Positions 1 to 64,000 of a DNA stretch of 64,000 bases are shown here, in pieces (position 1 is the stretch's first letter; each line of letters starts with the position of its first letter). Under the pieces are notes generated by a model, which did no database searches, had not been told where the DNA came from, and saw only the letters and a list, made by a program, of their open reading frames with translations. Source of the stretch: Woeseiaceae bacterium (lineage in GTDB: Bacteria; Pseudomonadota; Gammaproteobacteria; Steroidobacterales; Woeseiaceae); assembly GCA_011772865.1 (NCBI GenBank), contig WVYQ01000009.1:75800-139799 (forward strand), given 5' to 3'. The position numbers were made by a program, and so were the translations under genes.

Positions 1-813
1 ATGCCTGGTGTTCGCAACATCATTTCGGTGGCTTCGGGCAAGGGCGGTGTCGGCAAATCCACGGTTGCCGTCAATCTCGCACTGGCGCTGGCCGCCGAAG
101 GCGCCACGGTCGGACTGCTCGACGCCGATATCTATGGCCCGAGCCAGCCGCAAATGGTCGGCTTGGCGGGCAAGCAACCCGAGAGCAAGGATGGCAAGAC
201 GATGCAGCCTCTCGAGGCTCATGGCGTGCAGGTCATGTCCATCGGATTCCTGGTCGATGCCGACCAGCCGATGATCTGGCGTGGACCGATGGTGACCTCG
301 GCCCTGCAACAACTGCTGCAGCAGACGAACTGGCGCGACCTTGACTACCTGATCATCGATATGCCGCCGGGCACCGGTGACATCCAGCTCACGCTGTCAC
401 AGCAGGTTCCAGTCAGCGGCGCGGTCATTGTTACCACCCCGCAGAATATTGCGACCCTCGACGCCCGGAAGGGATTGGCGATGTTTCGGAAGGTAGCGGT
501 ACCGATACTCGGCATCATTGAGAACATGAGTACCCACGTCTGCTCGAATTGTGGCCACGAAGAGTCGATCTTCGGTGCGGGCGGCGGTGAGAAAATGGCG
601 CGTGATTTCGACGTCGAGTTGCTCGGGCAGTTGCCGCTTGATGCCACGATCCGCGAGCAGACTGACAGTGGCAACCCGACGGTCATCGCGGCCCCGGATT
701 CGGTTGCTGCCGTGGCCTATCGCAGAGCGGCGCGGCGAATGGCGGCGGCCCAGGCCGCGCAGGGCAGGGATTACAGCACCAAGTTCCCGAAGATTGTCGT
801 CGAGGAGAGTTGA
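1..813 (+). CDS. mrp: Mrp/ApbC-type Fe-S cluster carrier P-loop ATPase (5' end outside window)
   Basis: This is a ParA/MinD-like ATPase of the Mrp/ApbC/NBP35 family, which carries and transfers Fe-S clusters in the cytoplasm. The visible 270 residues open directly into the deviant Walker A motif GKGGVGKST at residues 13-21. A CxxC pair (C181, C184) fits the shared cluster-binding site of the dimer. Gammaproteobacterial Mrp proteins are usually about 360 residues with an N-terminal DUF59/MIP18 domain, so the ATG at base 1 is probably internal and the true start lies upstream. The TGA stop overlaps the ATG of dcd, suggesting translational coupling. Family assignment is secure; the start is not. 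Confidence 0.9.
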
Positions 814-1379
814 TGAGCATCAAGTCTGATCGCTGGATTCGCCGCATGGCGGAGCGACACGGCATGATTGAGCCGTTCGAGCCCGGTCAGGTGCGGGAGA
901 ACGGCGGCGACCGAATCGTCTCCTTCGGGACCTCGAGCTATGGCTATGATGTCCGCTGCTCCGATGAGTTCAAGATCTTTACCAACATCAATTCGGCCAT
1001 TGTCGATCCGAAAGGTTTTGATGATTCGAGTTTTGTGGACCTGCAGAGCGACGTTTGCGTCATCCCGCCGAACAGCTTCGCGCTGGCCCGAACCGTCGAA
1101 TACTTCCGTATTCCTCGCAACGTGTTGACGATTTGCCTGGGTAAGTCGACTTATGCGCGTTGCGGCATCATCGTCAACGTGACTCCGCTGGAGCCTGAGT
1201 GGGAAGGGCATGTCACACTCGAGTTTTCGAATACGACGCCGCTGCCTGCCAAGATCTATGCGAACGAAGGCGTGGCGCAGATGCTTTTCCTCGAGTCGGA
1301 CGAGGAGTGCGAAACGTCCTACAAGGATCGCGGTGGCAAATACCAGGGGCAAACCGGGGTGACGCTGCCCAAGGCCTGA
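813..1379 (+). CDS. dcd: dCTP deaminase
   Basis: Deaminates dCTP to dUTP, feeding dTMP synthesis. The 188-residue product has the usual family length and the conserved features: the SSYGYDVRC segment near the N-terminus, GKSTYARCG in the middle, and the VTLEFSN segment whose Glu (about residue 137) is the expected catalytic acid. The C-terminal [11 protein letters not shown] is the typical nucleotide-covering tail. I chose the ATG at 813 over the overlapping TTG at 810. It follows a GGAG-type ribosome site inside the end of mrp and shares bases with the mrp stop. The gene converges on purN with a gap of about 27 bases. Confidence 0.96.
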
Positions 1380-1406
1380 GTGATTGTCGTCGGGGAAAGA
1401 CGAGCG

Positions 1407-2060
1407 CTACGGGTACTCTGAAACCACGGGATCGCTCAACGGTTCGCCGTCAAGCCATGCGTTGCCGTCGCGAAACTCCAGGCGCCCTTGTCCGAACCAA
1501 TTCGCCGCCTCGGGATAGATCTGGTGTTCAATAGCCTGGACGCGATCGCACAGTGTGCCGGCGCTTTCCCCGGCGTTCACGGCCAGCCTTCCTTGCAGTA
1601 TGCGCGGGCCACCATCGAGTTCCTCGGTCACGAAATGCACGGTGCTGCCGTGCCACTTCTCGCCGGCATCGAGCACCCTTTGATGAGTATCGAGGCCCGG
1701 ATATGCCGGCAATAGCGCAGGATGAATATTCAGCACCCGGCCTTCGTAGTGCTTTACGAACCATGGACTCAGGATGCGCATGAATCCCGCAAGAACGATC
1801 AGGTCTGGATCATAGCGATCGAGAACGGTTGCGACCCCACGGTCGAACGACTCCCGATCCGGGTAGTCACCGTGCTCGAGACACTCCGTCGGTATGCCCG
1901 CTTTCCTGGCTCGCTCGAGGCCGAAAGCGCCGGGCTTGTTGCTGAATACGACACAGAGCTGGAGATCGATTTCGCCTGTCGCGCACTTGTCGATAAACGA
2001 CTGCAGGTTCGATCCCGATCCCGAAACCAGGATCGCCGTCTTGCAGGTGCTCTGGCTCAA
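1407..2060 (-). CDS. purN: Phosphoribosylglycinamide formyltransferase (GART)
   Basis: Transfers a formyl group from 10-formyl-THF to GAR in de novo purine synthesis. The 217-residue protein shows the phosphate loop GSGSNLQ (residues 14-20) and the catalytic Asn111, His113 ([12 protein letters not shown]) and Asp149 (EELDGGP), equivalent to N106/H108/D144 of the E. coli enzyme. The reading frame is open further upstream, but residues before the TTG at 2060 do not resemble PurN. That TTG overlaps the purM stop (TTGA), the expected coupled start. It is the second gene of a purM-purN operon. Confidence 0.95.
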
Positions 2061-3070
2061 AGGAATTCGACCGGGCCCTCGCCGCGCCTGATTTCCCCGA
2101 TATGCCATGCGGTTTCGCCAAGATCCTCGAGCATCGAGAGCGCCGTATCGAGGTCGCCGTTATTTACGACGACGATCATCCCGACGCCGCAGTTGAAGGT
2201 TCGGCGCATTTCTGTGCTCGCAATATTGCCGGTCGCCTGCAGCCAGTCGAAGACCGGACCTTGCTGCCAGCTGCCAGCATCGACCACCGCATGCAGGTCT
2301 GCGGGGATGATGCGCGGAAGGTTTTCGCTAATGCCGCCGCCAGTGATGTGCGACAGGCCCTTGATCCTGACCTGCCTCATCAGTGCAAGGATCGGCCTGA
2401 CGTAAATTCGTGTCGGTTCGAGTAGCGCCTCGCCCACCGGCCGGCCGCCGATCTCGGCAGCTGTGTCGATTTCGAGGACTTTGCGGATCAGCGAGTAGCC
2501 GTTCGAGTGTGGTCCGCTCGAGGCCATGCCGATCAAGGCATCGCCATCCGCTATCGTATGGCCATCAATCATATCGTCACGTTCGACGGCGCCGACAGCA
2601 AAGCCCGCAAGATCATATTCACCTTCCGGGTACATGTCGGGCATTTCTGCCGTTTCGCCGCCGATCAGCGCTGCGCCAGCCTGATGGCAGCCCTCCGCGA
2701 TGCCCGCGACCACACTCGCAGCGACGTCGACTTCGAGTCGCCCGCAGGCGAAATAATCGAGAAAAAACAGTGGTTCCGCACCCTGCACGAGCACGTCATT
2801 GACACACATGGCGACCAGATCGATTCCTATCGTGTCGTGCATGTCGAGATGCTGGGCAAGCATGAGTTTTGTGCCGACGCCATCGGTGCCGGATACGAGC
2901 ACTGGCTCCCGGTAGCGGCCGGGCGGAAGGGCGAAAAGCCCGCCGAATCCTCCGAGTCCTGCGAGAACTTCGGGCCTGTGCGTACGCTTGACGAGCGGCC
3001 TGATCCGTTCGACGAGATCGTTGCCGGCATCGATATCGACGCCAGCATCCTTATAGGTCAGGGGCTTCAT
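2057..3070 (-). CDS. purM: Phosphoribosylformylglycinamidine cyclo-ligase (AIR synthetase)
   Basis: Catalyses ATP-dependent ring closure of FGAM to AIR in purine synthesis. The 337-residue product matches PurM across its length: [12 protein letters not shown]-type N-terminus, [10 protein letters not shown] nucleotide-binding loop, the [18 protein letters not shown] segment, GGETAEMP, and [11 protein letters not shown]. The frame stays open for about 1 kb upstream, but homology starts at the ATG at 3070 ([12 protein letters not shown]), so the upstream part is a shadow of the DUF2066 gene. It is divergent from that gene with only 27 bases between the starts and is followed by purN with a 4-base overlap. 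Confidence 0.96.
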
Positions 3071-3076
3071 CGACGA

Positions 3077-3082
3077 TATAAT
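3077..3082 (+). promoter_or_regulatory. Possible -10 box ahead of DUF2066 gene
   Basis: A perfect TATAAT lies 15 bases before the DUF2066 start, in the 27-base gap between divergent purM and DUF2066. No convincing -35 hexamer is seen 16-18 bases upstream. If used, it would give a leader of only about ten bases. Confidence 0.3.
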
Positions 3083-3097
3083 AGTGCCTGGGCATCC

Positions 3098-4168
3098 ATG
3101 GGGAAACCATCCTTGTTGAAATCTCGCTTGGCGATGCTTGCTCTGGCATTCGTCACATGGCCCGCTTGGGCAGTAGAAGTTGCGTCGCTCTATACGGCGC
3201 AGGTTCCGCTCGACCAGGAGGAGGACGATCCGCGTGCGCGCGCCTACGAAATGGCGCTCGCTGACGTTCTCCTGCGTGTCTCGGGTACGGAACTCGGCAG
3301 TGATCCCGACAGAATCGAGCTGCTGTTTCCCGATCCTGCAGCCTACGTTGTGCAGTTTCGCCCGGACGCGGAAGACACGCTGTGGGTATCGTTCGACGGC
3401 GAGGCCGTCGAGCGAGTACTGCGCCGGGCGGGCGAGACAGTCTGGGGCGCAGACCGCCCGCTGACTCTGGTCTGGCTTGCAGTGGACTGGGGGCAGGGCG
3501 AGCGTGAGATTATCGCGGCCGACGACCCGGTGCGCAGCCGTGATGAGGCACGCTCGATCGATCGCAACCGATTGTTGCGGCAGCGAGTGCTCGATATTGC
3601 GGAGCGCCGCGGATTGCCGGTGGCCTTTCCGCTGCTCGATTCCGTGGACCTGCAGAACCTGAGCTTCAGCGATATCTGGGGTGGCTTCGACGATCCTCTC
3701 CTCGTGGCGTCCGAGCGCTATGAGGCCGACTCGATTCTCGTGGGTCGAGTCCGGCCGGCGTCGACTCAGCGCAATCGCTGGAGTTTTTATTTCGGCGGCG
3801 AGGAGCGCGCCTGGAGCGGTGAGCCGGAGCTCGTCGTGAACGCGGTAGCCGATCTGCTGGCGGCCGAATTTGCGATCAGTGGTACGGCAGTGATCGAATC
3901 GATCGACCTGGTTATCGCTGGAATCGAGTCGGTAGAGTCTTTTGGTGCGGTGCAGAAACTGCTGTCCGGAATGACAGTCGTCGAGAAATTCTCGATCGTG
4001 GAGGTGGCGGGCGATCGCATCCGGTTCCGACTCGATGCGATTGGCGGCGAGGAGCGCCTGCGCCGGGCGTTGCGATTTAGCGGCTTGTTCGAACAAAATG
4101 GGCCCGAAGACGACCAGGACGTTCCGGACTATTACGATCGGCCTCTCGAATTCTTTTACAACCCCTAG
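3098..4168 (+). CDS. DUF2066 family exported protein
   Basis: This 356-residue protein has a clear Sec signal peptide (basic start, hydrophobic stretch to about residue 22, AWA-type cleavage near residues 23-25). The rest matches the DUF2066 family, which in many gammaproteobacteria sits beside purM and ahead of hda, as here. The mature part begins with the [17 protein letters not shown] segment typical of the family. Its function is unknown; the signal peptide implies a periplasmic or membrane-associated role. The frame is open well upstream of 3098, but the signal peptide fixes the ATG. A downstream TTG within the signal region is a less likely alternative. It heads the run DUF2066, CDP-alcohol transferase, permease, hda. 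Confidence 0.85.
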
Positions 4169-4186
4169 ACGACCGACCGAACCAAG

Positions 4187-4741
4187 ATGGACTTTAGCTG
4201 GATTCCCAACGCGATATCGCTCATGCGCCTGTTGATGATCGCGCCGATCATCTTGCTGTTCGTCAATGACCAGTTCCAGTGGGCCCTGCTCCTGTTCGCG
4301 ATCGCCGGATTGTCGGATGGCATCGACGGCTGGATCGCCAAGAAATACGACTGGAATACGAGGCTGGGCAAGTTCCTCGATCCGGCGGCCGACAAATTAC
4401 TCGTCGCCTGGTCGTTCGGCACGCTGGCGTATATCGGCCACATTCCGGCATGGCTGGCTGTTGTCGTGATCGGACGCGATGTCGTCATTGTCACCGGATC
4501 GTTTATGTATCATTACCTCGTGCACCGGCTCGAGGGCGATCCGACGTTTATCAGCAAGTTCAACACCGCGCTCGAGTTCACTTTCCTGATCCTCCTGATG
4601 CTCAGAGCCGGATTCGGCGTGCTGGATGATACGACCATCACGGTCGTGGGTGCGGCCGTCCTGGTGACCGTCGTCATCAGCGGCTACGACTACGTCGCGG
4701 GCTGGGTCCGCGGCGCCCGGGCATACCGAGCCGTTCAATGA
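4187..4741 (+). CDS. CDP-alcohol phosphatidyltransferase family membrane enzyme
   Basis: An integral membrane enzyme of 184 residues with about five or six hydrophobic segments. It carries the family signature DG-x2-DG-x2-A near residues 43-52 ([11 protein letters not shown]) followed by G-x3-D-x3-D ([10 protein letters not shown]), the metal and CDP-binding site. The usual AR pair reads AK here, a mild variant. The sequence resembles PgsA/cardiolipin-synthase-type members, so the likely reaction is transfer of a phosphatidyl group from CDP-diacylglycerol to a glycerol-based alcohol. The exact acceptor cannot be read from the sequence. The stop overlaps the next ATG by 4 bases. Confidence 0.85.
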
Positions 4742-5805
4742 ATCCCGGCTTGCGCACTAACTGGCTGATCGCGATCGTCGTCGTCGGCTGGGTGCTGTAC
4801 CTGCTGGCTCCCGTATTGACGCCCTTTGTCGCGTCTGCGCTGCTGGCATACATTGGTGATCCGCTGGCCGACCGGCTGCAAAAGCTCAAAATGCCGCGCA
4901 CGCTGGCCGTTGTGTCGGTATTTATCCTGACTTTTGTCGTGCTCGGATTGCTGATTCTCCTGATCGGCCCGCTTATTCGCACCCAGGTGGGCGCCTTACT
5001 CGATGCATTGCCGGGCATCATCGCGCAGGTAGAGCAGGTATGGTTGCCGAACATCGCCGGCATGCTCGACCTCGAGCTCGGCGAAGACGTCGGACTCGGT
5101 GCGTTCGTCGCACAATACGGGGACATGGCGAGTACGTGGGCTACCAAGGTGCTCGTCGGGCTGACACAGTCCGGTGGCGCCGTTGTTACTGCGGTGCTGA
5201 GCCTGTTCCTCGTTCCGATCATTACGTTCTATCTGCTGCGCGACTGGGACATGATCCTGCAACGGCTCGCGGCGCTGATACCGACACAGCAGCGCGAGAC
5301 GATTGTCGGTCTGGCACGGGAAACGGACGATGCGCTCGGCGGTTTTCTGCGCGGCCAGTTACTCGTGATGCTGGCGCTCGCCGTTCTCTACTCCATCGGC
5401 CTCGGACTCATCGGCCTGGAGTTTGCTATCGCGATCGGCGTCGTGTCGGGGCTGGTCAGCTTCGTGCCGTATCTCGGCCTCGTCTTCGGTATCGGGCTGG
5501 CCGGCGTAACGGTTGCGCTCGAGCCTGATCCTCTGTGGAAGCTCGTTGGCGTGGTGGCAACGTTTTCGGTCGCCCAGGCGCTCGAAGGATCGGTTCTCAC
5601 ACCAAAACTCGTTGGCGACCGTATCGGGCTTCACCCGGTTCTGATTATCTTCGCGGTTGCCGCGGGCGGGCAGTTATTCGGATTTTTCGGCGTGCTGCTT
5701 GCGGTGCCGGTTGCGGCGGTTCTTTCCGTGCTCGTTCGTTTCGCCTATCAACGCTACCTCAAGGAGCATCCCGAGGTACTCGTCGAGCTTTCCGACGATA
5801 CCTGA
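4738..5805 (+). CDS. AI-2E family transporter (PerM-like permease)
   Basis: A 355-residue membrane protein with paired N-terminal helices, a soluble middle region (about residues 75-150) and a run of C-terminal helices, the layout of the AI-2E/PerM family (PF01594). Motifs such as SFVPYLGLVFG and the LTPKLVGDRIGLHPV block near the end are characteristic. Members are proposed exporters of autoinducer-2 or act as Na+/H+ antiporters; the substrate here is unknown. The ATG overlaps the upstream stop (ATGA), and hda follows after 18 bases, so the genes are probably co-transcribed. Confidence 0.9.
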   Translation: MNPGLRTNWLIAIVVVGWVLYLLAPVLTPFVASALLAYIGDPLADRLQKLKMPRTLAVVSVFILTFVVLGLLILLIGPLIRTQVGALLDALPGIIAQVEQVWLPNIAGMLDLELGEDVGLGAFVAQYGDMASTWATKVLVGLTQSGGAVVTAVLSLFLVPIITFYLLRDWDMILQRLAALIPTQQRETIVGLARETDDALGGFLRGQLLVMLALAVLYSIGLGLIGLEFAIAIGVVSGLVSFVPYLGLVFGIGLAGVTVALEPDPLWKLVGVVATFSVAQALEGSVLTPKLVGDRIGLHPVLIIFAVAAGGQLFGFFGVLLAVPVAAVLSVLVRFAYQRYLKEHPEVLVELSDDT

Positions 5806-5823
5806 GAGGGACGGGAGCCTGTT

Positions 5824-6498
5824 GTGACCCAGATGGCCTTGCCGCTACGCCTGGCGGATCACGCCGTTTTCGAGAGCTACCTGAGTGCTGGCAACGAGAC
5901 GCTGGTCGCCACGCTGGTCGAGCTCGCGGATGGCCAGGGGGACCAGGGATGCTGGATCTGGGGCCCGGCATCGACCGGCAAGACTCACCTGTTGCAGGCG
6001 ACGAGCGAGAGAGCCGGCGACCGATCAGTCTATGTACCGCTCGGCAGCATGGCCGGTGTCACGCCAGGAATCCTGGAAGGCCTTGCAAGCCGTGACCTGA
6101 TTTGCCTCGACGATATCGATGCCGTCGCCGGCAGCGCATCCTGGGAGGAGGCGCTGTTTTCTCTTTGCAACGAAGCTCTCGACTCCGGCAGTGCGCTGCT
6201 TGTTTCGGCCGGCATGTCGCCGCGGGAATGTCCGATCGCCCTGCCGGACCTGCAGAGCAGGCTGGCCCGGCTGGCGCCGTTCCAGATTTATGCGCTGAAT
6301 GACGAGCAGCGCGTAGCGGCCTTGCAGCTCCGGGCACGGCATCGCGGTCTCGAGCTACCGGATGACACCGCACATTTTCTGCTCAATCGCAGCCGCAGGG
6401 ACATGGCGAGCCTTTACGAATTGCTCGACAAGCTCGATCTGGAGGCGCTTCGCGCCAAGCGACGCCTGACGATACCGTTCGTCAAGGAAGTCCTGTAG
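5824..6498 (+). CDS. hda: DnaA regulatory inactivator Hda
   Basis: Hda works with the DNA-loaded beta clamp to stimulate ATP hydrolysis by DnaA, preventing re-initiation. The 224-residue protein begins with a clamp-binding motif QMALPL (residues 3-8). It has an intact Walker A (GPASTGKT, 47-54), the Walker B region LICLDDIDAVAG and the C-terminal RKLTIPFVKEVL-type end of Hda. It lacks the DnaA DNA-binding domain IV. The GTG at 5824 is chosen because it puts the clamp motif at the extreme N-terminus. Placement after the AI-2E permease is conserved. It converges on wrbA with a 20-base gap. Confidence 0.93.
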   Translation: MTQMALPLRLADHAVFESYLSAGNETLVATLVELADGQGDQGCWIWGPASTGKTHLLQATSERAGDRSVYVPLGSMAGVTPGILEGLASRDLICLDDIDAVAGSASWEEALFSLCNEALDSGSALLVSAGMSPRECPIALPDLQSRLARLAPFQIYALNDEQRVAALQLRARHRGLELPDDTAHFLLNRSRRDMASLYELLDKLDLEALRAKRRLTIPFVKEVL

Positions 6499-6518
6499 TG
6501 CCCCGACGGAACTGGCTC

Positions 6519-7106
6519 TTACGATAGCTTTGCGGCAATTTCCGCCACGCGCTTTCCAAGGGCCTGCGCGAGTTTCTTTTCGTCATTCGATAATTCGTTT
6601 TCGCGGCTCCAGGAGACGTGGCTCGCTCCGTACGGGGTACCACCGGTGGTTGTCGTCGACATCTCGGGTTCGGTCCACGGGATGCCAACGTAAATCATGC
6701 CGTGGTGGATCAGCGGCAAAGCCATCGAAAGTAACGTGGACTCCTGCCCTCCGTGCAGGCTGGAGGTCGACGTAAACAGTCCGAAGGGTTTGCCGACACA
6801 GCTCCCCGACATCCACTCGCCGACCGTACCGTCGAGAAAGTATTTGAGCGCGGCATCCATGTTGCCGAAGCGGGTCGGGCTGCCCATGATGAGACCCGCG
6901 CATTCGACGAGATCCTGCGACGTCACGTACGGCGGCCCTGCCTCCGGAACCGCTTCTTCGCTGGCTTCGGCAACGCTCGATACGGCGGGCACGGTGCGCA
7001 GACGCGACGCCATGCCGTCAACTCCGTCCACGCCACGACTGACATGGCGCGCCAAAGCCTCTGTCGATCCGCCTTTCGAGCAATACAGGACGAGAATCTC
7101 GCTCAT
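6519..7106 (-). CDS. wrbA: NAD(P)H:quinone oxidoreductase, WrbA family
   Basis: A flavodoxin-fold protein of 195 residues. The N-terminal LVLYCSKGGSTEALARHV is the FMN phosphate-binding loop, and MGSPTRFGNMDAALKYFLD plus the TSTSSLHGGQESTLLS block are WrbA signatures. The family reduces quinones by two electrons using NAD(P)H and protects against oxidative stress. The ATG overlaps the stop of the upstream arsC gene by 4 bases, so the two form an operon, a pairing seen in many gammaproteobacteria. Confidence 0.93.
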   Translation of the reverse strand: MSEILVLYCSKGGSTEALARHVSRGVDGVDGMASRLRTVPAVSSVAEASEEAVPEAGPPYVTSQDLVECAGLIMGSPTRFGNMDAALKYFLDGTVGEWMSGSCVGKPFGLFTSTSSLHGGQESTLLSMALPLIHHGMIYVGIPWTEPEMSTTTTGGTPYGASHVSWSRENELSNDEKKLAQALGKRVAEIAAKLS

Positions 7107-7462
7107 CGGCCCACGAGTTCCAGGACGTTTTCCGGCGGACGGCCGATGACGGCGCGATCTTTGGCTTCGTCGACGACGATCGGGCGTTCGATGACCTTGG
7201 GATGCGACTCCAGCCAGAGGGCAAGTGCAGAGTCATCGTTCAGGTCGGGCAGGTCGTCAGCGTTTTTGAATTCATCCTCGCCGCGCCGCAACAGATCGGC
7301 GACCGGCACACCGATCAGCCGCGCATTGCGCAGAGTGGCCTCGGCGGACGGTGGCGTCTGCAGGTACTCGACGATGCTCGGCGTGACACCTGCCTGTTCC
7401 AGTAATTCCAATGTTTTCCGAGACTTGGAACAGCGCGGGTTGTGATAGATCGTGATTGACAT
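7103..7462 (-). CDS. arsC: Arsenate reductase (glutaredoxin-type, ArsC/Spx family)
   Basis: A 119-residue thioredoxin-fold protein with the ArsC active-site segment HNPRCSKSRKTLELL (Cys11). Further down are the FKNADDLPDL region and the RPIVV segment whose Arg contacts substrate in the family. Enzymes of this type use glutathione and glutaredoxin to reduce arsenate, although many chromosomal members have no proven arsenate role. The ATG at 7462 gives the canonical N-terminus; the frame stays open further upstream with no family match. No arsR, arsB or acr3 lies nearby, so a housekeeping thiol role is as likely as arsenic resistance. Coupled to wrbA. Confidence 0.9.
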   Translation of the reverse strand: MSITIYHNPRCSKSRKTLELLEQAGVTPSIVEYLQTPPSAEATLRNARLIGVPVADLLRRGEDEFKNADDLPDLNDDSALALWLESHPKVIERPIVVDEAKDRAVIGRPPENVLELVGR

Positions 7463-7511
7463 ATTGTCCTCGTATGTTAGCGTTGACCGGTTACAGCGCA
7501 AAAGAATAACA

Positions 7512-7823
7512 ATGCTCGCAGCACGAACAACAGCTTTCCTACGTGGCGCCATCGTCGCGATGCTGGTGATTGCCGCCGGCTGCGAGTCGATGCCCGTGCA
7601 GGAAATGTCTGACGCCCGCCAGGCAATCATGGCGGCGCGCGATGCGGGTGCTGCTGAACATGCGGCCGAACAGCTGATCGCCGCGGAGGCGTCGCTGCAA
7701 AGCGCCGAAAAATACCTCAGTTCGCGTAACTATGCCGTGGCCCGTCGCGAGGCGATCGAGGCCAAGTCTCAGGCGATGGACGCACTCCGCCTGAGCGAGA
7801 CGGCCCGGGGTGAAGAAGACTGA
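7512..7823 (+). CDS. Small DUF4398-like lipoprotein
   Basis: A 103-residue lipoprotein precursor: basic start, hydrophobic core, then lipobox IAAGC with the acylated Cys at 24. The mature part is almost entirely helical and Ala/Glu-rich, with the MAARDAGAAEHA-x-ELIAAEASLQSAE pattern typical of DUF4398 lipoproteins, which are thought to be envelope-associated. In-frame codons continue upstream to a GTG at 7452, but the signal peptide fixes the ATG at 7512. It is divergent from arsC with a 49-base gap. Function unknown. Confidence 0.8.
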   Translation: MLAARTTAFLRGAIVAMLVIAAGCESMPVQEMSDARQAIMAARDAGAAEHAAEQLIAAEASLQSAEKYLSSRNYAVARREAIEAKSQAMDALRLSETARGEED

Positions 7824-7830
7824 CGTTGCG

Positions 7831-8100
7831 ATGCCGGCTGCTCGCCGATTCACGATCAAAGGACGCGTACAAGGTGTCTTCTTCAGAGAAAGCACGCGCC
7901 GCGTAGCCGAGTCTCTCGGCATCACGGGTCATGCGATCAATCTTCGCAACGGCGACGTCGAAGTGCTCGCCTTCGGCGAAGCCGACGCACTGGATCGCCT
8001 GGCGGAATACCTGCGCGACGGACCCACGATGGCCGACGTCGCCGCGGTCTCTTCAGAGAGTATCGATTACGAGCATCACGAGACTTTTACGACGGGCTAA
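7831..8100 (+). CDS. acyP: Acylphosphatase
   Basis: Hydrolyses carboxyl-phosphate bonds of acylphosphates. The 89-residue protein has the typical ferredoxin-like fold length, the phosphate loop GRVQGVFFR with catalytic Arg19, and Asn37 in the NLRNGDVE strand as the second catalytic residue. The usual Trp-Val-Arg just before that Asn reads His-Ala-Ile. I chose the ATG at 7831 over the in-frame GTG at 7810, because the latter would start inside the preceding lipoprotein gene and add seven residues absent from most family members. The stop is immediately followed by an inverted-repeat element. Confidence 0.9.
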   Translation: MPAARRFTIKGRVQGVFFRESTRRVAESLGITGHAINLRNGDVEVLAFGEADALDRLAEYLRDGPTMADVAAVSSESIDYEHHETFTTG

Positions 8101-8101
8101 C

Positions 8102-8176
8102 GCGGAGCCGGGAAGCCTTTTGCGTAAGTAAAGCGCAGCGCAGCGAGCCATGAAGCAAATGGCTTCCCGGCTCCGC
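8102..8176. repeat. Hairpin element with conserved core (copy 1)
   Basis: Perfect 16-base arms (8102-8117 and 8161-8176) extend to 22 bases with one mismatch (8102-8123 / 8155-8176). The loop contains AAGTAAAGCG (8126-8135), nine bases, then GAGCCATGA (8145-8153). The same two blocks with the same 9-base spacing occur on the opposite strand in copy 2 at 61037-61110, although the arms differ. It fills the entire gap between convergent acyP and the lytic transglycosylase gene. It could act as a bidirectional terminator or be a repeated mobile hairpin. Confidence 0.8.
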
Positions 8177-8181
8177 CAGTG

Positions 8182-8754
8182 TCACGCTTTGAACCACTTC
8201 GTGCTGAGCTTATCGATGACCTTGTTCGGATACTTCCGCTTGCCGAGCGAGCCGTTGTACCGTCCAAGGGCGCGGCGGAGGTCGCCTTTTTCCTTTTCGA
8301 GGTAGAACTTCAGGATCGTGCATCCGTAGCGCAGGTTGGTATCGACACGGATCAGGTTATCGCCGGGCCGACCAATTTCGTCTTTCCAGAAGGGCATGAC
8401 CTGCATCAACCCGAGCGCCCCTGCGACCGAAACGGCGTAGCGATCGAAATTACTCTCGACTTCGATCACGGCCAGGATCAGTTCCGGAGGCAAGTCGACG
8501 CGGGCGGCCTCGTAGTGGACCCGCGTGAGGATCTCGATGCGTTCGTCAGGATCGCTGACCTGTCGTTCGAGCCGGGAGGACATGTCCGTCAACCAGACCT
8601 CGGCATGAAACCGGTCCTCAAAGCTGTCGGCCTCGGTGGCGGCGGCCCGCAAAACTTCGCGGAGTTCAGGATCGGGCACCTGTTCGGCGGCGGCAAGAAT
8701 CGGCGCCGCGAGTATCGCGAGGCAGATCCCGAGCTTTATACGGCGTCCAATCAT
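8182..8754 (-). CDS. Periplasmic lytic transglycosylase (SLT domain)
   Basis: Cleaves the glycan strands of peptidoglycan with formation of 1,6-anhydro ends. The 190-residue precursor has a Sec signal peptide (cleavage after about AAA at 21-23). An SLT/GH23 domain occupies residues 85-190, with ELILAVIEVESNFD carrying the catalytic Glu100, then AGALGLMQVMP, and the family YN motif in RYNGSLGKRKYP. It is a short single-domain transglycosylase with no lipobox or membrane anchor. Downstream of proS on the same strand, 25 bases away. Confidence 0.9.
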   Translation of the reverse strand: MIGRRIKLGICLAILAAPILAAAEQVPDPELREVLRAAATEADSFEDRFHAEVWLTDMSSRLERQVSDPDERIEILTRVHYEAARVDLPPELILAVIEVESNFDRYAVSVAGALGLMQVMPFWKDEIGRPGDNLIRVDTNLRYGCTILKFYLEKEKGDLRRALGRYNGSLGKRKYPNKVIDKLSTKWFKA

Positions 8755-8779
8755 CCGGCAACTGATGGTAGCAAAAACA

Positions 8780-10486
8780 CTAGCTTATAACGCTTTCCTT
8801 CAGCAGGTTGAGAGCTTCTTCACGCTTCAGATTACGTGATTCCTCGTCGCGTCGATGACGGTATTCGAGTTCCCCGCCCTGTAATCCGCGCTCCGAGACG
8901 ACAATTCTATGCGGGATACCGATGAGCTCGGCGTCGGCGAATTTTACGCCAGGCCTCGCATCCCGATCATCGAACAGGACCTCGAGCCCTGACTCGGTAA
9001 GCTCCGTGTACAGCGCCTCGGCCGCATCGCGAACTTCGTCGGAGCGATGCATGTTTATCGGAACGAGCACGACATCGAACGGTGCCAACGGGTCGGGCCA
9101 GATGATGCCGTTTTCGTCGTGATTCTGTTCGATAGCCGCGCCGACGATGCGTGTGATGCCGATTCCATAACAACCCATCACCATGACACGGTCCTTGCCG
9201 TCGGCATCCTGGACCGTCGCGCCCATGGACTCGCTGTACTTGGTACCCAGCTGAAAAATATGACCCACCTCGATACCGCGCGCGATACTTAGCGAGCCCT
9301 TGCCGCCCGGCGCAGGATCACCTTCCACGACGTTGCGAATATCCACGGTCTCGGGTGCCGGCAGATCGCGTTCGAAGTTGACGCCGGTGTAGTGGAAGCC
9401 GGTCTCGTTGGCACCGCAGCTGAAATCGGACATTTTGCCGACGGCATGGTCGACGTATACCGGCAGTGTCATACCGACCGGCCCGAGGGATCCGGCCGCG
9501 GCGCCTGTCGCGTCACGTATCATTTCGTCCCCGGCCATGGTCAGCGGTGAGGCAACGCCATCGAGCTTCTGCGCCTTGACGGCATTGAGCTCATGATCGC
9601 CGCGAAGCACCAGCGCTACCGGGCCATCCGTGCCCTCGACGACCAGCGTCTTCACGGTCTGCGATGCATCGATACCGAGCAGCTTGCAAATGTCGTCTAT
9701 GGTTTTGGCCTTCGGCGTCTCGATTTTCTCGAGATCCTGAGTTGCTGCCGGCCGGTCACCCACGGGCGGATATGTTGCAGCCGTCTCGATATTCGATGCG
9801 TAATCATCGGAGTCACTGTAGGCGATGGCATCCTCGCCCGAGTCGGCAATGACATGAAATTCCTGTGACTTGCTCCCGCCGATTTCGCCGCTATCGGCCC
9901 AGACAACCCTGAATTCGAGGCCGAGGCGCTCGAAGATGGCCGAATAGGCATCGTGCATCTTCTGGTACGAAACTTCGAGACCGTCCTGGTCGCTGTCGAA
10001 CGAGTACGCGTCTTTCATGATGAATTCACGCGACCGCATCACGCCGAATCGCGGGCGAATCTCGTCGCGGAACTTGGTCTGAATCTGGTAAAAATTGACG
10101 GGAAGCTGCTTGTAGCTGCGTAGCTCTTTGCTGGCGATGTCGGTGATGACTTCTTCGTGTGTCGGCCCGAAGCAGAAGTCACGCTCGTGGCGATCCCTCA
10201 TCCGCAGCAACAACGGCCCGTATTGCTCCCAGCGCCCGGTTTTCTGCCACAGCTCGGCTGGCTGCACGGCCGGCATCAGCAATTCGAGTGCGCCGGCCCG
10301 GTCCATTTCCTCGCGGACCACAGCTTCGACCTTGCGCAGCACACGCAGGCCCAGTGGCATCCAGGTAAAGAGCCCCGACGCAAGGCGCCGGATCAGGCCG
10401 GCCCGAAGCATCAGTTTGTGGCTGACGATTTCTGCTTCCGCAGGCACTTCCTTGAGCGTCGTCAGCCCGAATTGGGAAAATCGCAT
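8780..10486 (-). CDS. proS: Prolyl-tRNA synthetase (bacterial type with editing domain)
   Basis: Class II aminoacyl-tRNA synthetase charging tRNA-Pro. The 568-residue length fits the bacterial ProS, including the inserted INS editing domain between motifs 2 and 3 (about residues 220-410, covering the [23 protein letters not shown] strand region) that removes Ala from tRNA-Pro. Motif 1 ([17 protein letters not shown]), motif 2 ([21 protein letters not shown]) and motif 3 ([13 protein letters not shown]) are all visible. The C-terminal anticodon domain contains [20 protein letters not shown]. Confidence 0.97.
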
Positions 10487-10517
10487 GAAAGATCTACTTT
10501 GTCAGGACTTGGCGCGA

Positions 10518-10548
10518 ATTCTAGAGCATCTCGGTGCGCTATTCACAA
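10518..10548 (-). promoter_or_regulatory. Possible proS promoter
   Basis: On the minus strand, TTGTGA (10543-10548) and TAGAAT (10518-10523) face proS, separated by 19 bases, which is long for sigma70. The predicted transcript start would be about 25 bases before the proS ATG. The -10 box is good, the -35 placement weak. Confidence 0.3.
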
Positions 10549-10552
10549 AAAC

Positions 10553-11242
10553 GTGTTGACTCTTGCGGCAAAGTTCGGGAAGGTCGCGGCTCTCTGTACA
10601 AGGCGGGCGCAGCCGTTGGAAGGCAGACGAAATCCCTTTATTGCCCCGGAGGGGCTCCCATTCCTGCTCATTACCGGTGGGGCATTCCTGGTTGCGTTGC
10701 GTTACCTGGATGTCGGCATTGCCGTGGCGATTGCCTTGCTGTTTTTCGTGCTGATCCTGCTCTTTCGCGATCCGCGTCGCAGTGTACCTTCAGCACCGCT
10801 CGGTGTGGTAAGCCCCGCGGATGGGCAGGTTATCGGAATCGATCTCGTAGATCGTGGGGTTTTGCAGGGTGAGGCCCATCAGGTTCTCATCAGGATCGAT
10901 GCGTTCGGTACCTATACGGCCCGGGCGCCGATAGAGGGCAAGGTTCTCGACCTCAGGTCGTTTGAGGGTAATGGCGTTGCAGATTACGCGACAAACGCGC
11001 TTTGGATTCAGACCGATGAGGGCGATGACGTCGTTTTGCAATTCCGGGGCTATCGACTGGGACTCGCTCCGCGTTCTTTCATTCGGTATGGCGAACGCGT
11101 TGGCCAGGGACAACGTTGCGCCTACTTACGACTGACCCGGTATGCAGAAATCCATTTGCCAATCGAGAGCAAGATCCTTGTGGAGCTCGGGCAGGTCGTG
11201 CGCGGCGGGTCAGACCTGATTGGAAAAGTTCCGCACCCCTGA
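10553..11242 (+). CDS. Phosphatidylserine decarboxylase-related protein lacking active-site motifs
   Basis: A 229-residue protein resembling the short phosphatidylserine decarboxylase type. It has two hydrophobic helices (about residues 38-70), then FRDPRRSVPSAPLGVVSPADGQVIGI, the family's VVSPADG block. Two functional motifs are altered. The DVHVNRAP segment reads AFGTYTARAP, with no His. The Gly-Ser pair that self-cleaves to form the pyruvoyl cofactor aligns with Leu194-Thr195 (YLRLTRYAEIHLP). It is therefore unlikely to be an ordinary decarboxylase; a structural or lipid-binding role is possible. The start is uncertain: GTG at 10553 is the longest sensible choice, and an in-frame TTG about 60 bases later would also fit. 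No pssA lies nearby. Confidence 0.7.
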   Translation: MLTLAAKFGKVAALCTRRAQPLEGRRNPFIAPEGLPFLLITGGAFLVALRYLDVGIAVAIALLFFVLILLFRDPRRSVPSAPLGVVSPADGQVIGIDLVDRGVLQGEAHQVLIRIDAFGTYTARAPIEGKVLDLRSFEGNGVADYATNALWIQTDEGDDVVLQFRGYRLGLAPRSFIRYGERVGQGQRCAYLRLTRYAEIHLPIESKILVELGQVVRGGSDLIGKVPHP

Positions 11243-11257
11243 GTGTAAAATGTCCTG

Positions 11258-11941
11258 ATGATCCATCCCGAACAGCAACGGCGCGCCTATCTTGAGGCGC
11301 TCGGCATCGACGTCTGGGTGCCACGCGGGCAGGCCGATCCGGAGCCCGGAGCGGGCGATTCGGCCACGCCCGAGGTGCCCGATGGGCCGGACTGGTCGGA
11401 ACTGCGTGGCGCCGTCAGCTCGTGTACGCGCTGTCCGCTGCATGAAAGCCGCACGCAGACCGTGTTTGGTGTCGGTAACCAGGAAGCGGACTGGATGATC
11501 ATCGGCGAGGCGCCGGGGGCCGAAGAGGACCGGCGCGGCGAGCCGTTCGTCGGTCGTGCCGGCAAGTTGCTCGACGAGATGCTGCGCGCCGTCGGGCAGG
11601 GACGCGACAGCGTCTTTATTGCCAATATCCTGAAGTGCCGCCCGCCCAACAATCGGGACCCCAGGCCGGAAGAGTCGGCCCAATGCCGGGGTTATCTCGA
11701 GCGCCAGATCGCACTCGTTCAGCCGAGAATTATTGTGGCGGTCGGCCGCATTGCGGCGCAATTGCTGCTCGACACCGATACGCCGGTCGGCCGCTTGCGT
11801 GGCAAGACGCACCGGCTGGGCGAGATACCGCTTGTCGTGACGTATCACCCGGCCTACCTGTTGCGCAGTCCTTCGCAAAAGCGCAAGTCCTGGGAAGACC
11901 TGTGTCTGGCCCGCCGGGTCGCCACCGAGGTGGCGGTATGA
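11258..11941 (+). CDS. Family 4 uracil-DNA glycosylase with Fe-S cluster
   Basis: Excises uracil from DNA. The 227-residue protein carries the four cluster ligands of the thermostable family-4 enzymes: C56 and C59 ([12 protein letters not shown]), C127 ([13 protein letters not shown]) and C143. The active-site blocks [20 protein letters not shown] and HPAYLLR are present. Family-4 members often have a variable N-terminal extension, here about 45 Pro/Gly/Ala-rich residues. The stop overlaps the rimI ATG, so it is coupled to rimI and probably prfC. Confidence 0.93.
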
Positions 11942-12414
11942 GCCGGCCCGTTCGCGAGGTGGAGGCGCACATTCGCCCGATGCGCCATGAAGATTTGCCG
12001 CATGTCTCAGACATCGAGCGGCGCAGCTATGATTTCCCCTGGAGCCACGGGGTTTTTCGAGACTGCCTGCTCGCGGGCTACCAGTGCATCGTGCTCGAAG
12101 TGGACGGCCACGTTTCCGGCTATGGCATTCTCTCGGTCGCCGCCGGTGAAGCACATATCCTCAATCTTTGCGTGGAGCCCGCTTACCGCTCGCACGGCTA
12201 TGGAACGCGGCTGCTCGACGAGATGCTGCTGCGTGCGCGCACGGCGTCCGTGCGCGAGATCTTTCTCGAAGTTCGCCCGTCCAATGCCAGCGCACTGGCC
12301 CTCTACAAAAAGAAGGGCTTTTTCCAGGTCGACAACCGTCCGGCCTATTACCAGGCTCACGAAGGGCGGGAAGATGCGGCCGTTCTCAAGAAAAAGCTGA
12401 CCGTCGAATCCTGA
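11938..12414 (+). CDS. rimI: Ribosomal protein S18-alanine N-acetyltransferase
   Basis: A GNAT-fold acetyltransferase of 158 residues that acetylates the N-terminal alanine of ribosomal protein S18. Visible are the acetyl-CoA loop YRSHGYGTRLLDEML and the following LEVRPSNASALALYKKKGF block shared by RimI proteins, with a Tyr in the PAYYQ segment as the expected general acid. The frame is open upstream inside the glycosylase gene; the ATG at 11938 overlaps that gene's stop and gives the standard length. Its substrate S18 is encoded in this window at 56829-57053. Confidence 0.92.
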   Translation: MSRPVREVEAHIRPMRHEDLPHVSDIERRSYDFPWSHGVFRDCLLAGYQCIVLEVDGHVSGYGILSVAAGEAHILNLCVEPAYRSHGYGTRLLDEMLLRARTASVREIFLEVRPSNASALALYKKKGFFQVDNRPAYYQAHEGREDAAVLKKKLTVES

Positions 12415-12420
12415 ACGCCG

Positions 12421-14001
12421 ATGTCCGCTATTCCCGAACAGGTCCGGAAACGGCGTACCTTTGCGATTATCTCGCACCCGGACGCCGGTAAAACGACGCT
12501 TACCGAGAAGCTGCTGCTGTATGGTGGCGCGATCCAGCTGGCGGGCACCGTGAAAGGGCGTAAGGCGAGTCGTCACGCAACGTCGGACTGGATGCGACTT
12601 GAGCAAGAGCGTGGCATCTCGGTCACCTCGTCGGTGATGCAGTTCCCTTACAACGGCCACGTCATCAACCTGCTCGATACGCCGGGTCACGAGGATTTTT
12701 CCGAGGACACCTACCGCACGTTGACTGCGGTGGACTCGGCCCTGATGGTCATCGATTGTGCCAAGGGTGTCGAACAACGAACGATCAAGCTCATGGAGGT
12801 GTGCCGCTTGCGAGACACACCGATAATGACGTTCATCAACAAACTCGACCGTGAAGGGCGCGAACCAATCGAACTGCTCGACGAGATCGAGTCAATCCTG
12901 GACATTCAGTGTTCCCCGGTAACGTGGCCGATCGGCATGGGTAGCCGTCTGAAGGGCGTTTACCACCTGCTGCAGGACCGCATCTATCTTTACGACAAGG
13001 TTGGCCGTGAGAAGGCATCGGAGCAGCGTATTGTCGAGGGTCTTGCATCTGCCGAAACCGATGAGGTGCTCGGCGATGATGCGGACGATTTTCGGGAGGA
13101 GATCGAACTCGTAAAGGGCGCGACGCCCGATCTCGATATTGACGAATATCTTGCGGCTCGACAGTCGCCCGTGTTTTTCGGTTCTGCGCTGTCGAATTTT
13201 GGCGTCAGGGAGCTGCTTGACGAGTTTATCTTGCATGCGCCTGCGCCGCAGCCGCGCGAGAGCGAACAGCGCGATGTCGATCCCGACGAGAACCCGTTGA
13301 CCGGCTTCGTGTTCAAGATCCAGGCCAACATGGACCCGGGACATCGCGACCGGATTGCGTTCATGCGAATTTGCTCGGGCGAGTATCAGAAGGGCAAGAA
13401 GGTACTGCATGTTCGCTCGGGCAAGGACATGAAGATCCCCGACGCAATTACGTTCATGGCAGCGGACCGCCAGCATGCCGAGACCGCCTATGCCGGGGAC
13501 ATCATCGGGCTGCATAACCACGGTACGATCAATATCGGCGACAGTTTCACAGAGGGCGAGTCGATTCGCTTCACCGGCATACCGAACTTCGCACCAGAGA
13601 TATTCCGCCGCGCGGTACTGAAGGATCCGCTGCGCCTCAAGGCGCTGCAAAAAGGTCTCTCTCAGCTTTGCGAGGAGGGCGCTACTCAACTCTTCAAGCC
13701 GCTGCGCAATAATGACCTGATACTGGGCGCCGTGGGCCCGCTGCAGTTCGATGTTGTCGCGCACCGACTGCGCGACGAATACAAGGTGGAGTGCCAGTTC
13801 GAGGCGATCGAGGTGGCAACTGCCCGCTGGGTACATTGCGGCGACGACAAGATGCTCGCGGATTTTGAGCGCAAGGCGCATGACAACCTGGCTCGCGACC
13901 ATGGCAACCAGCTCGTCTACATCGCGCCGACCCGCGTCAACCTGACCCTGACCGAAGAGCGCTGGCCCGACATCGAGTTCCGCGAGACGCGGGAACATTG
14001 A
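12421..14001 (+). CDS. prfC: Peptide chain release factor 3
   Basis: A translational GTPase that recycles RF1/RF2 from the ribosome after termination. The 526-residue product shows G1 ([10 protein letters not shown]), the [17 protein letters not shown] switch I, G3 ([11 protein letters not shown]) and G4 (NKLDRE). Domains II and III typical of RF3 follow, with [11 protein letters not shown] near the C-terminus. Six bases separate it from rimI, and its stop overlaps the TTG start of the next gene. Confidence 0.97.
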
Positions 14002-15260
14002 AACTGCGTGAAGTCATAGACCGCAAGGTCGCCGCCTGGGCCGTCTATGACTGGGCCAATTCGGCGTTTGCGCTGAGCATCATGGCCGTCCTCTACCCGC
14101 TGTTCCTGGGCAGCTACTGGAGTGCAGGGGCGAGCGGAGCCGTGGTAACCGCCCGTCTCGCGTGGATAACGGCGGCCGCGAATTTCCTCGTTGCCGTCAT
14201 GGCGCCGATACTCGGAACGATCGCCGATGCCGGCGGCTATCGCAAGCGCTTCCTGGTTATCTTTGCCGTCGTTGGCGCAGCAATGACGGGGTTCCTCGGG
14301 TTCGTGCCCGAGGGTAACTGGCCGTGGGCGCTGGGGTTATACGTCCTGGCGTCATTTGGTTTTTACAGTTCCACGGTCTTTTACGATTCGCTGCTCGTCG
14401 ACGTCACCAAACCGCGTTATTTCGACTTCGTATCTGCCCTGGGGTTCGCGCTCGGTTATCTCGGAGGTGCGATATTGCTCGCCATCCACGTCTGGATGAT
14501 TACCTCGCCGGCGACATTTGGGCTTGAATCGGGCACCGAGGCAATCAGGGCTGCCTTCATCACGGTCGGTTTCTGGTGGGCATTGTTCCTGGCGCCTTTG
14601 ATCAAATGGGTGCCCGAACACAAGCGTGAACTTGTCGTTGTTGGCAGCGTGTTACGGGCGGCATATCGCGAGCTGCGATCGACGATTCTGAAGGTCGGTC
14701 AGTATCGTAACGTGGTGGTGTTTCTGTTTGCGTACCTGTTGTACGTTGCCGGCGTCTTTACCGTCATTTCGATGGCCGTCAATTATGGTCAGCGCCTCGG
14801 TTTCAGCGCCAACGACCTCGTCATCGCACTGATGATTACGAACTTTGCCGGATTCCCGGCAACCTTCGCGTTCGGATTTATCGGCCATCGGTACGGCCCG
14901 AAGACCGGCTTGTACATCGCGCTGGCCGTGTACATAGCGGTTTCGAGTTTCGCAGTATTCATGACCAACGTTGCCCAGTATTACGTGATGGCCATTGTCG
15001 TTGGCTGTGTACAGGGTGCAGCGCAGGGTTTGAGCCGGTCGCTATATGCCAAGCTCATACCGAGTGATGCGCCCGGGGAGTTCTTCGGCTTTTATAACCT
15101 GGTAACCAAGGTCGCCCATGTGCTGGGTCCTGCGCTTGTTGGCGTGGCAACACTTATGTCGGACGAGCCGAAGATCGTCTTGCTGGTGGTGCTGCCGTTG
15201 TTCGTACTCGGCGGCCTGATGCTGGGCCGGGTTAGTGGCGGCACATACCGGGAAGGATGA
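13998..15260 (+). CDS. UMF1/Atg22-like MFS transporter
   Basis: A 420-residue protein with about twelve hydrophobic segments. The N-terminal [22 protein letters not shown] motif and the [11 protein letters not shown] and [18 protein letters not shown] blocks are characteristic of the UMF1/Atg22 branch of the major facilitator superfamily. In fungi Atg22 exports amino acids from the vacuole; bacterial substrates are not established. The TTG start at 13998 overlaps the prfC stop (TTGA). A later in-frame ATG would remove the conserved first helix. Confidence 0.85.
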
Positions 15261-15373
15261 ATACCGAATCGGCAGCCGTAGCTGCTTCCTGAAATATAGG
15301 GATTAGTACTGATTGTCTGCGTAATAGGATGACGGGAAAATCGCCCTAGAGGGCGGGTGACGATGGCTCAGGA

Positions 15374-16156
15374 GTGAGCAAAGAGGGTCCATACGGGATC
15401 GGCCGCGCGGTTTGTGGCGCCGCGATGGTGAGTATGGTCTTGCTGCTGTCAGTACCGGCTGCCGGGCAGCAGCCCCTCGAGTCGATGTTGCAACAACCCG
15501 CGCCGATCGACCTGGCGTGGCGTGACTTTCTGGATATCAGGTTCCTCGGATACACGCTGTTAATGCTGGTACTGGCGGCAGCGCTCGGCGCTCTCATGGC
15601 GTTTCATCCACGAAGGCGCAAGACGGCCAGGACGCTCGAAGATATCGAGACGCCGCATGTCTACACGATCTATGCCGTTGTCGGTGCGATCGTCGGCATT
15701 ATGGTGGTCCGCTATGGAATGGTCGTCGGCTTCGTGCTCTTTGGAATCGGTGGGCTGATACGGTTTCGCACCCTTTTGCAATCAGCTGCTCGAACCGGGC
15801 GGGTGATTCTCGTCACCCTGATCGGACTGGCTTGCGGGCTTCAATTACCACATGTCGCGGTGATCGCCACCGTGTTCGGCTACACACTGATCGCAATCGT
15901 CGATTCCCGTGTTACCTACCGGCTGACGGTCAAGGGTGTAAATCCCGAGTTGTTTTGCGAAACCGGCAAGGCTTATGAGGCGCTGCTCGACGAACTCGGC
16001 TGCCGGGTACTGAGCGCCAAAAGAACCCCGGAAAAGCTAAGACTGTCATACATTTTCAGGTGTCCGTCGAAAGTTGAAGAGTGTTGTATCGGTAAGTCTT
16101 TCGAAAACCGGATCGATCCGAAACTGCGGGCAACGCCCGACTGGGAAATCGACTAA
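15374..16156 (+). CDS. DUF4956/MgtC-like membrane protein
   Basis: A 260-residue protein with a hydrophobic signal-like N-terminus (about 15-32), three or four further membrane segments (about 52-75, 95-130, 140-180) and a cytoplasmic C-terminal domain of about 75 residues. The FGIGGLIRFRT stretch followed by GLACGLQ is the core pattern of DUF4956 and recalls MgtC-type membrane proteins. The Cys-containing tail shows no motif I recognise. GTG at 15374 is a plausible start after a CAGGA-type site; a later ATG would drop the first hydrophobic segment. The 113-base gap before it holds a short hairpin (15342-15355) but no clear terminator. It converges on the transglutaminase gene with one base between. 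Confidence 0.6.
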   Translation: MSKEGPYGIGRAVCGAAMVSMVLLLSVPAAGQQPLESMLQQPAPIDLAWRDFLDIRFLGYTLLMLVLAAALGALMAFHPRRRKTARTLEDIETPHVYTIYAVVGAIVGIMVVRYGMVVGFVLFGIGGLIRFRTLLQSAARTGRVILVTLIGLACGLQLPHVAVIATVFGYTLIAIVDSRVTYRLTVKGVNPELFCETGKAYEALLDELGCRVLSAKRTPEKLRLSYIFRCPSKVEECCIGKSFENRIDPKLRATPDWEID

Positions 16157-16157
16157 C

Positions 16158-18107
16158 TCATAACCGGCTGACGGCGGCCTCGAGGCGCTCGAGACTCGCT
16201 TGATTCGGCAGGCCATAGCGCGCCTCGAGGTATGAGTTCGTGATCTCGGCGACATTCGCTGGTGAGATCGCTGATTCGTCCCCGACACGGGAAGCGTAAA
16301 CCGTCGCTGTCTCGCCGGTCGCAGGCACGATGCCCGCCTTTTTCACAAACTTCCCGTAGAGCATTGCAGCGCGATCACGTTTTGGCGGGCGATAACGCAG
16401 GCTCAGCGCCAGGCTGATAAGCAGGACGATGCCGATGACGATGCCGATCATCGTCAGCATCATCTTGCGCCAGTCAGGATTGTCCATGCCGAGCCACTCC
16501 ATGAACTTGTCCTGATTCTCCGGCCCATAGCCGAGGATCCATTCGTTCCATTTGGCGTTCATGGCATCCCAGTACATCTGCAGCTGGTATACCCACAGCG
16601 ACGGCGCCGAGAAGCCCCAGTCTGCAGCGACGCCGTCGAACATCGAGCCGCTGCGGCCGACTTCGATACGCTCGGGCGCAACGGCGGCGGTGGGGTCGAC
16701 CCGTCTCCAGCCGATACCTTCCAGCCAGACCTCGGTCCAGGCATGTGCGTCCGATTGGCGAACAATCATGTGTCCACCCATCGGGTTGACTTCACCGCCC
16801 TGGTATCCGAGAACGATTCGCGCCGGGATTCCGGCCGCCCGCATCAGCACGGCAAATGCCGAGGCATAGTGTTCGCAGAAGCCCTGACGCGAATCAAACA
16901 GGAAACGATCTACCGGGTTGCTGCCGAGCGCTGGCGGCTCGAGCGTGTAATAGAATTCTTCCTCGTTGAACATCTTCAGCGCGGCGTCGATGAACGCTAC
17001 GTCGGACCGCGCTTCGGCGCGCATACTGCGGGCGAGTTCCTGGGTTCGGCGGTTACTCGATTCGGGAACGCTGGTATAAAAATTGCGGGCCTGCCGGGGC
17101 AAGTCCACTTCGGTACGAAAGTCGATGTAAGAAACTGCATCGTACTTCGTGCGTTGATCAATCGGTACCGAGCGCGCAAGCTGCTGCTGGGGCCCCATGA
17201 ACGTTCGTTGCAGCGTCCAGGATGCCGGCATGTCGAGCGCGAATACCCAGATCTGGCGGGTGGGTTCGAGCGTAATCGAGTACTCGACCGGGTTCGCCTC
17301 GTAAACGACCTGCTCGTGTGCCCGGGTTGCATAAGGGTCGGTCGACGTCCACGTGCGCCCGTTGAAGTTCGTCAGCACGATGCCGCGCCAGTATCGATTG
17401 CGCGGTTCGGGTATGTCGCCCTTGAAAGTCACCCGAAACGCGACTGCATCGGACATTGACAGTGAGCTGATGTCTCCGGGACTCATTGTGTCGCTTATGC
17501 CGGACTTGGCCGTGCCCGTGTCCATGGGGACGGACCAGAACGGTGTAGCGATGCGGGGAAAGAAAATCCACATCGCAACAGCGAGTGGCGCCGCGTACAT
17601 GACGAGCCTGCCGCCGGTCGAGAAGCTGCGCCGGGCCTTTTCGCCAGTCGGTGACGATATGCGAAGCCATGCCGTCATGATCAGGAACACCGCGACGACA
17701 AGGTAGGGCAATGACCAGAGGTATTGCTCGCGCAACAGCGACGACATGACGAGGAAGATCGAGATGAACAACAGTACGAACTGGTCGCGCCGTTTGCGGG
17801 TCTCGAGCAATTTCAAGGCCGCCATGATGGCCAGCAACGCAGATCCGGGACCGACGCCGCTGATTGTCGAATAGGTGGCCAGCACGCCAAGGAAACAGAG
17901 CATCGCGAGCAATGCGCGAAACCAGGTCGACGGAATCGGCCGTCGGCGCCTCTCGATCACGAAACGCCAGAGGCCACAGGCAAAAAACGCCACCGTTATC
18001 CACCACGGCAGGAACAACACATGGGGCGCGAGCGAGAACGCCAGCGCGAACAGGGTCCACGGCAGGCTATCGAGCAACGAGCCGTCGGTACCGCGCGCCC
18101 TAGCCAT
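16158..18107 (-). CDS. Transglutaminase-like membrane protein (DUF3488/TgpA type)
   Basis: A 649-residue inner-membrane protein. About six N-terminal helices (DUF3488) precede a periplasmic transglutaminase core, another helix (about 545-565) and a C-terminal DUF4129-like region. The catalytic triad is visible: Cys411 in RQGFCEHYASAF, His in SDAHAWTEVW and Asp in WRRVDPTAA. Such proteins are encoded with MoxR ATPases and DUF58 proteins, as here; TgpA of Pseudomonas is essential for growth, but its substrate is unknown. The frame is open 129 bases further upstream, but the ATG at 18107 matches family N-termini and overlaps the DUF58 stop by 8 bases. Confidence 0.9.
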   Translation of the reverse strand: MARARGTDGSLLDSLPWTLFALAFSLAPHVLFLPWWITVAFFACGLWRFVIERRRRPIPSTWFRALLAMLCFLGVLATYSTISGVGPGSALLAIMAALKLLETRKRRDQFVLLFISIFLVMSSLLREQYLWSLPYLVVAVFLIMTAWLRISSPTGEKARRSFSTGGRLVMYAAPLAVAMWIFFPRIATPFWSVPMDTGTAKSGISDTMSPGDISSLSMSDAVAFRVTFKGDIPEPRNRYWRGIVLTNFNGRTWTSTDPYATRAHEQVVYEANPVEYSITLEPTRQIWVFALDMPASWTLQRTFMGPQQQLARSVPIDQRTKYDAVSYIDFRTEVDLPRQARNFYTSVPESSNRRTQELARSMRAEARSDVAFIDAALKMFNEEEFYYTLEPPALGSNPVDRFLFDSRQGFCEHYASAFAVLMRAAGIPARIVLGYQGGEVNPMGGHMIVRQSDAHAWTEVWLEGIGWRRVDPTAAVAPERIEVGRSGSMFDGVAADWGFSAPSLWVYQLQMYWDAMNAKWNEWILGYGPENQDKFMEWLGMDNPDWRKMMLTMIGIVIGIVLLISLALSLRYRPPKRDRAAMLYGKFVKKAGIVPATGETATVYASRVGDESAISPANVAEITNSYLEARYGLPNQASLERLEAAVSRL

Positions 18108-19113
18108 GCTCTTCGTCCAGTCCGAACAATGCCAGCTTCTCGAGGCACTGCCTCCGATGTGTCTCGCCGTGTGACGGCGGAAACTCGGCGCCGGGTATTC
18201 GCAGGCCATAGTCTTCGCGAGTGCGATCGGCAGCAATGATCCAGCTCGTCAGGATCGACAGCCGCTGTTCAATGTCGTCGCTCGCGATTTCCTCATAATC
18301 GAACCACTGGCTGCTCGTGTCGGCGCCGGCGAATTGCTTCGACAAGAGCTGCCCGCTGCGGGCGTAGGCTTTCCAGGCAACATGTCGGGGAGAGTCACCA
18401 TCATGAAATTTCCGCAAACCTGCGAAGTCTTCCTCGCCGCGCGCGTCGTGCTGGCGATGACCCTGTGCACTCTGGGTCGGCGGAGGCGGCGGGGCTTGTT
18501 CGGCCGGGTGTGGATATACGAGGCCGGACAGGTCCATGTGCAACCAGGCCCACGACCGGAACAGTTCAAAAGGGAAAAGCGTACGAATGCCGAATCGATC
18601 AAGCCGGATACGCCCGCGTTTGTCGGTCATTACGGCGAGGATGAATAATTTGCTCTCTCCGGGTTCGAGGTCTTGTATCTCGCTGACCGCATCATCCGTA
18701 TACAGCCGAATGCCGTGCCTGGCATTTTTCGAATGGTTCGTAATCGCGACGCGAAATTGCGCGGCCTGGCCTGCGAAAACAGGATCGACACCCGCGAAAT
18801 GCAGTTCGAGACCGACGAGATTACGCTGGCACTGGTGCATGGCAACGAAGCCCAGGCCACCCAGCATGAAGGTCAGCACGAAAGAAAGGTTGTTGTTGTA
18901 ATTCATAGAGCCCAGCAACATCGCGAAGACCATCAGTGCGAAAACAAGGCCGACACCGGTGGGCAGTATATAGACTCGCCCCGGGCGCAACGTCGTTACG
19001 GCAGGGTCAGTGCCCTGGCGTTTACGCGCCCAGTTACGGACACGGCGCGATGCGGCGTCCGTGATCCTCGGTCGAAATCCGAACTTAGGGAATGGCCACG
19101 GTATCGAGGACAT
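18100..19113 (-). CDS. DUF58 domain protein
   Basis: A 337-residue protein with two adjacent N-terminal hydrophobic segments (about residues 50-92) and a soluble region ending in the DUF58 block DFAGLRKFHDGDSPRHVAWKAYARSGQLLSKQF. DUF58 proteins resemble von Willebrand factor A domains and are partners of MoxR ATPases in membrane or protein-maturation complexes. A Pro-rich stretch (PPPPPTQSAQ) lies before the conserved block. Its 5' end overlaps moxR by 29 bases and its 3' end overlaps the transglutaminase gene by 8, so the three are almost certainly one operon. Confidence 0.9.
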   Translation of the reverse strand: MSSIPWPFPKFGFRPRITDAASRRVRNWARKRQGTDPAVTTLRPGRVYILPTGVGLVFALMVFAMLLGSMNYNNNLSFVLTFMLGGLGFVAMHQCQRNLVGLELHFAGVDPVFAGQAAQFRVAITNHSKNARHGIRLYTDDAVSEIQDLEPGESKLFILAVMTDKRGRIRLDRFGIRTLFPFELFRSWAWLHMDLSGLVYPHPAEQAPPPPPTQSAQGHRQHDARGEEDFAGLRKFHDGDSPRHVAWKAYARSGQLLSKQFAGADTSSQWFDYEEIASDDIEQRLSILTSWIIAADRTREDYGLRIPGAEFPPSHGETHRRQCLEKLALFGLDEEHG

Positions 19114-20086
19114 GCTTGCAGAGCTCCGCGGCCGAACGGTACGTGGTATTGCCTGCCGGCTTGAGCCGGTGTCCAGCTACCGCAGTAAAAACGGCTTGAA
19201 TGTCATCGGGGAATACGCCTGGGTGATGCTCGACGAAAGCATGCGCCTTCGCGGCTGCGGCCAGCGCGAGAGCGCCACGCGGAGAAAGGCCGATATCGAT
19301 GTCCGGCGATTCGCGCGTTTGGCGAACGAGCGCCTGGATGTAGTCGACAAGCGGGTCGCTCATGTGCATAGCGGCCGCCGCCTGCTGCAAGCGAATCATA
19401 GTCTCCGGGGACGAGGCTGCTTCGATATCCTCGAGCATGGATCGACGATCTTCACCCGTGATCAGTTCGCGCTCGTTATCTTCATTCGGATAGCCGAGTT
19501 CGAGACGCATCAGAAAGCGGTCGAGTTGCGATTCGGGCAACGGGAATGTGCCGATCTGGTCCGCAGGGTTCTGTGTAGCGACCACGAAAAAGGGATTCGG
19601 CAACGCGCGCGTACAGCCGTCGACAGAGACCTGGTATTCCTCCATCGATTCGAGCAGGGCGCTTTGTGCTTTCGGAGTCGCCCGATTGACTTCGTCGGCG
19701 AGGATCAGTTGCGCGAATATCGGGCCGGGCTGAAATTCGAATTCGCCTTTTCCCTGGCGAAACACCGACACGCCAACGATATCGGCCGGTAGCAGGTCAC
19801 TCGTGAACTGGATGCGGCGGAAACTCAGGCCGAGAACGCGCGACAGCGACTGGGCCAACATCGTCTTGCCAAGGCCCGGCAGATCCTCGATCAACAGGTG
19901 GCCACGGGCCAACAGGCAGGAAAGCGCCAAGGCAATCTGACTGTCCTTGCCCAGTATGATCGTGCCCAGCGCCTTGCGTGCGCGATCCAGCTCGACCCTG
20001 TCGGAATCCTTACCGGTGGGTAATTTTTCGAGGGTGCTTCCGCTCTGCATCAGGTTCTCCCGGTGGTTCGAGCTGGTTTTGACCAT
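19085..20086 (-). CDS. MoxR-family AAA+ ATPase
   Basis: A 333-residue AAA+ ATPase of the MoxR group, proposed chaperones that mature or activate VWA-domain and membrane complexes. Walker A is EDLPGLGKTMLAQSL, Walker B LILADEVNRATPKAQSALLESMEE, with sensor I in VVATQNPADQIGTFPLPESQLDRF and sensor II region LSPRGALAL. The first twelve residues may be extra; an alternative Met at residue 13 would also work. It lies 85 bases downstream of valS on the same strand and leads the DUF58 and transglutaminase genes. Confidence 0.93.
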   Translation of the reverse strand: MVKTSSNHRENLMQSGSTLEKLPTGKDSDRVELDRARKALGTIILGKDSQIALALSCLLARGHLLIEDLPGLGKTMLAQSLSRVLGLSFRRIQFTSDLLPADIVGVSVFRQGKGEFEFQPGPIFAQLILADEVNRATPKAQSALLESMEEYQVSVDGCTRALPNPFFVVATQNPADQIGTFPLPESQLDRFLMRLELGYPNEDNERELITGEDRRSMLEDIEAASSPETMIRLQQAAAAMHMSDPLVDYIQALVRQTRESPDIDIGLSPRGALALAAAAKAHAFVEHHPGVFPDDIQAVFTAVAGHRLKPAGNTTYRSAAELCKHVLDTVAIP

Positions 20087-20171
20087 GGCAGGCAGTAATC
20101 GTCCCGAATACCCGGCCCGAATGCATTCGCAACAGGCCAGATTGTGATGCAGTGCTCAAATTTTCGCGGTA

Positions 20172-22925
<2,754 letters not shown>

Positions 22926-23354
22926 CTAGACGTTGTGCGTTTCGAGCGTGTGTCCCTTGTCACGGTACGCAGCAAAGCGCCGGCGGCTCATTTGCTTGCA
23001 GTCCTCGTCCGAGGTTACAAGCTCTGCCACCCGCGGGAAAGACTCCGCAAACGGCGGAATTTCGTCGCACAGGTTTATCAGGAGGTCGCAGGGCTCGACC
23101 GGCTCATCGTCGCAGCCGATCGTGACGGGTGACTCGGACCGGGCCGATGAGTGCGACAGACGCTCGTGCGGCACGAAACTGCCGTCCCTGAACGTCCATA
23201 GCAACTCGTCGAGCCGGTCGGCGTCGTCGCGGCTGCGTGTGTGGATGTGCACTCTCTGGTCGAGTCGATAGACCTTTTCCGCAAGGCGGCAGGCAAAGGT
23301 CTGGCGCGAATGCTGGCCCGCCTGATTGAGGATGTAAAAGTCGATACGGGCCAT
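22926..23354 (-). CDS. holC: DNA polymerase III chi subunit
   Basis: A 142-residue protein matching HolC, which links the clamp-loader psi subunit to SSB. The N-terminal MARIDFYIL and the HTRSRDDADRLDELLWTFRDGSFVPH block are characteristic, as are the PVTIG and LINLCDEIP strands. Its ATG shares one base with the pepA stop (TGATG) and its stop touches the valS ATG. The order pepA-holC-valS is widely conserved in gammaproteobacteria. Confidence 0.93.
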   Translation of the reverse strand: MARIDFYILNQAGQHSRQTFACRLAEKVYRLDQRVHIHTRSRDDADRLDELLWTFRDGSFVPHERLSHSSARSESPVTIGCDDEPVEPCDLLINLCDEIPPFAESFPRVAELVTSDEDCKQMSRRRFAAYRDKGHTLETHNV

Positions 23355-24850
23355 CAGGGCAGGGCGCCACAGCGACCGAGAAGGTATTCGGTAAGCATTG
23401 GCACCGGTCGACCGGTCGCGCCTTTGGCTTTGCCGGCCTTATAAGCGGTGCCGGCAATGTCGAGGTGAGCCCAGTTCAGCCCTTCCGTAAATTTACCCAG
23501 GAAACAACCGGCGATGATGGCGCCGCCTTCACGACCGCCGATGTTGGCCATGTCGGCAAAATTGCTCTCGAGCTCGGCCGTCCATTCCTCACCGAGCGGC
23601 ATCGGCCAGCCGCGGTCGTCGGCGGTAACGCCGGCTGCAACAATGGCGTTCTGCAGGCGGTCGCTGGTGCTCATGACCGCCGTACGGTAGTGGCCGAGCG
23701 CGATGACGCAGGCGCCCGTCAGCGTTGCAACGTCGATAACGGTGTCCGGCTTGAAGCGCCGCGAGTAGGTCAGGGCGTCACACAGAATCAGGCGCCCCTC
23801 GGCATCGGTATTCAGGATTTCGATCGTCTTACCGGACATGCTCTTGACGATGTCTCCCGGTTTCGTCGCTATGCCGCTCGGCAGGTTTTCGACGGCCGGT
23901 ACCACCACGTTGACGTTGAGCGGCAACTTCAGTTTGGCGGCAGTAAGCAACGTACCAATGACGCTCGCGGCGCCGCACATGTCGAATTTCATCTCGTCCA
24001 TGCGGGGACCCGGTTTGAGCGAGATTCCGCCCGAGTCGAAGGTTACGCCCTTGCCAACGAGAACGATTGGTTTTGCACCAGCTTTGCCTTTGTACTGCAA
24101 GACGATCAGTTTTGCCGGTTCCTTGGTGCCCGCTGTCACCGATAGCAGGGAGTGCATGCCGAGGCGCTTCATTTCGGTCTCGTTGAGCACACGTGCGGTG
24201 ACATTCTTGTTTTCACGCGCAATTTTCTGCGCCGTACGCGCCAGGTGGCTCGGCGTGCAGACATTGGCGGGCAGGTTGCCGAGATCCTTGGCCAGCGACA
24301 CGCCGGCTACGATGGCCTGGCCGTGTTCCGCGCCACGGGATGCTCTGGCCGCATCGCCCCGGCTGCCAACGGCCATGCCGACCTTGCGAAGTGGCATGAC
24401 TTTCGATTTCTTGCCGCTTTTCATCGATGTGAAGCGGTACAGCGCCTCGCCAACCGTCTCCGCCGAAAACCGTCCCAGGTAATAGGCCCCGGCGCCATTG
24501 GTCTCTTCGAGCGTCAGGCCGTTCAGAACCTGCCGGCTGTTGGTCTGCAATATGGCTTTTAGTGCGGCACCGAACGCCCGGCGAAATTTCGTGACGTCAA
24601 AGGCGGAATGCTTGCCGAGCCCGACGACGACGACGCGCGATGCCCGCACTCCGTCGACACCGTTCAAGACCTTACATTGGCCGAGCTGCGCCGAGACGTC
24701 GCCGCTTTTCAGGAGTTTCTTCAGCAGCCCGCCGCTTGCGGCGTCGATATCCGTCGCTGCAGTGCCCAGCCTTCCCCGATCGTAGATGCCGACGATGACG
24801 CAATCGGCCGCCCGCCGCGACGCGGCGCTGGTAGTCGCAAAATATTCCAT
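23354..24850 (-). CDS. pepA: Leucyl aminopeptidase (M17)
   Basis: A cytosolic two-metal aminopeptidase of 498 residues. The catalytic C-terminal half has the signature NTDAEGRLILCDALTY. The metal-ligand and lysine segment GKGVTFDSGGISLKPG and the KFDMCGAASV stretch are also present. E. coli PepA also binds DNA in Xer recombination and carAB control; the sequence does not show whether this protein does. It heads the pepA-holC-valS operon and is divergent from lptF across 126 bases. Confidence 0.96.
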   Translation of the reverse strand: MEYFATTSAASRRAADCVIVGIYDRGRLGTAATDIDAASGGLLKKLLKSGDVSAQLGQCKVLNGVDGVRASRVVVVGLGKHSAFDVTKFRRAFGAALKAILQTNSRQVLNGLTLEETNGAGAYYLGRFSAETVGEALYRFTSMKSGKKSKVMPLRKVGMAVGSRGDAARASRGAEHGQAIVAGVSLAKDLGNLPANVCTPSHLARTAQKIARENKNVTARVLNETEMKRLGMHSLLSVTAGTKEPAKLIVLQYKGKAGAKPIVLVGKGVTFDSGGISLKPGPRMDEMKFDMCGAASVIGTLLTAAKLKLPLNVNVVVPAVENLPSGIATKPGDIVKSMSGKTIEILNTDAEGRLILCDALTYSRRFKPDTVIDVATLTGACVIALGHYRTAVMSTSDRLQNAIVAAGVTADDRGWPMPLGEEWTAELESNFADMANIGGREGGAIIAGCFLGKFTEGLNWAHLDIAGTAYKAGKAKGATGRPVPMLTEYLLGRCGALP

Positions 24851-24931
24851 CAGATTGTCTTTTTCTTGTTGTCGGGTTGCAGCCTGGAGGCGTTGTAGCG
24901 CAAAGGCTGTCCCGGGAAAAGTAAAAGCGGT

Positions 24932-24960
24932 AGTCTAACTGATTAAGCCCCACTGGTTAA
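24932..24960 (-). promoter_or_regulatory. Possible pepA operon promoter
   Basis: Reading toward pepA, TTAACC (24955-24960) and TAGACT (24932-24937) are separated by 17 bases, a standard sigma70 spacing. The predicted start would leave a leader of about 75 bases. It lies in the 126-base divergent gap with lptF; I see no equally good promoter facing lptF. Confidence 0.4.
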
Positions 24961-24976
24961 GAATTCCCACGACCGG

Positions 24977-26059
24977 ATGCGCCGAATACTGGATCGCTAT
25001 ATTTTTCGCGAGATCGCCTGGACCTGGCTCGGCGTCACGATGGTTTTGTTGTTGATCCTTCTAACCAACCAGTTCGCGCGAATTCTTGGAGATGTGGCCA
25101 AAGGACGGCTGCCCAAAGAGGCTGCAATCGACGTCATCGGGCTATCGGCGGCGCAGTACCTGACCATCATCATTCCGATCGGGCTTTTTCTTGCGGTTAT
25201 GATGGCTCTGGGCCGGCTTTATCGGGACAGCGAGATGCCTGCCATGATGGCCTGTCGTGTCGGGCCATGGGGCATTTACCGTCCGCTGCTCTGGTTGTTG
25301 TTGCCACTCGCAGGAATCGTTGCGTGGCTATCGGTCGACCTCGGGCCGCGAGCTTTGCAGACGGTTGAGCGGATTGGCGCCGAGGCGCGCCGCGAAGCCG
25401 ATCTCGCGAGTATCGAGCCGGGCCGGTTTACCGAGGTCGGTCCCGACGACGCCGTCGTGTATGGCGAGCGGGTTCGCGAAGACGGTTCCATGGAGAACGT
25501 GTTCCTGCAACGGCGTATCGCTGACGGCGTTGTCGAGGTCGTCGTCGCAAAGCGCGGGGAACAGGTCGAATCCGACAATCCCGACGTGCGCTACCTGGTG
25601 CTGCATGACGGCCGCCGTTACGAAGGCGTTCCCGGAACCTCGCAATTTCGGGTCGTGGAGTTCGCCGAGCACGGCATTCCTTACCGACTGCCGAGTCTCG
25701 ATCCCGGCGATCCCGTGCCGCGAGCAATGTCATTTCTTGCATTGATGCGGGCAGGCGGGATCGAGCATGTCGCCGAAATGCAGTGGCGGATCGGCGTACC
25801 GCTCGCCACGGTGATCCTCGCGATCCTGGCGGTGCCGTTGAGCCGGACCCAGCCACGCGCCGGGCGCTATGGCCGCATCGCGATTGGCTTGCTCGTGTTT
25901 ATCATTTACCTGAACATGCTCAGCGCCGCCAAAGCCTGGATCGAGCAGGGCACCTTGTCGCCATTGCTGGGTCTCTGGTGGGTTCACGGTGCAATGTTGC
26001 TGCTGGCCGCCGTGATCCTCGGCGTCCAAAGCTCCATACACAAGAGGCTGTTCCGATGA
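24977..26059 (+). CDS. lptF: LPS export system permease LptF
   Basis: One of the two inner-membrane subunits of the LptB2FG ABC transporter that extracts lipopolysaccharide. The 360-residue protein has the YjgP/YjgQ layout: three N-terminal helices, a periplasmic beta-jellyroll (about residues 130-265) and three C-terminal helices. The start MRRILDRYIFREI and the R-x-G-x-YGRIAIGLLVF-like end are typical. Divergent from pepA, as in many gammaproteobacteria; its stop overlaps the lptG ATG by 4 bases. Confidence 0.95.
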   Translation: MRRILDRYIFREIAWTWLGVTMVLLLILLTNQFARILGDVAKGRLPKEAAIDVIGLSAAQYLTIIIPIGLFLAVMMALGRLYRDSEMPAMMACRVGPWGIYRPLLWLLLPLAGIVAWLSVDLGPRALQTVERIGAEARREADLASIEPGRFTEVGPDDAVVYGERVREDGSMENVFLQRRIADGVVEVVVAKRGEQVESDNPDVRYLVLHDGRRYEGVPGTSQFRVVEFAEHGIPYRLPSLDPGDPVPRAMSFLALMRAGGIEHVAEMQWRIGVPLATVILAILAVPLSRTQPRAGRYGRIAIGLLVFIIYLNMLSAAKAWIEQGTLSPLLGLWWVHGAMLLLAAVILGVQSSIHKRLFR

Positions 26060-27123
26060 ACGGCATCCTGACCCAGTACCTGATGCGAACGATCCTGGCC
26101 TCAACGGCATTGGTGCTTGTTGTGCTGCTGGCGCTGGCCGGACTTTTTGAGTTCATTGCAGAACTCGACGACACGCGGGGCGACTATCAGACGCCACGCG
26201 TCATCCTCTATACGCTGCTGCGCCTGCCTCAGCTTGCCTTCGAAATGCTGCCCGTCGCTGTCCTGATCGGGGCGCTTCTGGGATTGGGTTCTCTTGCGGC
26301 AAACAGTGAAATCGTCGTGATGCGATCCGCCGGCCTGTCGATCCGCAAGTTGTCCGGGATGGTGGCGCTGACCGGGCTGCTTCTGCTCGCTGTGACGGCC
26401 ATGCTGGGTGAACTCATCGCACCGCCGCTCGATCATTTTGCGCGCAATATGCGGTTGGAGGCGCGGTTCGGCCAGGACGATGACCGACTGGGCAATGCGA
26501 CCTGGGTTCGTGACGGGCCCGTTATCCTGCACCTCGAGCGAGTCAGTTCGGAATTTGAGTTCGGCAGCGTTTACATGTTTCTCCTCAACGAGGAGAACGG
26601 TCTTGCATCGATCGCTCGCGCCGAAAACTCGGGCATCGACAAAGACGATCGCTGGATTCTGGAAAACCTGCGAGAAACACGATTCGACGATAACGGTGTG
26701 CAGGTCGTGCAATCGTCGCTCGCGATCGAGAATTTCAATATCGATGCCGAAACACTCGGGATTTCACTCGTCAAACCGCAAAGTCTTTCGGGCCGCGGCT
26801 TGCTCAGTTACATCACCTACCTGAATCGCAACCGACTCGATGCGCGTCGCTATGAAACAGAGCTGTGGTATCGAATTGCCCGAACGGCGACAGTAGTCAT
26901 CATGCCCGTGCTTGCACTGGCATTCGTATTTGGTTCGCTGCGGACGGGTGGCGCAGGCGCCCGGTTGATGATCGGTGTCGTGATCGGCCTGGCCTATTAC
27001 CTTGCAAGCGAGATGCTGGCGAACTCGGGACAGGTCTTCAATTTTGATCCGGCAGTGATCGCGTGGCTGCCATCGGCCTTGCTCGGCGTCGTTACGCTTG
27101 TCGCATTGAATCGAATACGCTGA
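26056..27123 (+). CDS. lptG: LPS export system permease LptG
   Basis: Partner of LptF in the LPS transporter. The 355-residue protein has the same architecture: three N-terminal helices, a periplasmic jellyroll (about 125-255) and three C-terminal helices. MLPVAVLIGALLGLGSLAANSE and the VMRSAGLS block are LptG signatures. The frame is open upstream through lptF, but the ATG at 26056 sits in the lptF stop (ATGA). The lptG stop (TGA, 27121-27123) directly abuts the stop of the RDD gene on the other strand, leaving no intergenic terminator. Confidence 0.95.
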   Translation: MNGILTQYLMRTILASTALVLVVLLALAGLFEFIAELDDTRGDYQTPRVILYTLLRLPQLAFEMLPVAVLIGALLGLGSLAANSEIVVMRSAGLSIRKLSGMVALTGLLLLAVTAMLGELIAPPLDHFARNMRLEARFGQDDDRLGNATWVRDGPVILHLERVSSEFEFGSVYMFLLNEENGLASIARAENSGIDKDDRWILENLRETRFDDNGVQVVQSSLAIENFNIDAETLGISLVKPQSLSGRGLLSYITYLNRNRLDARRYETELWYRIARTATVVIMPVLALAFVFGSLRTGGAGARLMIGVVIGLAYYLASEMLANSGQVFNFDPAVIAWLPSALLGVVTLVALNRIR

Positions 27124-27540
27124 TCAGGTCTTCGGGTAGTACTTCAGGCGTGTATCGCTGGCCCGGTCATGCCAGGTGAGATTGTCCTTGTCCCAAAGCT
27201 GCCAAATGAATCCCAGCCCGAAGGGCACGAGCGACACGATCGCCATCAGGAAACGCAGGCTGGCCTGGCTGACGGACGGGATGCTGCCTGATGGAGTCTC
27301 GAGCCGCAGCCGCCAACTGCGCATGCCCAGTGTCTGGCCGCTTCTGCTCCAGAAATAAACAAAGAAAGCATAGATGACCAGCAACATTGTCAGCTGGTAA
27401 GTCCGATTGTCATTTGGTTCGACGGGCTCGCCGCCGCGCATGGCAATGAACGGGAGAGTCGCCAGGAAAAGAATCGCGAGCACGAGCAGGGAGTCGTACA
27501 ACATCGCCCCGAGGCGGCGCAACAGGCTGGCGTTCTCCAT
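27124..27540 (-). CDS. RDD family membrane protein
   Basis: A 138-residue protein with three or four hydrophobic segments. It carries the RDD pattern: an RRLGAMLYDSLLVLAI first helix with the Arg/Asp pair, a central QTLGMRSWRLRLE block, and the WHDRASDTRL ending. RDD proteins are poorly understood; some act as ion or Na+/H+ transporters. It is the last gene of an operon with the aldo/keto reductase (two bases between) and the nucleotide-transporter-like protein. Confidence 0.88.
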   Translation of the reverse strand: MENASLLRRLGAMLYDSLLVLAILFLATLPFIAMRGGEPVEPNDNRTYQLTMLLVIYAFFVYFWSRSGQTLGMRSWRLRLETPSGSIPSVSQASLRFLMAIVSLVPFGLGFIWQLWDKDNLTWHDRASDTRLKYYPKT

Positions 27541-27542
27541 GG

Positions 27543-28457
27543 TTACAGCGACGCCATGAACCCGGCCATTCGACCCCGTGTCCGCGCATCGGGCAAGTCG
27601 CCGAATCCGGCCTCGAGATTATCGATCATGTGATGCGGTTTGCTCGTCGCAGGGATGACACAGGTCACCGCGGGGTGACTGACGATGAACTTCAGGAAGA
27701 ATTGTCCCCAGCTCGCCGCGAACTCCGTTGCCCATCCCGGGATGTCACGTCCCGATACGGCGCGGAATAAGGCTCCCGACTGGTACGGCCGATTAATAAG
27801 TACGGCGATGCCCATATCACTGGCCAGGGGCAGAACACGGCGTTCGGCTTCGCGCTCGCCCAGCGAGTAATTAATCTGAATGAAGTCCGGCTGGTGTTCT
27901 TTCATCTCGGCCTCGAGTTTGTCGAGCGCGCCGGCCCGGTAGTGCGTCAGGCCGTTGTAGCGAATCGTTCCCTGTTCCTGCCGGTCGCGGATGGTCGCCA
28001 TGTGAATTGCGGTGTCGCGCAGGTTGTGTACCTGCATGAGATCGATGACTTCGGCATTCATTAACCGCGCTGACGCGTCCATTTGTCGAATGCCTGCATC
28101 CTTGCCGTTGGTCCAGACTTTTGTGGCAATGAACATCGCCTGGCGTGGGCTGCCTGCAGCGATGATATCTCCTATCACTCTCTCGGCACGGTTGTACATC
28201 GGCGATGTGTCGATGACGCTGCCACCCTCACCGAGCAGCAGGTCAACGATCTCCCTGCAATTGGCGATCTTCTCGGGCGTGCTGGTCACATCGAAGACCT
28301 GGTATGTACCGAGGCCGATTGTCGGCAGCATTTCTCCCGACGCAGGGATTTGTCGTGACAACATCTCGCGTTCCTCGGCAAGAATTCGGCCGGGCAACAG
28401 GCCGGCGGACACGGCCGCGAGCATGGCGTCTCTGCGTGTCCACCGATTCTTATTCAT
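27543..28457 (-). CDS. Aldo/keto reductase with Tat-type signal
   Basis: A 304-residue NAD(P)H-dependent reductase of the AKR fold. The tetrad is visible as Asp and Tyr in VIDTSPMYNRAE, Lys in FIATKVW and His in MQVHNLRD, so it should be active. The N-terminus NRWTRRDAMLAAVSAGLLPG has a twin-arginine pattern and hydrophobic core, suggesting export of the folded, cofactor-loaded enzyme through Tat. The ATG at 28457 overlaps the upstream transporter stop; the frame is open further upstream but without a signal or homology. Substrate unknown. Confidence 0.85.
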   Translation of the reverse strand: MNKNRWTRRDAMLAAVSAGLLPGRILAEEREMLSRQIPASGEMLPTIGLGTYQVFDVTSTPEKIANCREIVDLLLGEGGSVIDTSPMYNRAERVIGDIIAAGSPRQAMFIATKVWTNGKDAGIRQMDASARLMNAEVIDLMQVHNLRDTAIHMATIRDRQEQGTIRYNGLTHYRAGALDKLEAEMKEHQPDFIQINYSLGEREAERRVLPLASDMGIAVLINRPYQSGALFRAVSGRDIPGWATEFAASWGQFFLKFIVSHPAVTCVIPATSKPHHMIDNLEAGFGDLPDARTRGRMAGFMASL

Positions 28458-29788
28458 GCGATGCCACTGTCCCTGAGATCCCGGGCTTTTCGCCGGTAAT
28501 CGCGGCCGAGCCACAGGGCGATCACGGTCCAGGCCAGGGCGAACGGCACCATGAATAATGAGACCACAGACATACCCAGACCCATGAGGATACGAATGGT
28601 CCATACGCCGACGACGTCGCCAAACCGATAAACAGTCGTTTCAATGAAATTCTTGGTCTTGTACTTCTCTTCGGGAGTAACGACGGAGTACAGCATGTCC
28701 GTCGCTGGCTTGCTGAACGTGAAGCCGGCAGCCCGTCTCGCAACATCGGCATAAGCAACGACGAGCAGTACCGGATCGAGCGCGACCCAGACGAAGCACA
28801 GGACCGACAGGAACGGCATTATGGACAGCGCTATGCCAATGCCGAATCGGCGAACAACGTATTTGACGAGGAACATCTGTCCAATGATCGTCAGAAAATT
28901 GGATGCGATATTGATATTGGAAAAGAATTGCGTCTGCAGATTGGTGTCGGCAATCGACGTGGCGACGAGTTCGTTCCTGAAGAAATACAACGCGGTGCCG
29001 AGCAGGCTCGCGATGATCGATGCCACGATGATCGCCCGGAAGTAACGCGAATCCTTGGCGTGCGTAATTCCACTTAGCGCTTTCCCTCCCAGCAATTTTC
29101 CCGTATCGGCCGATCCATCGGGACGCTCCAGGTGTTCGTGCGCAACCCATTTCCTGAGTTGCCGGATACACACGATCGCGAAGGACAACAGGATTGCCGA
29201 AATAGGAAACAGGTTCTGGAATCCAATTTTGGTAACGAGCAGGCTAGTTGCGATGCCACCGAGCAATGCTCCGATGCTGCCGCCGGAGGACAGCAGTCCG
29301 AATAAACGGCGGCCCTGTTCTCGCGTGTAGATATCGGCCATGAAACTCCAGAAGACCGAAACGACGAACAGGTTGAAGACACTTATCCAGACAAAGAAGG
29401 TACGTCCGAGCCAGGTATGGTCCAGCCCATCATCGATCCGCTGGGCAAACACGACCCAGAATATGAGGATGTTGATGATGAAAAATCCATACACCCACGG
29501 GAGGAAGACCTTGCGCGTAAAGCGTGAAGCGATCCACCCGAACACCGGCGTCGCGACGAGCATCACGCCAAAAGAGGCCATAAACAGATAGGGCAAGGTA
29601 TTGGTTCCGCTGCCCACACCCATCGTCTCCCGGACCGGCCGCAAGATGTAGTACGCTGACAGCACGCAGAAGAAATAAATGAACGACCAGGCAACTGCGG
29701 CATGTTCATGCCGTTCGAGACTGAAGAGTTTGTCGAACAAACTGGTGCGCGTTGCGTCGGTGGTGGCGGGCATGGTAACCGCCATCAT
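28454..29788 (-). CDS. Npt1/Npt2-like nucleotide (NTP/NDP) transporter of MFS type
   Basis: A 444-residue membrane protein with about twelve helices. The N-terminal WSFIYFFCVLSAYYILRPVR motif and the FLPWVYGFFIINILIFW stretch match bacterial proteins annotated as NTP/NDP exchange transporters, distantly related to plastid and rickettsial ATP/ADP carriers. Free-living bacteria are not expected to import ATP, so the true substrate is open. Three candidate Met starts (29788, 29785, 29773) lie close together. First gene of an operon with the aldo/keto reductase (4-base overlap) and RDD gene. Confidence 0.75.
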   Translation of the reverse strand: MMAVTMPATTDATRTSLFDKLFSLERHEHAAVAWSFIYFFCVLSAYYILRPVRETMGVGSGTNTLPYLFMASFGVMLVATPVFGWIASRFTRKVFLPWVYGFFIINILIFWVVFAQRIDDGLDHTWLGRTFFVWISVFNLFVVSVFWSFMADIYTREQGRRLFGLLSSGGSIGALLGGIATSLLVTKIGFQNLFPISAILLSFAIVCIRQLRKWVAHEHLERPDGSADTGKLLGGKALSGITHAKDSRYFRAIIVASIIASLLGTALYFFRNELVATSIADTNLQTQFFSNINIASNFLTIIGQMFLVKYVVRRFGIGIALSIMPFLSVLCFVWVALDPVLLVVAYADVARRAAGFTFSKPATDMLYSVVTPEEKYKTKNFIETTVYRFGDVVGVWTIRILMGLGMSVVSLFMVPFALAWTVIALWLGRDYRRKARDLRDSGIA

Positions 29789-29807
29789 AATGACGTCCGG
29801 ACAAATG

Positions 29808-29825
29808 TCACCGATTACACGGTGA
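29808..29825. promoter_or_regulatory. Short palindrome in divergent gap
   Basis: TCACCG, six bases, then CGGTGA: a perfect 6-base inverted repeat in the 62-base gap between the divergent transporter and MAPEG genes. The size and position would fit a dimeric repressor site, but no regulator gene is adjacent. Confidence 0.25.
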
Positions 29826-29850
29826 TCAGAAGAAAAAAGGAGTAAAGGCG

Positions 29851-30234
29851 ATGGATTGGGTCATCATTGTTACGGTGCTGGCACTGCTGCAGTACTCATG
29901 GTTTGGAATTCAGGTGGGTGCGGTACGCGGCAAGCACGGGCTCAAGGCGCCGGCCATGTTCGGCGCGCCCGAATTCGATCGTATGTTCCGCGTTCACTAC
30001 AACACGATGGAGCAACTCGTGTTGTTGCTGCCGCTGATGTGGATTTTCTCGTTCGCTGTCAACGAGCTCTGGGCGGCGGGTTTCGGCGCGGTTTTTATCG
30101 TCGGCCGGTTTATTTACCGTGCCGCCTACCTCAAAGACCCGGCGAGTCGCGGAGTCGGTTTCACGCTGACTATTCTGCCGTCAGCCGTGATGGCCGTTTG
30201 GTTGCTCGTGGTCGCGGTGCTAAACCTGATTTGA
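29851..30234 (+). CDS. MAPEG family membrane protein
   Basis: A 127-residue protein with four hydrophobic segments and the MAPEG signature in the loop region FRVHYNTMEQLVLLLPLMW, which includes the conserved Asn and Glu that bind glutathione in the eukaryotic relatives. Family members include microsomal glutathione transferases; the bacterial role is not known. A strong AAGGAG ribosome site precedes the ATG. Confidence 0.88.
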   Translation: MDWVIIVTVLALLQYSWFGIQVGAVRGKHGLKAPAMFGAPEFDRMFRVHYNTMEQLVLLLPLMWIFSFAVNELWAAGFGAVFIVGRFIYRAAYLKDPASRGVGFTLTILPSAVMAVWLLVVAVLNLI

Positions 30235-30240
30235 GACTGG

Positions 30241-30273
30241 TCCCGGCAAGGGCCGACTCGCCGCTTGCCGGGA
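30241..30273. terminator. Perfect 10-base hairpin between convergent genes
   Basis: TCCCGGCAAG (30241-30250) and CTTGCCGGGA (30264-30273) form a perfect stem with a 13-base loop in the 50-base gap between MAPEG and the facing lipoprotein gene. Neither side has a clear T-run, so it is either an atypical bidirectional terminator or an mRNA 3'-end stabiliser. Confidence 0.5.
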
Positions 30274-30284
30274 ATGTCTGTCAC

Positions 30285-30887
30285 TCAGATACCGTCGTCC
30301 GGGTTGAGCGTCCGCTCGGCCCGGGCTTGCGGTGTCTTCTCCTGCCAGACGGCCCAGTATTCACGCTGTTTCTCAAGAACGCTGGCCTCGTTTTCCGTGG
30401 CCCAGGCGTATGACTCCGGCGTGTTCTGCGATAACTTCGAATCTGCCATCCAGCTGCGGAATTCGTCCGAGTCGATCTGAAATTCGCCCGGACCACCGTT
30501 ACGTACCGGGTGCATGCTGAAACGAGCCCGCCACGCTCCCATACGCGGTGTGACAATTGCGTAGTAGGTCTTGCCGCCGACAACTTCGGCCTCCATGAAA
30601 TCCGCCGCCTCGGAAACCACCATGAATGTGTGCTTGCCAGGTTCGACGTCGTAAGCCAATTTCTTGGCATTGGACAATATGCCGACGAACTGTGCGCCGC
30701 CCCCGCTTGCATCGTAAATGACGGCCTGGATGGCGCTGCCGACGAAAGACGAGCGGACAAAGACGATTTGCGCTTTATCCGGAGATGGCGAGACAAGCTG
30801 TTGTTCCGGCGCATCGATCATCCTGGAGGACGCACAACCGGTAACGAGAATCGCTGCTCCGATCAGCAGCAGTGATTTGAATCTCAT
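30285..30887 (-). CDS. Outer-membrane-type lipoprotein (DUF2846-like)
   Basis: A 200-residue lipoprotein precursor with signal peptide and lipobox VTGC (Cys18). The following residues are Ala-Ser, compatible with outer-membrane sorting. The SPSPDKAQIVFVRSSFVG segment and the PGKHTFMVVSE strand resemble DUF2846-like lipoproteins with a small beta-sandwich. The C-terminal 50 residues (ESYAWATENEASVLEKQREYW) are charged and probably helical. Function unknown. A strong AAAGGAG ribosome site precedes the ATG. Confidence 0.8.
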   Translation of the reverse strand: MRFKSLLLIGAAILVTGCASSRMIDAPEQQLVSPSPDKAQIVFVRSSFVGSAIQAVIYDASGGGAQFVGILSNAKKLAYDVEPGKHTFMVVSEAADFMEAEVVGGKTYYAIVTPRMGAWRARFSMHPVRNGGPGEFQIDSDEFRSWMADSKLSQNTPESYAWATENEASVLEKQREYWAVWQEKTPQARAERTLNPDDGI

Positions 30888-30906
30888 GTCACAGAACTCC
30901 TTTTTT

Positions 30907-30933
30907 GCACAAGCGTATGTGTAACTCTTGTGC
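30907..30933. promoter_or_regulatory. Inverted repeat upstream of lipoprotein gene
   Basis: GCACAAG (30907-30913) and CTTGTGC (30927-30933) form a perfect 7-base repeat with a 13-base loop, just upstream of the lipoprotein ribosome site. It could be an operator or a leader hairpin. The remainder of the 180-base gap to the small gene at 31068 shows nothing convincing. Confidence 0.25.
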
Positions 30934-31067
30934 CCCAGGAGACCGATGTCAATGAGGGTTATCCGATGAGGCGAAAAGACCGGGCTGCGAGGTCAGGGGA
31001 CCAGAGCGGCTTGTTTCAGAGCCGTAATCTTGTGCTCGTGGCAATGGCAACGCAATGGAGGTCCAAC

Positions 31068-31232
31068 ATGACGCGTAACGAAATGATGGCTTACTTGCTG
31101 ACGGCAATTCTGGGTGGCGCGATCGCCGCGTATTTCGGTGGCTTGATTGCTTTGCTGGGGCTTTTTGCGGGACTTGCGATCATTGGCTTCGCCGACATGG
31201 TCGTCCATTTGCGGCAGACGGTTTACAGCTAG
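31068..31232 (+). CDS. Small membrane protein, 54 residues
   Basis: A short product with two hydrophobic stretches separated by a Gly pair (about residues 9-22 and 25-42) and a charged tail ending HLRQTVYS. The frame is open upstream to 30930, but a strong GGAGG site five bases before the ATG at 31068 supports this start, and the upstream residues are polar and unlike a leader. I do not recognise a family. Gly-rich helices such as LGGAIAAYFGG could pack as a hairpin oligomer. Confidence 0.6.
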   Translation: MTRNEMMAYLLTAILGGAIAAYFGGLIALLGLFAGLAIIGFADMVVHLRQTVYS

Positions 31233-31247
31233 GGGCATTGGCTACGC

Positions 31248-31325
31248 TGGGGATTGAGTCGCATCCTGCGGATGGGGATTGGGTCGCCGACTAAGTCGGC
31301 TCCCCGCCAGTCGCTTCGCGACTGG
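31248..31325. repeat. Structured intergenic repeat region
   Basis: The gap between the small membrane gene and tRNA-Glu holds a 15-base direct repeat (31248-31262 and 31273-31287, one mismatch). A GCCGACT/AGTCGGC palindrome (31286-31300) and a hairpin CCAGTCGC/GCGACTGG with a TTC loop (31307-31325) follow. No coding potential is evident. The minus-strand sequence GCGAAG...GGAGCC recalls the core of the hairpin elements at 8102 and 61037, but the match is loose. Confidence 0.5.
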
Positions 31326-31360
31326 TCGAACAGGATTCGAATTCCTCCATAAGGAGCACG

Positions 31361-31393
31361 AAACAAAAAATGGGGCCGCAAGGGCCCCATTTT
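31361..31393 (-). terminator. Rho-independent terminator of tRNA-Glu
   Basis: TGGGGCC (31371-31377) pairs with GGCCCCA (31383-31389) around a 5-base loop, extended by an A/T stem. On the minus strand it is followed by a run of six T. It lies seven bases past the CCA end of tRNA-Glu. Confidence 0.88.
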
Positions 31394-31399
31394 CTTGTT

Positions 31400-31475
31400 T
31401 GGCACTCCCTAGGGGATTCGAACCCCTGTTACCGGCGTGAGAGGCCGGCGTCCTAAACCGCTAGACGAAGGGAGC
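31400..31475 (-). tRNA. tRNA-Glu (anticodon CTC)
   Basis: A 76-base cloverleaf with encoded CCA. The anticodon stem CCGGC/GCCGG encloses loop CTCTCAC, giving anticodon CUC for GAG codons; the T-arm is AGGGGTTCGAATCCCCT. The body matches bacterial tRNA-Glu (CTCCCTTCGTCTAG 5' end). The first acceptor pair is a G-U wobble. Many gammaproteobacteria decode both Glu codons with a UUC tRNA only, so this is likely an additional isoacceptor. Confidence 0.95.
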
Positions 31476-31516
31476 GGAATGCAGGCTTTGCCTGCCCCGG
31501 CTCTGCGGGGGCTGCT

Positions 31517-31544
31517 ATTATACGGCCGCATAGCCAATGCTCAA
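31517..31544 (-). promoter_or_regulatory. tRNA-Glu promoter
   Basis: On the minus strand, TTGAGC (31539-31544), a 16-base spacer and a perfect TATAAT (31517-31522) are followed by a C-rich discriminator, typical of stringently controlled tRNA promoters. Transcription would start about 35 bases before the mature tRNA. It sits directly in front of the pcnB start on the other strand. Confidence 0.75.
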
Positions 31545-31556
31545 GCGGAAATTGGA

Positions 31557-32879
31557 TTGAATAACAGCGGGACCAAGAAGCCCTCAACTCCGAAAATCAT
31601 TCCCCGCGCCGCTCATAATGTCTCCAGGGACGAGTTCTCAAAAAGCGCGTTGAAAGTGCTCTATCGGCTGCACAAGGCCGGCTACCAGTCGTTCCTGGTC
31701 GGCGGGTGTGTGCGCGATGCGATGCTGGGAATGCACCCGAAGGACTTCGATGTTGCGACCAACGCGACGCCTGACGAGGTGAAGGCGCTGTTCTCGAACT
31801 GTCGGCTCATCGGCCGGCGGTTTCGACTGGCACATGTTCGCTTTGGCAGAGATATTGTCGAGGTGGCGACCTTTCGCGCGGCTGCGAATCACGTCGATGA
31901 CGACCATGCGCATGATGAAGAGGGTCGGATTGTCCGGGACAACGTTTACGGAACCATCGACGAAGATGTCTGGCGTCGCGACTTCACCTGCAATTCGCTG
32001 TACTACAACATCGCCGACTTCAGTATCTGGGACTACACGGGTGGCGTGGAAGACATTAAGCAGCGCCACATCGTGCTAATCGGCGATCCCGACAAGCGTT
32101 TGCGCGAGGATCCGGTACGCATGCTGCGTGCCGTTCGTTTTGCAGCCAAGCTCGATTTCACAATCGATGAAACGGTCGTGCAGGCTATTCGCCAGGATCG
32201 GCCGTTACTCTCGAGGGTTCCCGCCGCACGCCTGTTTGACGAGTTCCTGAAGCTGTTCCAGTCCGGTCATGCGGAAAAAACCTTCGAACTTCTGAGGGAA
32301 CATGACCTTTTTAGCCTGCTGTTTCCGGCAACTGACCAGGAACTCGATGAGGATAGTGAGTTCCTGGCGTTTGTCCGGGCGGCGTTGCGCAATACTGATC
32401 GACGAGTGTGTTCCGACAAGTCCGTGACGCCGATGTTCCTGATTGGCGTGTTCCTGTGGAATCCGGTCAGGAAGCTGGCGGCCGGGCGCCGGGCCAGGGA
32501 AAAAATGTCCGAGTCTCAGTCAATCAGTCTTGCAGCGTACGAGCTGAGTCTGCAGCAGCAGCGCCGCATTGCGATTCCGAGGCGGTTCACGGTGCCGATG
32601 CGGGAGATGCTGGCCTTGCAGCCGAGATTCATGGTGGTCCGCGGCAAGCGGGCCATGAATCTGCTGCAGCACAGGCGGTTTCGCGCAGCGTACGATTTCA
32701 TGATGCTGTTGTCGGAAGTCGGCCAGTTCGACAGAGAGAAGGCGAAGTTCTGGAGCGACGTGCAAAACCAGTCGCGCGAGCAGCGTGCTGCAAGTTTCCA
32801 GGTTGCGCCGGCCGGGAAAGGTCGGCAAGGTCGGCGCCGCCGCCCCCGGCGGCGATCCAGGAAGGGCGATGGCAAGTGA
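31557..32879 (+). CDS. pcnB: Poly(A) polymerase I
   Basis: Adds poly(A) tails to RNA 3' ends, promoting decay. The class II nucleotidyltransferase core is visible: LVGGCVRDAMLG, then KDFDVATNATPDEV with the metal-binding Asp pair, the CRLIGRRFRLAHVRFG block, RRDFTCN and the LRAVRFAAKLDF neck. The C-terminus is highly basic (RQGRRRRPRRRSRKG), as in other PcnB proteins. The start is uncertain: TTG at 31557 gives 440 residues and lies just outside the tRNA-Glu promoter. ATG at 31479 would read through that promoter and adds an atypical sequence. The stop overlaps folK by 11 bases. Confidence 0.92.
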   Translation: MNNSGTKKPSTPKIIPRAAHNVSRDEFSKSALKVLYRLHKAGYQSFLVGGCVRDAMLGMHPKDFDVATNATPDEVKALFSNCRLIGRRFRLAHVRFGRDIVEVATFRAAANHVDDDHAHDEEGRIVRDNVYGTIDEDVWRRDFTCNSLYYNIADFSIWDYTGGVEDIKQRHIVLIGDPDKRLREDPVRMLRAVRFAAKLDFTIDETVVQAIRQDRPLLSRVPAARLFDEFLKLFQSGHAEKTFELLREHDLFSLLFPATDQELDEDSEFLAFVRAALRNTDRRVCSDKSVTPMFLIGVFLWNPVRKLAAGRRAREKMSESQSISLAAYELSLQQQRRIAIPRRFTVPMREMLALQPRFMVVRGKRAMNLLQHRRFRAAYDFMMLLSEVGQFDREKAKFWSDVQNQSREQRAASFQVAPAGKGRQGRRRRPRRRSRKGDGK

Positions 32880-33369
32880 CGCGACTGAGCCGACATCGGT
32901 CTTCGTCGGTATCGGCAGCAACATGGAGAATCCGCGCGTGCAGGTCCAAAGGGCGGTAAGGGCCCTGGGCGGGATTCGAGAAACGCAAGTCTCGGCCGTG
33001 TCGTCTTTGTACCTGTCGGCGCCATTCGGTCCCGTCGAGCAGCCCGACTTCGTTAATGCTGTAGCCCGCCTGACCAGCTTTCTCGACCCCAGGCAGATTT
33101 TCGGACATCTCCAGGCCATCGAGAAGTCACTGGGCCGGGTGCGGAACGAGCGATGGGGGCCACGGGTCATTGATCTCGATTTACTGGTGCATGGCATGAC
33201 CGTCATGCATGAAGACGACCTGACGGTGCCGCATCCGGGCATCGCCGAACGAAATTTTGTATTGTTGCCACTGCAGGAGCTAGCGCCCGACCTGGAAATT
33301 CCCGGACTGGGGAGGGTTGCCGATCTGGCGGTCGACGAGAACGAGCCGCGCATTTCCCGTCTGGACTAA
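32869..33369 (+). CDS. folK: HPPK: 2-amino-4-hydroxy-6-hydroxymethyldihydropteridine diphosphokinase
   Basis: Transfers pyrophosphate from ATP to the pterin in folate synthesis. The 166-residue protein shows FVGIGSNMENP at the N-terminus, the LYLSAPFGPVEQPDFVNAV block, the ATP/metal segment RWGPRVIDLDLL and VPHPGIAERNFVLLPL. The frame is open earlier inside pcnB; the ATG at 32869 gives the family length. The pcnB-folK order is widely conserved. Confidence 0.95.
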   Translation: MASDATEPTSVFVGIGSNMENPRVQVQRAVRALGGIRETQVSAVSSLYLSAPFGPVEQPDFVNAVARLTSFLDPRQIFGHLQAIEKSLGRVRNERWGPRVIDLDLLVHGMTVMHEDDLTVPHPGIAERNFVLLPLQELAPDLEIPGLGRVADLAVDENEPRISRLD

Positions 33370-33381
33370 GCAGGAACCGAT

Positions 33382-34056
33382 TTGACAGTCAGTGCGATCA
33401 AGCGCAACGCCGATTCTTCACGATACATTGTCGTTGAAGGACCGATCGGCGTGGGCAAGACAAGCCTGGCCAGGAAGCTGGCCCAGAGCCTGTCGGCCGA
33501 CCTGGTGCTCGAGGAAGTCTACGAAAACCCGTTCCTCGAACGTTTTTACCGCGACGGGCAGTCCGCGGCCCTGCCTGCGCAGATGTTCTTCCTGTTTGCC
33601 CGGGCAAGACAGATCGGGGACCTTCGTCAGGCAGACCTGTTCGCCAGTGTCAGGGTCTCCGACTACCTGTTTTCCAAGGACCAGCTCTTTGCGGAACTCA
33701 ACCTGTCGCCCGATGAACTGCGCCTGTACAGCCAGGTGACGGCGACGCTCGACGTCGAAGCACCGGTGCCCGATCTCGTGATCTATTTGCAGTCATCAGT
33801 AGATGCACTCCTTGAGCGTATCGCCCGCCGCGATGTCGCATTCGAGCGATCGATCGACAGGAATTACCTCGAGAAGGTTGCGGATGCGTATGCAAGGTTC
33901 TTCCACGAATACGACGAAGGACCACTTTTGATCGTCAATGCAACCCAGATCGATCCGATCAACAACGAAGCCGACTACGACCAGTTGTTCAAGCAGATCG
34001 AGAGAACGACCGGCGGCCGCCACTTCTTCAATCCGGTGGCGGCAGCGCTTGCCTGA
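33382..34056 (+). CDS. Deoxynucleoside kinase (deoxyadenosine/deoxyguanosine kinase type)
   Basis: Phosphorylates deoxynucleosides for salvage. The 224-residue protein has P-loop GPIGVGKTSLARKL (about residues 20-33), LEEVYENPFLERFYRD with the catalytic Glu region, the DYLFSKD segment carrying the conserved Arg/Asp context, and the lid LERIARRDVAFERSID. A TTG start at 33382 is preceded by an AGGA site; no in-frame ATG lies between it and the P-loop. It follows folK by 12 bases and may share its transcript. The nucleoside preference cannot be read reliably. Confidence 0.88.
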   Translation: MTVSAIKRNADSSRYIVVEGPIGVGKTSLARKLAQSLSADLVLEEVYENPFLERFYRDGQSAALPAQMFFLFARARQIGDLRQADLFASVRVSDYLFSKDQLFAELNLSPDELRLYSQVTATLDVEAPVPDLVIYLQSSVDALLERIARRDVAFERSIDRNYLEKVADAYARFFHEYDEGPLLIVNATQIDPINNEADYDQLFKQIERTTGGRHFFNPVAAALA

Positions 34057-34078
34057 TCGATTACGAACTGTTTACAAG

Positions 34079-35047
34079 CTAGTTCGAGACGACGTCGCGC
34101 CCGGCGTTCTTGGCGCGATAGAGGGCGGCGTCGGCGGCACGCAGTAACGAGGAAAGGGTACGGCCAGAGTGATGCTCTGCGACCCCCATCGATATCCGAA
34201 TCGGGATCTGAATCAGCGAGTCGCCACTGTCGCCAGTATCGCCCCTGACGGCACGCCGGACACGGTTTGCGATCGACATTGCCAGCCCTTCAGCAACCTC
34301 AGGCAACAGGATTGCGAATTCATCGCCACCGAAGCGAACGAGCAGGTCCCGCGGGCGAAATTGGCGCTTCAGGATCGTGGCGACGGCCGATAGTGCCCGA
34401 TCGCCGGCGATGTGACCAAACTGGTCGTTGAAGGTCTTGAAATTGTCGATATCGATCATGATCAGGGAAACGGGCGTCTCGTCCTTTTCGCACCGTGCGA
34501 TTTCCCGCTCGAACGATTCTTCCATCGTAAAGCGATTGCTGAGACCCGTTAATGCGTCGGTCTTGGCATGCCGTTCGTACTTGCGTAACTCGCCATAACT
34601 TTCGGCAATGACCCTGTTGTGACTGCGCACACGTTCGGACAATACGATGAGCAGGTTCTTGGCGAATTCGTGCGACGCATTGACCATGTCCCAGAGTACC
34701 GACTGGTGAATGGTCAGCAGGTGCGTCGCTTCGGCGCCAATGACATAGGCGGACGGATCCCGGTCTTCGATGATCGACATCTCACCAACGCACGCGCCGA
34801 CATCCATGGTTGTCAGTATCGGGGCTTCGGGAGACCCTACGTGCACATTGAGGCTGCCCGAAAGTACGATGTATACGTGCTCGTTCTTCTCGCCCGGCGA
34901 CAAAAGTGTTTCGCCGCGGCCGAGATCCCTGCGATCGCAGTTCTGCAGCAGTTCCTGCACGTCATCGGGGCGCACGCCGTGGAAAAGCTCGAGTCCCTCG
35001 AGCAGCGAGCGCTTGTAATCCGAATTGATGGCCAGGGTCTGCGACAA
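34079..35047 (-). CDS. Diguanylate cyclase with N-terminal cNMP-binding-like domain
   Basis: A 322-residue cytoplasmic protein. Residues 15-135 form a cyclic-nucleotide-binding fold (GEMSIIEDRDPSAYV is the phosphate cassette), but the Arg that grips the cyclic phosphate in CRP is Pro98, so ligand binding is doubtful. Residues 165-320 are a GGDEF domain with an intact GGDEF at 240-244 and an inhibitory I-site RPRD at 231-234. It should therefore make c-di-GMP under product inhibition. TTG at 35047 is the likely start, after a GGAGA site; no ATG lies nearby. Downstream of queG on the same strand, 99 bases away. Confidence 0.9.
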   Translation of the reverse strand: MSQTLAINSDYKRSLLEGLELFHGVRPDDVQELLQNCDRRDLGRGETLLSPGEKNEHVYIVLSGSLNVHVGSPEAPILTTMDVGACVGEMSIIEDRDPSAYVIGAEATHLLTIHQSVLWDMVNASHEFAKNLLIVLSERVRSHNRVIAESYGELRKYERHAKTDALTGLSNRFTMEESFEREIARCEKDETPVSLIMIDIDNFKTFNDQFGHIAGDRALSAVATILKRQFRPRDLLVRFGGDEFAILLPEVAEGLAMSIANRVRRAVRGDTGDSGDSLIQIPIRISMGVAEHHSGRTLSSLLRAADAALYRAKNAGRDVVSN

Positions 35048-35146
35048 AATTGGCTCTCCGCTAAACCATTGATTCTGACGCGACTCGGCCGGTCAAAAAC
35101 ATCGACTGGGCCACAGTATCGGAGTAATTCAGGCCGGTAATGCGAC

Positions 35147-36217
35147 TCAGCTGTGCTGTTTGAGAGCCCAGTCGACATGTTCGCGCACAATCCCGGACGG
35201 GTCGTCGCGACGGAGTTTTAGCGCTTGAATCACGGATTCCGACGTCTCCGCGTTGCCGAGCGCGATAGCGATATTGCGCGACCAGGTTTCGTAGCCGATT
35301 CTGCGTATGGCGCTGCCTTCGGTCCGTTCGAGCCATTCCGTCTCGGTCCATGCGAATAGTTCGGTGAGTTGGATATCGTCGAGACCATGGCGCGGCGCAA
35401 AGTCGCCTTCGTCAGTCACCGCCGCGAACTTGTTCCAGGGGCAATAGAGCTGGCAGTCGTCGCAACCGTAAATGCGATTGCCGATGGCCTTGCGGAACTC
35501 GACCGGAATCGAGCCGCGCAGTTCGATCGTCAGGTACGAAATGCACCGGCGCGCATCGAGTTGGTAAGGAGCGACGATCGCCTTTGTCGGACACACGTCG
35601 ATGCACGCGCGGCAGGTTCCGCAATGGCCGCTTGCCGAGGAGTCCGTCGGCAGCGGCAAGTCCGTATACAGTTCTCCGAGAAAAAACCACGATCCGGCAT
35701 CTTTGTTGATCAGGTTCGTGTGTTTGCCTATCCAGCCGAGCCCGGCTTTCTCGGCAATCGGTTTCTCGAGTACGGGCGCGCTATCGACAAAAGCACGGTA
35801 TCCGAAGCTCCCCACGGCAGCTTCGATTCGCGAGGCCAGGCTTTGAAGCCGCCGGCGCAGGACCTTGTGGTAGTCGCGTCCCAGTGCATAGCGTGACACG
35901 TAAGCCCGGGATGCGTCGTCGAGCAGGGCGCTGGCTTTTTCCTGTTCCTCGGGCAGGTAGTCCATGCGGACAGAAATAACCCGCAATGTTCCGGGCACGA
36001 GTTCAGCGGGGCGGCTGCGCTTGGTGCCATGACGGTGCATGTAGTGCATCTCGCCGTGATGGTCGTCGGCAATCCATTGGGCGAGGCGGTCCTCTGCCTC
36101 CGCCAGGTCGATGTCACTGACACCAACTTGCTGGAAGCCGAGTTCCGAACCCCACCGAACGACCCGCTGTTTGAGATCGGCGAGATCCCGGGTTGTCAGC
36201 GTAGGTGATTCTGGCAA
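35147..36217 (-). CDS. queG: Epoxyqueuosine reductase
   Basis: Cobalamin-dependent enzyme that carries out the last step of queuosine synthesis on tRNA. The 356-residue protein has two ferredoxin-like cluster motifs: CGTCRACIDVCPT and a second set in CDDCQLYCPW together with the upstream Cys of ARRCISYL. The ALGRDYHKVLRRRL, SAPVLEKPIAEKAGLGWIGK and ELYTDLPLP blocks are diagnostic. The C-terminal HEAT-like part is present. It is divergent from nnr, a conserved arrangement, with 36 bases between starts. Confidence 0.96.
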   Translation of the reverse strand: MPESPTLTTRDLADLKQRVVRWGSELGFQQVGVSDIDLAEAEDRLAQWIADDHHGEMHYMHRHGTKRSRPAELVPGTLRVISVRMDYLPEEQEKASALLDDASRAYVSRYALGRDYHKVLRRRLQSLASRIEAAVGSFGYRAFVDSAPVLEKPIAEKAGLGWIGKHTNLINKDAGSWFFLGELYTDLPLPTDSSASGHCGTCRACIDVCPTKAIVAPYQLDARRCISYLTIELRGSIPVEFRKAIGNRIYGCDDCQLYCPWNKFAAVTDEGDFAPRHGLDDIQLTELFAWTETEWLERTEGSAIRRIGYETWSRNIAIALGNAETSESVIQALKLRRDDPSGIVREHVDWALKQHS

Positions 36218-36241
36218 TGGGGGATCCTCGTTCGCGCACAG

Positions 36242-36247
36242 TATAAT
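36242..36247 (+). promoter_or_regulatory. Possible -10 box immediately before nnr
   Basis: A perfect TATAAT lies six bases before the nnr ATG. A transcript starting at the usual distance would begin at or next to the start codon and be leaderless. No good -35 is seen at 16-18 bases, so this may be coincidental. Confidence 0.3.
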
Positions 36248-36253
36248 CGGCCC

Positions 36254-37732
36254 ATGTCCGTCCTACCCGTCGACATCTACTCCGTTGCCACCGTGCGCGA
36301 GATCGACCGAAGCGCGATTGAAGGCGAAGGCATCCCCGGCTACACGCTGATGACGCGGGCAGGCGCGGCCGCTGTCAGCGAGGCACGTAACTGCTTCCCG
36401 GACGCCAAGCGCTGGCAGGTCGTATGCGGGGCCGGCAATAACGCCGGCGATGGTTACGTGGTTGCTCGCCTTGCGGCCAGCGAAGGTGTCGTGGTTTCCG
36501 TCGTTACGCTGGTCGATCCGGATTCGCTCTCCGGTGACGCCGCGACCGCTTACGCGGACTTTGCCGCCGAGGGTGGCGTCGTACTGCCGTGGTCGGGCCA
36601 GCTCGATCCGGAAGCCGAAGTGGTTGTCGACGGATTACTTGGCAGCGGACTGGAACGTGACGTCCACGGCGATTTCGCGCTGGCAGTTGCCGCGATCAAT
36701 TCTCACGAGGGTGGTGTTGTGGCCCTCGACATTCCCACCGGTATTCACGGCGACACCGGCAGCGTCATGGGCTTCGCGGTGCGGGCCGACGTGACTATCA
36801 CGTTTGTCGGCCTGAAGGCCGGGCTGTTCCTCGGTGATGGGCCTGATTACTGTGGCGACGTCGTATTCGCGGATCTTGGTGTGCCGCCGATATGCCGGCA
36901 AGGGCGTGGGGCCGAGTTCCGCCGCATAGACGATGATCATCTGGGACGTACCCTGGCGCCCAGACGACGCACCGCACACAAGGGCGATTTCGGCCATGTC
37001 CTGGTTGTTGGCGGCGGTCCCGGGATGCCGGGCGCAGTTCGTCTCTGCGGTGAGGCGGCCCTGCGCACGGGCGCCGGTCTCGTCTCGATCGCGACTCATC
37101 CCGATCATGCGGCGATGATTGTGGCGACACGCCCGGAGCTGATGTCGCACGGCGTGTCGTCCGCGAGCGATATCCAACCCTTGCTTGAGAAGGCCAGCGC
37201 CGTCGCACTCGGGCCGGGCCTCGGCCAATCCGATTGGGCCCGGGAAATCATGGAACTGATCAGGCGCGAGAGGCTACCGTCAGTATGGGACGCCGATGCT
37301 CTGAACTGGCTGGCCGCGATGCCTGAAGTTGACGACAAGCGGATCATCACGCCACACCCGGGCGAAGCGGCGCGGCTCCTGGAGATATCGACAGCCGAGG
37401 TCCAGGCGAGCCGCCGCAGCGCGCTTTCGGAACTGCGCAGCCGCTACGGGGGTGTCGCGGTTCTCAAAGGCTCGGGTTCCCTGGTTTCCAGCACATCCGG
37501 AGTGCCCTGGCTTTGCACATCGGGGAATCCCGGAATGGCGGCGCCTGGCATGGGCGACGTGCTGACCGGTATCGTCGCAGCTCTGCTGGCGCAGGGCCTG
37601 TCACTCGAGGATGCCGCAGCCGTCGGCGTCGCCGTGCATGCCCAGGCCGGCGATCGGGCCGCGCGCCAGGGCGAGCGTGGCCTCATGGCGTCGGATCTGC
37701 TGGCCGAGTTACGCCGTGTGCTCAACCCATGA
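36254..37732 (+). CDS. nnr: Bifunctional NAD(P)HX epimerase / ADP-dependent NAD(P)HX dehydratase
   Basis: Repairs hydrated NADH and NADPH. The 492-residue fusion has an N-terminal YjeF_N epimerase domain (residues 1-215; CGAGNNAGDGYVVARLA loop, VVDGLLGSGLERDV). The C-terminal ribokinase-like dehydratase domain (225-490) carries GHVLVVGGGPGMPGAV, DADALNWLA, ITPHPGEAARLL and the terminal NPGMAAPGMGDVLTGI catalytic loop. Both active sites look intact. It heads the conserved block running to purA; its stop overlaps tsaE by 4 bases. Confidence 0.95.
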   Translation: MSVLPVDIYSVATVREIDRSAIEGEGIPGYTLMTRAGAAAVSEARNCFPDAKRWQVVCGAGNNAGDGYVVARLAASEGVVVSVVTLVDPDSLSGDAATAYADFAAEGGVVLPWSGQLDPEAEVVVDGLLGSGLERDVHGDFALAVAAINSHEGGVVALDIPTGIHGDTGSVMGFAVRADVTITFVGLKAGLFLGDGPDYCGDVVFADLGVPPICRQGRGAEFRRIDDDHLGRTLAPRRRTAHKGDFGHVLVVGGGPGMPGAVRLCGEAALRTGAGLVSIATHPDHAAMIVATRPELMSHGVSSASDIQPLLEKASAVALGPGLGQSDWAREIMELIRRERLPSVWDADALNWLAAMPEVDDKRIITPHPGEAARLLEISTAEVQASRRSALSELRSRYGGVAVLKGSGSLVSSTSGVPWLCTSGNPGMAAPGMGDVLTGIVAALLAQGLSLEDAAAVGVAVHAQAGDRAARQGERGLMASDLLAELRRVLNP

Positions 37733-38208
37733 GATGTCATCTCGCCGATGAGCAGGCGACGGCTCGGCTCGCCAACGATTTCTACGCGGTATTGCCCGCC
37801 GACACGGCCGGCTGGACGCTCTTGCTCGAAGGGGAGCTCGGCGCCGGGAAATCGACGTTCGCGCGCGCGTTAATACGCGCAATGGGCCATGATGGCGCGG
37901 TCCCGAGCCCGACCTACACGCTCGTCGAACCCTATGATCTGCCCGGTAGAGTCATCTATCATATTGATTTATATAGGGTTTCAGATGAAGAAGAACTTCG
38001 CTACCTGGGCTGGACCGAGCTTGAGGACGGATTTCGCCTTGTCGAGTGGCCGGATCGAGCGCCAGGGCTGGCGGCGAGCGCCGACCTTCGGCTCGAGCTC
38101 GCCTACGACGGGCAGGGGCGTGAGGCACGATTCGAAGGCCTGAGCGGGCGCGGCCGGGCGCTCGTCGAGGAGCTGGCCACCCAGAGGGATACTGAATTGC
38201 AGGATTAA
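37729..38208 (+). CDS. tsaE: tRNA threonylcarbamoyladenosine biosynthesis ATPase TsaE
   Basis: P-loop ATPase that works with TsaD and TsaB to make t6A on ANN-decoding tRNAs. The 159-residue product has Walker A LEGELGAGKSTFARAL, the PSPTYTLVEPYD block and the IYHIDLYRVSDEEELRYLG segment with the conserved Asp and Glu. The frame is open upstream in nnr; the ATG at 37729 overlaps the nnr stop. Bases 37950-37990 within the gene are markedly AT-rich, coding for the conserved IYHIDLYR strand. Confidence 0.95.
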   Translation: MRCHLADEQATARLANDFYAVLPADTAGWTLLLEGELGAGKSTFARALIRAMGHDGAVPSPTYTLVEPYDLPGRVIYHIDLYRVSDEEELRYLGWTELEDGFRLVEWPDRAPGLAASADLRLELAYDGQGREARFEGLSGRGRALVEELATQRDTELQD

Positions 38209-38246
38209 CTAGTGGGCATATCCCTATAATTTTGAACACAAAATTA

Positions 38247-38274
38247 TTGGATTTTTTCCGATCGGCGGTATACT
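38247..38274 (+). promoter_or_regulatory. Probable amiB promoter
   Basis: TTGGAT (38247-38252), a 16-base spacer and TATACT (38269-38274) lie in the AT-rich 100-base gap between tsaE and amiB, about 35 bases before the amiB ATG. A second TATAAT (38225-38230) lies further upstream without a clear -35. It would let amiB and downstream genes be transcribed apart from nnr-tsaE. Confidence 0.5.
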
Positions 38275-38308
38275 CACCGGACATAATCCTCTGGAACAGA
38301 ATTCTGCG

Positions 38309-39634
38309 ATGTTCAACCACCGCCCGGGCCTGTTTGCACTTCTCGTGCTGTTTGTCTCGACAGCGCAGGCCGGGACGACTGTCGAGAACATTCGCATCTG
38401 GGCCGAGGGCGGCAAGACACGGGTCGTTCTGGATCTGAGCCGGCCTGCACAACACACGATTTTCACGCTGCGCAATCCCGAGCGACTGGTCGTAGACCTC
38501 AAGCAGGGGCGCCTGTCGCCATCGCTCGAGTCGGACCTTCCCGGTTCGGCAGGTTCGGTCAAGGGTATCCGCAGCGCGATCAAGTCGGACGGCCAGTTGC
38601 GCGTTGTACTGGATCTCAATGCTGATGTGCGCTCGCGCAGTTTCACGGCAGGACCGAATGGAACCTATGGCGACCGGCTCGTCATCGACCTGGAGCGCTC
38701 GGGCAGCCTGCAACCCGTCAAGCGAGCTTCGGAAGCGTACAAGCCGGGACGAGACATCATTGTGGCTGTCGATGCCGGGCATGGTGGGCATGATCCGGGC
38801 GCCGTCGGCAAAGCACGCACCCGTGAAAAGGACGTGGCGCTGGCCATCTCGCGGCGGCTCGCGGCCAAGATCAATGCAGAGCATGGAATGCGAGCAGTCC
38901 TTGTTCGCGATGGTGATTACTACGTCGATCACCGCAGACGTATGGCGATCGCACACCAGCACGATGCGGACCTGTTCGTGTCGATTCACGCGGACGCGGT
39001 CGACGATCGCCGCGCCCACGGCGCAACGGTGTACGCGCTGTCGCTGAAAGGGGCCAGCGACGAGGAAGCGCGCCTGTTGGCCGAACGCGAGAACGCCTCG
39101 GTCCAGATCGGCGGCGTATCGCTTGATGACAAGGACGAGGTACTCGCGGAGGTGCTTCTCGACCTGTCGCAGAATGCGGCGCTCAGCGCCAGCCTCGACG
39201 TTGGCACCAAGGTCATCGGCGAACTCGCACGGGTGGTGAGAGTGCGTCGCAAGACGGTGCAGCAGGCCGGCCTGTTGGTGCTCAAGTCGCCGGATATGCC
39301 ATCGATACTGGTCGAGACGGCTTATATCTCCAATCCGTCGGAAGAAAAGAGGCTTCGGGATCCAAACCACCAGTCCAAGCTGGCCGCAGCGATACTCGGC
39401 GGCATCCGCAATTACTTCTATACCAACCCGCCGCCGGACACGCAGATCGCGATGGATATTCGCAGGACGCCGGCGCGCCAGGTGCGACACGTCATCGCGC
39501 GGGGCGACACGCTCTCGGAGATTGCGGCTCGTTACAACACGAGTACGGCCGCGATTCGCGCAGCCAACCGCCTTAACGGCGACAAGATTCGTGTCGGCCA
39601 GACGCTCTCGATCCCGGTTTATACCGGCACCTGA
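38309..39634 (+). CDS. amiB: N-acetylmuramoyl-L-alanine amidase with AMIN and LysM domains
   Basis: Periplasmic zinc amidase that splits septal peptidoglycan during daughter-cell separation. The 441-residue precursor has a signal peptide (cleavage after AQA, about residue 22). It continues with an AMIN domain (24-125) for septal targeting, an Amidase_3 domain (150-375; AVDAGHGGHDPGA zinc His, FVSIHADA, ILVETAYISNP), and a C-terminal LysM (395-438; RGDTLSEIAARYN). Length, domains and the position between tsaE and mutL match AmiB. Amidases of this type need an EnvC/NlpD-like activator, not encoded in this window. Confidence 0.95.
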   Translation: MFNHRPGLFALLVLFVSTAQAGTTVENIRIWAEGGKTRVVLDLSRPAQHTIFTLRNPERLVVDLKQGRLSPSLESDLPGSAGSVKGIRSAIKSDGQLRVVLDLNADVRSRSFTAGPNGTYGDRLVIDLERSGSLQPVKRASEAYKPGRDIIVAVDAGHGGHDPGAVGKARTREKDVALAISRRLAAKINAEHGMRAVLVRDGDYYVDHRRRMAIAHQHDADLFVSIHADAVDDRRAHGATVYALSLKGASDEEARLLAERENASVQIGGVSLDDKDEVLAEVLLDLSQNAALSASLDVGTKVIGELARVVRVRRKTVQQAGLLVLKSPDMPSILVETAYISNPSEEKRLRDPNHQSKLAAAILGGIRNYFYTNPPPDTQIAMDIRRTPARQVRHVIARGDTLSEIAARYNTSTAAIRAANRLNGDKIRVGQTLSIPVYTGT

Positions 39635-39703
39635 AAATCCGTAACAAGACTTTTGCGCGTCGTTTTGAAAAAATGACGGGCTACTCTTTTGCGCGCGAAA
39701 CGA

Positions 39704-41449
39704 ATGCCCATACAGCAACTGCCCAATCACCTGATCAATCAGATCGCCGCCGGTGAGGTCGTCGAGCGGCCGGCATCGGTCGTCAAGGAACTCGTTGAAA
39801 ATAGCCTGGATTCCGGCGCGTCGGAGGTGCAGGTCGATATCCAGTCTGGTGGACAGAAGCTGATCCGTGTGCGGGACAACGGCGACGGTATCGAACACGA
39901 CGAACTGGCGCTCGCACTATCGCGGCATGCGACCAGCAAGATCACGAGCCTCGAGGATCTGGAAGCGATCGCATCACTGGGATTCAGGGGCGAAGCACTG
40001 CCGAGCATCGCCTCGGTCGCCCGACTGACGCTGTGCTCGCGATCGGGCAATTCGGAGTCAGCCTGGCAGATCGAGGCCGACAACGGCAAGATCTCCGAAC
40101 CCAGGCCGGCCGCGCATCCGATCGGCACCACGGTTGAGGTTCACGACCTGTTCTACAATACGCCGGCGCGGCGACGTTTCTTGCGGACGGAGAGGACCGA
40201 ATTCGGCCACATCGAAAAGTGGCTGCGCCGCCTGGCGTTGTCTCGTCCTGACGTCGCGTTCACATTGGCCCATAACCGGCGCACGGTCCTGCAGCTTGCG
40301 GCGGCGCTCGACGATGAAGGCCGGCGCCAGCGGATTGCCAGGCTGTGCGGCGAACCGTTCGCCGAGCAGTCCGTTTTCCTGGCGCGCGAAACCGAGGGGA
40401 TCGCCCTCAGTGGCTGGATCGCCCTGCCAACCTACAACCGCAGCCAGCCGGATCTGCAGTACTGGTTCGTCAACGGTCGCAGTATCAGCGACAAGACCCT
40501 GTCGCATGCAGCTCGTCACGCCTACCGGGACGTGCTGTTTCACGGCCGGTTTCCGGCGTACGTGCTGTCGATTACGATCGATCCGGCCACGGTCGATGCG
40601 AACGCGCACCCGGCGAAGCACGAAGTGCGTTTTCGCGATGGGCGCCGCGTACATGGCGTCGTGTCCCAGTCAATCGAAGCGGCGCTCGCCGAGACAAAGC
40701 CGGGTGGCGCTACAACGACGCCTGCACCGGCTGTGCAGCCCACCCTGCGGACACAGAGCCCGATGCCATTACCGCACGCCGTTCGTGAATCCCTGGCCGG
40801 CTACCGGCTGCTGTCGGGCGGGGCGCCTGCCGCTGCAGTTGATATCGCGGCGCAGGCGCAGGAAGTGCCCCCGCTCGGATACGCGGTCGCCCAGATCGGC
40901 GGCGTCTATGTCCTGGCCGAGAACGCAGACGGGCTCGTCATCGTCGATATGCACGCGGCTCATGAACGCATCCTGTATGAGAAGCTCAAGAAGGGTTTCG
41001 AGGATAAAGCCGTTGTTCGGCAGCCGTTGCTCGTGCCGGCGGGTGTCGCGGTTGCCGAGAGCGAAGCAGACCTCGTCGAACAGTCGGGCGATGTGCTGGA
41101 AGACCTCGGTCTGGTCATCGACCGGGCGGGGCCGACCAGCCTGGTGATTCGCGAGGTGCCTGCGTTGCTGCGCAATGCCGATGCCGAGACCCTGCTGCGG
41201 GACGTCCTGGCCGACCTGTCGCAGGCAGGCCGAACCAATCGCATCGAGGATCTGTGCCACGACTGTCTGGCAACGATGGCCTGCCATCATTCGATCCGCG
41301 CCAACCGCATGCTCACCCTCGACGAAATGAACGCGCTGCTGAGGGAGATGGAGACGACGGAGCGCGCCGACCAGTGCAATCATGGCCGGCCAACGTGGAC
41401 TGCGATCACGATGGCCGAACTCGACAAGCTGTTCCTGCGCGGGCAATAG
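39704..41449 (+). CDS. mutL: DNA mismatch repair protein MutL (endonuclease-type)
   Basis: GHKL ATPase that links mismatch recognition by MutS to strand removal. N-terminal motifs IAAGEVVERPASVVKELVEN, DNGDGI and GFRGEALPSI are intact. The C-terminal domain has the nuclease motif DMHAAHERILYE (residues 415-426, the DxHAx2Ex4E pattern), plus ACHHSIRA and QCNHGRPTW, so this MutL should nick DNA itself, unlike the E. coli type that relies on MutH. The ATG at 39704 (MPIQQLPNHLINQIAAG) matches family N-termini; a TTG 15 bases upstream is less likely. 581 residues. Confidence 0.95.
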   Translation: MPIQQLPNHLINQIAAGEVVERPASVVKELVENSLDSGASEVQVDIQSGGQKLIRVRDNGDGIEHDELALALSRHATSKITSLEDLEAIASLGFRGEALPSIASVARLTLCSRSGNSESAWQIEADNGKISEPRPAAHPIGTTVEVHDLFYNTPARRRFLRTERTEFGHIEKWLRRLALSRPDVAFTLAHNRRTVLQLAAALDDEGRRQRIARLCGEPFAEQSVFLARETEGIALSGWIALPTYNRSQPDLQYWFVNGRSISDKTLSHAARHAYRDVLFHGRFPAYVLSITIDPATVDANAHPAKHEVRFRDGRRVHGVVSQSIEAALAETKPGGATTTPAPAVQPTLRTQSPMPLPHAVRESLAGYRLLSGGAPAAAVDIAAQAQEVPPLGYAVAQIGGVYVLAENADGLVIVDMHAAHERILYEKLKKGFEDKAVVRQPLLVPAGVAVAESEADLVEQSGDVLEDLGLVIDRAGPTSLVIREVPALLRNADAETLLRDVLADLSQAGRTNRIEDLCHDCLATMACHHSIRANRMLTLDEMNALLREMETTERADQCNHGRPTWTAITMAELDKLFLRGQ

Positions 41450-41459
41450 CGGCAGCGCG

Positions 41460-42392
41460 ATGAACAAAGTCGTATGCCTGATGGGACCGACCGCGTCGGG
41501 CAAGACCGATGTTGCGATAAGCCTCTGCAAACGCTTCCCGTTGGACATCGTCAGCGTGGATTCGGCGCTGGTCTATCGCGGTATGGACATCGGAACGGCG
41601 AAGCCGGATGCCGAGACCTTGCGCCGCACTCCGCACCGGCTCATCGACATCAGGGAGCCCGAGGAGAGCTATTCCGCCGGGGATTTCGTGCGCGATGCGC
41701 GCAGGGAAATCGATGATATTGCTGCCGCAGGCCGAATCCCTCTGCTGGTGGGCGGCACGATGATGTACTTTCGGGCGCTGACCGGCGGCATCGCCGAACT
41801 GCCGTCAGCCGACGCCGAAATTCGCGCATCGATCGATGCAGATGCCGCAGCGCTGGGCTGGCCGGCGCTTCATGCGCGTCTGGAAAAAGCGGATCCTGAG
41901 GCGGCGAAACGGATCGAGCCGAACGATCGGCAGCGCATCCAGCGCGCCCTCGAGGTTTACCTCGCCAGTGGCAAGCCGCTCAGTGACTGGCTTTCAGACG
42001 CGGAAAATACGGCGGGCAAGGGCCTGGTCTTCGCCAAGCTGGCGTTGCAGCCCGCGACCCGTCAAGTCCTCCATGAGCGAATCGAAAAGCGCCTGAAATT
42101 CATGTTAAACAATGGGTTTCTTGAGGAAGTGAAAGTGCTTTATGAGCGTCCGGGGCTAACAGCTGAACATCCTTCCATGCGGTCGGTGGGATACCGTCAG
42201 CTCTGGGAGCACCTCGACGGCAGTACGTCTCTCGATGAGGCGGGCCAACGCGCCCTGTACGCCACTCGCCAGCTGGCAAAGCGCCAGGTGACCTGGCTCA
42301 GGAGCGAGGCAGGCCTGTCGTCCTTTGAACCCCTTGAAGCCGGCGTCATCGACGCCATATCGACGTGTCTGATAGAATTTTTCGACGCTTAG
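41460..42392 (+). CDS. miaA: tRNA dimethylallyltransferase
   Basis: Transfers a dimethylallyl group to A37 of tRNAs reading UNN codons. The 310-residue protein has the P-loop GPTASGKTDVAI, the DSALVYRGMDIGTAKP block with the catalytic Asp region, LVGGTMMYFRAL, and the ERIEKRLKFMLNNGFLEEV and QLAKRQVTWLR segments. The frame is open into mutL; the ATG at 41460 gives the standard start 10 bases after the mutL stop. Upstream of hfq as in E. coli. Confidence 0.96.
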   Translation: MNKVVCLMGPTASGKTDVAISLCKRFPLDIVSVDSALVYRGMDIGTAKPDAETLRRTPHRLIDIREPEESYSAGDFVRDARREIDDIAAAGRIPLLVGGTMMYFRALTGGIAELPSADAEIRASIDADAAALGWPALHARLEKADPEAAKRIEPNDRQRIQRALEVYLASGKPLSDWLSDAENTAGKGLVFAKLALQPATRQVLHERIEKRLKFMLNNGFLEEVKVLYERPGLTAEHPSMRSVGYRQLWEHLDGSTSLDEAGQRALYATRQLAKRQVTWLRSEAGLSSFEPLEAGVIDAISTCLIEFFDA

Positions 42393-42466
42393 GCTGAACT
42401 CGCGTGGGCAACCGGCGCCACCGGTATGCGGTGTTCAAAAAATCATAAAAATAAGGAGACCCAGGC

Positions 42467-42706
42467 ATGGCAAAAGGGCAAACACTGCAAGACCCGTTTC
42501 TGAATATCTTGCGGAAGGAAAAGGTTCCTGTATCGATATACCTCGTCAACGGTATCAAGCTGCAGGGACAGGTGGATTCATTTGACCAGTTCGTTGTATT
42601 ACTCAAGAACAGCGTTAACCAGATGGTATACAAGCACGCCATCTCGACCGTTGTTCCGTCTCGAAACGTTCGCCTGCCGCTGCCAGACGACTCGGGAGAC
42701 GATTAG
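42467..42706 (+). CDS. hfq: RNA chaperone Hfq
   Basis: Sm-like hexameric RNA chaperone for small-RNA regulation. The 79-residue protein contains the Sm1 and Sm2 segments in full: [19 protein letters not shown], the [20 protein letters not shown] core and [12 protein letters not shown] with the proximal-face YKHA motif. The acidic tail (PDDSGDD) is short, giving a compact Hfq. An AAGGAG ribosome site lies nine bases before the ATG. The 74-base gap after miaA may hold its own promoter, but I see no strong hexamers. Confidence 0.97.
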
Positions 42707-42738
42707 CTTGATTTCGAGATCGCCGCGGGAGTTCGTAT

Positions 42739-44040
42739 TTGTTTGAACGACCGCAAAGCGGCGAACGGGCAATTCTCGTCCACGCGGGCCCGGGCGGCGC
42801 GCCGGACGACTCCGAATGCGAAGAGTTTCGGGAGCTGGCTGTCTCGGCAGGGGCCGTTATTGTCGACGAAATTGTCAGCGCCCGGCGCAGGCCGGATCCG
42901 CGCTATTTCATCGGCAAGGGTAAGCTTGACGAGCTTTCCGCCAGCGTGTGTGAGCATTCGGCGGAGCTCGTGATTTCCGCGGCGGCGCTTTCGCCCAGCC
43001 AGGAGCGAAACCTGGAGCGAGAGCTGAAGTGCCGCGTTCTCGATCGGGCCGGCTTGATTCTCGACATTTTCGCGCAACGGGCCCGGAGCTTCGAGGGCAA
43101 ACTGCAGGTCGAACTTGCGCAGCTCAGGCACCTGTCGACACGGCTCGTGCGCGGTTGGACCCACCTGGAACGCCAGAAAGGCGGCATCGGCTTGCGGGGA
43201 CCAGGCGAGACCCAGCTCGAGACCGATCGCCGGCTGATTGGTGCACGTATCAAGCAGCTTCGTGAGCGACTGGAGCATGTCGATGCCCGTCGTACGATGA
43301 ATCGCCAGAACCGGGTTCGCGCCGAAGTGCCGACGGTCGCGCTCGTGGGCTACACGAATGCCGGCAAGTCGACGTTGTTCAATGCGCTGACCAATGCGAG
43401 CGTATATGTCGAGGACCAGCTGTTCGCCACCCTGGACCCGACCGTCAGGCGGTTCGAGTTACCCGATGGCCGCGACGTCGTGCTTGCTGACACAGTCGGC
43501 TTCGTCAGGGATCTGCCGCATGAGCTGATTGCCGCATTTCGCTCGACGCTGCAGGAGGCGCGCGAGGCGGACCTGATCCTGCATCTCATCGATGCGAGTG
43601 ACGGCAATCGCTGGCAACGCGTTCGCCAGGTCAACACGGTTCTGAAGGAGCTCGAAGCCGACAAGGTGCCGCAGATTCGTGTCTACAATAAGATTGACAA
43701 GCTCGATCGCAAGCCCCGCGTGACTAACAACCGCGCTGGCGAAGGACGGGCAGTCTGGCTGTCTGCGATGACGGGCGAGGGCATACCGATGTTGCTGGAC
43801 GCCATCAGCGAGCGTCTGCAGCGCAAGACGCTTCGTGGCGTGATCACACTGCAACCGACGCAGGGGCGTCAACGTGCAAAACTATTCGAAATGGGTGCTG
43901 TGCTTAGCGAAGAGGCATGCGATGATGGCGGGTGGAAGCTGGAATTGAAGTTGGCTGAATCGGACCTACATCGATTCTTGAAACGTGAAAACCTGCCGGC
44001 CGATCTTTTGGAGCCACTACCGGTCCAAGAGACGGCCTGA
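42739..44040 (+). CDS. hflX: GTPase HflX
   Basis: Ribosome-associated GTPase that splits stalled 70S ribosomes. The 433-residue protein has an N-terminal HflX domain with the GPGETQLETDRRLI signature. A central coiled helix pair and the G domain follow: GYTNAGKSTLFNAL (G1), DTVGFVRDLPHELI (G3) and NKIDKLD (G4). The TTG start at 42739 gives MFERPQSGERAILVH, which lines up with the E. coli start, and a GGAG site precedes it. Between hfq and hflK as in E. coli. Confidence 0.96.
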   Translation: MFERPQSGERAILVHAGPGGAPDDSECEEFRELAVSAGAVIVDEIVSARRRPDPRYFIGKGKLDELSASVCEHSAELVISAAALSPSQERNLERELKCRVLDRAGLILDIFAQRARSFEGKLQVELAQLRHLSTRLVRGWTHLERQKGGIGLRGPGETQLETDRRLIGARIKQLRERLEHVDARRTMNRQNRVRAEVPTVALVGYTNAGKSTLFNALTNASVYVEDQLFATLDPTVRRFELPDGRDVVLADTVGFVRDLPHELIAAFRSTLQEAREADLILHLIDASDGNRWQRVRQVNTVLKELEADKVPQIRVYNKIDKLDRKPRVTNNRAGEGRAVWLSAMTGEGIPMLLDAISERLQRKTLRGVITLQPTQGRQRAKLFEMGAVLSEEACDDGGWKLELKLAESDLHRFLKRENLPADLLEPLPVQETA

Positions 44041-44061
44041 ACAGCAAAGGAAATCAACTAA

Positions 44062-45183
44062 ATGTCCTGGAATGAATCGGGGAACGGCAAGGATCCCTGG
44101 CAAAGAAAAGACGACGAGCCAAACGACCTGGATCAGATCGTCCAGAACTGGCAACGGCGACTTGGCGCCATACTCGGCGGCGGTGGTGGTCGTGCCGGGC
44201 AGGGCTCGGGTGGGGGGATCTTCCTCGCTGTGTTGCTCGTCATCGCCTGGCTCGTCACGGGTTTCTACCGTATTGACGAAGCCGAGCGGGGCGTCGTGCA
44301 GCGATTCGGTGCTTACACCGAATCGACGATGCCAGGACTGCACTGGCACATCCCGTTCCCGATAGAGACCGTTAATAAGGTCAATGCCAACGAAGTCTCG
44401 GATTATCCCTACAGCACCGAGATGCTGACCGCCGATTTGCAATACGTGAACATCGACATGGTCGTGCAATACCGGCGCACAAATCCCGTCGATTTCAGCT
44501 TCAATGTCGTAGAACCCGAGCTTACGCTTCACGACGTAACCGAAAGCGCGCTGCGCGAAGTAGTCGGCACGACCGAACTCGATGTCCTGATCGCGGCCCG
44601 ACGCGAAGAGATCGCATCTCGAACCCGTGAAGTGCTGCAGAGGACGCTGGACGACTATGGCGCGGGTATTACCGTCACATCCATCGCGCTCGAAAATGTC
44701 AACTACCCGGATTCGGTGCAGACCGCGGTTGACGACGCACAGAAAGCACGTAATGACAGCGATCGATACGAACTCGAGGCTGACGCATACGCGAGGGACG
44801 TCATCCCGAAGGCCAAGGGTGACGCCGCCCGAATGATCCAGGATGCGGAGGCGTATCGCGAGCGCGTTATTGCCGACGCCGACGGTGAAGCCGCGCGGTT
44901 CGAGGCCTTGTTGATCGAATACCAGAAGGCCCCCCAGGTTACCCGTGAACGCCTGTATATCGATGCGATCGAGGACGTTTACGGGCGTTCGAACAAGGTT
45001 TTCCTGGATTCCAGCGGCAGCGGCAACCTGTTGTACCTGCCCGTGGACCAGCTGATGCGACAGGGAGTACGGCCGTCGTCCGTCGACGGCACTCGGTCGG
45101 CCGACTCGCCGACGCCGCCACAGCAGCGGAGTGATGTTCGAATCGAACCGGTAGAGCCCCGCGAGCGGAGGGTTAGGGAATGA
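44062..45183 (+). CDS. hflK: FtsH modulator subunit HflK
   Basis: Inner-membrane SPFH/band-7 protein that forms a large cage with HflC around the FtsH protease. The 373-residue protein has a short cytoplasmic N-terminus with a Gly-rich run (LGGGGGRAGQGSGGG), one membrane helix (about 53-72), the band-7 domain (75-260; GLHWHIPFPIETVNKV) and a long periplasmic helix. The C-terminal 40 residues are polar and probably disordered. Its stop overlaps the hflC ATG by 4 bases. Confidence 0.96.
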   Translation: MSWNESGNGKDPWQRKDDEPNDLDQIVQNWQRRLGAILGGGGGRAGQGSGGGIFLAVLLVIAWLVTGFYRIDEAERGVVQRFGAYTESTMPGLHWHIPFPIETVNKVNANEVSDYPYSTEMLTADLQYVNIDMVVQYRRTNPVDFSFNVVEPELTLHDVTESALREVVGTTELDVLIAARREEIASRTREVLQRTLDDYGAGITVTSIALENVNYPDSVQTAVDDAQKARNDSDRYELEADAYARDVIPKAKGDAARMIQDAEAYRERVIADADGEAARFEALLIEYQKAPQVTRERLYIDAIEDVYGRSNKVFLDSSGSGNLLYLPVDQLMRQGVRPSSVDGTRSADSPTPPQQRSDVRIEPVEPRERRVRE

Positions 45184-46052
45184 ATAGCGGAAAGTTTTCC
45201 ATTGTCGTTGTCATCGGCCTGGCCCTTGTCGTTGTGGGTTTGGCGGCCTTCACGGTCGACGAGCGAGAGCTTGCGATCAAACTGCAATTCGGTGAAGTCG
45301 TTGCCGAAGACTACGAGCCCGGCCTGCATTGGAAGTGGCCCGTCGTGCAGAACGTGCGTAAGTTTCCGAAGCGTATCCTGACCATCCAGGACCGTCCCGA
45401 ACGCGTCTTTACCGCCGAAAACGAGGCGCTCGAGGTCGACTTCTTCGTCAAGTACCGCATCCTCGATCCAAAGCAGTTCTATATTTCGACCGGTGGGTCG
45501 CAGATCATCGCGGATTCCCGTCTTTCGGAGATTATCAAGAACGCGGTCGTCACCGAGTTCGGTAAACGTACGGTCAATGAAGCTATTTCTGTGGGCCGCG
45601 CGGAATTGATGCGCGACATGCTGGAGACTGCTGCCGGAACGTCGACAGAGTTGGGTGTCGAGCTGATTGATTTTCGCGTGAAGCAGGTCGAGTACATTAC
45701 GGTAGTGCGTGATTCGGTGTATCAGCAAATGGCTGCAGAGCGTGCCCGTATCGCCGCCGAGCGGCGCGCGACCGGACGTGCTACGGCCGAGAGAATGCGT
45801 GCAGAGGCCGATCGCGAGAGGACCGTGATTCTTGCGGATGCCTACCGCGATAGCCAGAAAATTCGTGGTAACGGCGACGCGAAGGCAGCCGAGATCTATG
45901 CCAACGCCTACAACAAAGATCCCGAGTTTTACGCGTTCTACCGCAGTATCGACGCATACCGTAAGTCGATGGGCAAAGAAGGCGATCTACTGGTTCTCGA
46001 TCCCGACAACGATTTCTTCCGGTATCTCAACGAGGCGGACGGCGGTAGATAG
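45180..46052 (+). CDS. hflC: FtsH modulator subunit HflC
   Basis: Partner of HflK. The 290-residue protein has one N-terminal membrane anchor (about 7-25) and an SPFH domain (VDERELAIKLQFGEVV start, GLHWKWPVVQNV). The helical region RIAAERRATGRATAERMRAEADRE follows, with the FYRSIDAYRKSM ending typical of HflC. The ATG is coupled to the hflK stop. A small DUF2065 gene follows after nine bases. Confidence 0.96.
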   Translation: MNSGKFSIVVVIGLALVVVGLAAFTVDERELAIKLQFGEVVAEDYEPGLHWKWPVVQNVRKFPKRILTIQDRPERVFTAENEALEVDFFVKYRILDPKQFYISTGGSQIIADSRLSEIIKNAVVTEFGKRTVNEAISVGRAELMRDMLETAAGTSTELGVELIDFRVKQVEYITVVRDSVYQQMAAERARIAAERRATGRATAERMRAEADRERTVILADAYRDSQKIRGNGDAKAAEIYANAYNKDPEFYAFYRSIDAYRKSMGKEGDLLVLDPDNDFFRYLNEADGGR

Positions 46053-46061
46053 ACCGGCAGC

Positions 46062-46253
46062 ATGCACTGGCAAGAGATCCTCACGGCCATTGCACTCGTG
46101 CTCGTCATCGAGGGCATGCTGCCGTTCATCGGGCCCCGGCGCTACAAGCAACTGGTAGCGCAAATAGCGCAACTGGGTGACAATCACCTGCGAACTTTCG
46201 GGCTCGCATCGATGATCGCGGGCCTGTTGCTTCTGTTCATCATTCGCGGCTGA
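46062..46253 (+). CDS. DUF2065 small membrane protein (YjeT-like)
   Basis: A 63-residue protein with two hydrophobic segments (about 5-23 and 44-61) joined by the conserved loop FIGPRRYKQLVAQIAQL. Position between hflC and purA and length match YjeT of E. coli. Function unknown; the constant location suggests a link to HflKC. Confidence 0.9.
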   Translation: MHWQEILTAIALVLVIEGMLPFIGPRRYKQLVAQIAQLGDNHLRTFGLASMIAGLLLLFIIRG

Positions 46254-46264
46254 CGATCGGATAG

Positions 46265-47560
<1,296 letters not shown>

Positions 47561-47564
47561 ATCG

Positions 47565-48629
47565 TTGACGACGCAAAACCTGGTCTTCAAGGCCGGCCCG
47601 GGTGCCTTTGACACGATTCGGCGGCACGGCTTCTCGCCGGAACGGATCGGCACGATTGCCGGCGCATCCGGTGGTGCCAAGTGGCTCGTGCTGAGTCAAC
47701 TCGATCGCATCATTCTTCAATCGATAGTGCCCAGGCTCGAGGGACCCGTGCACCTGATCGGCACGTCGATCGGCGCATGGCGGTTTGCGTGTTACGCGCA
47801 GGCCGATCCTGTGGCAGCCATCGAACGCTTCGAAGAGGCGTACATCGATCAGTCTTATAGCGAGGCGCCGGATATCCACGAGATCACGCGAAAGAGTCGC
47901 GAGATTCTCGGCGAAGTACTCGGCGAGACCGGTGTCGCCGAGATCCTCGATCACCCCGTGCTGCGCACTCATGTGATGACGGTGCGCGCGCGAAACATCG
48001 CCGCGTCAGAGCAGCACCACATTCTGGCAGCCGCGCTGGTCATTGCGGCTAGCCTGAATGCGGTCAGCCGCCGGACACTGGGCTTGTTCTTCGAACGCGC
48101 ATTATTCTTTGATGCACGCGATTTGCCCCCGTTTTTCGATGTCAGCGGTTTCCCGCTGCAGAAGATCATGATGCGGCGGGACAATCTCGAAGATGCAATC
48201 GTTGCGACGGGCGCGATACCGCTGGTGCTGTCCGGAGTTCGGGATATTTCCGGAGCGCTGCCGGGTGTCTATCGCGACGGCGGCGTCATCGATTACCACC
48301 TGGACCTGCCGCACAGCGAAGCTGACAGGCTGGCACTGTATCCCCACTTCTACGATCACCTCGTACCCGGCTGGTTCGACAAAAGGCTGGGCTGGCGAAA
48401 ACCGGACCCGGTCAATGTCGACCGCACGATCCTGATCAGCCCGTCGGAGGAGTTCGTGGCCGGCTTGCCCAATGCCAAGATCCCGGATCGCTCCGACTTC
48501 ATGACCTTCGAACCGCAGGCGCGAGTGCGACTGTGGCGCGATGTCGTCGCAGAGTGCGAGCGACTGGCGGCGGAGTTGCATGATGTGCTCGAGAAGGAGG
48601 AACTCGAATCGAGGCTCAAGCCTTTGTGA
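47565..48629 (+). CDS. Patatin-like phospholipase
   Basis: A 354-residue serine lipid hydrolase of the patatin fold. The nucleophile elbow is GTSIGAW and the dyad Asp lies in YRDGGVIDYH. The oxyanion-hole loop reads GASGGAKW rather than the common Gly-rich GGGxRG. No signal peptide is visible. TTG at 47565, five bases after the purA stop, gives MTTQNLVFKAGPGAF; the frame is open further into purA without homology. Its 3' end overlaps the convergent NERD-like gene by 14 bases. The lipid substrate is unknown. Confidence 0.82.
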   Translation: MTTQNLVFKAGPGAFDTIRRHGFSPERIGTIAGASGGAKWLVLSQLDRIILQSIVPRLEGPVHLIGTSIGAWRFACYAQADPVAAIERFEEAYIDQSYSEAPDIHEITRKSREILGEVLGETGVAEILDHPVLRTHVMTVRARNIAASEQHHILAAALVIAASLNAVSRRTLGLFFERALFFDARDLPPFFDVSGFPLQKIMMRRDNLEDAIVATGAIPLVLSGVRDISGALPGVYRDGGVIDYHLDLPHSEADRLALYPHFYDHLVPGWFDKRLGWRKPDPVNVDRTILISPSEEFVAGLPNAKIPDRSDFMTFEPQARVRLWRDVVAECERLAAELHDVLEKEELESRLKPL

Positions 48630-49476
48630 GGTCCGTCAGCATCTTGTGCAGAGCCTCGACGTCCTCGTTCATGAGGTAGTCGGCCTGGTCTTTCCAACCG
48701 CGCATCATCGGCAGGCTGTCGGCGTTCACGAGCAAATGCTCGTCGTTGGATTGATTATCGATCTGCCATCCCGGCACCGCGATGACGGAGCGCACGCGAA
48801 CCCGATGATCGAGTAAGCGGCGAAACTCCCGCTCGAGCGCCGCAATACACTTGCCGTTGGCCAGGATCGAGTCAGAATCGCCGGATGGCCTGAATATCAG
48901 TTCGTTGTTGTCGATTTCCACGTGGCCGTTACTGACCGGCCGCCTCGCGAACACGCTGACTGCATACGCTCCGCTCTGGCCGACGACGACATGGTCGATG
49001 ACGCCGGCGCTGGTCTCGACATCGTGGAAGACCTGCCCGAATCCGGCGGCGACATGTTGCAACTGGTGGCCCACGACAATATTTGCGTCCCTGAGCAGCC
49101 TGACGTGATGCCGATCGATGACAATCCGGACAAGACTGGCCAGTACAAGAAGGAGGCCTATGGTCAGGACGGTGGCAAAGATGTGCAGTTGCCAGTCGGG
49201 ATAGCCGGCATAGAGTCGCTCGGCATCCAATGCGTGCGCCGCCATAAACAACATGATGAAGACCAGGCCCGCACTCAGGTAAATGGCCTGGGTGTTGCTG
49301 AGTCGCTCGAACTCATCGCGAAATCGCTGTGCAGCCTCTCGCACAATGCCGTCAGTGAACAAGGGACCGGAATTGATAGTGCGGGAGACAACTTGCCAGG
49401 ATTTCATGACCACCACGAAGACGATCGTGCAGGCTGCCGCGACCGTTGCCGCGCCGCTGAAACTCTCGATATCCAT
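48616..49476 (-). CDS. Membrane protein with NERD-like domain, catalytic residues not conserved
   Basis: A 286-residue protein with three hydrophobic segments (about 7-27, 64-84, 99-120) and a soluble C-terminal region. Residues 130-240 follow the nuclease-related NERD pattern (VIDHVVVGQSGAYAVSV), keeping Asp161. However, the E-x-K of the PD-(D/E)xK core reads Ser174-Val-Phe176, so nuclease activity is unlikely. It may be a degenerate NERD used for binding. It stands alone on the minus strand and its 3' end overlaps the patatin gene. The NERD link is my own pattern match. Confidence 0.6.
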   Translation of the reverse strand: MDIESFSGAATVAAACTIVFVVVMKSWQVVSRTINSGPLFTDGIVREAAQRFRDEFERLSNTQAIYLSAGLVFIMLFMAAHALDAERLYAGYPDWQLHIFATVLTIGLLLVLASLVRIVIDRHHVRLLRDANIVVGHQLQHVAAGFGQVFHDVETSAGVIDHVVVGQSGAYAVSVFARRPVSNGHVEIDNNELIFRPSGDSDSILANGKCIAALEREFRRLLDHRVRVRSVIAVPGWQIDNQSNDEHLLVNADSLPMMRGWKDQADYLMNEDVEALHKMLTDLTKA

Positions 49477-49655
49477 CTCGAACTACACTCGCTTCCGGCC
49501 CTGCATAACAGCGTATCCGGCGCTCGGATATGCCACTGTGACACAGGTCACATTGGCCGTGTCCGGAACCGGGACTGCCCCGCATTTTCAGGTCCAATTC
49601 AGCTTGAATGCGTTATAGATAATGCAGACTGGGCCCAATACCCGGAGGGTTTGCA

Positions 49656-50288
49656 ATGAACAGCAAGAGCTCAAATATCCTGGTCGCGTTGGCGGCTGTC
49701 GTCCTCGGTGGCTGCGCCTCGATGAGTGCGGACGAATGCCTGACCGTCGACTGGACCTCTATCGGTTACGAGGATGGTTCTCGCGGATACACGGCCGACC
49801 GTCTGGGCGCCCATCGCAAGGCCTGTGCCAAGCACGGCGTTACGCCTGACTTCGCCGCATACCAACGCGGTCACGCCCAGGGCGTGGAGGCCTTTTGCCA
49901 ACCTGGCCGCGCATTCAGCTTTGGCGAGAATGGCGGGCGCTACAACGGCATCTGCCCGGCTGACATGGAGCCCGAGTTTCTCGAGGCCTACAACGCCGGT
50001 CACAAACTGTATTCACTCCGATCCAGCCTGAGCGCGGCGAATTCGATGATCTACTCGAAAGAGCAGGAAATGGAGTACGCCCAGAAACGCATCGTTGAAG
50101 CCGAGGTGGCATTGATCAGCGATGAAGCGACGGCTGAAGAGAGGATCCTGTTGCTCAACGAATTGAAGGACCTTGCCGAGCGCATGGGTGAGCTCGAAGC
50201 CGAGATCGAGCAGCTGATCGCGGATCGGGCCCGCATCGAGCAAGAGCTGCAGTACTACGAGTCGACGATTACGGCGTACCGCTACTGA
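49656..50288 (+). CDS. DUF2799 lipoprotein
   Basis: A 210-residue lipoprotein precursor with lipobox LGGC (Cys20). The SADECLTVDWTSIGYEDGSRG segment, the HRKACAKHGVTPDFAAYQRGHAQGVEAFC repeat region (read in parts) and the YNAGH motif are the DUF2799 pattern. The C-terminal 75 residues form a strong predicted coiled coil with an acidic bias (MGELEAEIEQLIADRARIEQ). Probably anchored in the outer membrane; function unknown. It converges on the next gene with four bases between. Confidence 0.88.
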   Translation: MNSKSSNILVALAAVVLGGCASMSADECLTVDWTSIGYEDGSRGYTADRLGAHRKACAKHGVTPDFAAYQRGHAQGVEAFCQPGRAFSFGENGGRYNGICPADMEPEFLEAYNAGHKLYSLRSSLSAANSMIYSKEQEMEYAQKRIVEAEVALISDEATAEERILLLNELKDLAERMGELEAEIEQLIADRARIEQELQYYESTITAYRY

Positions 50289-50292
50289 TCCA

Positions 50293-50697
50293 CTAATAGC
50301 GATCGTCGTGGGAGCGGCGGTCGCGGCCTTTGCGCTTTTCCTGCTCAAAGCTGCCTGTTCCTCCACCAAAGCCACTGGCCGCGAACGGGCTGCGCCGGTC
50401 CTTGCCGCTGCGACGATCCTTGTGATGAACAAACCTGCAATTGCATTCGAGCACATTGCAGTCGGGCAGGGGCAATCTTGGCGCCGCAGCAGACAGGAAG
50501 CGCATGCCCTCCATCTCCCGAGCCGCCATGCAGGCATTGCTTTCGAACTTGATGGAGACGGCGTGGTAGACCGTATTCTTTTGACTTACCGGAACAGACG
50601 GTTTTTCCTGGACCATGGAGGCCGCCTGGCGCCGTCGAATAAACAGCCAGATGAAAAGCAGCAGCAGTAGCAGCAGCAGTGTGACTGGCGTGTTCAT
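50293..50697 (-). CDS. Single-pass membrane protein with Cys cluster and DRRS repeats
   Basis: A 134-residue protein with an N-terminal Leu-rich membrane helix (about 5-20) followed by a basic stop-transfer RRRQ. The soluble part has a CMAAREMEGMRFLS stretch and a compact cluster in LPDCNVLECNCRFVHH with three Cys and two His, suggesting metal binding. It ends in short charged repeats (HKDRRSGKDRRS and GRDRRSHDDRY). I believe similar uncharacterised proteins occur in other gammaproteobacteria. A GGGAGC site precedes the ATG at 50697; an ATG five codons upstream is less favoured. Confidence 0.65.
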   Translation of the reverse strand: MNTPVTLLLLLLLLFIWLFIRRRQAASMVQEKPSVPVSQKNTVYHAVSIKFESNACMAAREMEGMRFLSAAAPRLPLPDCNVLECNCRFVHHKDRRSGKDRRSPFAASGFGGGTGSFEQEKRKGRDRRSHDDRY

Positions 50698-50836
50698 GCG
50701 GTTCGCTCCCAATTACCGGTGTGTTGCCATACGCCACTTAACTGTAGCCGTCTTTGGTCGATTTCGCACGTATCCGGGCGCACTCGGTCGGTAATTGTCT
50801 CTATAATCCGTGGCAGGTTCGTTACCGGAGTGGCCG

Positions 50837-51361
50837 ATGAGTCACGATGGCAAGCTGATGGAAATGCTGGCGGGCTATGCCGCGGCACATCAGAACCCGT
50901 TTAACGTTTTTGTGCACATGATTGGCATACCGACCATCATGTGCGGGGCACTGATCCCGGTTTCGTGGATCGCAACCGATATTGGCGGTGCCAGCATCAA
51001 TCTTGCTCACGTGGCAATGATCGGCTTCTTCCTGTTTTACCTGACTCTCGACACGATATTTGCCGTCGTCTTTCTCGTGCTTGCATTGCTGATTGCGCAA
51101 CTGGCGACGTATCTTGGAACCTTGCCGCGCGCGACAGCAGGAATGATTGCGGCGCTTGCGTTTTTCGGCGGTTTTGCTTTGCAGTTCGTCGGCCACGCCG
51201 TGGAGAAGGCGATGCCCGTCCTGGTCAAACACCCGATACAGGCGGGCCTGGCTGCGCCTTTTTTCGTTGTCGTCGAAATGTTCAAGATCGCCGGCCTCCG
51301 GGACGACCTCTTCAACGCGGTCCAGGCCCAGATAGAGCAACGCAGGACGCAGGAAGCCTAG
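50837..51361 (+). CDS. Mpo1-like (DUF962) membrane protein
   Basis: A 174-residue protein with about four hydrophobic segments and the DUF962/Mpo1 His motifs: AAHQNPFNVFVHMIGIP near the N-terminus and LQFVGHAVEKAMPVL in the second half. In yeast Mpo1 is an Fe-dependent dioxygenase of 2-hydroxy fatty acids; the retained His residues suggest a similar metal site, though the bacterial role is unproven. The ATG at 50837 follows a GGAG site. The last base of its stop is the first base of the permease GTG. Confidence 0.82.
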   Translation: MSHDGKLMEMLAGYAAAHQNPFNVFVHMIGIPTIMCGALIPVSWIATDIGGASINLAHVAMIGFFLFYLTLDTIFAVVFLVLALLIAQLATYLGTLPRATAGMIAALAFFGGFALQFVGHAVEKAMPVLVKHPIQAGLAAPFFVVVEMFKIAGLRDDLFNAVQAQIEQRRTQEA

Positions 51362-52692
51362 TGCCGGCCAACGCGCTGCAGCGGCTGCTCGGCAAGGGTT
51401 TCTCGATTGCCGCCTGCGTCGGTCTCGTCATCGGTCTCGGGATACTTCGCACGCCCGGCGAGATCGCGACGACCGTCAATGAGCCCGTTCCTTACATGGC
51501 ACTCTGGATCGCTTGCGGGCTTTTCGTCCTGCTGAGCCTCCTGGTCGTCGCAGAACTGATTGCCATGACGCCGCGGTCCGGGGGCATCTATGCGCTGGTC
51601 GCCCACGCCTATGGACCGTATCCGGGTTTCCTGATTGGCTGGACCGACTGGGTCGCCGCCTGCGCCTCGATGGCGCTCAAGGCCGTTGTCCTGCTCGAAT
51701 ATGTGGTGCTTCTCGAACCACGCCTGGCCCCGTACCAGACGGCTACAGCCGTCGCGATGTCGACGGGTTTCGCGTTACTCCAGCTGCGGGGCGTCAAGGT
51801 CGGTGCCGGCATCCAGCAGTTTGCCTCGACGGTGATGGGCCTGATTATGATTTCACTGGCTGTTGCCCTTTTTTACGGATTTTTTGCAAATGGCGGTCCG
51901 GTAGATGCTGCGCACGTCGCAGTTCCGCTCGGCGATCCCGGCTGGGCAGCGTATGGGCTGGTGGTCGCCGCCGTCGTTTTCACCTATGACGGCTGGTATG
52001 CAGCGAGCTACTTCAGCGGCGAGGTCAGGTCCGGTGGCCGAAGTGTTGCCATCGGCAGCCTGCAAGCAGCGTTGATCGTCATGGCGCTTTACGTCGCGCT
52101 GAACCTGGCGCTCATACTCAGCGTGCCTCTGGGTGCCCTCATTGGTCACGACCTCGCGCTCGCAGGGGCGCTCGATCTGGTCTACGGTGCGGGCGCGGGG
52201 ACGGTTGTCATTTTCATGGCGATCTTCATCTTGCTGGCGCACCAGAACCTGCAGTACATGGTTGCGTCGCGTGTGCTCTTTTCACTCTCCGAGGACGGGC
52301 TCGGGACGCGGCGTGCTACGGGCGTCAACGAGAAGGGGACACCTGCAGGCGCCGTCATATTGACCTGGCTGCTGACGATATCGCTGATCATTGTCGGGCA
52401 ATTCGAGTTGCTGCTGAGCCTCGTCACGATCTTTTTCATGGCTATGTACGTCGGGCTCGTCATCGGCGTGTTCAAGCTACGGCGCCAGGAGCCTGTAGCC
52501 GATCGGCCGTTTCGGGCCTGGGGTTTTCCCGCAACCGGAGTTATTTGCACGGTCGGCTGGACCGCAGTTGCCGTATTCGTTGCGATTACGAATCCCGACT
52601 CGACGCTGTATGGCGGGATTCTCACCGTTGTCTCGGTGCCGGTTTACCTGTTCCTGAAGCGGCACAGACGGCTCGGTGAGGTGTCGACCTGA
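51361..52692 (+). CDS. APC superfamily amino acid permease
   Basis: A 443-residue transporter with about twelve helices. The N-terminal segment ACVGLVIGLGILRTPGEIA is the unwound first helix of the APC fold, and AELIAMTPRSGGIYALVAHAYGP is the conserved second block. VVFTYDGWYAASYFSGEVR covers the helix-6 substrate region. The substrate is not predictable. The GTG at 51361 shares one base with the upstream stop, so it is probably coupled to the Mpo1-like gene; the open frame upstream has no homology. Confidence 0.88.
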   Translation: MPANALQRLLGKGFSIAACVGLVIGLGILRTPGEIATTVNEPVPYMALWIACGLFVLLSLLVVAELIAMTPRSGGIYALVAHAYGPYPGFLIGWTDWVAACASMALKAVVLLEYVVLLEPRLAPYQTATAVAMSTGFALLQLRGVKVGAGIQQFASTVMGLIMISLAVALFYGFFANGGPVDAAHVAVPLGDPGWAAYGLVVAAVVFTYDGWYAASYFSGEVRSGGRSVAIGSLQAALIVMALYVALNLALILSVPLGALIGHDLALAGALDLVYGAGAGTVVIFMAIFILLAHQNLQYMVASRVLFSLSEDGLGTRRATGVNEKGTPAGAVILTWLLTISLIIVGQFELLLSLVTIFFMAMYVGLVIGVFKLRRQEPVADRPFRAWGFPATGVICTVGWTAVAVFVAITNPDSTLYGGILTVVSVPVYLFLKRHRRLGEVST

Positions 52693-52702
52693 GGGAACAA
52701 GC

Positions 52703-53008
52703 ATGTTGAGACAGATCACAAATCTCGTTGTCATCGCCGCGATTGGCTTCGCTGCATACAGTCTATGGAACTGGCAATCCGAGTCGACAGGCGACGACGA
52801 GGCAATGCGCTACGCTGAAGTGTCGTGCATTGATGCGATCAGGAGTCGCTTCGACGTAGAGAACGTAAGGTCCAATTCGGTAAGGCCGAACGAAAAAGGG
52901 TATGTCGTTCGCGCATCGATGACGCTGCGCCGCGGCGATATCGCCAAAGCGACCTGCCTGACGAACCCCAACGGCACCGTCGAGGATGTGTTCGTCGAGG
53001 AGCGCTAG
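52703..53008 (+). CDS. Hypothetical membrane-anchored protein
   Basis: A 101-residue protein with an N-terminal hydrophobic anchor or signal (about 5-22) and a small soluble domain (MRYAEVSCIDAIRSRFD... strands ...VVRASMTLRRGDIAK). Two Cys about 50 residues apart could form a disulfide in the periplasm. No family recognised. A GAGGGAA site precedes the ATG, and it lies 10 bases after the permease stop, so the two are likely co-transcribed. Confidence 0.65.
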   Translation: MLRQITNLVVIAAIGFAAYSLWNWQSESTGDDEAMRYAEVSCIDAIRSRFDVENVRSNSVRPNEKGYVVRASMTLRRGDIAKATCLTNPNGTVEDVFVEER

Positions 53009-53017
53009 GCAAAGTCG

Positions 53018-53044
53018 AAAAAAAAGGCCTCGGCATGAGACCTT
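53018..53044 (-). terminator. Rho-independent terminator of tRNA-Leu
   Basis: On the minus strand AAGGTCTC (53037-53044) and GAGGCCTT (53024-53031) pair with one G-U, around a 5-base loop, and are followed by a run of T reaching 53018. It begins three bases after the tRNA CCA end. Confidence 0.85.
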
Positions 53045-53047
53045 GTT

Positions 53048-53134
53048 TGGTGCCCAGGGGGAGACTTGAACTCCCACGACCTTACGGCCACTAGCACCTG
53101 AAGCTAGCGCGTCTACCAATTCCGCCACCTGGGC
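53048..53134 (-). tRNA. tRNA-Leu (anticodon CAG)
   Basis: An 87-base class II tRNA with encoded CCA and the long variable arm of tRNA-Leu. Acceptor GCCCAGG/CCTGGGC pairs fully, the D-arm is GGCGGAATTGGTAGACGC, and the anticodon stem CTAGC/GCTAG encloses TTCAGGT, giving anticodon CAG for CUG codons. T-arm GGGAGTTCAAGTCTCCC. Confidence 0.97.
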
Positions 53135-53177
53135 CCGTCCGAACCGCGTACAATCGCGGTTTCTCGCGAGGGAGCGC

Positions 53178-53207
53178 ACTCTACTCAAAGCGGGTACAGG
53201 CTGTCAA
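53178..53207 (-). promoter_or_regulatory. tRNA-Leu promoter
   Basis: On the minus strand a perfect TTGACA (53202-53207), an 18-base spacer and TAGAGT (53178-53183) are followed by a GC-rich discriminator typical of stable-RNA promoters. The predicted 5' leader contains a hairpin AACCGCG/CGCGGTT (53142-53161), a likely processing feature. The -35 box lies only seven bases before the rnr ATG on the opposite strand. Confidence 0.75.
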
Positions 53208-53213
53208 TCTGCC

Positions 53214-55355
53214 ATGGCAAAACGGAAGAAGAAATCCTACAAACACCCCATTCCGAGCCGCAACGAACTTCTAGAGTTTCTTGAAAAATCTGGTAAGCCA
53301 CAGAAAATTAAGAATATTCTTGAAGAGTTCGGGCTCAAGGGGCAGCGCATGCGTGCGCTACTCGAGGACCGCCTTGCCGGCATGGTCCGCGCCGGCCAGA
53401 TCATTGAAAACCGTCGCGGCGAGTTCTGCCTCGTGGCCAAGCTCGACCTCGTTACCGGCATCGTCAGCGGTCACCGCGACGGATTCGGTTTCGTCGTGCG
53501 CGACGATGGCGGTGACGACATCTATCTCTCGGCGCGGGAGATGCGGCCGCTGTTCGACGGTGACCGCGTGGTTGTAAGGATCATCGGCCGCGACCGGCGC
53601 GGCAAGCCGGAAGGGGATCTCGTCGAAGTCATCGAACGCGGGATGCGTGAGGTTGCCGGGCAATTCATTCGCGAGCGTGGCATCGGCATCGTCATTCCCG
53701 ACAACGCGAAGATCGCCCACAGAATCCTGATCGCCAAAGGCGAATCGGGTGGCGCTAAGCACGGGCAGATTGTCGTCGCCCGGATCCTCGATTACCCGAC
53801 CCAGGTGGAGCAGGCGACCGGGCAGATCGTTCGCGTCATCGGCGAACCCGGTGCCAAAGGCATCTCGACCGATATCGCGATTCACTCGCACGGCATTCCA
53901 ACGGACTGGCCGCGTGCGGTGCGCGACGAGGCCGGGAAGTACGGCAAGAGTGTCCCGGAAAGCGCGAAGCAGGGACGCGTCGATCTTCGCGGCATCGACC
54001 TGGTCACAATCGACGGCGCGGATGCACGTGATTTCGACGATGCCGTTTACTGCGAGCGGTCTGGCAAGGGCTGGCGTCTGCTCGTAGCGATCGCCGACGT
54101 TGCGCATTACGTCGAAGTTGGCTCGGCGCTCGACAAGCAGGCAACGGCGCGCGGCACATCGGTGTACTTTCCCGATCGCGTGGTGCCGATGCTTCCCGAG
54201 GTCCTTTCCAATGGATTGTGTTCGCTGAACCCCAGGGTCGATCGATTGTGCATGGTCTGTGATATGCGGGTCAGTGCCGACGGCAAGGTCACCCGGTCGA
54301 CATTCGTCGAAGCAGTCATGAAATCGTCGGCGCGCCTCACCTACAGCCAGGTCGACGACTTCCTTTCAGGCCGGTCTGCGAACGACGTGCCGAAACGCGT
54401 GCAACCGATGCTGCGGGAGCTGCATGCCTTGTACAAAGCGTTCGCCCAGGTCCGCCTGCGGCGCGGTGCGATCGATCTCGATATCCCGGCTACGCGCTTC
54501 GAACTCGGCACAGACGGCTCGATCGCGGCGATACGGGTCGTGGAGAGAAATGACGCACACCGGCTGATCGAGGAGTGCATGATCGCGGCCAACGTCCAGG
54601 CCGCGAAATTCCTGCGCCGCCACCGGATACCGGGCCTGTATCGAGTGCATGCCAAACCGGACCCCGAGCGATTCGCCGAACTGCGCCTGTTTCTGCTGTC
54701 CCTGGGCCTCAAGGTGCCGCATCCAGAGCACGTCAAGCCCGATCAGTTCAATCGCCTGCTACAACAGGTCAAGGGCCGGCCCGACAGTGTCTCGATTGCC
54801 ATGACCATGCTGCGGTCGCTGACGCATGCCGAATACACGCCCGAGAATATTGGCCATTTTGGCCTGTCACTCGATGCCTACGCCCACTTTACGTCGCCCA
54901 TTCGCCGCTACCCGGACCTGCTGGTGCATCGCGCGATTCGCCACGTTATCCGCGGCGGCAAGCCGGGGCGATACACGTATAAGCCGGCTGATATGGAGCG
55001 CCTGGGAATGATCACATCCGCCCACGAAAGGCGCGCCGAGGAAGCAACGCGCGACGTCGAAACCTGGCTCAAGTGTGAGTACATGGAGAACAGGCTTGGC
55101 GAGGAATTTGACGGTGTCGTGACGGGCGTCACCAACTTCGGCTTGTTCGTCCAGATCAGCGAATTGCTCATCGATGGCCTGGTCCATGTCACGAGCCTGG
55201 CTAACGATTACTATCACTACGATCCCGGGGCGCAGCAACTCGTGGGCGAACGCTCGGGCATGACGTTCCGGCTGGGCGATGCGATGCGCGTCAAGGTGCA
55301 ACGCGTCGATATGGAGACACGGAGGATAGACTTCGGGCTGGTAAAGGAACGATGA
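53214..55355 (+). CDS. rnr: Ribonuclease R
   Basis: Processive 3'-5' exoribonuclease able to degrade structured RNA. The 713-residue protein has a basic N-terminus, a winged-helix segment (about 15-75), cold-shock domains, the RNB catalytic domain (about 260-585; DGADARDFDDAVYC with the metal-binding Asp residues) and a C-terminal S1 domain (GVVTGVTNFGLFVQ). It ends at FGLVKER and lacks the Lys-rich tail of the 813-residue E. coli enzyme. The stop overlaps the rlmB ATG by 4 bases. Confidence 0.95.
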   Translation: MAKRKKKSYKHPIPSRNELLEFLEKSGKPQKIKNILEEFGLKGQRMRALLEDRLAGMVRAGQIIENRRGEFCLVAKLDLVTGIVSGHRDGFGFVVRDDGGDDIYLSAREMRPLFDGDRVVVRIIGRDRRGKPEGDLVEVIERGMREVAGQFIRERGIGIVIPDNAKIAHRILIAKGESGGAKHGQIVVARILDYPTQVEQATGQIVRVIGEPGAKGISTDIAIHSHGIPTDWPRAVRDEAGKYGKSVPESAKQGRVDLRGIDLVTIDGADARDFDDAVYCERSGKGWRLLVAIADVAHYVEVGSALDKQATARGTSVYFPDRVVPMLPEVLSNGLCSLNPRVDRLCMVCDMRVSADGKVTRSTFVEAVMKSSARLTYSQVDDFLSGRSANDVPKRVQPMLRELHALYKAFAQVRLRRGAIDLDIPATRFELGTDGSIAAIRVVERNDAHRLIEECMIAANVQAAKFLRRHRIPGLYRVHAKPDPERFAELRLFLLSLGLKVPHPEHVKPDQFNRLLQQVKGRPDSVSIAMTMLRSLTHAEYTPENIGHFGLSLDAYAHFTSPIRRYPDLLVHRAIRHVIRGGKPGRYTYKPADMERLGMITSAHERRAEEATRDVETWLKCEYMENRLGEEFDGVVTGVTNFGLFVQISELLIDGLVHVTSLANDYYHYDPGAQQLVGERSGMTFRLGDAMRVKVQRVDMETRRIDFGLVKER

Positions 55356-56128
55356 GCAAGTCCCGCTACGTCACTGGCCTCAGGGCCGTCGAGCAGCTGC
55401 TGGCGTCCCCGGGCGCCGAAGTGCGGCGCATCTATGCGGAATACCAGACCGCCAATCCCCGCGTAGAAGCTCTGATTGCCGACGCGAACGGGCGCGGTAT
55501 CGAGGTTCAGGCGGCCAACCGGGCGAGGCTGGCGCAGATCAGTGGCGAATCGCGCCACCAGGGTGTCGTTGCCGAGGTATCGCGCACGACCGTGCTCGAC
55601 GAAGCGGCGTTGCGGACTCTGGTCGAGGAGCGCTTGCAACAGGACGGCGGCAAGAAGTTGCTGTTGCTGTTGCTCGACGGCATCCAGGATCCGCACAACC
55701 TGGGTGCCTGCATGCGCACGGCGGATGCGGCTGGCGTTGATGCGGTCGTGGTCCCACGCCACAGGGCGGCAGGCCTCGGCCCCACCGTCAGCAAGGTCGC
55801 CTCAGGCGCGGCCGAGCACTTGCCCTACGCAAGTGTTGGCAACCTGTCGAGGGTCATGGGCTGGCTCAAGGATTACGGGGTTACCATCGTCGGCACAAGC
55901 GACAAGGCAGAAGGCTCGCTCTATGACACCGATTTCGACCGGCCCCTGGCCCTCGTCATGGGATGCGAAGAAACCGGGCTCGGCAAGCGTACCGGGGATC
56001 TCTGCGACGTGCTCGTCTGCCTGCCCATGCAGGGCGCTGTCTCGAGCCTGAATGTGTCGGTTGCGACCGGGATTTTTCTTTACGAAATCAACCGTCAACG
56101 CCTTGCGTCGGGGGCATCGGAAGGGTAG
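55352..56128 (+). CDS. rlmB: 23S rRNA (guanosine-2'-O)-methyltransferase RlmB
   Basis: SPOUT-fold enzyme methylating the ribose of G2251 in 23S rRNA. The 258-residue protein has an N-terminal RNA-binding domain and the C-terminal SpoU motifs: DGIQDPHNLGACMRTADAAG, VVPRHRAAGLGPTVSKVASG, VMGCEETGL and LPMQGAVSSLNVSVATGI. Coupled to rnr through an ATGA overlap, the usual rnr-rlmB arrangement. Confidence 0.96.
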   Translation: MSKSRYVTGLRAVEQLLASPGAEVRRIYAEYQTANPRVEALIADANGRGIEVQAANRARLAQISGESRHQGVVAEVSRTTVLDEAALRTLVEERLQQDGGKKLLLLLLDGIQDPHNLGACMRTADAAGVDAVVVPRHRAAGLGPTVSKVASGAAEHLPYASVGNLSRVMGWLKDYGVTIVGTSDKAEGSLYDTDFDRPLALVMGCEETGLGKRTGDLCDVLVCLPMQGAVSSLNVSVATGIFLYEINRQRLASGASEG

Positions 56129-56174
56129 GATTCGCGTCCCTGCCTGATGGGGCGGGGCGGTGACAACACCGTAA

Positions 56175-56218
56175 CCTCTTGCCACACCGGTTGCCGGGTG
56201 GCTGTAATCCGTGAGAGG
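56175..56218 (+). ncRNA. Probable rpsF leader RNA (S6:S18-type autoregulatory element)
   Basis: CCTCTT (56175-56180) can pair with GAGAGG (56213-56218), which is the rpsF ribosome site. Inside it GCCAC (56181-56185) pairs with GTGGC (56198-56202) around ACCGGTTGCCGG, leaving a 10-base unpaired 3' side (TGTAATCCGT). A CCG-containing apical loop above an asymmetric internal loop resembles the known S6:S18 binding motif upstream of rpsF, so S6 and S18 may repress their own translation. The fit to the published consensus is from memory. Confidence 0.5.
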
Positions 56219-56223
56219 AGACA

Positions 56224-56817
56224 ATGAGACACTACGAAATCGTGTTTCTGGTCCACCCCGACCAGAGCGAGCAGGTACCTGCCATGGTAGAACGCTACCA
56301 GGGCATCGTTACCGACTCCGGCGGTGCGGTCCATCGCACCGAAGACTGGGGCCGGCGGCAGCTGGCGCACCCGATCCAAAAGGTCCACAAGGCGCATTAC
56401 GTGCTGCTCAATGTCGAGTGCAGCAACAAAGCGCTGGATGAGATCAAAGGGGCCTTCCGTTTCAACGACGCCGTTTTACGCCACCTGGTCATTGCCAGGG
56501 ACGAGGCCGTGACCGAAGCATCGCCGATGGCTGTTGCGGTTGCCGAAGAAAAGGCCAAGGAAAAAGAGGCCCAGCAGCGGCGCGAAGCCAAGGCTGCGGC
56601 GGAGGCCGCAATGCGCTCGGAAGAGACGGAAGAGCCCGCCGAGGACGCTCCGCCCGAGGCTGAAGAGGCTGCTGCCGGGGAGCCTAAAGCTGAAGAACCG
56701 GCTGCCGGGGAGCCCGAGGCTGAAGAGGCTGCTCCGGAACAGTCCGCCGCCGAAGAAGTCGCTGCGGAACCGTCAACTGACGATGCGGCCGAAGAGCCCG
56801 TCGAAAAGACCGCCTGA
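56224..56817 (+). CDS. rpsF: Ribosomal protein S6 with long acidic C-terminal extension
   Basis: Small-subunit protein that binds 16S rRNA with S18. Residues 1-100 are a normal S6 domain ([18 protein letters not shown], the [13 protein letters not shown] block). The total length of 197 residues is well above the usual 95-135. Residues 100-130 are a charged helix ([19 protein letters not shown]) and 130-197 are almost only Glu, Ala and Pro, including two tandem 10-residue repeats. E. coli S6 receives a post-translational Glu tail from RimK; here an acidic tail is encoded. The leader can sequester the ribosome site. Confidence 0.95.
56671..56730 (+). repeat. Tandem 30-base repeat within rpsF
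   Basis: Two adjacent 30-base units (56671-56700 and 56701-56730), 24 of 30 bases identical, encode [10 protein letters not shown] and [10 protein letters not shown]. They lie in the acidic tail of S6 and are a likely site of length variation between strains. Confidence 0.85.
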
Positions 56818-56828
56818 GGAGAAGCAAG

Positions 56829-57053
56829 ATGAGTCGTCATTCACGCAGGCGCAAGTATTGCCGCTTCACGGCGGAAGGTATCAAGGAGATTGATTACAAG
56901 GATCTCAATCTCCTGAAGGCATACATCACGGAGACCGGCAAGATTGTGCCGAGTCGCATCACGGGCACGAAGTCGCACTATCAGCGGCAGCTCGCGACGG
57001 CGGTCAAGCGCGCGCGGTACCTGGCGTTGCTGCCTTACACCGATCGGCACTAG
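56829..57053 (+). CDS. rpsR: Ribosomal protein S18
   Basis: A 74-residue small-subunit protein, the partner of S6. [31 protein letters not shown] and [16 protein letters not shown] are near-invariant S18 segments. RimI, encoded at 11938-12414, acetylates S18 in E. coli. It follows rpsF by 11 bases. Confidence 0.97.
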
Positions 57054-57074
57054 GTCGATCTGCAGGGAAGAATA

Positions 57075-57968
57075 GTGCAACCGCTGGCCGCGTGGCTGGT
57101 CGCCCGGCCACAAAACGCCGTCATCGCGCTGGCGGCAACTTTGTTGTTGCCGGTGCTGCAGATATTCAGCGGCATCTTCATGGTGTTGCTGGTACTGAAA
57201 CAGGGCGTTCGGCTTGCGGTTGTCGAAGCGGCAATAGCCGCGGGGCTGCTCGCGGTCGTCTCGGTTGTGGCAGGAGCGCCCGTCGCGCAGGTTGCAATAG
57301 AAGCGCTGTCAACCTGGGGGCCGGCGATTGTGCTGGCGGCGGTGCTGGGCGCGACCCGGTCTCTGGCGCTGACGATGCAGGTGTCGGCGCTGATGGCCGC
57401 CGGAACAATATTGGGGATTCATGTCGTCGTAGACGACCTGATGGCCCTTTGGGAGCGGGAATTGACGTTTACGCTCGAATGGGCGCGAATGAACGGCCTC
57501 AACGAACAGGCGCAGGTTATCGAATCGAATCCGGCGCAAATGGCGCACGCGCTGACGGTGGCGTTCGTGTTGTGGGGCTGGACGAAGTTGGCGTTGTACC
57601 TGTTTCTGGGCTATCGCCTTGCGGCGATGGCGCCGGGCGGAATCGGTCGGTTTGGACGATTCTGTGACTTGAATTTTGGGCGCGTGATTGCATTGATCAT
57701 GGCCATTGTGTCGCTGCTCGCTTTTGCGGTGGGCGCGCCATGGCTGCAGAGCCTCGCCGTCGTGCTGCTGGCAGTCTTCTGGTTACAGGGACTGGCCGTC
57801 GTCCACTGGATGTTTGTCGACGGCGAGTTACCACTATTTGTGGTGATTGCCGTTTATGTATTGCTGCCGTTTTTGCATGTGTTTCTGGTCATGGCCTTGG
57901 CGGTAGTCGGTTACACGGACGCGTGGTTTCGATATCGACGCCGCGTCGTGCCGAAAAACGAAGAGTAA
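57075..57968 (+). CDS. DUF2232 membrane protein
   Basis: A 297-residue protein with about eight hydrophobic segments. It lies between rpsR and rplI, where gammaproteobacteria often carry a DUF2232 gene, and its helix pattern fits. No catalytic residues are evident; a transport or S-component-like role has been suggested for the family but is not shown here. GTG at 57075 starts 21 bases after rpsR. Confidence 0.8.
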   Translation: MQPLAAWLVARPQNAVIALAATLLLPVLQIFSGIFMVLLVLKQGVRLAVVEAAIAAGLLAVVSVVAGAPVAQVAIEALSTWGPAIVLAAVLGATRSLALTMQVSALMAAGTILGIHVVVDDLMALWERELTFTLEWARMNGLNEQAQVIESNPAQMAHALTVAFVLWGWTKLALYLFLGYRLAAMAPGGIGRFGRFCDLNFGRVIALIMAIVSLLAFAVGAPWLQSLAVVLLAVFWLQGLAVVHWMFVDGELPLFVVIAVYVLLPFLHVFLVMALAVVGYTDAWFRYRRRVVPKNEE

Positions 57969-57977
57969 GGAAAAGCA

Positions 57978-58427
57978 ATGAACGTCATTTTGTTGGATAA
58001 CGTCGAGAACCTCGGTTCGATTGGTGACCTCGTCAAGGTGAAGCCGGGTTATGGCCGCAACTTCCTGATTCCGCAGGGCAAGGCGGCGCTTGCAACTCCC
58101 GAGAACATCAAGGCGATGGAGGCACGCCGTGCCGAACTCGAAAAGGCTGCCGCCGAAGAACTGGCCGCTGCGAAGGTCCGGTTCGAGGCTGTAAACGGCA
58201 CCGAGCTCGTCATTCCGGCCAATGCCGGCAGTGAGGACAAGTTGTTCGGTTCAATCGGCCCGCTCGACATCGTGGAAGCGCTTGGCGCCATCCAGATAGA
58301 GGTGGAGCGCAGTGAAGTCCGTATGCCCGAGGGTCCGATTCATGAACTTGGCGAGTACCAGATCGGTGTGCACCTGCACCCCGAGGTGAATGCCGAGATC
58401 CTGGTAAGGGTCGTTTCGACCGAGTAA
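57978..58427 (+). CDS. rplI: Ribosomal protein L9
   Basis: Large-subunit protein of 149 residues. The N-terminal MNVILLDNVENLGSIGDLV, the KPGYGRNFLIPQGKA signature and the long central helix (EARRAELEKAAAEELAAAK) joining the two domains are all present. The start follows an AAGGAAA site, nine bases after the DUF2232 stop. Confidence 0.97.
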   Translation: MNVILLDNVENLGSIGDLVKVKPGYGRNFLIPQGKAALATPENIKAMEARRAELEKAAAEELAAAKVRFEAVNGTELVIPANAGSEDKLFGSIGPLDIVEALGAIQIEVERSEVRMPEGPIHELGEYQIGVHLHPEVNAEILVRVVSTE

Positions 58428-58436
58428 GTGATGGCA

Positions 58437-58455
58437 CACAGCCGGACAGGCTGTG
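58437..58455 (+). terminator. Hairpin between rplI and dnaB
   Basis: CACAGCC (58437-58443) and GGCTGTG (58449-58455) form a perfect 7-base stem with a 5-base loop, ten bases past the rplI stop. No T-run follows, so it is probably an attenuator or an mRNA-protecting hairpin separating high ribosomal-protein expression from dnaB. Confidence 0.45.
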
Positions 58456-58492
58456 ATACCTTAGTTGCAGGGGAAATCCGGCCGGAGATCGT

Positions 58493-59890
58493 ATGGTTCG
58501 AGCAGTAGGGGATGGCGTAACAGCTGCGAGCGCAGAGCAGCGACTTAAAGTGCCGCCACACTCGATCGAGACCGAGCAGTCGCTGCTCGGTGGGCTGATG
58601 CTCGACCACAAGTCCTGGGACAAGGTCGCTGATATCGTCTCTGCGGACGATTTCTATCGCAAGGACCACAGGCTGATTTTCTCGGCGATTGCGAGCCTGG
58701 CCGATGACGCCAATCCCTGTGACGTCGTCACCGTTTCCGAGTGCCTCGACAGTCACGGACAGCTCGAAGCAGCCGGCGGTCTCGAGTATCTCGCGTCGCT
58801 GGCCAACGAAACACCGGGCGCCGCCAACGCGCGTTCCTATGCCAGGATACTGCGCGAGCGTTCGATGTTGCGATCTCTAATCACGGCCGGCAACGAAATT
58901 TCCGGTGCCGCCTTTGCATCGGACGGTCGAACGGCCGCCGAGATCGTCGACGAGGCGGAGCGCCTCGTGTTCGAGATTGCCGAGTCGGGATCGCGCGGAA
59001 AATCCGGATTCAGGTCGCTCAAGGATATTCTCCCGGAGGCTGTCGATCGCATCGATATCCTGCATCAGTCCGACGGCGATATCACTGGCATCCCGAGCGG
59101 CTTTGTGGAATTCGACAAACTGACGGCCGGTTTGCAGGGTGGTGACCTGGTCATCGTCGCGGGACGCCCGTCAATGGGCAAGACCACGTTTGCAATCAAT
59201 ATCGCCGAGAATGCTGCGATCGGTGCAAAAATACCGACGGCTGTCTACTCGATGGAAATGCCGTCGCAGCAGCTTGCTTTTCGAATGATATCTTCGCTGG
59301 GGCGTGTCGACCAGACGCACCTGCGCACTGGCAGGTTCCCCGACGAGGACTGGTCGCGCATCAACACGGCCGTCCAGCTCATGACCGAAGCGCCGATCTT
59401 CATCGACGACACGGCAGGTCTCTCACCAACAGAGATTCGCGCACGCGCACGGCGCTTGCAGCGGGAGCACGGCCTCGGACTGATCGTGGTGGATTACCTG
59501 CAGCTCATGAGCGTCCCCGGTAGCAAGGAGAACCGCGCCACCGAGATTTCGGAAATATCACGCTCGCTCAAAGCGCTCGCCAAGGAGTTGTCGGTACCGA
59601 TCATCGCGCTCTCGCAGCTCAATCGGGGCGTCGAGCAGCGCACCGACAAGCGGCCCGTCATGTCGGACCTGCGAGAGTCCGGCGCTATCGAGCAGGACGC
59701 CGATCTGATCATCTTCATTTACCGTGAAGAGGTATACAACCCGGACACACCGCGAAAGGGGATTGCCGATATCTCCATTGCCAAGCAGCGCAACGGCCCT
59801 ATCGGCGACTTTCCGCTGACCTTCGTCGGGCGGTATACGAAGTTTGAAAACTGGGTCCCCGATTCGTACGCGGAAGAGGCGTATCCGTGA
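58493..59890 (+). CDS. dnaB: Replicative DNA helicase DnaB
   Basis: Hexameric 5'-3' helicase of the replication fork. The 465-residue protein has the N-terminal primase-interaction domain (HSIETEQSLLGGLML, DFYRKDHRLIF) and the RecA-like domain with Walker A AGRPSMGKTTFAINIAE. GLIVVDYLQLMS (Walker B), ALSQLNRGVEQR and SDLRESGAIEQDADLI follow. No intein is present. The stop overlaps the GTG of alr by 4 bases, the conserved dnaB-alr order. Confidence 0.97.
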   Translation: MVRAVGDGVTAASAEQRLKVPPHSIETEQSLLGGLMLDHKSWDKVADIVSADDFYRKDHRLIFSAIASLADDANPCDVVTVSECLDSHGQLEAAGGLEYLASLANETPGAANARSYARILRERSMLRSLITAGNEISGAAFASDGRTAAEIVDEAERLVFEIAESGSRGKSGFRSLKDILPEAVDRIDILHQSDGDITGIPSGFVEFDKLTAGLQGGDLVIVAGRPSMGKTTFAINIAENAAIGAKIPTAVYSMEMPSQQLAFRMISSLGRVDQTHLRTGRFPDEDWSRINTAVQLMTEAPIFIDDTAGLSPTEIRARARRLQREHGLGLIVVDYLQLMSVPGSKENRATEISEISRSLKALAKELSVPIIALSQLNRGVEQRTDKRPVMSDLRESGAIEQDADLIIFIYREEVYNPDTPRKGIADISIAKQRNGPIGDFPLTFVGRYTKFENWVPDSYAEEAYP

Positions 59891-60993
59891 CCTTTGGTTC
59901 ACGGGCACTGATCAGGCTCGGCGCACTAAAAACCAACCTCACCGTTATCAGGAAGGCGGCGCCCGGAGCAAAAGTCATGGCCGTCATTAAGGCCAATGCC
60001 TATGGGCATGGGATGGACGCAGTTGCCCGCACCCTCGAAGATGCCGATGCCTTCGCTGTTGCGCGCTTGCCGGAGGCAGTGGCCCTGCATGAGTCTGGCA
60101 TCGAACAACCCCTGGTGTTGCTTTCCGGCGTGCTCACGATGGAGGAGCTCTCCGAGGTTATAGCGCGTGGTTTCCAGATCGTCGTTCACTGCCCGGAGCA
60201 GGTCGACCTGCTCGAGTCGGTTACGGCGGGGCAGACAACCGTCTGGCTCAAGTTCGATACCGGCATGAATCGATTGGGTTTTGCGCCCGAAGCGGCCAGG
60301 ACGCTGATCGACCGGCTGCAAGCCTGCCCGGCTGTGACGGAATTGCGACTCATGTCGCATCTCGCGAGTGCCGACGAGCTCGACAGTCCGGTTACCGAAG
60401 AGCAGTTCGCCCGGTTTCGCAACATCGTCGAAAATTTCGAGGGCGCAGTCAGCGTTGCCAACACGCCCGCGACATTGGGGTGGCCACTAATTGCGGACGC
60501 CAACGAATCGCTGGGATTCAAGGGCGATCACTGGATACGTCCCGGCCTGGCGCTTTTCGGGATCTCGCCATTCGATGGACGATGCGGAAGTGATCTTGGG
60601 CTGACACCCGTGATGCAGTTCGAGGCTCGGCTCATCGCTATCAAGCCGCTTGCCGAAGGTTCACGTGTTGGCTATCGGGGCCGTTACCGTGCCGAGTCGG
60701 AAACGACGCTGGGAATCATTTCAGCAGGATATGGGGATGGCTACACGCGGCATTTTCGCACCGGGACACCGGTACTCATTAACGGCCGCCGGGTGCCGCT
60801 GATCGGCAACGTCTCTATGGACATGATCGCCGTCGACCTTGGCGCAGCTGCGACAGACAGGGTTGGCGACATCGCGACGTTATGGGGTGACGGCCTGCCG
60901 GTCGAGGAGGTCGCGCCGTGGGCCGATGCGATTCCGTATGAACTCGTCTGCGGTGTCATGCATCGCGAGAACTCCGAGGTCGTCGACGCTTAG
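59887..60993 (+). CDS. alr: Alanine racemase
   Basis: PLP enzyme making D-alanine for peptidoglycan. The 368-residue protein has the PLP-lysine motif VMAVIKANAYGHG, the KFDTGMNRLGF block, MSHLASADE, RPGLALFGISP, and the second-base Tyr region VGYRGRY with the GYGDGYTR and GNVSMDMIAVD segments. The GTG start at 59887 is coupled to the dnaB stop (GTGA). A 180-base gap with a hairpin element follows. Confidence 0.96.
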   Translation: MTFGSRALIRLGALKTNLTVIRKAAPGAKVMAVIKANAYGHGMDAVARTLEDADAFAVARLPEAVALHESGIEQPLVLLSGVLTMEELSEVIARGFQIVVHCPEQVDLLESVTAGQTTVWLKFDTGMNRLGFAPEAARTLIDRLQACPAVTELRLMSHLASADELDSPVTEEQFARFRNIVENFEGAVSVANTPATLGWPLIADANESLGFKGDHWIRPGLALFGISPFDGRCGSDLGLTPVMQFEARLIAIKPLAEGSRVGYRGRYRAESETTLGIISAGYGDGYTRHFRTGTPVLINGRRVPLIGNVSMDMIAVDLGAAATDRVGDIATLWGDGLPVEEVAPWADAIPYELVCGVMHRENSEVVDA

Positions 60994-61036
60994 GAATCCG
61001 CCCAGCGTGCGTCCTTTACGTCGGTCACCCGACCAC

Positions 61037-61110
61037 GCGAGCCGGGTATCTATCTCACTCATGGCTCCCTTCGGTCCGCTTTACTTCGCTCGATAGATAC
61101 CCGCGCTCGC
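61037..61110. repeat. Hairpin element with conserved core (copy 2)
   Basis: GGGTATCTATC (61044-61054) pairs with GATAGATACCC (61092-61102), extended outward by GCGAGC/GCTCGC with a one-base bulge. On the minus strand the loop reads AAGTAAAGCG (61077-61086), nine bases, then GAGCCATGA (61059-61067), identical in sequence and spacing to the core of copy 1 at 8102-8176. It lies in the 180-base gap between convergent alr and the FHA gene; the rest of the gap shows nothing else. Confidence 0.8.
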
Positions 61111-61173
61111 GGGTCTCGCAAACATTGCGACGAGCCATCGGCGGGCCTCGACGGAGAAGTCGTTAAACGGATG

Positions 61174-62043
61174 TTACGAGGCGAAGAACCCCATCTTGAC
61201 GCCCGCCAGTTGAACCACATCGTTGTCGGTCAGCTTGCGCGCCTGTGCGCCGATCGGCTGCCCGTTGACCAGCGGGAAGTCGTCTTCCGTTCCCGATTCG
61301 ACATGAACGATGTAGTAGCCCTCGGCGCGCCGCGTAATGGCGGCAACCTGCACGCCGGGGCGGCCAAGAGTCGTCAGCGCCTTGGTAAGTTCTAGTTCGC
61401 GGCCCGCAAACGCGCCGCTCAGTACCTGCAGCTTGGCGAGCGGCAGGGCGTTTGGCGCCGACGTCGGGTCGATGCCGGCTTGAGTTTCAGCATGAGTCTC
61501 GGCATGCGACGGCTCTTCTTCGGCGACTGTCTCGCCCAAAGAAGGCGCCTTCGGCTTTTCGTCGAGCGGCTCGAGTTCTTCAGCATTGAGCTTGACGCCT
61601 GCTGCCGCAGCATCTTCCATCGGCGATTCCGGCCCCTCCATTGCCGCCACAGCTTCGTCGGCAGCTTTTTCCGCCGCGGCAAGTTGCTCGGCGTTTTGCT
61701 GGCCGGCGGGAATGACCATCGTCTTTTCGAATTCGTCTTGCTCGGTCTGGGGTTCCTGCTGGTCGGAGAATCGCAGCTGGTGATGGCCGATCGTAATGAC
61801 GTCACCGTGCTGCAGAGCATGCTTTTTGATCAGCTTGCCATTGACATAGGTGCCATTGGTGCTGTTCAGGTCCTCGAGAAACGAGTCGTTGAGAATATTG
61901 ATAATCAGCGAATGATGACCACTCACGGCCGGGTTATCGATGCGCACATCGTTATCCGGGAGGCGCCCAATTGTGTAGCGCTCCTTCGTCATGTTGTATT
62001 CAGCCAGAACCTGGTTGTCCAGACTAAGAATTAACCGTGCCAT
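61174..62043 (-). CDS. Protein with two FHA domains
   Basis: A 289-residue cytoplasmic protein. The N-terminal FHA domain (about 1-95) keeps the phosphothreonine-binding residues: GR at 26-27, S41 and H44 in SGHH, and NG at 63-64 within LNSTNGTYVNGK. An acidic, Ala/Glu-rich linker (about 95-200) follows. A second FHA-like domain (about 203-289; KLQVLSGAFAGRELEL, PLVNGQPIG) lacks the SxxH and may not bind phosphothreonine. It is the last gene of a minus-strand group after PP2C and the kinase, so it is a probable adaptor or kinase substrate. Confidence 0.9.
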   Translation of the reverse strand: MARLILSLDNQVLAEYNMTKERYTIGRLPDNDVRIDNPAVSGHHSLIINILNDSFLEDLNSTNGTYVNGKLIKKHALQHGDVITIGHHQLRFSDQQEPQTEQDEFEKTMVIPAGQQNAEQLAAAEKAADEAVAAMEGPESPMEDAAAAGVKLNAEELEPLDEKPKAPSLGETVAEEEPSHAETHAETQAGIDPTSAPNALPLAKLQVLSGAFAGRELELTKALTTLGRPGVQVAAITRRAEGYYIVHVESGTEDDFPLVNGQPIGAQARKLTDNDVVQLAGVKMGFFAS

Positions 62044-62102
62044 GTCACCGTTCTCAGTGAGACCAAATCAAAAACAGGGTGTCTGTCGACGCAGGAAAGG
62101 CG

Positions 62103-62117
62103 GGCTGCGGTGCAGCC
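62103..62117. terminator. Short hairpin between PP2C and FHA genes
   Basis: GGCTGC (62103-62108) and GCAGCC (62112-62117) enclose a 3-base loop in the 115-base gap. On the minus strand the following bases are C/T-rich but without a real T-run, so termination would be partial at best. Confidence 0.25.
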
Positions 62118-62158
62118 GTCTCGCTCCAGTAACTGACAATCTCCAAACCCCTGCACCC

Positions 62159-62986
62159 TTACGTGCGGAACATGCGGGCAAGCTTTGCGAAGATACCCTT
62201 CTTCGCAGCGAACGGCGCGATGACCTGTGCTAGCTGGACCGAAACGTTGTCACGTCCGCCGTGGTCATTTGCCAATTCAATCAATTGCTTACCAACGATA
62301 TCAAGACTAGCATCAAAACTGCTGATAGTTAAGTGAATTTCTTCATCTTCCACCATATCGGGCAGACCATCCGAACACAGCAGGTAGACGTCCTCCGGCA
62401 GCACCTCGTACTCGTGCACCTCGACCTCGACAGTCGGTTCCACGCCGAGTGCCCGGGTCACATAATTCCGATTGGTCGAGCGTTGAGCCTCTTCCGCCGA
62501 ATAGAACCCGCGATCCACGAGTTCCTGCAGCAGCGAGTGATCAAGGGTCAGTTGATCGAACTGGCCGCCGCGCAGACGGTAGGCCCGGGAATCTCCGACG
62601 TGGGCGATCGACACCTTGTTGTCGTAGAACATGCAGGCAACGATTGTGGTTCCCATACCCTCGCAGTGCGTCTGGCTCTGTGCCGTCTGGAAAATGATCT
62701 TGTTGGCCCGGTATACCGCGTCCCTGAGCACAATTGACTGGCGCATCAGGCCGCTGTGCGGATCGATTTCGTCCCGGTTCTCGCGGCCAGCGCCTTCGGT
62801 CGCAAGTTCAGAGACGATCTGCACCGCGATACCGCTGGCCACTTCGCCGGCGTTGTAACCGCCCATTCCGTCGGCGAGCACCATCAGGCCGATGTCAGGA
62901 TCGGACCCAATGGCATCTTCGTTGTGATCGCGGACCCGGCCGGTGTCCGTGATTTCAGCGAATTCAATTTTTCCGCGGAGGTTCAT
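62159..62986 (-). CDS. PP2C-family Ser/Thr protein phosphatase
   Basis: A 275-residue metal-dependent phosphatase. The PPM motifs are in order: RDHNEDAIG, VLADGMGGYNAGEVAS (metal-binding Asp-Gly), IAHVGDSRAYRLR, SDGLPDMV and GGRDNVSVQL. No membrane segment or regulatory domain is attached, so it is a soluble Stp1/PrpC-like enzyme. It lies 30 bases downstream of the kinase gene and presumably reverses its phosphorylation. Confidence 0.94.
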   Translation of the reverse strand: MNLRGKIEFAEITDTGRVRDHNEDAIGSDPDIGLMVLADGMGGYNAGEVASGIAVQIVSELATEGAGRENRDEIDPHSGLMRQSIVLRDAVYRANKIIFQTAQSQTHCEGMGTTIVACMFYDNKVSIAHVGDSRAYRLRGGQFDQLTLDHSLLQELVDRGFYSAEEAQRSTNRNYVTRALGVEPTVEVEVHEYEVLPEDVYLLCSDGLPDMVEDEEIHLTISSFDASLDIVGKQLIELANDHGGRDNVSVQLAQVIAPFAAKKGIFAKLARMFRT

Positions 62987-63016
62987 TCTGGTGCGTACCG
63001 TTTCTCGTTCTCAGGC

Positions 63017-64000
63017 CTAGGAAAAACGCGCACAATTGCGCAACGCGATCGCCATCTCGGCGCCGCATGAGAACCTATCTTTGGGTTTCTTGGCAAGAGC
63101 TTTGGCCAGAACCGTATCAATCGTCTGCGGAATTCCGGCTCGTCGTTTCGATATCGGCGCCGGATCTTCCGAAGTAATCTTCGTCATCAGCACCGCGATA
63201 TTCGTCGCATGAAAAGGCACTTCTCCTGCCAATAGCTCGTACAGGGTAACACCAAGCGAAAACAAGTCCGAGTGCCCCGTGAGGTCGTCCGCGTTGAGCT
63301 GTTCCGGCGACATGTACATGGGTGTACCGAGCACGATACCGGTCTTGGTGGCGTTACCATCGGTCAGCCGGGCGACACCGAAGTCCGTGATCTTCAGAGA
63401 GCCTTCCTTGGGGTTGTACAGCAGGTTCGCAGGCTTGATGTCGCGATGGATGACACCCTGGTTGTGGGCGTAGTCGAGCGCTTCGGCGGTCTGGGCACAG
63501 AGTTCGAGAGCACGTTTCGGCGCGAGCAGCTTTTTCGGGTCCGTAAACTTCTTCAGCGGAATTCCGGGAATGAACTCCATCGCGATGTAAGCAAGGCCCT
63601 TGTCCTCGCCGGCATCGAAGACCGTGATGATATTTGGATGCGCCAGTCGTCCTGCAGATTCGGCTTCCCGATAGAAGCGCAGCCGCGCTTCCTTCAGTTC
63701 CTCATCCTCGAATTCTTTCTCGATCGGGATAGCCTTCAGCGCCACCGGCCGATTGATTCGTGGATCTTTGGCGAGGTATACGGCGCCCATTGCACCGCGT
63801 CCGATACGGCGCTCGATGACGTACCGTCCCAGGCGTTGCGGTCCAGCGCTTGCCTCGTGCTTGCCGGGCAGACCCGAGCCCTGCGCACCATGCGTGCGCT
63901 TCATCCACTCGAGGACGGCCTCCGCGCGCTCCGGCTTGGCTTGTTCTTCGAAGGCCAGGGAGAGCTTGTACATGATATTTGCGACTGTCTCGGACGGCGG
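63017..64000 (-). CDS. Ser/Thr protein kinase, Hanks type (5' end outside window)
   Basis: The frame remains open to the window edge, so the N-terminus is missing. The visible end has a helical stretch (SLAFEEQAKPERAEAVLEWM) followed by a kinase domain beginning RLGRYVIERRIGRGAMGAVY. The P-loop, VALKAIP lysine, HRDIKPANLL catalytic loop, ITDFGVARL metal motif and GTPMYMSPEQL activation segment are all present, indicating an active kinase. It stops directly after the kinase domain with no C-terminal PASTA or membrane segment. Any sensor domain must therefore lie upstream. Followed by PP2C and FHA genes. Confidence 0.93.
   Translation of the reverse strand, partial: PPSETVANIMYKLSLAFEEQAKPERAEAVLEWMKRTHGAQGSGLPGKHEASAGPQRLGRYVIERRIGRGAMGAVYLAKDPRINRPVALKAIPIEKEFEDEELKEARLRFYREAESAGRLAHPNIITVFDAGEDKGLAYIAMEFIPGIPLKKFTDPKKLLAPKRALELCAQTAEALDYAHNQGVIHRDIKPANLLYNPKEGSLKITDFGVARLTDGNATKTGIVLGTPMYMSPEQLNADDLTGHSDLFSLGVTLYELLAGEVPFHATNIAVLMTKITSEDPAPISKRRAGIPQTIDTVLAKALAKKPKDRFSCGAEMAIALRNCARFS

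Follow-up and report, generated by a model that had tools for sequence, protein, structure and literature searches.

Introduction

REPs are extragenic palindromes that occur singly and as inverted pairs between convergent or tandem genes, tolerate G·T pairs and show alternative complementary residues in their stems, according to the sections of PMC3733652 drawn on here. The hairpin family described below resembles REP/BIME/REPIN elements in being composed of short extragenic palindromes, present in tens of copies, single or as inverted pairs, placed at gene 3' ends and with G·T pairs in their stems; it differs from them in lacking, in most copies, the GTAG/CGTC tag (REP families are mostly tagged in >90%), in stems of ~29 bp (REP stems: mostly 6–9), in a conserved asymmetric internal loop, in site-specific outer arms and in copies that do not track RAYT. 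Since the tests for the REP tag and for the transposase failed and a U-tract terminator was unsupported, the family was filed as a new variant of the dispersed extragenic palindromes and not as REP. The integron attC site is a folded single-strand hairpin with a variable stem, is recognised on one strand and conserves the base of its stem; by this general description the present family is set apart, conserving the apical part instead.

ERIC, bcr1, NEMIS/Correia, BRE and others are families of repeats that form hairpins, are scattered mainly between genes and possibly function as RNA (PMC2267715 and PMC3110155, in the parts used); they are defined by similarity along the repeat, whereas copies of the present family share the core and inner arms alone, a distinction based on those descriptions and not on consensus sequences. 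Template switching can create stems, make multi-base compensatory changes and invert loops (PMC8794818, in part), and it homogenises arms and inverts spacers (PMC8604942, in part). Perfect stems made from local sequence, compensatory changes and loop inversion are common to such quasi-palindrome mutations and to the family; the cases described in these parts concern microRNAs, rRNA and yeast genes, whereas here template switching would be the arm-building step of a dispersed bacterial element.

The window is a stretch of 64,000 nt of a Woeseiaceae bacterium; it holds two copies of the element (Table 1).

Results and Discussion

Table 1. Positions of the two window copies, their parts and the flanking genes.
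Feature	Positions	Strand	Basis
Copy 1, full model span (R1 positions 1–92)	8094..8185	+	cmsearch, 75.3 bits; model built with copy 1
Copy 1, hairpin (outer and inner stem, core)	8102..8176	+	fold
Copy 1, portion matching the shared unit (model positions 15–77)	8108..8170	+	identity step; boundary inferred from the family, may vary by subfamily and lies further out in the small own-genome pair set
Copy 1, conserved core AAGTAAAGCG-N9-GAGCCATGA	8126..8153	+	sequence, alignment
Copy 1, apical mini-hairpin GC-GCA-GC (C(GNA)G triloop)	8138..8144	+	
Copy 2, full model span	61027..61118	-	cmsearch, 62.7 bits; model built with copy 2
Copy 2, hairpin	61037..61110	-	fold
Copy 2, portion matching the shared unit (model positions 15–77), inferred	61042..61104	-	identity step
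Copy 2, conserved core	61059..61086	-	sequence
Copy 2, apical mini-hairpin CC-GAA-GG (compensatory alternative to GC-GNA-GC)	61068..61074	-	
Acylphosphatase gene, flanks copy 1	7810..8100	+	PF00708; stop ends at 8100
SLT lytic transglycosylase gene, flanks copy 1	8182..8754	-	PF01464; stop at 8182
Alanine racemase gene, flanks copy 2	59887..60993	+	PF01168 and PF00842; ends at 60993
FHA-domain protein gene, flanks copy 2	61174..62043	-	PF00498; stop at 61174

Copies 1 and 2: The 28-base core that the sequence-only reading had seen in both copies was confirmed, all 19 block positions being identical and 5 of the 9 spacer bases matching; with ≤3 mismatches, the core pattern matched twice in the window vs 0.02 matches expected from dinucleotide shuffles. 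The long hairpin fold of both copies had z of −4.7 to −6.9 over the four strands folded. The hairpin of copy 1 occupies most of the 81-nt gap (8101–8181) separating two stop codons, and by stop coordinates and Pfam-named neighbours both copies lie between two convergent genes, as had been read. The shared GAGCCGGG between otherwise differing arms is present as well, with the nuance that, because the cores point in opposite directions, it is the same (3') arm in both copies, taken along the core strand.

Anatomy: The model was a nearly ungapped alignment of 81 copies, in which position i pairs with position 92 − i and outer and inner stem together make 29 bp. Inside the stem stand G32·A60 (74 of 81), A33·G59 (75 of 81) and A34-U58 (80 of 81), followed by a 5 × 2 loop (GUAAA/CA), G40-C55, C41-G54, G42·A53 and a 2-bp mini-stem with a triloop. 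The shared unit is made up of ~16-bp inner arms, the conserved asymmetric internal loop GAAGUAAAGCG/GAGCCAUGA and the apical C(GNA)G mini-hairpin; the latter was present in 185 of 210 distinct copies, N being free (triloops: GCA 96, GAA 51, GTA 37, GGA 5), and its mini-stem alternates between GC/GC and CC/GG. In subtypes GAA/UGA is replaced by GAA/UUC or AAA/UUU, i.e., by Watson–Crick pairs; the tip is lengthened in L042, L111, L121, L141 and L522/L525. By eye, the L064 gap (homologous to L103, 6651–6742) has an insert of ~130 nt seemingly in the loop, between GAAGT and CCATGAGGGAG, the arms still pairing. Mini-hairpins of the d(GCGAAGC) type are extraordinarily stable in DNA. The part of PMC10527192 used here agrees with this stability in general terms. 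This is a hint, short of proof, that folded DNA matters.

Own genome: A search for further copies had been proposed together with the core. In the own genome (3.26 Mb, 46 contigs, 84.6% complete) it gave 14 core matches at ≤3 mismatches, of which 11 are exact, 2 have one mismatch and 1 has three; the reversed pattern, used as control, gave 0. All 14 copies have complementary arms and 13 fold as a long hairpin (128 nt folded), L013 folding otherwise. Nine extra matches from a looser pattern, all with 3 mismatches, were rejected as near chance level (controls: 5).

Other genomes: Among named genomes, at least 111 stretches carry the core pattern; the matches listed are mostly from Woeseiaceae or from unclassified Gammaproteobacteria/Proteobacteria MAGs, often with several copies per record. 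Good-armed copies were also found in Coxiellaceae MAGs (L040, L061, L067, L146) and on contigs of one Myxococcota MAG (L118, L132), where they may reflect horizontal transfer or mis-binning. At ≤2 mismatches the pattern matched in 30 of 73 same-genus genomes (0–56 copies per genome) and in 1 of 46 other genomes of the order, that match looking like chance. With the model (E ≤0.001) the element was found in 16 of the 24 same-genus genomes tried that had no pattern match and in 6 of 6 with some; in the remaining 8 of the 24 no element was found at this threshold. Class-wide, 3 of 369 genomes matched (the own one, G064, and G171 of another family), counts that are lower bounds owing to strict filters and to at most 11 candidates being scored per genome. 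G171 gave 10 model matches at E ≤0.01, some of them weak. Five copies of this 1.5 Mb genome (L190, L193, L195, L198, L201) were seen to share flanks beyond the hairpin, roughly AACAAGG..CCTTGTT followed by ..CGATGTTCAAA, so that the travelling unit seems to be longer there. The element is spread over Woeseiaceae-type genomes, with up to dozens of copies per genome, and is rare elsewhere. Woeseiaceae are a group of marine sediments.

Databases: No gathering match to Rfam was obtained on the two window copies, and at E ≤5 no bacterial family matched the element in 9 + 8 loci (17 in total; Rfam 15); two weak matches to microRNA precursors on G171 copies were far below cut-off. At least 120 stretches of viral contigs contained a 14-base pattern, with one weak model match (29 bits, L310) among those 120, so that a viral link is unsupported; blastn with copy 1 as query found nothing in plasmids. 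No description of this hairpin family was found in the literature searched; the family is large and apparently has no known name.

Covariation: Of 144 pattern hits, 7 were left out for short flanks; of the 137 measurable, 119 have complementary arms (score ≥10, median 19; swapped-arm control: median 5). The remaining 18, which were excluded from the G·T/A·C count, comprise 11 in unrelated phyla that look like chance and 7 in genomes of the true-copy type (decayed, divergent, duplicated or other). Exact core-pattern matches in unrelated phyla (L053, L054, L055 and others) have no arms and look like chance. In the 81 copies, 85.3% of cells pair in the stated structure vs 61.5% in shuffled and 34–43% in slid alignments; 735 cells are changed on both sides vs 236 in shuffles, and 31 of 35 pairs show double changes vs 28.5, counts that overstate independence because the copies are related. 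The structured nucleic acid with covarying stems, put forward in the sequence-only reading, is therefore strongly supported by the double-changed cells and the complementary arms. Neither outcome that would have overturned that reading, a genome devoid of other copies or arms failing to covary, was observed.

Strand asymmetry: With the register fixed by Watson–Crick pairs alone, G·T vs A·C on the core strand was 198:37. In a second, overlapping set split by gene context it was 135:31 (convergent), 64:11 (tandem-antisense), 14:2 (divergent), 31:12 (tandem-sense) and 10:0 (unplaced), i.e., an excess of G·T of 2.6–7 to 1 across gene contexts. G·T exceeds A·C in every context, and the folded form of the core strand is therefore constrained, whatever the direction of the neighbouring gene; in the alignment the ratio was 92:10 for inner and 82:30 for outer arms, and the constraint is greatest in the inner arms. 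The covariation and the one-strand G·U tolerance are compatible with RNA as well as with folded single-stranded DNA. Were the element a structured RNA (a small RNA, or a site of 3'-end processing or protein binding) that is transcribed from the core strand and that selection maintains at many sites, its arms would covary simply for folding; such an RNA would account for the covariation, the G·T excess on the core strand and the conserved asymmetric internal loop with its replacements in subtypes; against it stand an asymmetry that is no weaker for an antisense core strand (5.8:1) than for a sense one (2.6:1), the varying spacers of pairs and the patchy copy number, and we regard this explanation as rather unlikely.

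Boundary of the shared unit: The boundary was taken from 351 copy pairs with dissimilar flanks and inner arms ≥85% alike (positions 16–30). Identity falls from 0.88/0.90 at position 15 to 0.48/0.45 at 14 and to 0.26–0.28 at 3–4, a step that partly results from choosing pairs by inner identity, position 15 alone lying outside the selection; composition alone gives 0.44/0.53 at position 15 and ~0.3 at 14. Despite this drop, pairing at positions 8–14 stays at 0.76–0.98 in the same pairs. From the one-step drop at 14–15 with pairing continuing outward it follows that the shared unit is ~63 nt and that the outer stem belongs to the site. Identity at positions 8–12 is somewhat above the composition expectation, and the boundary varies within single genomes, lying further out in the small sets of G000 (6 copies) and G051 (7 copies). 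The ~63-nt unit recurs at unrelated gene 3' ends; the outer stem of 7–11 bp (up to 45 bp in one genome) is little or not alike between copies, yet mostly paired. Selection on an RNA alone would not be expected to give this step, nor the perfect site-specific inverted flanks described below. The inner arms also vary between copies, with covariation, and this is unexplained by site-made outer arms.

Inverted flanks: In G038, 8 of 13 inverted pairs have ≥14 nt of perfect inverted flank outside the cores (45, 40, 31, 29, 18, 16, 15 and 14 nt) vs 4 of 156 cross-pairs in the control; single hits (L590, L592, L593) were left out of the 13. The outermost 14 nt of these flanks are absent from the other 12 loci; several flanks are partly the shared end (up to ~14 nt), and 5 of the 13 pairs are devoid of a 14-nt inverted flank. 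A composite of ~300 bp was seen by eye to recur in G038. At L588 the 45-nt arms include the 3' end of the right-hand gene, TCAAACCACCCGTC, which looks native (TCAAACCACCCGGC in the element-free homologue L602, TCAGACCACGCGAC in L601); an inverted copy of this end lies on the far side of the element, behind the left open frame. The homologous gaps thus indicate that the flank was probably duplicated in inverted orientation at L588, a tracing that concerns one site with divergent homologues (74–83% alike) and not sister strains. Sixteen homologous gaps (flanks ≥74% alike) contain no complete core by pattern, L600 being truncated where its contig ends, with half of an element visible. In the ten-genome set, near-perfect long outer arms were not seen; candidates outside G038 were rejected, the alignment drifting into random sequence with identity mostly of 0.6–0.8. 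The mobile hairpin with arms remade at each site, one of the options of the sequence-only reading, is supported for the outer stem, direct evidence of copying coming from one site only (L588).

Terminator-like flanks: In L584 the 40-nt inverted flanks (337–377 and 720–760) each hold a GC hairpin and an outward T7 run (GGGGCAGGCCCCTTTTTTT); these flanks are terminator-like sequence duplicated in inverted orientation.

Homologous gaps: Of 116 comparisons, 101 had the element in the target as well (many being the same genome twice) and 15 were called empty; L442:4323, L371:2499 and L440:2505 were not used, either because gene calls overlap or because the gap is of equal or greater length, and four sites were left. 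Their empty gaps measure −3, 9, 3 and 16 nt vs 82, 87, 139 and 165 nt with the element (flanks 65–78% alike). Such gaps are too short for a hairpin, so either the element brought its outer arms along or the relatives lost entire hairpins by deletion. Where homologous copies had the element on both sides (flanks 81–88% alike), the arms were 0.87–0.93 alike in three of four comparisons and 0.45 alike in the fourth; vertical inheritance is clear at some sites, the rpsJ–rplC gap among them, and not all variation is therefore new insertion.

Flipped cores: Same-gap coincidences between assemblies amounted to 26 rows or 23 distinct locus pairs vs ~2–6 expected, a count that is too high, since the presence of an element was what brought each locus into the set. 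In 9 of the 23 distinct pairs the best-matching cores are in opposite orientation, the arms often being alike at chance level only. Such flips would also be expected if neutral quasi-palindrome correction alone kept the arms complementary, the repeats being functionless and not moving now, since stems can arise and persist, and loops can be inverted, through template switching (PMC8794818 and PMC8604942, in the parts used); that process would yield neither 13–56 element copies in a genome nor inner arms that are almost the same from one unrelated site to another, nor by itself a G·T bias of the core strand that is strongest in the inner arms, and as a sole cause it is extremely improbable.

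rpsJ–rplC: In 50 relatives (of 53 genomes with an rpsJ match) the rpsJ–rplC gap measures 358–754 nt. A loose pattern (3 mismatches) was rejected here for its chance matches, and the model was used instead: 22 loci matched at E ≤0.05, 21 of them inside the gap (that of L538 lies outside; L562 is the weakest and doubtful), as 13 inverted pairs and 8 single hairpins, all 8 singles being antisense to rpsJ. Among first hairpins, 39 homologous comparisons gave 62 cells with double compensatory changes, 36 with a single G·U change and 23 in which pairing is broken; L547, seemingly out of register, contributes another 9 comparisons, in which the corresponding counts are 47, 7 and 79. Part of the paired changes lie in clusters, and the spacer of 45–68 nt drifts and is not conserved. 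The conservation of the element here, with paired substitutions exceeding breaking ones beside a spacer that is not conserved, is in favour of the structured RNA considered above. Four loci (L522, 535–785; L524, 477–707; L525, 531–802; L527, 481–712) have an inverted hairpin pair in this gap, followed, as judged by eye, by a −35/−10-like promoter and a long structured-looking leader. Another palindrome was seen by eye in the same place in L536 and L539, which gave no model match.

Insertion into existing hairpins: The outer arms might instead be the stems of host hairpins (transcription terminators) that were there beforehand and took up the unit in their loops. The GC-rich outer arms of 7–11 bp, copies placed directly after stop codons and the other palindrome in L536 and L539 are in line with this; empty gaps of −3 to 16 nt leave it no room (with flanks 65–78% alike, these could be deletions of whole hairpins instead of uninserted sites), the gap homologous to that of copy 1 in L115 is ~85 nt shorter, the L588 homologues L601 and L602 have no such palindrome, and no U-tract follows the outer stem. 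Taken together, this origin of the outer arms is improbable.

Placement and polarity: Placement was scored with a home-made gene caller in ten genomes, for copies in which ≥13 of 20 arm positions pair; this set of 159 includes 13 of the 14 copies of the own genome. Convergent genes flank 92 of the 159, tandem genes 55 and divergent genes 8, and another 4 are at locus edges. Gaps ≥70 bp that contain no element number, in these loci, 16 between convergent, 89 between tandem and 77 between divergent genes. The purely convergent placement read from the window copies is thus too narrow for the family. For copies in tandem gaps ≤120 nt from a stop codon, the core strand opposes the gene that ends there in 30 cases and agrees with it in 10; at >120 nt the polarity reverses (antisense 4, sense 11). 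For single convergent copies (n = 78) the nearer stop is on the 3' side in 50 and on the 5' side in 24. Close pairs are inverted in 11 of 13 cases, with the 5' sides facing; such pairs are numerous in G038 and G005, and their spacers vary. The polarity may be due to selection and not to the insertion mechanism. The sequence-only reading had also offered a protein-bound terminator; a terminator of the U-tract form was not borne out: on the core strand, 5% of 156 copies have TTTT within 15 nt, on the opposite strand 2%, vs 2.6% at random, and the mostly antisense core strand near stops in tandem gaps speaks against it as well. In L163 (~1300–1700) another REP-like repeat (GTCGCCCGCATGGCGGCCTCCTACAAG) was seen arrayed around the element in the same gap.

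Mobiliser: An element of the REP/BIME type, moved by RAYT or another HUH transposase, would agree in palindrome forms, G·T tolerance and placement with what the part of PMC3733652 used here reports for REPs, and GTAG near the 5' base is somewhat above random (19 of 159 copies, 12%, vs 3.3% for random 22-mers). That frequency is low for a tag, and CGTC was found in 15 of 159 copies (random: 14%). No Y1_Tnp (RAYT) was found in G000, G001, G012, G025, G026 and G035, several of them copy-rich; it is present in G039, G041, G042 and G043, all four giving no model match. Stems of ~29 bp instead of mostly 6–9 are a further difference, and this explanation is considered very unlikely. Y1_Tnp was found in 41 of 73 genomes searched (45 of these of the own genus), presence not tracking copy number, and RAYT was rejected as mobiliser for the genomes searched; these may be incomplete or have lost the gene, and several copy-rich genomes lay outside the search. 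A reverse transcriptase was likewise rejected, occurring in 3 of 23 genomes, two of them with copies, again with no tracking. The 1.57-kb stretch between two G005 copies (L508), considered as a full-length transposon between paired copies, contains an open frame of 375 aa that is probably an ordinary gene, and was set aside. No direct target duplication ≥8 nt, such as would go with the terminal inverted repeats of a MITE of a DDE transposon, was found among the 159 copies; the longest direct repeat between 20-nt windows at the stem bases was 0–5 nt in 150 and 6–7 nt in 9, so that a short duplication is possible.

Preferred explanation: We consider it probable that the family is a dispersed non-autonomous REP/MITE-like hairpin element that spreads as a folded strand and has its outer arms produced on site by fold-back (template-switch) copying. 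The unit would spread in the form of a folded single strand, of which a putative factor recognises the core, and would insert beside stop codons with preferred polarity. After insertion, fold-back (intrastrand template-switch) DNA synthesis would copy the adjacent flank in inverted orientation and would make, extend and later repair the arms, as one site and the general pattern suggest. The same synthesis could also invert the loop, by which the flipped cores at homologous gaps would be explained. In the cell, the very stable 3'-end hairpin may separate or protect convergent transcripts, and the host may tolerate or use it in a capacity other than that of a U-tract terminator. The stronger statement is made tentatively: that this could be a new type of bacterial mobile repeat, which travels as a folded single strand with core and inner arms only and builds the rest of its palindrome at each site by inverted copying of the neighbouring gene end (an inverted, not a direct, target duplication), the outer stem recording the insertion site.

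Conclusion

The family is widespread in the genus of the window, with no Rfam 15 match in the loci scanned. The inverted duplication of the flank, if confirmed, would be an unusual insertion signature. Covarying stems are usually read as selected RNA structure; here the complementarity of the outer stem seems to be largely made on site by a DNA process, and the strand-specific bias in the inner stem points to a real constraint on the folded strand. The hairpin family separates both causes of covariation in many natural replicates.
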